A DNA stretch of 26,231 nt from a virus. Below the pieces are notes generated by a model that saw only the letters and a list, made by a program, of their open reading frames with translations, searched no databases and was not told where the DNA came from. The position numbers and the translations under genes are program-made. Shown here one piece after another: positions 1 through 26,231 of this stretch; position 1 is the stretch's first letter, and each line of letters starts with the position of its first letter. Location of the stretch: positions 1 to 26,231 of IMG/VR virus record IMGVR_UViG_3300007649_000014, one strand, 5' to 3'.

Positions 1-371
1 AAACGTGTAGCTGGTAAACCAACTGCAACCGTAGCTGAAGCATCCGCGCAATATTGACGAATTTTATCGTCAGTGATATGCATCGAAAGTTGAACATATT
101 TACCTAAAGAAACAGTTGTCTCAGCATAAGCCGGGATAACATCAACTCCACAATGCTCAGATGTAGATACCTGATTTTCCGTTACTGGAGTTTTATATTT
201 CACACGCACTTCACGGCGGTGACCTTCACCATAAGCTGCAACAATTTCAGGTGCATTTGGTGAGTTTAATAACATATTTAAGAATCCTGGTTGAGTAACC
301 TTTGTTCCGTTATAATTTTCGTTGATGGTAGCAAGGTGTAACACCACTGCTTCGCAATAACCTAAAGCCAT
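1..371 (-). CDS. Probable major capsid protein, N-terminal part (runs off the window)
   Basis: An open frame starts at an ATG at 371-369 and stays open for 123 codons to the window edge, so only the N-terminus is visible. It begins MALGYCEAVV and includes LNMLLNSPNAPEIVAAYGEG and a hydrophilic middle. I recognise no catalytic motif. The capsid call is inferred from position: it directly follows portal, minor head and scaffold genes, where the major capsid gene normally lies, and it alone has a private terminator-promoter and a leader of about 137 bases, as expected for a highly expressed virion protein. The start has no Shine-Dalgarno sequence but is preceded by an A/T-rich stretch, as is usual in Bacteroidota. 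It could instead be another abundant virion protein such as a decoration protein. Confidence 0.6.
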   Translation of the reverse strand, partial: MALGYCEAVVLHLATINENYNGTKVTQPGFLNMLLNSPNAPEIVAAYGEGHRREVRVKYKTPVTENQVSTSEHCGVDVIPAYAETTVSLGKYVQLSMHITDDKIRQYCADASATVAVGLPATR

Positions 372-430
372 TTTATTTAATAAATTTAATTGTGATTTTT
401 TGTACTAAAAATAAGGTTGTTAAACCTATA

Positions 431-486
431 ATTTGTAAAGTAAATTGCTCTCAATTTGTAAAGTAATTTACTAATATTTGTAAGGT
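431..486 (-). repeat. Three ATTTGTAA repeats at 22-23 base spacing in the capsid leader
   Basis: On the plus strand ATTTGTAA starts at 431, 454 and 476. The first two copies share 13 identical bases (ATTTGTAAAGTAA). Spacings of 23 and 22 bases are about two helical turns, so a bound protein would see all copies on one face. They lie between the likely transcription start (about 508) and the capsid start codon, so they could act on DNA or in the mRNA leader. The function is unknown. Confidence 0.55.
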
Positions 487-496
487 GCTTTGCACC
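484..496 (-). other. Small stem-loop near the 5' end of the capsid mRNA
   Basis: GGTGC, a three-base loop, then GCACC form a perfect 5-bp GC-rich stem about 12 bases downstream of the predicted transcription start. A hairpin at this place can protect an mRNA 5' end. That role is inferred. Confidence 0.4.
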
Positions 497-513
497 AACG
501 CTGCTTACTAATA

Positions 514-545
514 CAAAGGTATAAAAAAAAAGAGATAAGTACCAA
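514..545 (-). promoter_or_regulatory. Bacteroidota-type promoter for the capsid gene
   Basis: Read on the minus strand, TTG (545-543) is followed after 21 bases by TACCTTTG (521-514). This fits the Bacteroidota consensus TTG-N17..23-TAnnTTTG. The start of transcription would fall near 508, leaving a leader of about 137 bases. The TTG lies in the loop and arm of the upstream terminator hairpin, so the two signals share DNA. Confidence 0.7.
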
Positions 546-557
546 GTACCTACCTCT
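523..557 (-). terminator. Intrinsic terminator after the scaffold gene
   Basis: On the minus strand AGAGGTAGGTAC (557-546) pairs with GTACTTATCTCT (542-531) across a TTG loop, giving a 12-bp stem in which two pairs are G-U, followed at once by an uninterrupted run of T. It lies 42 bases past the scaffold stop codon and would end the long structural transcript. Confidence 0.85.
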
Positions 558-598
558 AATTTTCAACTGATTTGGAAAGCAAGAATTATAAAGAACGA

Positions 599-1465
599 TT
601 ATATTTTCATTTGGGAGTTAGCGCGAATCGCTGCTAATTGCTCTTGTAAAAATTGAGTTCCAGCATTTGAACTTGCCGGTGTAGTAGCACCTGGTGCTGG
701 TGGAGGAGTTGAATTAGATTGTCCCAGGTCTAACATACGATTGTCCGCCACGATTCTATCCAACAAAGTTTTAAACTCAACCGGTTGGTTATTTTCGATA
801 TAAGGTAAAGCTTCGTCCTGAGCATTAACAAGTGCTAACTTACCATTCTCAATCTTAACCTTTGCACCTTTAGAATCTAAATATTGATTCATTAAAGTTT
901 TAGCTGATACCTTAGCCACATCTTTTGATAAGCTTTTAATGTAGTTATAGCCATTTAACATACCATCGATATGTAACTCTTTTAACTCATTAATACGCTT
1001 ATTTTCCACTTCTTGCACTTTCGATTGTGCATCTTGCTTAATTCGTACGATTTCAGCGTTTAACTGACTAATTTGGTCGGCATATTTCTTACTATCACCG
1101 CTATTAGCACTTGCCTTTTTAGTCATTAATGCGTCAATCTTTTCCTTCAATAGTGGAATTTTTTGGTATGTAGATTTAATACCAGTAAACTCAGCCTTAT
1201 CCTCATCACCAAACTCATATGCTTCCATTAATTTTTGAAGTTCCGTTTCAACCGGATTTAATGCAGCACCATAAAAGTGAGATTTAACCGCTGGGTGATA
1301 CTTTGCAGTATCTACGGTCATAATGTTATTAGATGCACTCTCCCAATTAGCCGGGATGTCATCCTGGTTTAATGCTGGGTTGCCTAATAATTTTTTTAAT
1401 GTTTCGTCATCGCCCGGAATACCAGCCGCGATCATTACATTGTTAAGTAATTCAGATAGCTTCAT
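599..1465 (-). CDS. Probable capsid scaffolding protein
   Basis: A 288-residue, highly charged, mostly helical protein. Its centre (about residues 100-165) is rich in K, E, Q and A with a heptad pattern suggesting coiled coil, and its tail (about 245-288) is low-complexity with PPPAPG followed by a short helix. This build is typical of phage scaffolds: coiled-coil core, flexible linker and C-terminal capsid-binding helix. It sits between the minor head gene and the capsid candidate, the usual scaffold slot. It has no protease motif. Its first 14 bases overlap the preceding 81-residue gene, suggesting coupled translation, and a strong terminator follows. The call rests on composition and position rather than on a recognised domain. 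Confidence 0.7.
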   Translation of the reverse strand: MKLSELLNNVMIAAGIPGDDETLKKLLGNPALNQDDIPANWESASNNIMTVDTAKYHPAVKSHFYGAALNPVETELQKLMEAYEFGDEDKAEFTGIKSTYQKIPLLKEKIDALMTKKASANSGDSKKYADQISQLNAEIVRIKQDAQSKVQEVENKRINELKELHIDGMLNGYNYIKSLSKDVAKVSAKTLMNQYLDSKGAKVKIENGKLALVNAQDEALPYIENNQPVEFKTLLDRIVADNRMLDLGQSNSTPPPAPGATTPASSNAGTQFLQEQLAAIRANSQMKI

Positions 1466-1697
1466 TTTTCTTAATTTTTTTAGCTTGTTTTTGTGCCTCT
1501 TCTTTGATGGCGTTAATGTCTAATTTCTGAAAAATCATTTCAGTTTTTTCTTGCAGTTCACCTTTTGGTAAATGAGGTTTAATTGTGAACCTTCCTTGGA
1601 ATTTCTCCATGAGATGCTCACGCATATTATCCTCGTTTGACTGCGGAATGATAGTGTTTAATTTTCCATCAATCCATACTTCGATTTGTTTATCCAT
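1452..1697 (-). CDS. Hypothetical 81-residue head-operon protein
   Basis: A small charged protein beginning MDKQIEVWIDGK. The first 15 residues could form a beta hairpin, and the rest is basic and helical, ending in a lysine-rich tail (about 62-81). I do not recognise a family. It starts 2 bases after the minor head gene ends and overlaps the scaffold start by 14 bases, so it is almost certainly translated with head-assembly genes. A minor head or scaffold accessory role is possible but unproven. Confidence 0.65.
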   Translation of the reverse strand: MDKQIEVWIDGKLNTIIPQSNEDNMREHLMEKFQGRFTIKPHLPKGELQEKTEMIFQKLDINAIKEEAQKQAKKIKKNEAI

Positions 1698-1699
1698 AT

Positions 1700-2614
1700 C
1701 TATTTAAATTTGTTAAGTAACTCTTTTGGCACTACCTTACTACTAACTGGCATAAATTGGTGACCACAATTCCAACCTCCAGCTTTGACGGCTAAGTTAG
1801 AAACATTTGTTCCAGCTTCCAAACCTTCAGGTAGTCCGGTCTTTTTATTGATTGGTACTTTCTTACCATTAATATCACCACGTAAGAAGTCATCAAATTG
1901 TGATTTATGCACGTACTCCATACCTTCTTGTTTAGCATCTATTAAAGCCTTGCAAAAAGGTCTTGATGTAGTTAATAATGAGCCTACATATTTATACCAT
2001 TGCAATCCGAGATCACTAACAGCAGTTTCGTTATACTGACGCGAATAAGTATTTAATGCAGTTGTAGTATAGGTCTTTGCATATTTAGCTAATGCACCAT
2101 CACCTTCTTTTGTATCGGTCATAAAGATGCGCACTTGATCCACTAAGTCCTCATATGATGCGCTACCGGTTACATTTTGAATTAGGATATCATTAAGCTT
2201 ATTTACTACATTGCTTTGGATGCCACTACCCAATAAATTTTCAGTAACACTATCTACCGATGCAATTTTAATAGCTTCAAAAACTTCCGATGGTTTAAAT
2301 GCACCAGTAACTGCGGAAAAATATTTAGAGTTAATATCACTAACCTCATCAAAAGATTTTAAAAACTCATCTACTTTTTTCTTGTAATTAGAATCTAATA
2401 TTGCACCTTCAAACTCTTTTTTTATTTGTGCAATAATCTTAATATTCTTGACTGATAATTTAACCGTGTCACCGGTTTTATCAAGGTCACCCATTAATTT
2501 TACAATCTTCGCAAATGCTTTTTTCTGAACACTTGGAATTTGCTCGTTAAAAGAATTGACACTATCGTCAATAGTTTTAAGTAGTTGTTGTATTAGTGCT
2601 TCCTGGTTGGGCAT
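1700..2614 (-). CDS. Minor head protein, Mu gpF / SPP1 gp7-like
   Basis: A 304-residue protein. The N-terminal 150 residues are helical. The C-terminal part has features of phage minor head (head morphogenesis) proteins: an AKYAKTYTTTALNTYSRQYN helix, then DLGLQWYKYVG, TTSRPFC, and a terminal GWNCGHQF (residues 280-287, with Cys283 and His285). In this family the protein sits inside the procapsid with the portal and helps packaging or DNA ejection. The start overlaps the portal's 3' end by 38 bases, typical of portal and minor-head pairs. The portal-adjacent position and the C-terminal motifs make this one of the firmer calls. Confidence 0.85.
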   Translation of the reverse strand: MPNQEALIQQLLKTIDDSVNSFNEQIPSVQKKAFAKIVKLMGDLDKTGDTVKLSVKNIKIIAQIKKEFEGAILDSNYKKKVDEFLKSFDEVSDINSKYFSAVTGAFKPSEVFEAIKIASVDSVTENLLGSGIQSNVVNKLNDILIQNVTGSASYEDLVDQVRIFMTDTKEGDGALAKYAKTYTTTALNTYSRQYNETAVSDLGLQWYKYVGSLLTTSRPFCKALIDAKQEGMEYVHKSQFDDFLRGDINGKKVPINKKTGLPEGLEAGTNVSNLAVKAGGWNCGHQFMPVSSKVVPKELLNKFK

Positions 2615-4301
2615 TGTTTAGCTCTTCAGCGTAGCCGACTAAGATAGTATATTTTTCTGATTTGGTTAAATCATTCCAGTTACTATTTTCCTCAATAGCT
2701 CTCGCAATAAATTTATTGATGTTATAATGAATAGTTATATCCGTTTTTGTAATTACACCAAGTTGGTTAGCTGTTAAAATTGAATCGTCACCAAGTCCCG
2801 CCAACGGGTCTAATTCCATTCTTGCAGTTACTTGCTCTGCAATAGTTGGGTTAGTGCTAAACTTTCTACGCGCATACTCAATTTCAGCAGCGATAATTAA
2901 CGTAGCATCTACCTTAGCGTTAACCATTCTTGTAATGTCATCTAACATCACGCTATCGCTTACAATTTCATATTTAATAGGCACGTTGATAGTCGGCAAC
3001 ATCGCAACAATATCCTCTTTAGAATAGATTGAACCATATCGCCATAATCCACTTAAGTAAGAAGTCATATTGATAAAGAAAATCATATCCTCAGCAACCG
3101 CATATACAAAGTTATTTAACTCTTCAGCATCATATTGTTTAGCTACACCTGATTGTGAAATAGGTTTCTCCGCTAAAAATTCCATATTAATAGCGCTTAA
3201 TGCATCGTAAATACGTTGCTTAAATCGGCTATCCATAATAGTTATAATCTCAGTTTGCTTTTGGATGTATGCAGCTGGTGGATTTGGCGGTGTATCTTTT
3301 AATGCACTGTTTGAAATTACTATATGTTCAAAAGGATTGAATGGAAACTTACCTTTACCATCGCACTCACCGCATGAAATAGGTCCGTTGGTTGAATTGA
3401 TCATACCACTACCTTTACATACGTTACAATCCGCAGTTTCGTAAGTGTACATCGTGCTGAATACGTGTTGAACCATCTCAGCCTGGGCATCACTATATTC
3501 ACGTGCGCACTCATTAAGTGCTGGTATCATACCACTTACGCGAGTTTCATAATGACGTTCCTGATTTGTAAACTCAACTACTACACTACCTATCTCAAAA
3601 GCTGGTAATTCATTTAAATTATGTGCAAATGCCCAAGCCTCTCTATATTTGCCATCCAAACTTATTTGCTCATATCTATACATATGTGTATCAGTTAAGG
3701 CATATACAACCTCACCTTTCGTTTCAGTTTTTCCATTCTTAAAATAAAACTCCTCATCACCGTTCCAAATAAATAAACTATTAGGTATAAACTCATAAAC
3801 ATATTCTGAATTAATAATTTCAGGCATTGGTTTATAATATTCATTCTCCAGCTTATTTAAGTTAAGAGGTTTAACCACAACGATAGCACCAGCATCGATT
3901 AAATACTGACGCAAATAAACATCGGTAGCATATTTTTCTACTGTCTGAAAAGTTGGGAATTTCTTGTACATATATGTGTACATATCCTCGCCTTCCGCAA
4001 TTAAAGGAAAGTCACCACTACTTGGCGTAACGTGCCAGTCAGGTGATTTCTGAATTTTTTGAAGTGATGTGATAACCTTACTGCAAGGTGCTTTGGTCAT
4101 CGGCTGATAAACAGCCTCGCGCCATTGCTTTATATCCGCGTGTTCACCAGGTCTACGGCGCTCAATTAATTCCTTTGGATATTCGCCTTCAAAGTGCCAA
4201 CAATGCTCTTCATAAGCTTCTAAATAGTCCTCGTGGTGCTCTCTTCTTTTAGGTTTATATTTGGATAGGTAAGGTGCTACCTGGTTTAATGTTAATTCCA
4301 T
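2577..4301 (-). CDS. Portal protein with an internal DnaJ-like zinc motif
   Basis: A 574-residue protein of normal portal length, immediately upstream of the minor head gene. The N-terminus (QVAPYLSKYKPKRREHHEDY) and an ending rich in N, T and Q fit phage portals. Portals form the twelve-subunit ring at one capsid vertex through which DNA is pumped and which joins the tail. Odd feature: residues 292-317 hold two CxxCxGxG units (CNVCKGSG at 292-299 and CGECDGKG at 310-317), the zinc-binding pattern of the DnaJ central domain, lying between predicted helical portal segments. The four cysteines would bind one zinc ion. The ATG shares one base with the stop of the preceding glycosyltransferase (TAATG), implying tight translational coupling. 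Confidence 0.82.
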   Translation of the reverse strand: MELTLNQVAPYLSKYKPKRREHHEDYLEAYEEHCWHFEGEYPKELIERRRPGEHADIKQWREAVYQPMTKAPCSKVITSLQKIQKSPDWHVTPSSGDFPLIAEGEDMYTYMYKKFPTFQTVEKYATDVYLRQYLIDAGAIVVVKPLNLNKLENEYYKPMPEIINSEYVYEFIPNSLFIWNGDEEFYFKNGKTETKGEVVYALTDTHMYRYEQISLDGKYREAWAFAHNLNELPAFEIGSVVVEFTNQERHYETRVSGMIPALNECAREYSDAQAEMVQHVFSTMYTYETADCNVCKGSGMINSTNGPISCGECDGKGKFPFNPFEHIVISNSALKDTPPNPPAAYIQKQTEIITIMDSRFKQRIYDALSAINMEFLAEKPISQSGVAKQYDAEELNNFVYAVAEDMIFFINMTSYLSGLWRYGSIYSKEDIVAMLPTINVPIKYEIVSDSVMLDDITRMVNAKVDATLIIAAEIEYARRKFSTNPTIAEQVTARMELDPLAGLGDDSILTANQLGVITKTDITIHYNINKFIARAIEENSNWNDLTKSEKYTILVGYAEELNNAQPGSTNTTTT

Positions 4302-5140
4302 TAAATTAATTTTCTTTCTTGTATACGCATTTTATTCTCGTAAGAAAAAGCAGCATATCCAGTTTTTGAGCTATACCACTTTATCAATAAATTGTAAATA
4401 CTTTGAACGTGTTTTGACGATGTGTTACCGCCGATAGATAATAACTCAAAGTTATTAAAAATTTGCTCACTCTTCATAAACTTATTCTCAATTCCTTCCC
4501 AATAAGTAGGTTTAAATGGAACAAATTTAGGCTTCTTAGTAGTGATCAACATAGCCGGAACTATACAAGCCTCATCAGGTACGCCACCAGCAAAGTTCTT
4601 ATAATAAAATTCGCCGTTCAGATAAAGCTGGTGTATATCTCTCGCCTTTTCAAAAACTTTTGTTTCCTCAAAATACATCACCTCAGAACTGCAATCGTAC
4701 CACTTTTTAAGTGCAAACTTATCTAACATCTCATCTACCTTCACCCATTCGCTTACATTACTATCAGCACCACGGCATACCATCACAAATTGGTTATTAT
4801 CGCACTTTTTAAAGATGCTCTCAACACTTTTATATGGTGACACTAACATATCAGCATCAATAAATAAGGTCTTTTTATATGGCGTTAAAAGGTCTAAATA
4901 AAGCTTTGCATTTATGTAGCATTGCTTATTGCCTTCCATATAATATTCGCCAGGACATTCAATCATATTATCAAATACCTCTAATTGCTTAGATGTTAGT
5001 CGAAATAAATTATTTGAATGCACTACAGTTATGTGTACACCTGGGGATGTATGTTTAATTGACATTGCCAAGTTAAACGCATAGCGACCATAAAGGTCAC
5101 TACCCAATGATAGGATTAAAACTCCTTTTTCCATTAACAT
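4301..5140 (-). CDS. Glycosyltransferase, GT-A fold, inside the structural operon
   Basis: A 279-residue protein with a GT-A signature: an N-terminal beta-strand start (KGVLILSLGSDLYGRYAFNL), YINAKLYLDLLTPYKKTLF, and a DxD-type metal-binding motif in FIDADML (DAD at residues 95-97). A loop with ACIVPAM (about 192-198) fits acceptor-site architecture. It most resembles GT8-like or related small glycosyltransferases that use a nucleotide sugar and a divalent metal. No signal peptide or membrane span is seen, so it acts in the cytoplasm. It overlaps the preceding tail gene by 7 bases and the portal by 1 base, so it is made with virion proteins. An alternative start is the ATG at residue 3. The substrate is unknown; a virion protein is a reasonable guess. 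Confidence 0.8.
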   Translation of the reverse strand: MLMEKGVLILSLGSDLYGRYAFNLAMSIKHTSPGVHITVVHSNNLFRLTSKQLEVFDNMIECPGEYYMEGNKQCYINAKLYLDLLTPYKKTLFIDADMLVSPYKSVESIFKKCDNNQFVMVCRGADSNVSEWVKVDEMLDKFALKKWYDCSSEVMYFEETKVFEKARDIHQLYLNGEFYYKNFAGGVPDEACIVPAMLITTKKPKFVPFKPTYWEGIENKFMKSEQIFNNFELLSIGGNTSSKHVQSIYNLLIKWYSSKTGYAAFSYENKMRIQERKLI

Positions 5141-6756
5141 GATTTATTAAATAAAGTTGGTTCACTAACCGCCATCAATTCTACTCTACTTTGTGCAAGT
5201 GCTTGTTTGCCGTTAACCGCCCATTCAGGTTCATAGTCCTCCACTAAACAAAAATAATTAGCACCTTCAATAGTTAAAGTGTCACTTAAAAGTTGCACTC
5301 GTATAACATCGTGGGTACTTTCATCGCAGTAGTCAAACCACGCTTCGCGCTTTTTACCAGTTTGCCCATAGGTCCTTGTCATTTGACCATTAGAATAAAG
5401 ATAGGTCTCGCTTTTATTTGGATAGATAGGATTGAATTGTAGTAAACGCAAACGCTGACCAATTGTATAAGTTACTGTTGTGTCATCTGATTTAAAAAAT
5501 AAGTCAAATGCATAACCGCTATTATCAGCTTCAACCCATACTGAGCAAGGATGTGATCCGGTAGCTTTATAATTTATAACTGACCACGAAGTATAATCGT
5601 CATCTCCACAATCACCTCCTAAAATAGTGATATCATAACATCCACTTGCCATCGGATTACCAGTATCTATATTATTTATCTGACCAATATCAAAGCACCA
5701 TATTAATCTATCCTGATAAAATTGCACTGGGAAAGTAGCGTGTCCGCTGTCAAACTCCTCACTTACTGCTACACCATTTTGACTAATTACGCATTTATAG
5801 TTATAACACATTTCATAAAAATGCATATCATAAATAACACCTCCTACCGCTAATGCATTATCAGTTAATAGATGTAAAGCATCTGAAGTAGTAGAGTTAA
5901 AATAATAATCATATTGTCTATTTTCAGTAGGAGAAATTAAAGCAACATCATTAATATCATACCAACTAATTGAACCATCAGTAAGGTTAGCTACTTTGAA
6001 AGAAAGGCGATAATCCTGACCTGAAGTTAAACTAAATGCAGTAGATAAAGATTGATTAATGTCTTTGCATTGCCATCCGTTTAAACTTTCCACATACATC
6101 CATCCGTCAACCATTCCACTATCAGGTACAAAGTGAGCATTCCAAGTACCTACTACACGAACATTCTTAATATTAATTTTTGCACCATTATTTTGATTAG
6201 CAAAACATAAAAAATCACCAGCATATGAACTTAAATAACAAGTATAGCGCCCATCAATATTTGGAGTTGAGCCATCAATTAACTGATAATTCCACGTTTG
6301 AGTTGCTAAATCACCAAGGTAAACTATAATATCACCAGCCGTTATATCAGCCTCAAATGATATCATATACACATTACCAGGATTATCAATATATTGACCT
6401 ATTCCTATCTCAGCAGGTTTAGAGTTATAAGTTGTAGCACCTTCATTGCCGTAATAATACCACGATGTCGACCATCCGCCAAATATTCCGTAATTAGTAC
6501 CGGTAACTACATCGACTTGATACCAATTGTTTAATGAGTTAGCAAAGTTTGCATTTTCAAATTCATTGGTATAATTTAAACTACTATCTAAAGTTATAAG
6601 TTCAATGCTTGGTATATTTTTAACTTGTATACACATCTCATCACCATCTTGCAAAAGTACATTATACTTTTTTTGGTCAGAGTTTAAACAAGTTTGTGCA
6701 TCAAATAATGGTGCATCGAATTGTATAGGTTGGTTAAGTATATTCTCAATTGCCAT
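5134..6756 (-). CDS. Tail or baseplate protein with inserted carbohydrate-binding-like domains
   Basis: A 540-residue beta-rich protein. Residues 1-60 and roughly 325-540 read as one structural framework (for example FPVQFYQDRLIWCFDIGQIN and, near the end, ANYFCLVEDYEPEW). Between them are two segments, about 62-205 and 210-325, each with a W/Y/G-rich pattern (NSLNNWYQVD, then GWQCKDINQSL, and YMISFEAD / YRLSFKVAN strands) like galactose-binding jelly rolls of the CBM4/9 kind. Such domains on phage tails bind surface glycans. It overlaps the upstream tail gene by 11 bases and the glycosyltransferase by 7. No catalytic motif is visible. Baseplate or receptor-binding function is inferred from position downstream of the tape measure. 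Confidence 0.65.
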   Translation of the reverse strand: MAIENILNQPIQFDAPLFDAQTCLNSDQKKYNVLLQDGDEMCIQVKNIPSIELITLDSSLNYTNEFENANFANSLNNWYQVDVVTGTNYGIFGGWSTSWYYYGNEGATTYNSKPAEIGIGQYIDNPGNVYMISFEADITAGDIIVYLGDLATQTWNYQLIDGSTPNIDGRYTCYLSSYAGDFLCFANQNNGAKINIKNVRVVGTWNAHFVPDSGMVDGWMYVESLNGWQCKDINQSLSTAFSLTSGQDYRLSFKVANLTDGSISWYDINDVALISPTENRQYDYYFNSTTSDALHLLTDNALAVGGVIYDMHFYEMCYNYKCVISQNGVAVSEEFDSGHATFPVQFYQDRLIWCFDIGQINNIDTGNPMASGCYDITILGGDCGDDDYTSWSVINYKATGSHPCSVWVEADNSGYAFDLFFKSDDTTVTYTIGQRLRLLQFNPIYPNKSETYLYSNGQMTRTYGQTGKKREAWFDYCDESTHDVIRVQLLSDTLTIEGANYFCLVEDYEPEWAVNGKQALAQSRVELMAVSEPTLFNKSC

Positions 6757-8779
6757 TTTCGGTCTCTTTAGATGTGTTTATTGTAAATTGTGCTTGACCG
6801 CTAACTGGTGAATATTTGATTTCTTGAATCCAACCATTGCGTATCTTTTGCCCATCCATTGCAAATTTAACACTTCCTATCGGATTATTTAAAATTCTTA
6901 ACCATTCAGGTTCAGTCATCGGGTAATTAAATTTATGCACTTTAACGCGCAAGTCATCAGGATTAACATTGTTAAAAATACCACCAAAAATAGAAGTCGA
7001 TGTACATTTTAAATATGTCGCTAATTCATCTAACTCAATTCCCCAGGTAACATCACCGGTAGCTACATTCCAGTAATGAAAATTATAATTATATCCAGTA
7101 CCATTAGGTATTGAACGCATCACCAATTTAATATAATCACCTTGCACCATACTAATAGTTAAATTAGGAATTGATGCGGAATAATTACCACTACTTGCAC
7201 TAAACGCCCAAAAATGATCATCAGGATTTGAGCCGTAAAAATTATTACGAGTTCCAAAATGAAACCTTTGTTTTTCATTCCCAGCCGAATCATAATGAAC
7301 TATGTAATGTTGGAACATAACTATACTTGTACCTGTGCTAATGCTACCGGTTTGAAAAGTTATTTGTGCGTCAAAATTATAAACCGCAGTTTCAGCCGCC
7401 GTATAACGATGCGTTGTAGTATCAAAGTAATTGCCATAATCATAGTTTTCAGCATTTAAAAAATCATCTTTTTCATCTACTGTATTTAATACCCCAGCGC
7501 CGTGTGCATTATCCGTACTTACTGGTGTATTTGCGTAAGCATATACTTGACCAGTTGTGGAGGATGCATAATAACTTGCTAACTCACTCGATAAATTTTG
7601 ACCATACCTTTGTGAGATGTGATCATTATTAAGCAATTCATTATAATAATAACTATCAGGAACTGTATTAATAAAATTGCTATTAGTAGTGCGCCCAGTA
7701 GTAAATGTTAAACTTTCAGTAGATAGCATTACAATATCACTATCATAACTTTGGTCTAAATTCTGAACCATCTTTTCAATCAAATTACTACTCACTATCC
7801 AGTTACCGGTAAGGTCTAATGTCAAGTCCAGGTTACAAGTTCCCAAAAGGTGAAACTCCTCTTCTCTAAATCCATAAAAAGTAATTGCTTCAGGGAATTT
7901 ATAAATCGAATTATAATCTACTGGTGAACCAAACTTAACCTTTGCATATAATTTATCAGTATCAAAACTTGTAATAATTTCATCTATTGCTACTGCATTA
8001 AATATTTCAGATGCATTGTAACGATATTCCGCTGGTTCAATCCTTATTACCGGTTTACCAACTTTACCATATGGGTCTTCTACCGTTAAAATTAATGGAA
8101 TGCGTTTACTTACTTCCTGGTATAATTCTAAGAAACTAAATTGCACCCATCTACCAGTTAATGCGCTAACCGTACCTTTACGCATACGATAACCAGTAGT
8201 CAAAGCAATGCCACCATAAAAACCAGTATAGGCAAAAGCATCACTTTTAAAGTCAATAGTGTTATCGGACATAAAGCCAATCATGTAGTTAAAAGCATCC
8301 CACACTCTCGCACATTCTACCTCATATTTAAATGAATTATTAATAACACTATAAACATCTACCGTGTATTGGTTGCAGTTGGCAAGTACCTCACCATTCT
8401 TTGTCTTACCACTATCCAGTGCGGTCTTAATATTTTTGTTGTTATTAATCTTTGCAAAAAACGATTTATCTACAACCTTACATTTTACCGTACAAGTCCT
8501 TTCGTTAACCTCGCAGTCAGTTAGCAATATCGCACCACTAAAAATTAAATAGTCAATCTTATCGCAAGTGCTAAATATTTCGCAAGGTATACTTTCACAA
8601 AAGCTATCATTTTGAATCTTATCATTTAAATAAGCAAATCCACTACCATCAAACTCCAAAGTATATTCCTGATATTGTAAGAATAGGTTATATTGCTTAT
8701 CAGTTTTAATAGTGAAATTTATATCTTGCCAGTTTAGCGCCGGGTCAACCTCTATATAGTCAAGTGTAAACTTTATCAT
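6746..8779 (-). CDS. Tail baseplate/hub protein with a C1q-like insert
   Basis: A 677-residue protein directly after the tape measure, the place of distal-tail and hub proteins in siphoviruses. Residues 1-330 are mixed beta and alpha, with a cysteine-rich patch (C61, C66, C72, C89, C96, C100). About residues 448-585 show a jelly-roll rhythm (YFDTTTHRYTA, AVYNFDAQITFQ, FQHYIVHYD, SMVQGDYIKLVMRS) like C1q/TNF-type domains in tail and host-binding proteins. The last 90 residues return to a framework ending PEWLRILNNPIGSVKFAMDG and WIQEIKYSP. It overlaps the tape measure by 4 bases and the next tail gene by 11. Hub, Dit-like and Tal-like roles cannot be told apart from sequence alone. Confidence 0.65.
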   Translation of the reverse strand: MIKFTLDYIEVDPALNWQDINFTIKTDKQYNLFLQYQEYTLEFDGSGFAYLNDKIQNDSFCESIPCEIFSTCDKIDYLIFSGAILLTDCEVNERTCTVKCKVVDKSFFAKINNNKNIKTALDSGKTKNGEVLANCNQYTVDVYSVINNSFKYEVECARVWDAFNYMIGFMSDNTIDFKSDAFAYTGFYGGIALTTGYRMRKGTVSALTGRWVQFSFLELYQEVSKRIPLILTVEDPYGKVGKPVIRIEPAEYRYNASEIFNAVAIDEIITSFDTDKLYAKVKFGSPVDYNSIYKFPEAITFYGFREEEFHLLGTCNLDLTLDLTGNWIVSSNLIEKMVQNLDQSYDSDIVMLSTESLTFTTGRTTNSNFINTVPDSYYYNELLNNDHISQRYGQNLSSELASYYASSTTGQVYAYANTPVSTDNAHGAGVLNTVDEKDDFLNAENYDYGNYFDTTTHRYTAAETAVYNFDAQITFQTGSISTGTSIVMFQHYIVHYDSAGNEKQRFHFGTRNNFYGSNPDDHFWAFSASSGNYSASIPNLTISMVQGDYIKLVMRSIPNGTGYNYNFHYWNVATGDVTWGIELDELATYLKCTSTSIFGGIFNNVNPDDLRVKVHKFNYPMTEPEWLRILNNPIGSVKFAMDGQKIRNGWIQEIKYSPVSGQAQFTINTSKETENGN

Positions 8780-11238
8780 ATGATGTAACGATTATTAAAC
8801 CTACCACCAATCTCATTAGCTATTACTTTACCTATTGTTTGCGCATTCTCTACGGTCACCGTTCTATTTTTATTCATTACTCTTCCTAATGCTAATGGGT
8901 CAATGGTCGCTACTAACTCGCCTGAATTGCCTTTTCTATGCCCTCTAACAAACGAATTAATATCGGATGCGCTAATCTTTTGCTCGTAAATTGCTTTGAT
9001 TGTAGGCGCATATTTTTTGTTTATTGATGTTGGAATAACCGCTTCACCTGGTTGTAACATTGCCATTACACTATCTCTTCCCATATCCACACCAGGTACT
9101 GATAAAGTTCCTTTTTGATACTTAGGTAAAGGTGTAGCGATAATCTTTGCAAGGTTAGCACCTGCTACCGCAGTAGTTAAAGCAAGTACCGCCGGAATAG
9201 CCGTAGGAGGCGCTTTTAATGCATTGATTAAGGCAGCTGCAAAGTCAAGTGTTGCCTTAAAAATCGCAGCTTGTTTATCAGCCACATCAGCTTTGTGTTT
9301 AATCTCATTTAACTTTTTCTGATATTGCTCCTCACTAATTAAACCTTTGTCTTTTTGCTTTTTTAATTCAGCCTCTTCCGCACTTAATTGTTGGCGTGTA
9401 ATATCTAAACCGATATCTGCAAAGCTACTCGCCGCCCCAACTATTGCATCCTTAACCGCTAACTCAGTAGCTAATCTTTTCTCGGCATTTTTCTCCGCGT
9501 CCTCAGTAGTTTTTTTCTGCGCATCTTGCTTAACCTTCTCCGCGTCAACTGTTGCCTTAGTAATCTTATCAGTTATCTCTAATTGTTTAATCTGATATTC
9601 AGTATTTATACGCTCACGCTCAGTTGCAGTTAAAGTTTCATCAGCAAGAATTTTTGCATACTTGTCATCCAAAGCATCCATCTCTATCTGCGCTTGTTTA
9701 ACCGGGTCAGCTTCTTGTTTTAATCGTAAGGCAATCTTAGCATCAATTAATTTTTGCTCTTCCGCTAATTCCTTATCACAACTTGCTTGTGTTATCTTAT
9801 CTTGTTGAGCGGATAGGTTTGATCGTGTTGCATAATATTGTTCCCATAGTGTAGATAATTCTAATGCCGTACCTTTGTTTGCCTCCAGAAATCCTTTCTC
9901 TAAAGTGTAATTCTCAACGGCAAATTGTTGCTGAAGTTCTAACTTCTTTAATGGGTCTTTCTCCTCATTAACTTGGTTCTGTTGCTTCAACTTTAAAAGA
10001 TTCATCTCAGCTTGGAATGCAGCTTTCTTTTCTGCTAACGCTTTCTCAGCATCCGCTTTACGCTTCTTTGCATTCTTATCTCTCTCCTCATTCTCTTTAT
10101 CGGTAGTTTCTTTGTCTATTCTTTGAACATTATAATTATATGCCTCAACAATTTTACCTTTACGTTTAGTAAAAGAATCAAAATCTTTTTGAGCAGTTTC
10201 AAATTTTGCAGAAGCATCTGCTATTTCTTGATCACTTGGTGCAATTATTCCACCTAATGGACCAGCATTTAATGATAAAGCTTTCTTTTTAATTAATGCT
10301 TCAAAAATCTTCTCTTGCTCTTTTAATGTTTTATTAGCCTTTTGAACCTCAACATCATTATCTGTAATTTGCTTGTTGTATTCACGCTCTAAAGCATTAC
10401 GTTTAGCGGTAAAGTCATCTATACCACCCATTGCTAAACGCATCGCATCATATGCATCAGCTGCCTCATCGGTACTATCTCGTAATGCTTTCTGACCTTC
10501 CGTTAATTCATTAATCTTAATAGTCGCTTCATCTGCGTCACCACTTAATGCATAAATAGCAGCACCTAATGCTACAACACCGGTAATAATTAAAAATGCC
10601 GGGTTAGCTAATAACGATGCATTTAATGCACCACTTGCTACTGTTGCCTCAGTTTCCGCAACCGCTAATTCTTGGTTAGCAACTGCATTAGCCTGGGTAG
10701 CTGCATTAGTTAAACCTAATACAATTTGTAAATCTTTAAACGCATCCTTCATACCCATTAGGCTATTCAAACCTTGGGCAAAGTTTAATGCACCTTGTAA
10801 CTTTTGTGCAACTTCTTGCGCTCTTTTACTTTCACCTCCAAATAATTGCACAGCACCGGTTAAACCTTGGAATGCACCCAATGTACCGCTCAACACATTT
10901 GATAATGCGGTAAATTTAGCTTCAGGATTTAAAGCCTTAACGCGATTATTAAAGTCATCTAAATCATCTGTTAATTGAGCAACTTTTTGCGCTGCTGATA
11001 TTGCCTCTTTGCTACTTGCGCCGAACTTCTCAGCCATTGCTTGAGCTTCAACCTTAGCTTCTTTAATTTGAGTTTTTAAACTCTTAAAAGCTTTATCTAC
11101 TTTGTCCGCCTCTTTTTCCGTCTCCAACAAATTTTTATTTAAATCGTCAGATGCCTTTGCGGTCTTATTAAATTCATCAGTAAGGCTCTTTAGTCCAGCC
11201 GTGTTACCAACTACTTCTATTACTATTTTATCAGCCAT
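8776..11238 (-). CDS. Tail tape measure protein
   Basis: An 820-residue protein, long, repetitive and rich in A, K, E and Q, with extensive coiled coil at about 20-105 and 380-640. It has a hydrophobic segment at about 209-232 (NPAFLIITGVVALGAAIYAL) and a second hydrophobic stretch in the last 180 residues, followed by KYQKGTLSVPGVDMGRDSVM and QPGEAVIP, a pattern common at the ends of Bacteroidota phage tape measures. These proteins set tail length and enter the host envelope during DNA ejection. At about 1.5 angstrom per residue the tail would be near 120 nm (inference). No lytic domain is visible. The start overlaps the frameshift product upstream by 8 bases, and the 3' end overlaps the next tail gene by 4. 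Confidence 0.9.
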   Translation of the reverse strand: MADKIVIEVVGNTAGLKSLTDEFNKTAKASDDLNKNLLETEKEADKVDKAFKSLKTQIKEAKVEAQAMAEKFGASSKEAISAAQKVAQLTDDLDDFNNRVKALNPEAKFTALSNVLSGTLGAFQGLTGAVQLFGGESKRAQEVAQKLQGALNFAQGLNSLMGMKDAFKDLQIVLGLTNAATQANAVANQELAVAETEATVASGALNASLLANPAFLIITGVVALGAAIYALSGDADEATIKINELTEGQKALRDSTDEAADAYDAMRLAMGGIDDFTAKRNALEREYNKQITDNDVEVQKANKTLKEQEKIFEALIKKKALSLNAGPLGGIIAPSDQEIADASAKFETAQKDFDSFTKRKGKIVEAYNYNVQRIDKETTDKENEERDKNAKKRKADAEKALAEKKAAFQAEMNLLKLKQQNQVNEEKDPLKKLELQQQFAVENYTLEKGFLEANKGTALELSTLWEQYYATRSNLSAQQDKITQASCDKELAEEQKLIDAKIALRLKQEADPVKQAQIEMDALDDKYAKILADETLTATERERINTEYQIKQLEITDKITKATVDAEKVKQDAQKKTTEDAEKNAEKRLATELAVKDAIVGAASSFADIGLDITRQQLSAEEAELKKQKDKGLISEEQYQKKLNEIKHKADVADKQAAIFKATLDFAAALINALKAPPTAIPAVLALTTAVAGANLAKIIATPLPKYQKGTLSVPGVDMGRDSVMAMLQPGEAVIPTSINKKYAPTIKAIYEQKISASDINSFVRGHRKGNSGELVATIDPLALGRVMNKNRTVTVENAQTIGKVIANEIGGRFNNRYII

Positions 11239-11922
11239 TTTGTTTATACATATCTTCGACTAACAATAAATACTCAATTAAGGAAAGCTTCCGGTAATCT
11301 ACACCATATTGCTTCCCAATCTTTATTCCCGTAACAAAATTTGCTTCAAGGTTTCGTTGGATGTCCAACCAATAACTTTGGCTAATTGCTTCTTTTCGGT
11401 CTTTTCTATCAGGCTCAGACATTTCTCCAAATCGGTTGCTGATATAGCTGGTAAGGGAAATATGTGCCTTAAAGCAATTGGTACATTGCAAAAAAAAACC
11501 TCTTTGTCCTCCACATTGTCCTTCCAAAACTTAATTTTCTTTTCAGCATACTTAGCATCGTATACATACGGCGATTCGTGTTCATCAAAGAATGCAACCC
11601 CAGCCATTTTATAAAGTAATTCAGCAGTTGGTACAATCCAGTTTAAACGCTCTTTAATCATAATAACCAACTCGCCAACCTTCATAATATCTATCTGACC
11701 ATTTTTACCGCTCATCCATTCATACATCACTTCAATAAACGCTTTCAAATGATCATTAGTCATTCGATTATTCCATTCATCATATACTGCTAACGCTTGA
11801 AATCCTCGCTCGGTAAACGTGTTAAAACTATCTTGTAAACCATAATACTGCACACCGCCAACAGTGAATGCTGGAACTATTGTGTGACCTTCGTGTAACT
11901 GCCAATTAATTACTTTGTCCAT
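11231..11922 (-). CDS. Tape-measure chaperone, predicted -1 frameshift (GT-like) product
   Basis: If ribosomes slip back one base on the nine-T run at 11498-11490, the upstream 199-residue reading frame continues into a second frame that stays open to 11231. The result would be a protein of about 230 residues: 144 from the zero frame, then 86 starting LQCTNCFKAHIS and ending LLLVEDMYKQNG. This copies the gpG/gpGT arrangement of lambda and many siphoviruses, in which a minor frameshift product made just before the tape measure gene recruits the tail tube protein. The stop overlaps the tape measure start by 8 bases. Alternatively the downstream part is a separate 63-residue protein started at the ATG at 11422 (MSEPDRKDRK). 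The frame switch is inferred. Confidence 0.6.
11323..11922 (-). CDS. Tape-measure chaperone, zero-frame (G-like) product
   Basis: A 199-residue protein beginning MDKVINWQLH. Residues 50-110 are helical (YDEWNNRMTNDHLKAF, IKERLNWIVPTAELLYKMAG), and a charged helical end includes LIEKTEKKQL. It sits two gene lengths upstream of nothing but the tape measure, the standard place for tail-assembly chaperones, which coat the tape measure before the tube forms. It contains the nine-T run at codons 142-145. Its C-terminal 55 residues lie over the alternative frame, a longer overlap than usual for G/GT pairs, which is why the frameshift is not certain. It overlaps the preceding gene by 17 bases. Confidence 0.7.
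   Translation of the reverse strand: MDKVINWQLHEGHTIVPAFTVGGVQYYGLQDSFNTFTERGFQALAVYDEWNNRMTNDHLKAFIEVMYEWMSGKNGQIDIMKVGELVIMIKERLNWIVPTAELLYKMAGVAFFDEHESPYVYDAKYAEKKIKFWKDNVEDKEVFFCNVPIALRHIFPLPAISATDLEKCLSLIEKTEKKQLAKVIGWTSNETLKQILLRE
11490..11498 (-). promoter_or_regulatory. Nine-T slippery run, candidate -1 frameshift site
   Basis: In the zero frame the codons read GTT TTT TTT TGC. This contains T TTT TTT, a valid X XXY YYZ slippery heptamer in which both the P-site and A-site tRNAs can re-pair after a one-base slip. The slip moves translation to TTG CAA TGT, the frame that stays open to 11231. I did not find an obvious strong pseudoknot downstream by eye. Confidence 0.6.
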
Positions 11923-12157
11923 AACTTATTAATGCTTCGTGTAACTTATCTAATTTAGCCATCTCATAGATGTGCTTATTTTTCATTAAGGTAAAGTCAG
12001 TTCTACCTCTACAAATTTTCAGTAATATATTATCTCTTTTGTATTTATCCTGGTAGCATCCTGAGCAATTACATCTCCCAACATATTCAAATCCTTGCTC
12101 AATTAGGTAACCGGTTAAATCAGTTTTAATTTTCTCTAACGCTTGTGACAATTCCAT
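11906..12157 (-). CDS. Small cysteine-cluster protein, 83 residues, function unknown
   Basis: It starts MELSQALEKIKTDLTGYLIE (helical), followed by GRCNCSGCYQ, with cysteines at 29, 31 and 34 and a fourth at 49 in LLKICRGR. Four closely placed cysteines could bind a metal ion, but the spacing CxCxxC plus a distant Cys is not a zinc finger I can name. The remainder is helical. It overlaps the membrane gene upstream by 32 bases and the tail chaperone by 17, so it is co-translated with tail genes. Tail assembly or completion is possible but unsupported by a recognised domain. Confidence 0.6.
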   Translation of the reverse strand: MELSQALEKIKTDLTGYLIEQGFEYVGRCNCSGCYQDKYKRDNILLKICRGRTDFTLMKNKHIYEMAKLDKLHEALISYGQSN

Positions 12158-12407
12158 ATGTTAGTGCGTTAATTCCGCATAATGCAAGTGTGTAACCAAA
12201 CCAATAGTGCCAAGGTAAATCTAATGTCGGGAATACCCACAACGAATGCACTGATGCCATACACATCGGACATAAGTAAATAGGTTTTTGTATCCATAAT
12301 GGCGCTTTCTCAAGTAACTTCTCTACCCTGTTTAATATCATACCAGGTTCAGTCGCTATGTTAAACCCGATGCATATAAAACTATTTATAATTAATGCTT
12401 CTATCAT
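12126..12407 (-). CDS. Small membrane protein with a CPxC motif
   Basis: A 93-residue hydrophobic protein with likely membrane segments at about 4-18 (ALIINSFICIGFNIA), about 45-60, and about 69-88 (YWFGYTLALCGINALTYGIV), two to three spans in all. LCPMCMASVHS holds C46, C49 and H54, a CPxC motif followed by a His, which may bind metal or form a disulphide. The family is not recognised with certainty; small phage membrane proteins with such CPxC motifs are often unnamed. It overlaps its neighbours (1 base upstream, 32 downstream). A holin-like role is conceivable, but it lies far from the lysozyme and among tail genes. Confidence 0.6.
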   Translation of the reverse strand: MIEALIINSFICIGFNIATEPGMILNRVEKLLEKAPLWIQKPIYLCPMCMASVHSLWVFPTLDLPWHYWFGYTLALCGINALTYGIVTSVREN

Positions 12408-12769
12408 TATGCTAAAGATGCGCTGTAAATTGAATCATTAATATTATTAAAATCGGTAATAGTAAATATTACACCAGTTTCAGTACAAATAATATTTGTA
12501 TTTAAAGTTAATACTGTTGCATTACCATTTTTAATAACAATTGAAGCTGATATCTCGTTACCATTTTCATCTAAATTTTGTTCAACCGTACAACCTATTG
12601 TTGCAATTGGGATAGTAACTGTTTTTAAATTATAACCAGTGTAGCTTGTTGCATCTACATTATAGTTATAAAATTCAGTCCAAACTACTTGAAAGAATAA
12701 ATCGTTTATCGCTGAAACAGTTGCAGTTGGTAAGGTATACGCTATTTCTTGTGTTGGAATTACTGGCAT
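12407..12769 (-). CDS. Hypothetical beta-rich structural protein, 120 residues
   Basis: A protein with few charges and many T, I, N and V residues, probably all-beta, beginning MPVIPTQEIAYTLP and ending NDSIYSASLA. It has no signal peptide or membrane segment. I do not recognise a family. It lies between the terminase and the tape-measure genes together with a similar beta-rich 218-residue gene, separated from it by one base. This is where tail tube or head-tail joining proteins are often encoded, so a virion role is plausible. Which one cannot be said from sequence. Confidence 0.6.
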   Translation of the reverse strand: MPVIPTQEIAYTLPTATVSAINDLFFQVVWTEFYNYNVDATSYTGYNLKTVTIPIATIGCTVEQNLDENGNEISASIVIKNGNATVLTLNTNIICTETGVIFTITDFNNINDSIYSASLA

Positions 12770-12770
12770 A

Positions 12771-13427
12771 TTAATCTGATACGTTTATAGTGTAAATGAA
12801 ATTAAGATTTATTGAATTATATAATGTGTTATTAATTGTCAATTGTTGCTGATCAGTTAAAGCGCTATCGCTATAAACTTTACCAGTCATTGTCATCATT
12901 TCAGGTGTAAAAAATCCCGTAGGAAACTCAGGCGCTGCGGACCATAAATAAACATCACCATTTGCATCCGTGCTAACCGATTGAACATATCGCTTATGTC
13001 GATTAGTTTCTATGCTAAAATAATAAATTGCTAATGGAGTTAATCCGGTTGGAATTGTATAATTAGGTTCACAAGCTGTAAGTGTTAACTCATATGAATT
13101 TAAACATTCAGTAGATGCTGTAATATGAATTGCGTAATAATAGTCCTCAGTTTGAATGTACGCAAAATAAACTTCTGAACTTGGATTAGCAAATGTAAAT
13201 GTTACATTAACCGTATCACCCCAATTATTACCATTACTAATTGTGTATGTAACACTACCACCTATTGTTGCTGTCATATCACTGACCATATTATCTAAAA
13301 AGTCAGTTAATGTAGCACCTATTCCTGATGTGTTAGGTACATAAGTGTCATCGTAAAAATATTGATAAGATGCTAAATTACCGCTATCAGCGGAGTTTAT
13401 AGTGCATTGTCCAGTGTATGTTGCCAT
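12771..13427 (-). CDS. Beta-rich virion protein, possible tail tube or neck protein
   Basis: A 218-residue protein, low in charge and rich in T, Y, N and S, beginning MATYTGQCTIN, with repeated short strands such as GGSVTYTISNG and DTVNVTFTFANPSS. No enzyme motif, signal peptide or membrane segment is seen. It follows the large terminase by 9 bases and lies upstream of the tape-measure chaperone, where the major tail protein is expected if the usual chaperone order holds. I infer a tail tube or adaptor protein, with modest confidence. The gene for the other head-tail joining proteins may lie left of the window. Confidence 0.5.
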   Translation of the reverse strand: MATYTGQCTINSADSGNLASYQYFYDDTYVPNTSGIGATLTDFLDNMVSDMTATIGGSVTYTISNGNNWGDTVNVTFTFANPSSEVYFAYIQTEDYYYAIHITASTECLNSYELTLTACEPNYTIPTGLTPLAIYYFSIETNRHKRYVQSVSTDANGDVYLWSAAPEFPTGFFTPEMMTMTGKVYSDSALTDQQQLTINNTLYNSINLNFIYTINVSD

Positions 13428-13436
13428 GCTCCAAAT

Positions 13437-14666
13437 TTACGCATAAATTTTAATAAATTGGTGATGAAAAGCAAAACAATAATAACGAAAGCAATCTAAA
13501 AAATCGGACATCTTAAACTCATTACTTCTATCCTTTTTTATGTCACCTTCATTATCCACTTCCACATACTTCAAGTCCTTTATCAACCTGGCGCAACTAT
13601 CGTTAATCTTAACATCAGCCTTTTGCAATAAGCTATTCATAAGCACTCGCGTATCAGCTACGGATGGATTAATGTTACCTACCTTCATTTGATTATCACC
13701 TAACATCAGTTTTTGCTTTATAACCGTGTAATAGTTATAGTTACCTTTAGTTAATGCCGACCTATTACGCCCAGTAGCATCACCGGTAATCATCAGCGGT
13801 ACATTGTGAAAGGTAGCAAGTAACAAATCGCACAATTGAAAGATATCAGAGTTATGTAGCGCAAATTCCTGAATGATGCGGATAGTGTGACCATTACTTT
13901 GCCCAGCAATGCACGTTATCGGGTCTTTGTTGAAGTCAAATGATAAAAGCACCGGTAAGGATGGGTCATAAGTCAAACCACTTGTAACGTGCTTATTTGC
14001 GTCAAATGCATATGCAAATGGATTATTAGTTACATCCACATCCTCCGCTAATATCTCACATCTAAAGCTTAACTCATCCATTGTTTGCCGTATCTCTTCA
14101 ATCTCATCACGATCAATAAACGGATTATCGTAGGTAGATAAATTAAATGATGCCCAATTATCTTTTTTATTGGCATGAAGTTGCTTGAAATAGGTCTGAC
14201 CAAACTTAGGCGTTGAAAGAATCCAAGCATCACCTTTAAAGTCCATCAGTGTAGGTAAGATAGTATTTTGCCATGCATCCTTAAACTTCTTTGCCTTCTC
14301 AGCCTCATCCACTATCACACGCGCATACTTGCGACCTCGCCCACTATCAGGATTGTCCATCGACCAAAAGTCAATCACACCGCCGGTAATAAGCTTTATC
14401 TGTTTTGTCTGCTCATTCTTTTCCGCAATAATAGGTTGTAGCCTTGTCTTAACTTCAGACCACACATCAGAGAGGTCGTTATAAGTAGGAGTAAAGTAAG
14501 CAACAAAACCGCCAGTAATGGCAATCCGAGGAATAAGATAATTGATAGCAAAAGTCGTTTTGCCAAACCTTCTACCAATTTTAAGGACATTAAACCTTTT
14601 TGAATTATTAAGTACATTTAATTGTCCCTGGTGTAATTTCTTTAAATGAATCTCAATGTCACTCAT
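13437..14666 (-). CDS. terL: Terminase large subunit
   Basis: A 409-residue packaging motor. The ATPase half has Walker A GRRFGKT (residues 31-37) and Walker B RVIVDE (116-121, with the catalytic Glu121), and YARVIVDEAEKAKKF is typical of TerL. The nuclease half has the RNase H-like acidic residues: LSFDF (Asp244), MITGDATG (Asp296) and MSDFLDCFRY (Asp388 and Asp391). It cuts concatemeric DNA and pumps it through the portal. It overlaps the small terminase by 8 bases. A nested frame at 14396-14617 has no support and is a shadow. Confidence 0.95.
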   Translation of the reverse strand: MSDIEIHLKKLHQGQLNVLNNSKRFNVLKIGRRFGKTTFAINYLIPRIAITGGFVAYFTPTYNDLSDVWSEVKTRLQPIIAEKNEQTKQIKLITGGVIDFWSMDNPDSGRGRKYARVIVDEAEKAKKFKDAWQNTILPTLMDFKGDAWILSTPKFGQTYFKQLHANKKDNWASFNLSTYDNPFIDRDEIEEIRQTMDELSFRCEILAEDVDVTNNPFAYAFDANKHVTSGLTYDPSLPVLLSFDFNKDPITCIAGQSNGHTIRIIQEFALHNSDIFQLCDLLLATFHNVPLMITGDATGRNRSALTKGNYNYYTVIKQKLMLGDNQMKVGNINPSVADTRVLMNSLLQKADVKINDSCARLIKDLKYVEVDNEGDIKKDRSNEFKMSDFLDCFRYYCFAFHHQFIKIYA

Positions 14667-14925
14667 CCCACTTAATAACTACTTGTTGTTGTTCGTTAGT
14701 TATCTTTACTTGTTGCTGAGGTGTACCATAACGGTAGTTCATATAAAGCTTCACAAAGTTAAAGTCACCTCGCTCAACACCTCGAAGTAAAACAGCAATC
14801 GCGCGATCATCGTAAGGTGATAGTTTGCGGATTAGTTCTTGCTCTTCGTCTCTTCTCGGTCTACCCGAACCAGGTCTCGCACCACCTTTCTTTTTAGGAA
14901 TTTTCGGTAATTGTTCTAAGCTCAT
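14659..14925 (-). CDS. terS: Terminase small subunit
   Basis: An 88-residue protein beginning MSLEQLPKIPKKKGGARPGSGRP, a basic glycine-rich leader common in Bacteroidota phage small terminases, followed by a helical core (RDEEQELIRKL, DDRAIAVLLRGVERGD, VKLYMNYRYGTPQQQ) and a glutamine-rich end. Small terminases bind the packaging site and stimulate the large subunit. It is shorter than many homologues but directly precedes the large terminase and overlaps it by 8 bases. Confidence 0.8.
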   Translation of the reverse strand: MSLEQLPKIPKKKGGARPGSGRPRRDEEQELIRKLSPYDDRAIAVLLRGVERGDFNFVKLYMNYRYGTPQQQVKITNEQQQVVIKWDE

Positions 14926-15106
14926 TCTTTAGTAGTTTGTAAACTTCTTTCCAGTAGGTGATTTGGTCGCTCACATAACTTAACACCTGAATCTCGTTAA
15001 GAATAGTCGATACACATAATAATGCGCACTCAATAGCTAACTGCAAGTCCTCCACTTTCTCGAAGTAAAGTTTAATTAAATAGTCACAATGTTCTTGTTC
15101 ATTCAT
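14894..15106 (-). CDS. Hypothetical 70-residue helical protein
   Basis: A small, acidic, helical protein beginning MNEQEHCDYL and containing LCVSTILNEIQVLSYVSDQI. It overlaps the methyltransferase stop by 4 bases and the small terminase start by 32, so it is in the packaging operon. It has no recognised domain. A DNA-packaging accessory role is suggested by position only. Confidence 0.6.
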   Translation of the reverse strand: MNEQEHCDYLIKLYFEKVEDLQLAIECALLCVSTILNEIQVLSYVSDQITYWKEVYKLLKNELRTITENS

Positions 15107-15681
15107 TTTGCCAGTATTAAATTCTCGCCATTACGTAGCAATACTTTGCATCCTTTAGCCTTCTCAATTATTGCTTTGTCGTTTCCATCGTGTTCAACGC
15201 ACCATATCTTAACATCAGGTAATTCATCGTATAGGCACATAAACAAATCAGTCGATGAACCTTCCACATCAATGTTCACAAAGTCGTACATATGTCCAAC
15301 CTTCTCAAGTAAGGTTCTATGATGACAAGTCATAACAGCTATCATTTCAAATGGTGTTTGGTTTTTCCACTTTTCTACATTAGGTAAGTTATGCGTTGCA
15401 GTCGCTTCGATGTTATCGTAAAAGTCAACCAACCTTTGCTCATCAGTAACTATACACGCATTCACCAAAGTTAAATTATTTTTGAAATCTTTTACATTTT
15501 CTTGCAATTTAATAAACGTGCGCGGTGAAGCTTCCACCATTACGCCTTTCCATCCACGTTTAACTAATTCGTATGTGTTGCTGAATGTTATACCATCAAA
15601 CGCGCCTATGTCCAGGAATGTTTTGGTACTATCGCCTAAATATTTAAGGATTACTTCCTCTTCGTTATTTTGTGAATACAT
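15103..15681 (-). CDS. FkbM-family methyltransferase
   Basis: A 192-residue SAM-dependent methyltransferase. Motif I is LDIGAFDG (residues 23-30). Next comes GVMVEASP (Glu50, the ribose-binding acidic position) and DFVNIDVEG (Asp138, Glu140), the family's post-motif region. The end, GNDKAIIEKAKGCKVLL, fits a typical FkbM ending. FkbM enzymes usually O-methylate sugars or other small acceptors. It lies next to two glycosyltransferases and is translated 4 bases into the next gene, so it may methylate a sugar that they attach. Confidence 0.85.
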   Translation of the reverse strand: MYSQNNEEEVILKYLGDSTKTFLDIGAFDGITFSNTYELVKRGWKGVMVEASPRTFIKLQENVKDFKNNLTLVNACIVTDEQRLVDFYDNIEATATHNLPNVEKWKNQTPFEMIAVMTCHHRTLLEKVGHMYDFVNIDVEGSSTDLFMCLYDELPDVKIWCVEHDGNDKAIIEKAKGCKVLLRNGENLILAK

Positions 15682-16248
15682 CTATTTCTTTGTTCTATAA
15701 TAATAATGATACATTGTCTTATCTATAAACCCGGCACTGCTGATTAATCCGCTATTAGCTAACTTAATCCCGTAATCCCTATCCTCTCCAAATGTTTTTT
15801 CAGGAAACCTAACCTTCTTGGCTATCTCAGTTTTAACCACGTTAATATGCATTATCGGGCGCTCATATGTGACATATCTTCTGTGGCGCACCGTTGCATA
15901 CTCTTTACCATACTGGTGTACAAACTCAGTAGGATTCTTACCATCTGTATAAATCAAACCTTTAAATCCTATCACATCCACACCCATACTAATCATATGC
16001 ATATGGTCATCGATGTAACTTTCAGCAACCAAGTCATCGTCATCTATAAACACCAGGTAAGGAGTTTTAACTTGGTCTATTAGCATATTACGGATTTTAC
16101 CAATATTCACATTGCCTTCATTAACGCAACTAATAATTTCAACGTGCGTTTGGTCTTGAGCGTTTAGGCATTTCATTAACCGTTCTAAATAAAACCCGCG
16201 CTTCTTTAATGTCGGAATAAGGATGGTTAAATATTTCTCAGAGATCAT
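15682..16248 (-). CDS. Family-2-like glycosyltransferase
   Basis: A 188-residue protein, short for the family, beginning MISEKYLTILIPTLKKRGFYLERLM, the classic GT2 opening strand. It contains NIGKIRNMLIDQ and YLVFIDDDDLVAES (metal-binding acidic motif at 69-72), and later FGEDRDYGIKLA (residues 153-164) with the catalytic-base-type E/D pair. No membrane segment is seen. It overlaps the preceding GT by 11 bases and ends directly before the methyltransferase. The sugar and acceptor are unknown. Confidence 0.82.
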   Translation of the reverse strand: MISEKYLTILIPTLKKRGFYLERLMKCLNAQDQTHVEIISCVNEGNVNIGKIRNMLIDQVKTPYLVFIDDDDLVAESYIDDHMHMISMGVDVIGFKGLIYTDGKNPTEFVHQYGKEYATVRHRRYVTYERPIMHINVVKTEIAKKVRFPEKTFGEDRDYGIKLANSGLISSAGFIDKTMYHYYYRTKK

Positions 16249-16885
16249 AGTTACGTGCTTTTAGTTTATCATACACCGCCTTACCATTGCTATATGCATA
16301 ATTACTATTCTCGCGCTCGTATGTCTCATCCTTCTTACTTTTACCTACTATGTAATGCATATGCTCAAACAATAGATGTCTACAATCAATTAAACAATCC
16401 AACTTTTTAACCACATCCAACAAAGCATTATCTGCAAATAAACTAAAGAAGTCGGGATGGTAAATATAACCGATGCGCTCGTATAACGATTTACTCATTA
16501 TCGGTAAACTCATAATGTCGCCGTTGCTTATCCCATCATTAACCAGGATGCCATACATATCGCGGTCAATCTTTTCTTTAAGCAGTTCATTCCATCGTGG
16601 AGGAGTTAGGAAGTCATCCGACAACACCAGGAAGCAATCACCGGTAGCAATCTTTGCTGCATTGTTACACGCATCTACTAACGACCTATTGTTATTACTG
16701 ATTAGTATAATACCACTTGGTATAGTCCACTCACGATAACATTCAGCCTGGTCATCATTATTATCAATACTTACGATATACTCAAGTGTATCTACACTGT
16801 TATCGAAATTATTAATGCAACTTAAAGCAGCCTCATAACCGCGTTGGCATCTTTTTCTACTTGGATGTATGATTGTCCATTTCAT
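16238..16885 (-). CDS. Glycosyltransferase-like protein (GT-A fold)
   Basis: A 215-residue protein with a GT-A start: MKWTIIHPSRKR, YIVSIDNNDD (about 36-45), VDACNNAAKIATGDCFLVLS and the metal motif SDDF (Asp90, Asp91). It then has a region with MSLPIMSKSLYERIGYI (about 124-140) and SLFADNALLDV, as expected for an acceptor side. It overlaps the VRR nuclease by 29 bases and the next glycosyltransferase by 11. It is weaker than its neighbour as a GT2 match, but the D-D motif and context support a transferase. Confidence 0.75.
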   Translation of the reverse strand: MKWTIIHPSRKRCQRGYEAALSCINNFDNSVDTLEYIVSIDNNDDQAECYREWTIPSGIILISNNNRSLVDACNNAAKIATGDCFLVLSDDFLTPPRWNELLKEKIDRDMYGILVNDGISNGDIMSLPIMSKSLYERIGYIYHPDFFSLFADNALLDVVKKLDCLIDCRHLLFEHMHYIVGKSKKDETYERENSNYAYSNGKAVYDKLKARNYDL

Positions 16886-17111
16886 CTACAATAACTTTAA
16901 AACCTTTTAATTCTAATTCACTTATTCGATATTTCTGTAATGCACTCAGCTTACCATTAACCGCTTTAACTTCCACAAATATAATCTCACCTGGCTTCAT
17001 ACAAAGTAAGTCCGGGATTCCGTTTTTGTTGGTCTTAGCTAATTTAATAACATAAAACCCTAACTTCTCCCAGCGTTCAATTACCTTCCGTTGATATGCA
17101 CTCTCAAGCAC
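16857..17111 (-). CDS. VRR-NUC domain nuclease
   Basis: An 84-residue single-domain nuclease beginning at a GTG codon (17111-17109), so that LESAYQRKVIERWEK follows. Key residues are Glu3, GIPDLL (Asp34 in the catalytic PD), VEVKA (E-x-K at 47-49), and Gln59 in LSALQKYRI. This is the PD-(D/E)xK fold of VRR-NUC domains, often stand-alone in phages and linked to structure-specific cleavage or packaging. It overlaps the 47-residue gene by 8 bases. The exact substrate is unknown. Confidence 0.85.
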   Translation of the reverse strand: MLESAYQRKVIERWEKLGFYVIKLAKTNKNGIPDLLCMKPGEIIFVEVKAVNGKLSALQKYRISELELKGFKVIVDEMDNHTSK

Positions 17112-17247
17112 CTTGTCCTTTGTATTTCTTGCGGTAATTTTTGGACATTTTTAGTCCACTATTTTTCTTTTTGCTATGAACACCGGGGCGCTTACGTCTC
17201 GCCTTCTTGACAAACCTGGTGCTTATTGTTTTGGTCGCTTTCGCCAT
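17104..17247 (-). CDS. Short basic peptide, 47 residues, RKRPGVHSKK type
   Basis: An ATG at 17247 opens a 47-codon frame: MAKATKTIS, then RRKRPGVHSKKKNSG, and an ending NYRKKYKGQGA. It is exceptionally basic (many K and R) with no hydrophobic core. Similar short RPGVHSK...YKGQG proteins are frequent, unnamed genes in Bacteroidota phages, from my general recollection. It could bind nucleic acid. It starts 61 bases after the 98-residue gene and overlaps the nuclease GTG start by 8 bases, so it is likely co-translated with it. Confidence 0.7.
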   Translation of the reverse strand: MAKATKTISTRFVKKARRKRPGVHSKKKNSGLKMSKNYRKKYKGQGA

Positions 17248-17287
17248 TGATTTATAATTAATTGATTGATAGGTTTTTGGTTAATCT

Positions 17288-17306
17288 ATTTAGAATCATT
17301 CTAAAT
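17288..17306. other. 19-base palindrome in the only gap of the main operon
   Basis: ATTTAGAAT and ATTCTAAAT flank a single central C (17297), a perfect 9-bp inverted repeat that begins 3 bases past the stop of the 98-residue gene. As RNA it folds as a 7-bp stem with a 5-base loop. There is no T run after it, so it is not a standard terminator. It could be an operator or an mRNA processing/stability element. Confidence 0.5.
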
Positions 17307-17308
17307 AA

Positions 17309-17605
17309 CTACTCCACTATTTGCCAGTAAACAGTGCCGTTGTCGCTAACATTTGTAGACCTGATTTCAAAGCTAACTCCGTCAATCGTGGATGGTGAAT
17401 AAATGTAAACATTACCAATAGCAGTAGTGTTGTCTTGGTTGCGAGTTAAGATAACCGCTTTACCCGCGTGAGATGATTGAACCGTTACACGACCAGCAGT
17501 AAGGTCAGCATAACCAAAGTTAGCTTCAACCGGTGAACCATCGTCCTCCACAGATAAAAGAATCGTGTTACCATTCTCATCAATTCCGTAATTTTCAGTT
17601 CTCAT
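17309..17605 (-). CDS. Small tail-fibre partner, function unknown
   Basis: A 98-residue beta-rich protein (MRTENYGIDENGNTILLSV, then LTAGRVTVQSS and VYIYSPSTIDGV). It has no membrane segment, signal or known domain. It overlaps the 544-residue fibre gene by 4 bases and is the last gene before the operon gap, so it is probably made with the fibre. Such small genes next to fibres are sometimes fibre-tip or decoration proteins, but nothing here proves it. Confidence 0.5.
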   Translation of the reverse strand: MRTENYGIDENGNTILLSVEDDGSPVEANFGYADLTAGRVTVQSSHAGKAVILTRNQDNTTAIGNVYIYSPSTIDGVSFEIRSTNVSDNGTVYWQIVE

Positions 17606-19236
17606 TGTATACGATGAAATAATGCGTAAATATTACCAATTGTTGGATTGAGCGCAGTAAGTGAACTGGCATTAGCCGGTAACGCACCATATGATGCTCT
17701 CGTTCCATTAATATAAGTTCCTAAAGATGTACCACCAGCGGATGCTAAACCTATTACTTGGGCAAAGTTAGTAGTAGTTAAACTTCTAATGCCGTGAGCC
17801 GTTGCACTACTTGTACTGAATGCAGTAAAGTATAATCCTGGTGTTAATGTAATTGCAGTGCCTGGTGTGAATGTTTTAACGCCAATTGTAGCAGCGGATA
17901 TGTCACCACTATCTACTACCAATGTAGTAGGTACTACCGTAGTAGCATCCCCATTATAAATCCCAAATCGTAAGTTACTTCCTACCGCACCAGCTGATGT
18001 TACCTCAACGGCTATTTGATCAATAACAAGAGTTTTATGAACCGGAAAAGGAACTAAAAAAACTGAAGGTGTTGAATGGTTGGTTGCAGTTAATGTATTT
18101 GTGTTATCACTTGGCACATACCACCTTTGGCTTTTACGATAATAATTACCACCTCTTCTATCTGTTAAGTATGTAGATAATCCTGATATATCAGTTGTGC
18201 TAAGTTGTTTAGTTTTCCATTGGCTATCCGATGAATCAAAATAAATCGTGTCATTATTGCTTGGTGATTGGGCCTGAACATTATGAAGTTCATCTAACTC
18301 ATAACCATTTTGTACTCTCACATACATTCTCCCAGCACTACCCGCACTTGCAGTAGTTACAAATCCCAAATAAACTAAATGATTAGGCGCATATGGTTTT
18401 ACTTTAGTTATTGCACCAGCAGTTGCACCAAGGTATACCGCATCACCATCTGACCAAGTGGAAATAGGTAATGTGCTTAGTCCGTCAAGTAATCCTTGAA
18501 GCATTATAAAACCTTTTTGACCTGATGCTATACTTGTTGACATTACTAAACCTACCGTTTGAGCCGATGTCGCATCACCTACGTTATTAGCTAACTTAAC
18601 AGTCATTCTATCACCTTGCCCACCAAACGCATATACCGGTTGCCCTTTTGTAATTGTTACGCTATCCGCATTAGTTACATAGGCTATTATAGTATTGGGT
18701 GAAGTTCCTATACACTGAAAGGAAGGTGTGCTTGAATTATAAACGACTAACATTTCAGCCCCGCCCTCAATATCACCTCCAATTAATGGTCCATCATTAT
18801 TACGATAAAGGTCTACCGCACCTAATGAATTTATGTTTAGCGTTGCACCAGTAGTATTACCATTTGTAAATCTAACCAAGTAAGAATCACCATCGGCATA
18901 TGAAGTAACACCAGTAATTGAAACAGTATACGTATCAGTACCTGATGCCGTGCCGTGCGGAATTTCACCAGCACTACCAGCTACGGCGTAATTTTCAATA
19001 ATTGCATCTACCGCAGTTTTTAAAAGTGAAGCACTTGCTACGCTTGGACTACTGCAATCTGTATAAAGTAATTTAAATTCTTGGCGGTATTTATTACTCT
19101 CGTATTCGTGCGTGTTAAAAATCAAATAGTCACCATCTACCGCAGTTGAACAATAAACCTTTTTAAATAAAAGTTCGTCAGTATCTACTATTACTTTAAC
19201 TTCCGTTGCAGTTTCATCTATAAATTGGTAACTCAT
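17602..19236 (-). CDS. Probable tail fibre or receptor-binding protein
   Basis: A 544-residue protein. The first part (about 1-60) is compact, then comes a T/S/G-rich beta region with a phage-fibre-type stretch (SYLVRFTNGNTTGATLNINS, about 118-137). The middle has ADSVTITKGQPVYAFGG and GDAVYLGATAGAITKVKP, and then ELDELHNVQAQSPSNNDTIYF, a segment common in tail fibres and appendages of Bacteroidota phages. The end is rich in T, A and S (about 370-530), as in trimeric fibre shafts and tips. No enzyme motif is evident. It lies between replication genes and nucleases, away from the other tail genes, where host-range genes are sometimes exchanged. Confidence 0.7.
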   Translation of the reverse strand: MSYQFIDETATEVKVIVDTDELLFKKVYCSTAVDGDYLIFNTHEYESNKYRQEFKLLYTDCSSPSVASASLLKTAVDAIIENYAVAGSAGEIPHGTASGTDTYTVSITGVTSYADGDSYLVRFTNGNTTGATLNINSLGAVDLYRNNDGPLIGGDIEGGAEMLVVYNSSTPSFQCIGTSPNTIIAYVTNADSVTITKGQPVYAFGGQGDRMTVKLANNVGDATSAQTVGLVMSTSIASGQKGFIMLQGLLDGLSTLPISTWSDGDAVYLGATAGAITKVKPYAPNHLVYLGFVTTASAGSAGRMYVRVQNGYELDELHNVQAQSPSNNDTIYFDSSDSQWKTKQLSTTDISGLSTYLTDRRGGNYYRKSQRWYVPSDNTNTLTATNHSTPSVFLVPFPVHKTLVIDQIAVEVTSAGAVGSNLRFGIYNGDATTVVPTTLVVDSGDISAATIGVKTFTPGTAITLTPGLYFTAFSTSSATAHGIRSLTTTNFAQVIGLASAGGTSLGTYINGTRASYGALPANASSLTALNPTIGNIYALFHRIQ

Positions 19237-19889
19237 TTCTTTTTACGATAAAATGTTAAACCTTTGTACGTTAACCCGTCTTTTATGTAGGTTTTCAAAG
19301 TTAATAAAGATTTTATAGAACCATCAAAAAAAAAGTCGTTAATGTCGTGAATATTGTTAAATACCATCCCGGTTTCAATATTTACCAAATCACCCGACCT
19401 ATTACCATATATTCCTAATCGCGCCTTATTACCCAACCTTCCCCTCGAAATATTAATTTTTGCTTCAGGTGATCTATAACCACGTGCGTTACCATTACCT
19501 TTCATACCATAACTTATACGCATCTTTGTTACTGCACTGGCTAACTTACCTAATTTGTAACTATTACCAAGTAATCGTTTTTGCTTTTTAATTGGGTCTT
19601 CTTGGACTATATGCCCACCTGGATGTACATTAACTAACTGACCACCGGTAATCCTTCTACCATAGTGCGCTATCCAGTATTTTTCTCGCTCTAAAATGTA
19701 TTTTTTGTCATCGCTTTCCTCCACAATCTCAAACGTGAAACCTCCTTTTGCAACTTCGTGCCAGGCGGAATTACGTTTATTTTCCTTATAAGCTCGATAA
19801 TACTTTTGAATACCATTTTTATTCCTTGCCTTGCCAATTCCAACATAAAAAACTTTTTTGTCCTGATAGTGTTTATAAAGAAACCACAT
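19233..19889 (-). CDS. GIY-YIG homing-type endonuclease
   Basis: A 218-residue protein. The N-terminal nuclease domain (1-80) contains FLYKHYQ, then VFYVGIGKAR (YVG in place of YIG), RAYKENKRNSAWHEV and the acidic catalytic patch ILEREKYWIAHYG (Glu67 or Glu69). The rest is a likely DNA-binding part with repeated NUMOD3-like units (ARGYRSPEAKINISRGRLGN, about 135-155) and a NUMOD1-like end (LVNIETGMVFNNIHDINDFF). It overlaps the helicase by 17 bases and the fibre by 4. Free-standing homing endonucleases copy themselves into neighbouring sites and often sit beside replication genes. It could also have been adopted for a phage function. Confidence 0.8.
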   Translation of the reverse strand: MWFLYKHYQDKKVFYVGIGKARNKNGIQKYYRAYKENKRNSAWHEVAKGGFTFEIVEESDDKKYILEREKYWIAHYGRRITGGQLVNVHPGGHIVQEDPIKKQKRLLGNSYKLGKLASAVTKMRISYGMKGNGNARGYRSPEAKINISRGRLGNKARLGIYGNRSGDLVNIETGMVFNNIHDINDFFFDGSIKSLLTLKTYIKDGLTYKGLTFYRKKK

Positions 19890-21096
19890 ATTGTTTTTTG
19901 AATAGTGAAGTAGTATAGTTTTTTTTGTTACTTACTGCATTGTAAATTTTTTCCTCTATACCATCATTTGCAAATATCCAAAAAATTTTATTATTAGTCC
20001 TGACATTAGTAGTCATTCTATCTCGCGCTTGGAAGTATGTTACTGCTGAAAAATCAATGTTTAAAAACACTAAATAATCAGCATTGCGTAAGCTTATGCC
20101 TTCCCGACCACTTACCATTTGAAGCGCTATTTTTTTATCAGTCGTATCAAATTCGTTTAAATCATCTGTAATCGTATCACCAAATACTTTCTTGATCATA
20201 TCATATTCAGCCTTGAATTTATAAAAGATGCCTATTTTTTTACCGGCAAAATGTTGCTTAATAAAATTAGCTTTTGTAAAATCTAAAATAATACTATCGC
20301 CGTCTTCAGTAATAACAGTACCTGAATAAATTTGATGTAACTTACCCATTAGTTTAACGCCAGTGTCAGCTAAAATAGCACCCTCCTCTAATTCCACTAC
20401 ATTATCTTTTCTTAATTGTTTAGCAATCTCATAAGTGTTTTCATCCAAATCCACATAAATAATTTGCTCTTCTATTTCAGTGACAAACCCACTATTCTTT
20501 TGTGACCATCGGATAAAATACTTGTCAATTACTGGTAATAGCTTATCCTTGTAGCATAACTTATAGTTATTGATTGAGCCATAACCATAATTAACCGATT
20601 GAACATTTACATAAATTTTTGCCCACTGATAAAAACTCATTCCGATAAATGGATTACCAGGACAAACATAAAGCTGATGAAATATCTGACTATAACTCTC
20701 CGGGTGCGGTGTACCTGATAATAAGATTTTAGGCACATCGTAAAATTTAATCCTTAACAGATTTACTCGTTGTGGAATTTTTGGGAATCCGCCCATAGTA
20801 TGAGCCTCATCGCAAATTATCAAATCAAACTTATCCTTTACATTATGTAAATTTTCCCAATTAACAACAATTAATTTATACTGAAATCCAAAGTTTGCAT
20901 AATCCGTTTCGATGCTTTTTATAGCTTTTTTTTTAGTCAGAAATAAAACGCTTTTACAACCTAATAATTCTGCAGTTTTTAATGCCATCAAAGTTTTACC
21001 TGTGCGCACCTCAGCAGCAATATAGCAAAATCCATATTCCTTAACTTTTTTTGATGCCTGGTTGGCTATGTCTATTTGATACCTTCTAAGTTCCAT
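19873..21096 (-). CDS. SF2 DNA helicase (SNF2/DEAH type)
   Basis: A 407-residue ATP-dependent helicase or translocase. Motifs are in order: Q-like ELRRYQ at the start; motif I VRTGKT (residues 30-35); motif II DEAH (96-99); motif III SGTP (127-130); motif V SGREGISLRNAD (329-340); and motif VI QARDRM (356-361). The ending is short. It overlaps the primase gene's 3' end by 25 bases and is overlapped by the endonuclease, in the replication block. Such phage proteins act in replication or recombination; the role here is inferred from position. Confidence 0.88.
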   Translation of the reverse strand: MELRRYQIDIANQASKKVKEYGFCYIAAEVRTGKTLMALKTAELLGCKSVLFLTKKKAIKSIETDYANFGFQYKLIVVNWENLHNVKDKFDLIICDEAHTMGGFPKIPQRVNLLRIKFYDVPKILLSGTPHPESYSQIFHQLYVCPGNPFIGMSFYQWAKIYVNVQSVNYGYGSINNYKLCYKDKLLPVIDKYFIRWSQKNSGFVTEIEEQIIYVDLDENTYEIAKQLRKDNVVELEEGAILADTGVKLMGKLHQIYSGTVITEDGDSIILDFTKANFIKQHFAGKKIGIFYKFKAEYDMIKKVFGDTITDDLNEFDTTDKKIALQMVSGREGISLRNADYLVFLNIDFSAVTYFQARDRMTTNVRTNNKIFWIFANDGIEEKIYNAVSNKKNYTTSLFKKQYVVSL

Positions 21097-23594
21097 CTTA
21101 CCATCATATTTTTAGTTACTGGTTCTTTCATTCTTTCAAGCTTACTATTAAAAAACTTACACGAACTTTCGAGTGCCTTGCTAAATCTATTCTTTGAATA
21201 GTCCTTTTCACTAAACTCACTTTGCGTTAAAAACTCACCATATAAGTTACTCAACTTAATAAACTCCTCCACTTTTCTATCAATAAACCATTCATAAAAT
21301 TCAGATGTAAACTTATCACTTATTCTTTTCTGAATTGATGTCTCCGATTCTTTCATCTTTTTAAGGTCGTTACTTAAATAGAATTGAACCGCGCCAAGCA
21401 TAAACGTGTAAAAAATATTCCACTTCGTTACATCCCAACCTATAAATAAATGCTCACCCAGGTAATCTACTGGTGTATTTTTATCGTTAAAGAAATTGCT
21501 AAACTCAAGTAAAAATTGTCGGCGGTTAGCAGCTTGAGATTCGTTGTCAATATTGTAATTTGTCGTGATCAAAAACTTGGGCGAATTTTCATAGTCAATA
21601 AATAACTCATCCTTATTTTTCTTTTCTACCGTCAAACCATCAGTAATTTTGCTAAACAAACTTTCAAAAGGCATATTTCTCTCAGTGTCCTGAAGTAAAA
21701 TTATTTTAGTGTCAATAGTTACACGCTGGAAGGCAAAAGCTTTTGTCGGTTCAAATCCTTTACCATCAATAGTAACCGTCTTAACCATTTTGCTAACGGC
21801 TTTCGTTAGTAGTCCTTTGCCAGTTCCTCCACCCACTTTATTACTACTACTCTCCTCTCCAAAAATGATACAGTAAGGTTTCATCTCATCTTTGTAATCG
21901 TGGAGGAGGTAACCGATAATATTCATACAGTAATCAGCACGTTCAATATCATCATTGTTAATTTTCATTATGAATTTATAAAAGCTGTGATCAGCAAAAT
22001 CATAATTTAAATCTAATTCGTGTTTAATAACGCTACTTTTCCAAACGACATAATTTTTAATATCATCATGCGTATAGTCAAGCAACTCTATCCCATTTGC
22101 AAAGCTTACACGCGCTACCCCATTGGTAAAAGGAAAGTAAGCAAAGTTTTTATCGCTCTTTAAAATTTTAACATTGGTATATTCCACAAACTCCATCTGA
22201 GCCTCAGAAAATAAAGTATTTGACCTTTGCTGGACAATCTCAAGCAAGTCATCGCGCATAATACTATCAAACACATAACTTAAGCTCATTATGTAATCAT
22301 AAATCGCATCTTTAATATCAGTAATCTTAACCTCTTCAATTAATCCTTTTTCAATTTTTACATATCTAAAAGTGTTATCAATTTTATATCGATAAATGTT
22401 CAGGTGATTACTGATAAATTGCGTAAACTTATGTAACTGAATTTTAATCGTTGGTTTTTTATCTTTATTCGGTATAACCTCCCAAAACTGCGCAATCTTT
22501 TTACCTTGGTTAGCTTCATAGTTATCAATTATCTCTGCGCAATCATTTATACTTAATCCATCCAGCTTCCTTAGTTCATCTACAATCTCATCCTTTTCGG
22601 CATTGTCAGCTTTCATCGAATGTATAACCGAGGCATACTTATGTTTAATTTGCTTTCGCACTCGACCATATCCAGCATTCAATAATTCCTTAAAGCATTT
22701 TGTCCAGTCATTATTACAGTTTAAAAGGCAATAAATAGCACTTTTGCTATATGCTTTTTCACTTTCAAATTGGGTTGAGGTACTAAAGCAATAAAACTTA
22801 TTTAACTCTTTATGATATGTCCCGGATGTTTTGCTGGAAGTATCGCCAGGTCTTTTTAAATGGAAACGTGTCGAATTTTCTGAGACAATTGTCCAGCCGT
22901 GTTTAGTAAATTCCGTTAGTACATCACCGCGCAAGTTATAATCGTCAAATGGACTATCAATAAAACTACTATCGTCAACATCCTTAATTTTTTTAGGAAT
23001 TACAACCTCACTTTCTATCACCTGGTTAAATGATCGTGCAAGTGTTAAAAGTAAATCGCGCTCATCAGCAGTAATAACTATTGCTTCGGTTCGTTCACTT
23101 ATAAATTCATAACCTGGTGTTGGAGGCGCAAGGCAATATCCTTTTTCAGCTTTAATCTCAATTAGCACTTTTACCTTTTCGTGGGGGTTATGCTCAACTT
23201 CCTCATCCGTGCAATAACGATTAGCTAACTTGCAATTTTTAGAACACTCATCTTCTATCCGGTAAATTAAGTGATAACCGTTACTTGGTGTGCGTACAAT
23301 TACCAGTTTGTCAATTAGGTTTAATGAATGATTTTTGATGCATTCGATGTAATTTTCGTAGAGATTGCCTGATAAGTCATACTTGCAGTCGATGTCTATC
23401 ATTTCACGACCTCCGCTCACTTTACCACCAATTGTCGCTATACCTTCAGCATCCTGGAAGTAAACTTCCGCATCAGCAATAGTCATTAATTCACTTTGAA
23501 ATTTGGTCCAACTTTTAATGGTCGGAACTTTAAGCTTGTTTACCGGTATAACGCTGATACCTTGTTGTAAATAAGCAATAGCTTTTTTAATCAT
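21072..23594 (-). CDS. Primase-helicase fusion (prim-pol plus SF3/D5-type)
   Basis: An 840-residue replication protein. Residues 1-165 look like a prim-pol domain: IDIDC (Asp67 and Asp69, metal-binding), TPSNGYHLIYR (102-112) and CLAPPTPG (154-161). Then comes a linker with RFHLKRPGDTS and CFSTSTQFE. Residues 560-710 form an SF3/D5-like ATPase: P-loop GGGTGKG (588-594), Walker B-like IILLQDTE (631-638), and ITTN (675-678, motif C), then RRQFLLEF. The P-loop ends K-G where most SF3 helicases have K-S/T. It would unwind DNA and make primers at the fork. The start codon is inside an mRNA hairpin, and a strong promoter lies about 100 bases upstream. Confidence 0.85.
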   Translation of the reverse strand: MIKKAIAYLQQGISVIPVNKLKVPTIKSWTKFQSELMTIADAEVYFQDAEGIATIGGKVSGGREMIDIDCKYDLSGNLYENYIECIKNHSLNLIDKLVIVRTPSNGYHLIYRIEDECSKNCKLANRYCTDEEVEHNPHEKVKVLIEIKAEKGYCLAPPTPGYEFISERTEAIVITADERDLLLTLARSFNQVIESEVVIPKKIKDVDDSSFIDSPFDDYNLRGDVLTEFTKHGWTIVSENSTRFHLKRPGDTSSKTSGTYHKELNKFYCFSTSTQFESEKAYSKSAIYCLLNCNNDWTKCFKELLNAGYGRVRKQIKHKYASVIHSMKADNAEKDEIVDELRKLDGLSINDCAEIIDNYEANQGKKIAQFWEVIPNKDKKPTIKIQLHKFTQFISNHLNIYRYKIDNTFRYVKIEKGLIEEVKITDIKDAIYDYIMSLSYVFDSIMRDDLLEIVQQRSNTLFSEAQMEFVEYTNVKILKSDKNFAYFPFTNGVARVSFANGIELLDYTHDDIKNYVVWKSSVIKHELDLNYDFADHSFYKFIMKINNDDIERADYCMNIIGYLLHDYKDEMKPYCIIFGEESSSNKVGGGTGKGLLTKAVSKMVKTVTIDGKGFEPTKAFAFQRVTIDTKIILLQDTERNMPFESLFSKITDGLTVEKKNKDELFIDYENSPKFLITTNYNIDNESQAANRRQFLLEFSNFFNDKNTPVDYLGEHLFIGWDVTKWNIFYTFMLGAVQFYLSNDLKKMKESETSIQKRISDKFTSEFYEWFIDRKVEEFIKLSNLYGEFLTQSEFSEKDYSKNRFSKALESSCKFFNSKLERMKEPVTKNMMVRWNLEGIK

Positions 23595-23703
23595 AATGGT
23601 AGAATTAATTAATTAAAATTTAATTGGGGATAAAGTTTACAAAAATAACTCTACCATTTATGATAGTATTTTCTTATTTTAATTAATAAACATTTATCCC
23701 AAA
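23590..23703 (-). promoter_or_regulatory. Structured mRNA leader with three interleaved inverted repeats over the primase start
   Basis: On the plus strand, three pairs of complementary arms lie in the order C'-B'-A'-C-B-A. C (23650-23664) pairs with C' (23590-23603), a 14-bp match with one bulge, and C' covers the ATG at 23594-23592. B (23676-23687) pairs with B' (23608-23619), 12 of 12. A (23693-23703) pairs with A' (23624-23634), 10 of 11. Because the pairs are interleaved rather than nested, they cannot all form as a simple hairpin; they could compete or make a pseudoknot. Control of primase translation is inferred; the TTAATT arms are low-complexity, so B is the weakest. Confidence 0.5.
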
Positions 23704-23729
23704 TGTAAAATTATATTAAAAAAATACAA
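23700..23729 (-). promoter_or_regulatory. Bacteroidota-type promoter for the replication and structural operon
   Basis: On the minus strand TTG (23729-23727) is followed after 19 bases by TACATTTG (23707-23700), a full match to the Bacteroidota consensus. Transcription would start near 23693, about 100 bases before the primase ATG, inside the A arm of the leader repeats. This is the only strong promoter I see for the genes from 23594 down to 599. Confidence 0.7.
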
Positions 23730-23868
23730 TAGCAAGTAAAATAGTAATAGAGTTATTAACAAGGTAAAAGAAGGATGAAAGTATGCTTTTCCTATTATAC
23801 TCTCCTTTTTACACTTTTATACTAAAATAGGCATTTTTTAATAAATAATTAGTAGATATAGAAAAAGT

Positions 23869-24031
23869 GCCTTCTTTACCTCCCACTTATTGAAAATCAA
23901 TTTATTAAGATAGTCATTTGCCTTCCCAAATGCCTTCCAAAAGCCTTCCGCAGCCTTCCAAAAATCCTAAAAATGCCAAATTTTAAAAATCTTTAGGAAA
24001 AATATGCCTTCCCGGAATTCAAATGCCTTCC
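23869..24031. other. Candidate replication origin: GGAAGGC repeats beside AT-rich DNA
   Basis: On the plus strand GCCTTCC begins at 23920, 23932, 23943, 23953, 24006 and 24025, with a degenerate copy (GCCTTCT) at 23869. Four copies are 12, 11 and 10 bases apart, one helical turn, so initiator molecules would sit on one face. Several are followed on the minus strand by ATTTG or a similar AT stretch. The adjacent 23700-23860 is extremely AT-rich, a possible unwinding element. The array lies just upstream of the primase-helicase gene. These are hallmarks of an iteron origin; no gene was found in the array. Confidence 0.6.
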
Positions 24032-24060
24032 GCTAAAAAAAGGTGCATTTTGTTAATAAC

Positions 24061-24091
24061 ATATAAAAAGAAACCCATCTTTTGGATGGGT
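24061..24091 (-). terminator. Second intrinsic terminator after the SSB gene
   Basis: On the minus strand ACCCATC (24091-24085) pairs with GATGGGT (24079-24073) across a 5-base loop, followed by TTCTTTTTATAT. It separates the lysis/SSB transcript from the origin region and the replication promoter. A weaker 6-bp stem (24097-24113) lies between it and the first terminator and lacks a T run. Confidence 0.8.
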
Positions 24092-24120
24092 AAATCATCA
24101 TTTTCTCAATGATTGGGGGT

Positions 24121-24145
24121 AAAATAAAGGGCGCATGAAGCGCCC
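24121..24145 (-). terminator. First intrinsic terminator after the SSB gene
   Basis: GGGCGC (24145-24140) pairs with GCGCCC (24134-24129) across TTCAT, with TTTATTTT following on the minus strand. It begins 28 bases past the SSB stop and is one of the most GC-rich spots of the area. Together with the second hairpin it makes a tandem terminator. Confidence 0.8.
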
Positions 24146-24172
24146 CCTAACAACAATAAATAACAAAAAAAC

Positions 24173-24541
24173 CTAAGGAAATAAATTAGTAGGTGCTGAA
24201 TTTGCAACAACTGGAACCGCATCAAAGGTTGAACTTAGCACTTCGATGTAGTCAGCATTACACTGGATGTCGGTCTTTTTTTCTCCAGTTTTAGTTGTCC
24301 ATTCAGACAATTCAATTCTACCTGATACGGCAACTTTTGATCCTTTAGTTAATTTAGGCAAAAGGTCAATTGCTTTACCTTGCGGATAGAATTTAACACA
24401 TTTAACCCAAGTAGTAACCCATTGTCCAGCTTTGTCTTTTTTGCTTGACGCTGACACGCTGAACGATAAGATTTGATACTCGGATGTGTTGTTAACGATG
24501 GCATCTTGACCTATCGTCCCAGTAACATTAGCTTGTAACAT
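24173..24541 (-). CDS. ssb: Single-stranded DNA-binding protein
   Basis: A 122-residue OB-fold protein. Features are MLQANVTGTIGQDAIV at the start, YQILSFSVSAS, WVTTWVKCVKFYPQG and GSKVAVSGRIELSEW (about 67-81), and DIQCNADYIEVL (about 91-102), in the order seen in bacterial and phage SSBs. The short tail ends TNLFP and lacks the acidic DDDIPF tip of bacterial SSBs, so docking of host repair proteins may be reduced. It is the last gene of the lysis and small-gene cluster and has two terminators behind it. It would coat single-stranded DNA at the replication fork. Confidence 0.9.
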   Translation of the reverse strand: MLQANVTGTIGQDAIVNNTSEYQILSFSVSASSKKDKAGQWVTTWVKCVKFYPQGKAIDLLPKLTKGSKVAVSGRIELSEWTTKTGEKKTDIQCNADYIEVLSSTFDAVPVVANSAPTNLFP

Positions 24542-24568
24542 ATTTCAAATAATTTCTTCAAAGTTAAC

Positions 24569-24727
24569 CTATTGCATCGACAACTCCAAAATTCTATTCT
24601 TTTTATAAGCTATCATTTTAGTTACCGCATCGCGTGAAGCTTCAGTATTTGCAGTGCGTAACCTCAAATGCTTTGTTAACTCTTCGACTTCTTTTTTGAG
24701 TTTTTCGATTTTAATTTCTTTTTCCAT
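24569..24727 (-). CDS. Small coiled-coil protein, 52 residues
   Basis: An ATG at 24727 opens a 52-codon frame ending TAG at 24569. The first half, MEKEIKIEKLKKEVEELTKH, is strongly charged and heptad-like, so a dimeric coiled coil is likely. The rest (RTANTEASRDAVTKMIAYKK) is helical. It overlaps the 3' end of the 90-residue gene by 52 bases in another frame and ends 27 bases before SSB, so it fits the operon spacing. I see no known family. It is small enough that a chance frame cannot be excluded, but its composition is convincingly protein-like. Confidence 0.6.
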   Translation of the reverse strand: MEKEIKIEKLKKEVEELTKHLRLRTANTEASRDAVTKMIAYKKNRILELSMQ

Positions 24728-24948
24728 AATTCTGTTAGATAAGTATCAATTAAACGATTTCTTTCTTGCAAGGTGTTTATTTCTTGCTGGTGCATATTGA
24801 TCCTGATAGCATCGTGAAATTCGTGAATTGTGTAATCGTTATTAATTAAGATTTTTTCCCGATATGCATCCATTTTTTCCATGTGCATAAGTTGAGCTTC
24901 GAGGTTAGCCTCATACTCATTTTTAAGACGCAGTTCCGTCATATTCAA
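24676..24948 (-). CDS. Hypothetical 90-residue charged helical protein
   Basis: A Glu/Lys/Met-rich helix-forming protein (MNMTELRLKNEYEANLEAQL, then HMEKMDAYREKI, and YTIHEFHDAIRI) with a very basic end that overlaps the next gene's start. Coiled coil is likely. No domain is recognised. It overlaps the upstream 81-residue gene by 26 bases. Its lysine/serine-rich last residues are read from the same DNA as the start of the 52-residue gene. Confidence 0.6.
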   Translation of the reverse strand: MNMTELRLKNEYEANLEAQLMHMEKMDAYREKILINNDYTIHEFHDAIRINMHQQEINTLQERNRLIDTYLTELWKKKLKSKNSKKKSKS

Positions 24949-25168
24949 GTAGTATTAAATGGTTATCAATTTCAATAATTCTAAAGAAGTAAAATTCATC
25001 TTTGACAATAATGGTAATGTTAGAGTTACCCCAAATGGTCCATGCAATATCTCGCCAGGTAAGTTTAGCAAGTTCATCTCGTAATTGCATTACTAAGCTG
25101 TCGCGCTCTCTTTTAGACATCTCCTCGAAAGGAAACTCATTTAGTTTAAATATAAATTTCATCGTCAA
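24923..25168 (-). CDS. Hypothetical 81-residue protein
   Basis: It starts MTMKFIFKLNEF (or at the third codon) and contains KRERDSLVMQLRDELAKLTW and ITIIVKDEFYFFRII, a helix-strand mixture. It is not recognised. It overlaps lysozyme by 23 bases and the next small gene by 26, so it is translated with the lysis cassette. Function is unknown. Confidence 0.6.
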   Translation of the reverse strand: MTMKFIFKLNEFPFEEMSKRERDSLVMQLRDELAKLTWRDIAWTIWGNSNITIIVKDEFYFFRIIEIDNHLILLEYDGTAS

Positions 25169-25682
25169 ACTTATTTATTTTCATTATTTCTTTTGCCATC
25201 TCTTCCAAGGTCTTTTTCGATACCATAGGTTTAAAGTAAAGTTCAAGTTCCAACTTTCTGCGTTTAACAAGTCCATTTGATTTGCGCCCAGCTGAGTTCA
25301 CCCATTTTACCCAGTGCATTTTAATTGCTTCATCATTTGGATTAGCATTTAATACGGTCATCAATGTAGATTTGCGCAGCGCATTCCAACCTATGTTATA
25401 ACATAAAGATATTAACGCATCATATTGATTTTGATTAATGTCAGCCGTTAAGAATGAATTTACCTGGTCCTCAAAAAGCTTCACCATATTTTTAAGCAAT
25501 ATAGTAGCCTCTTCTTTAGTTATACTTTCGTCATTCATTGTCACCTTTGTACCATCCAGGTAAAAAGTCGCGCCATAACCAATAGTCGGTACACCTGAAG
25601 TACACTTATATGGCTTTGGACAAAAGCCTTCAAAAAATTTAATTAGATTAATCCCGTTTTCGCTTATTCTCATAAAATTCAA
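25146..25682 (-). CDS. Endolysin, GH24 (T4/P21-type) lysozyme
   Basis: A 178-residue muramidase. The catalytic triad fits the E-8aa-(D/C)-5aa-T rule of the P21 branch: Glu18 in FFEGF, Cys27 in PYKC, and Thr33 in PTIGYGA (33-37). Then come YDALISLCYNIG (the helix that follows the active site) and WVNSAGRKSNGLVKRR, the conserved end of the fold. No signal peptide, signal-anchor or cell-wall binding domain is visible, so it needs a holin or similar to reach the cell wall. It overlaps the 35-residue membrane peptide upstream by 35 bases, which supports a lysis pair. A basic helical extension (about 150-178) follows the core. Confidence 0.92.
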   Translation of the reverse strand: MNFMRISENGINLIKFFEGFCPKPYKCTSGVPTIGYGATFYLDGTKVTMNDESITKEEATILLKNMVKLFEDQVNSFLTADINQNQYDALISLCYNIGWNALRKSTLMTVLNANPNDEAIKMHWVKWVNSAGRKSNGLVKRRKLELELYFKPMVSKKTLEEMAKEIMKINKFDDEIYI

Positions 25683-25755
25683 GTATTAGTGATATTATAA
25701 TTCCTATTCCCATTAGTGGCATTATGTATAGTGCCATTTTAATTAGTGTTTCCAT
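25648..25755 (-). CDS. 35-residue single-span membrane peptide, holin candidate
   Basis: An ATG at 25755 starts a 35-codon frame that ends TAA at 25648. It has a short N-terminus (METLIK), one hydrophobic segment (about residues 7-25, rich in I, L, M and G), then the charged tail EFYENKRKRD, giving the charge pattern expected with the tail in the cytoplasm. It lies directly before the lysozyme, whose start it overlaps by 35 bases, and overlaps the GH5-like gene by 17 bases. A tiny holin or pinholin-like role is inferred; a membrane peptide of another role is possible. Confidence 0.55.
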   Translation of the reverse strand: METLIKMALYIMPLMGIGIIISLILEFYENKRKRD

Positions 25756-26231
25756 TTTGAAAGTTATAAATTAGCATTAGCCATTGTTGGCTATCGATGC
25801 CGTAATTTCTTAAATAATAATTAACCGGTAGTGCGCTGGTGTTTGCAATGCCATAATATGGATTCCAAAAAATATAATTAGGACGGTAAGCAAAATAACA
25901 CCACTGGAAGTTATAAAGTTTAGCAGCGTTAATTACATCCTGGACATATGCTCCACTATTTTTTGCCCATCTAACCGCGTTAAACTCACCCAAAAAGATA
26001 GGATAGCCATATTTCTTACTCCACTCCGAAACCACCTTAAATCGCTTTAAAATAGTGTCTGCGTTAAAATTTTCATTCGGGTATAAAACTCCTTTCGGTC
26101 TATTATCCAAACCTTGGTGCGTATATGTGAAAGGTAAGTACATATGGAAGTTATACATTAGCTTATCATCAATTATTTTAAACGGCACAAATTTGCCATA
26201 ATTGGTAGGCATTCCCCACGGACCAGGTGTA
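25739..26231 (-). CDS. GH5-like glycoside hydrolase, C-terminal part (partial)
   Basis: The frame stays open to the window edge, so the true start is outside; an internal Met at 26212 is not taken as the start. Seen in order from the edge: TPGPWGMPTNYGK, a strand with YNFHMYLPFTYTHQG (residues numbered from 26212: His23, Tyr25), then YGYPIFLGEFNAV (Glu76), which matches the nucleophile strand of GH5 enzymes, and an end with WCYFAYRPNY and WNPYYGI. These are GH5-type features, but the acid/base NEP strand would lie outside the window. It may degrade a capsule or other surface glucan to help the phage reach or leave its host. It is the first visible gene of the lysis cluster. Confidence 0.7.
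   Translation of the reverse strand, partial: TPGPWGMPTNYGKFVPFKIIDDKLMYNFHMYLPFTYTHQGLDNRPKGVLYPNENFNADTILKRFKVVSEWSKKYGYPIFLGEFNAVRWAKNSGAYVQDVINAAKLYNFQWCYFAYRPNYIFWNPYYGIANTSALPVNYYLRNYGIDSQQWLMLIYNFQNGNTN

Follow-up and report, generated by a model that had tools for sequence, protein, structure and literature searches.

A probable programmed -1 ribosomal frameshift in a putative tail-assembly chaperone family of uncultured phages

The gene located directly before the tape-measure gene in the virus record IMGVR_UViG_3300007649_000014 very probably has two readings, which diverge at one slippery T run and give a short and a long form of the same protein. The record comprises 26,231 bases, and this whole stretch of DNA is referred to here as the window. 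Judged from features conserved at the sequence level, the arrangement can with considerable confidence be assigned to programmed -1 ribosomal frameshifting of the lambda G/GT type; the protein family, putatively one of tail-assembly chaperones, is represented in neither Pfam nor PHROGs. The label of tape-measure chaperone is suggested by gene position and layout. The features involved are the following.

11323..11922, minus strand: zero-frame gene for a G-like protein of 199 aa, recognized as a reading frame with IMG/VR homologs
11491..11497, minus strand: slippery heptamer T_TTT_TTT in the zero frame, in-frame in 38/38 distinct relatives
11231..11497, minus strand: -1 frame extension, a T-like domain of 88 codons plus stop, open in 38/38
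11323..11490, minus strand: dual-read overlap of 55 zero-frame codons plus stop, with reduced zero-frame synonymous change
11420..11422, minus strand: -1 frame ATG, candidate internal start for a 63-aa product, at an alignment column where some relatives lack ATG
8776..11238, minus strand: tail length tape-measure gene, 820 aa, with PHROG tape-measure matches at E ~1e-4

Across the slip, the zero frame reads GTT TTT TTT TGC. The preliminary description had placed a nine-T run at 11498-11490 of the minus strand, and the run lies there, with the in-frame heptamer at 11497-11491 of the frame 11922-11323. The second frame, described as open for 98 codons, has this length when counted from a TTG (it is open from 11527), which corresponds to 88 codons when counting begins at the heptamer; with its end at 11231, it reaches 8 nt into the tape-measure gene, whose start is at 11238. 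The description is also correct for the junction FFLQCTN and for the ATG at 11422. The predicted frameshift product is 230 aa long, with EVFFLQCTNCFK as the predicted junction peptide; residues 1-144 are common to both forms, and residues 145-199 are specific to the short, 199-aa zero-frame protein.

In the proposed mechanism, the majority of ribosomes would synthesize the 199-aa protein, and a minority would slip back one base at T_TTT_TTT (11497-11491) to yield the 230-aa product, which would consist of residues 1-144 followed by an 86-residue helical domain read in the -1 frame, its stop overlapping the tape-measure start. We infer the ribosomal nature of the shift, its efficiency and the chaperone role; in that role, the short form would coat the tape measure, and the long form would recruit the tail-tube protein. 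As a shift site, U_UUU_UUU has been tested in E. coli, where it was weaker than A_AAA_AAG (PMC5009743).

Queries with the G protein and with the -1 frame protein led to the same seven IMG/VR contigs, and homologs of the zero-frame protein were found at more than 50 IMG/VR loci. The set was enlarged by terminase and G-protein alignments and then by an HMM scan of all loci, which reached lineages of ~27% identity. The resulting comparison set consists of 38 distinct copies from IMG/VR that span the site, with chaperone identity down to ~27%. The DNA alignment of the seven contigs found first shows a run of nine Ts in each, the -1 frame open in all of them, and hardly any variation between the run and the ATG at 11422. 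The check proposed in the preliminary description, on whether the slippery run and an open second frame persist among relatives, was carried out and revealed no exception among the 38 distinct sequences. Specifically, T_TTT_TTT occurs in the zero frame at homologous Phe-Phe codons in 38/38, the site occupying two adjacent columns of the alignment. What had been described as a nine-T site is thus kept as a slippery heptamer, and nine Ts are not its conserved part: the run is exactly seven T long in 27 of the 38 sequences (mostly GATTTTTTTATC) and nine T long in 11, window included. These two lengths point to the 7-nt ribosomal heptamer, and not the nine-T homopolymer, as the shared element. A T9 run by itself is not special in the window. 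There is one other in-frame run of this kind, at 19326-19334 close to the end of gene 19233-19889; its -1 frame closes two codons past the slip, and it can be taken as a negative control.

The distribution of run lengths also bears on transcriptional slippage, in which RNA polymerase would add one U at T9 and the ten-U mRNA would be translated straight into the second frame, giving the same protein. The exact count of nine in 11 of the 38 distinct sequences, among them the window, is consistent with this explanation, as is the run of L008/L021 (one contig), which is displaced by one base yet still contains nine T, with the heptamer in frame. It also counts in favor of slippage that, in many bacteria, selection against runs prone to slip becomes apparent at a length of nine; in some, slippage may happen on shorter runs (PMC1088944). 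However, 27 of the 38 sequences have the same layout with seven T only, and the in-frame heptamer is the element common to all. Transcriptional slippage is therefore an unlikely account of the arrangement, but it may contribute in the nine-T lineages, where it is a serious rival to a ribosomal shift.

Counted from the heptamer, the open -1 frame spans 85-99 codons in 38/38 sequences and extends 27-50 codons past the zero-frame stop; upstream of the heptamer it is closed within 0-3 codons in 28/38. The zero frame itself runs for 37-63 codons past the heptamer in the 38 distinct sequences, and the two products therefore differ in their C-termini. When the window's protein was re-drawn with synonymous codons, a heptamer with an open -1 overlap appeared in 0.035% of re-draws, and the same test on ten other proteins gave a heptamer with an open -1 frame in 0-2%. 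Encoding the zero-frame protein seldom leaves the -1 frame open by itself, and this is least clear in the short-overlap lineages. Within the -1 part, 8 residues are invariant in the 27 aligned, and the residues FF and RF, located between the slip and the ATG, are conserved.

Selection was estimated from ten disjoint pairs, which are not fully independent, with synonymous differences scored at identical-residue codons. Zero-frame synonymous change affects 39% of codons upstream of the slip versus 19% past it (MH z = -6.7), with 16% between the slip and the equivalent of the ATG at 11422 (p ~2e-9) and 21% beyond that point (p ~3e-5). The overlap is under dual-coding constraint, showing the low rates at all three codon positions that are expected when both frames are constrained. 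Past the zero-frame stop, substitutions track the codon positions of the -1 frame (74/40/151 at positions 1/2/3), for which NG86 dN/dS is ~0.09 across the ten pairs; this region evolves as -1 coding sequence.

Such constraint leaves little room for a homopolymer sequencing error or a decayed gene, according to which the true sequence would have eight or ten T and another relation between the frames. Although homopolymers are error-prone in principle, this explanation is extremely improbable, because the same T count recurs in contigs from several metagenomes and the overlap is constrained in both frames. Additionally, conservation of both frames extends to all 38 sequences, and 27 of these carry a run of seven T.

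The same data address an independent start, by which the second frame would be a separate 63-aa gene translated from the ATG at 11422 without any frameshift. The ATG is present in the window's clade and in several others, and in the window it is directly preceded by GGAG. This GGAG is weak evidence, because a Shine-Dalgarno motif precedes the start of 0/25 window genes (599-24541, minus strand). The strongest synonymous suppression falls between the slip and the ATG, where the conserved -1 residues FF and RF also lie. Moreover, ATG, GTG or TTG is missing at that place in many relatives, six distinct relatives have no such codon in the -1 frame anywhere from the heptamer to the zero-frame stop, and the codon found there is a consequence of a Cys codon conserved in the zero frame. 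The preliminary description regarded this start as a real alternative, a status it loses here, since it leaves the constraint from slip to ATG unexplained and its start codon is not conserved. Independent initiation as the sole route to the second frame is thus very improbable; the ATG at 11422 is not needed, and a minor start at this position is a candidate at most.

For the preferred reading, a -1 shift at the heptamer, possible stimulatory signals were sought on both sides of the slip. No conserved downstream RNA structure was found in the folds of 14 members or in the alignment fold. Candidates for a stem-loop or pseudoknot 3' of the slip gave z values of -1.5 to 1.1 in the 14 folds, except for one at -3.1; the alignment fold past the slip contains 5 pairs without compensatory changes, and a GCAGC/GCTGC hairpin occurs in some members of the large clade and is disrupted in others. 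Frameshift sites of phage tail genes are seldom accompanied by downstream structures, and for P2-like phages it is reported that none was found (PMC3091744). On the 5' side, AAGGAGG lies 16 nt before the heptamer and is invariant in the 27-member seven-T clade (L111, 4001-4573, and 26 others). It forms codons -8 to -6, and no Lys or Glu column upstream is invariant except those of its own Lys and Glu codons. As a Shine-Dalgarno-like stimulator it was set aside, given its long spacing, its absence from other clades and the scarcity of Shine-Dalgarno use above background, and it is retained as a lead only. The GGAGG located 10 nt 5' of the window's heptamer was also rejected, as L017, L018 and L021 do not have it. 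In the relatives, Shine-Dalgarno use is near background (15% versus 11%). The scarcity of Shine-Dalgarno motifs in the window and its relatives resembles the pattern of Bacteroidota, and it suggests a host of the Bacteroidota type.

Searches of Pfam, PHROG and PDB sequences gave no significant match for the window proteins, and 32 family members had no Pfam or PHROG match. The model of the zero-frame protein, of medium confidence (pLDDT 70, pTM 0.50), shows two strands followed by helices; for the -1 part, the model consists of helices (pLDDT 70), with the highest confidence in the second half. Fold searches with both parts returned nothing convincing: an annotated tail assembly chaperone at rank 3 was not significant (E 0.08, TM 0.27). 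Scans of bacterial genomes found no homolog, and searches of cultured phages revealed no significant counterpart for either the G protein or the tape measure. The large terminase (13437-14666) shares ~30% identity with its equivalents in cultured large phages of Rhizobium, Pseudomonas and Escherichia.

The putative chaperone gene stands directly before the tape measure in the window's clade and in three more divergent lineages (L044, L087/L072 and L046/L103/L060), and the -1 stop also falls 8 nt inside the tape-measure gene in L044 and in the close relatives L016/L018. The largest clade has a few genes between the T frame and the tape measure. Several intervening genes, some of them long, lie downstream of the T frame in L111, L116, L118, L120 and L142, which form part of the seven-T clade. 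Chaperones of the lambda G/GT type sit just after the major tail protein gene; their short form binds the tape measure and their long form the tail tube protein, and both are absent from the virion. A major tail protein gene was not found in the window, the upstream genes having no significant family match.

Gene finders would miss or split the long product, and the absence of the family from Pfam and PHROGs leaves these uncultured phages without an annotated tail chaperone. The conserved heptamer together with the dual-coded overlap offers a clean marker for finding the family. The long overlap also raises the question of whether the short form depends on having a tail of its own. There is perhaps an even chance that these phages, which lack Shine-Dalgarno signals, make short and long chaperones with two different, separately selected C-terminal tails from the same 110-190 bases.

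The claim that the layout copies lambda G/GT stands for gene order, heptamer and the 8-nt overlap, and fails for the length of the post-slip overlap. In both systems, two overlapping frames lie directly before the tape-measure gene, a -1 shift is assigned to an in-frame heptamer of the form X_XXY_YYZ, and the stop of the second frame overlaps the tape-measure start by 8 nt. The second frame codes (dN/dS ~0.09 past the zero-frame stop) and has no conserved start of its own, as in the lambda G/GT type. The lambda heptamer is G_GGA_AAG, compared with T_TTT_TTT here, and no sequence homology with the window proteins is detectable. Phage P2 uses TTTTTTG in the E/E+E' tail genes (PMC3091744). It shares with the present family a T-rich heptamer (T_TTT_TTG), a -1 shift without a stimulatory RNA structure having been found, and a -1 stop that overlaps the tape-measure start by 8 nt; its E protein has 91 aa, and no homology was detected. 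In the P2-like phage Smp131 and its relatives, longer T runs (T7G and T7C) have been proposed as slippery sites of tail genes (PMC3931495); judged by annotation, their proteins belong to a different family from the window's. Another difference concerns the zero frame past the slip, which was measured exactly for lambda and P2 only: it spans 5 codons in lambda and 6 in P2, in contrast to 55 in the window and 37-63 across its relatives. Frameshifted tail chaperones are an already known type, to which the family described here possibly adds an architectural variant.
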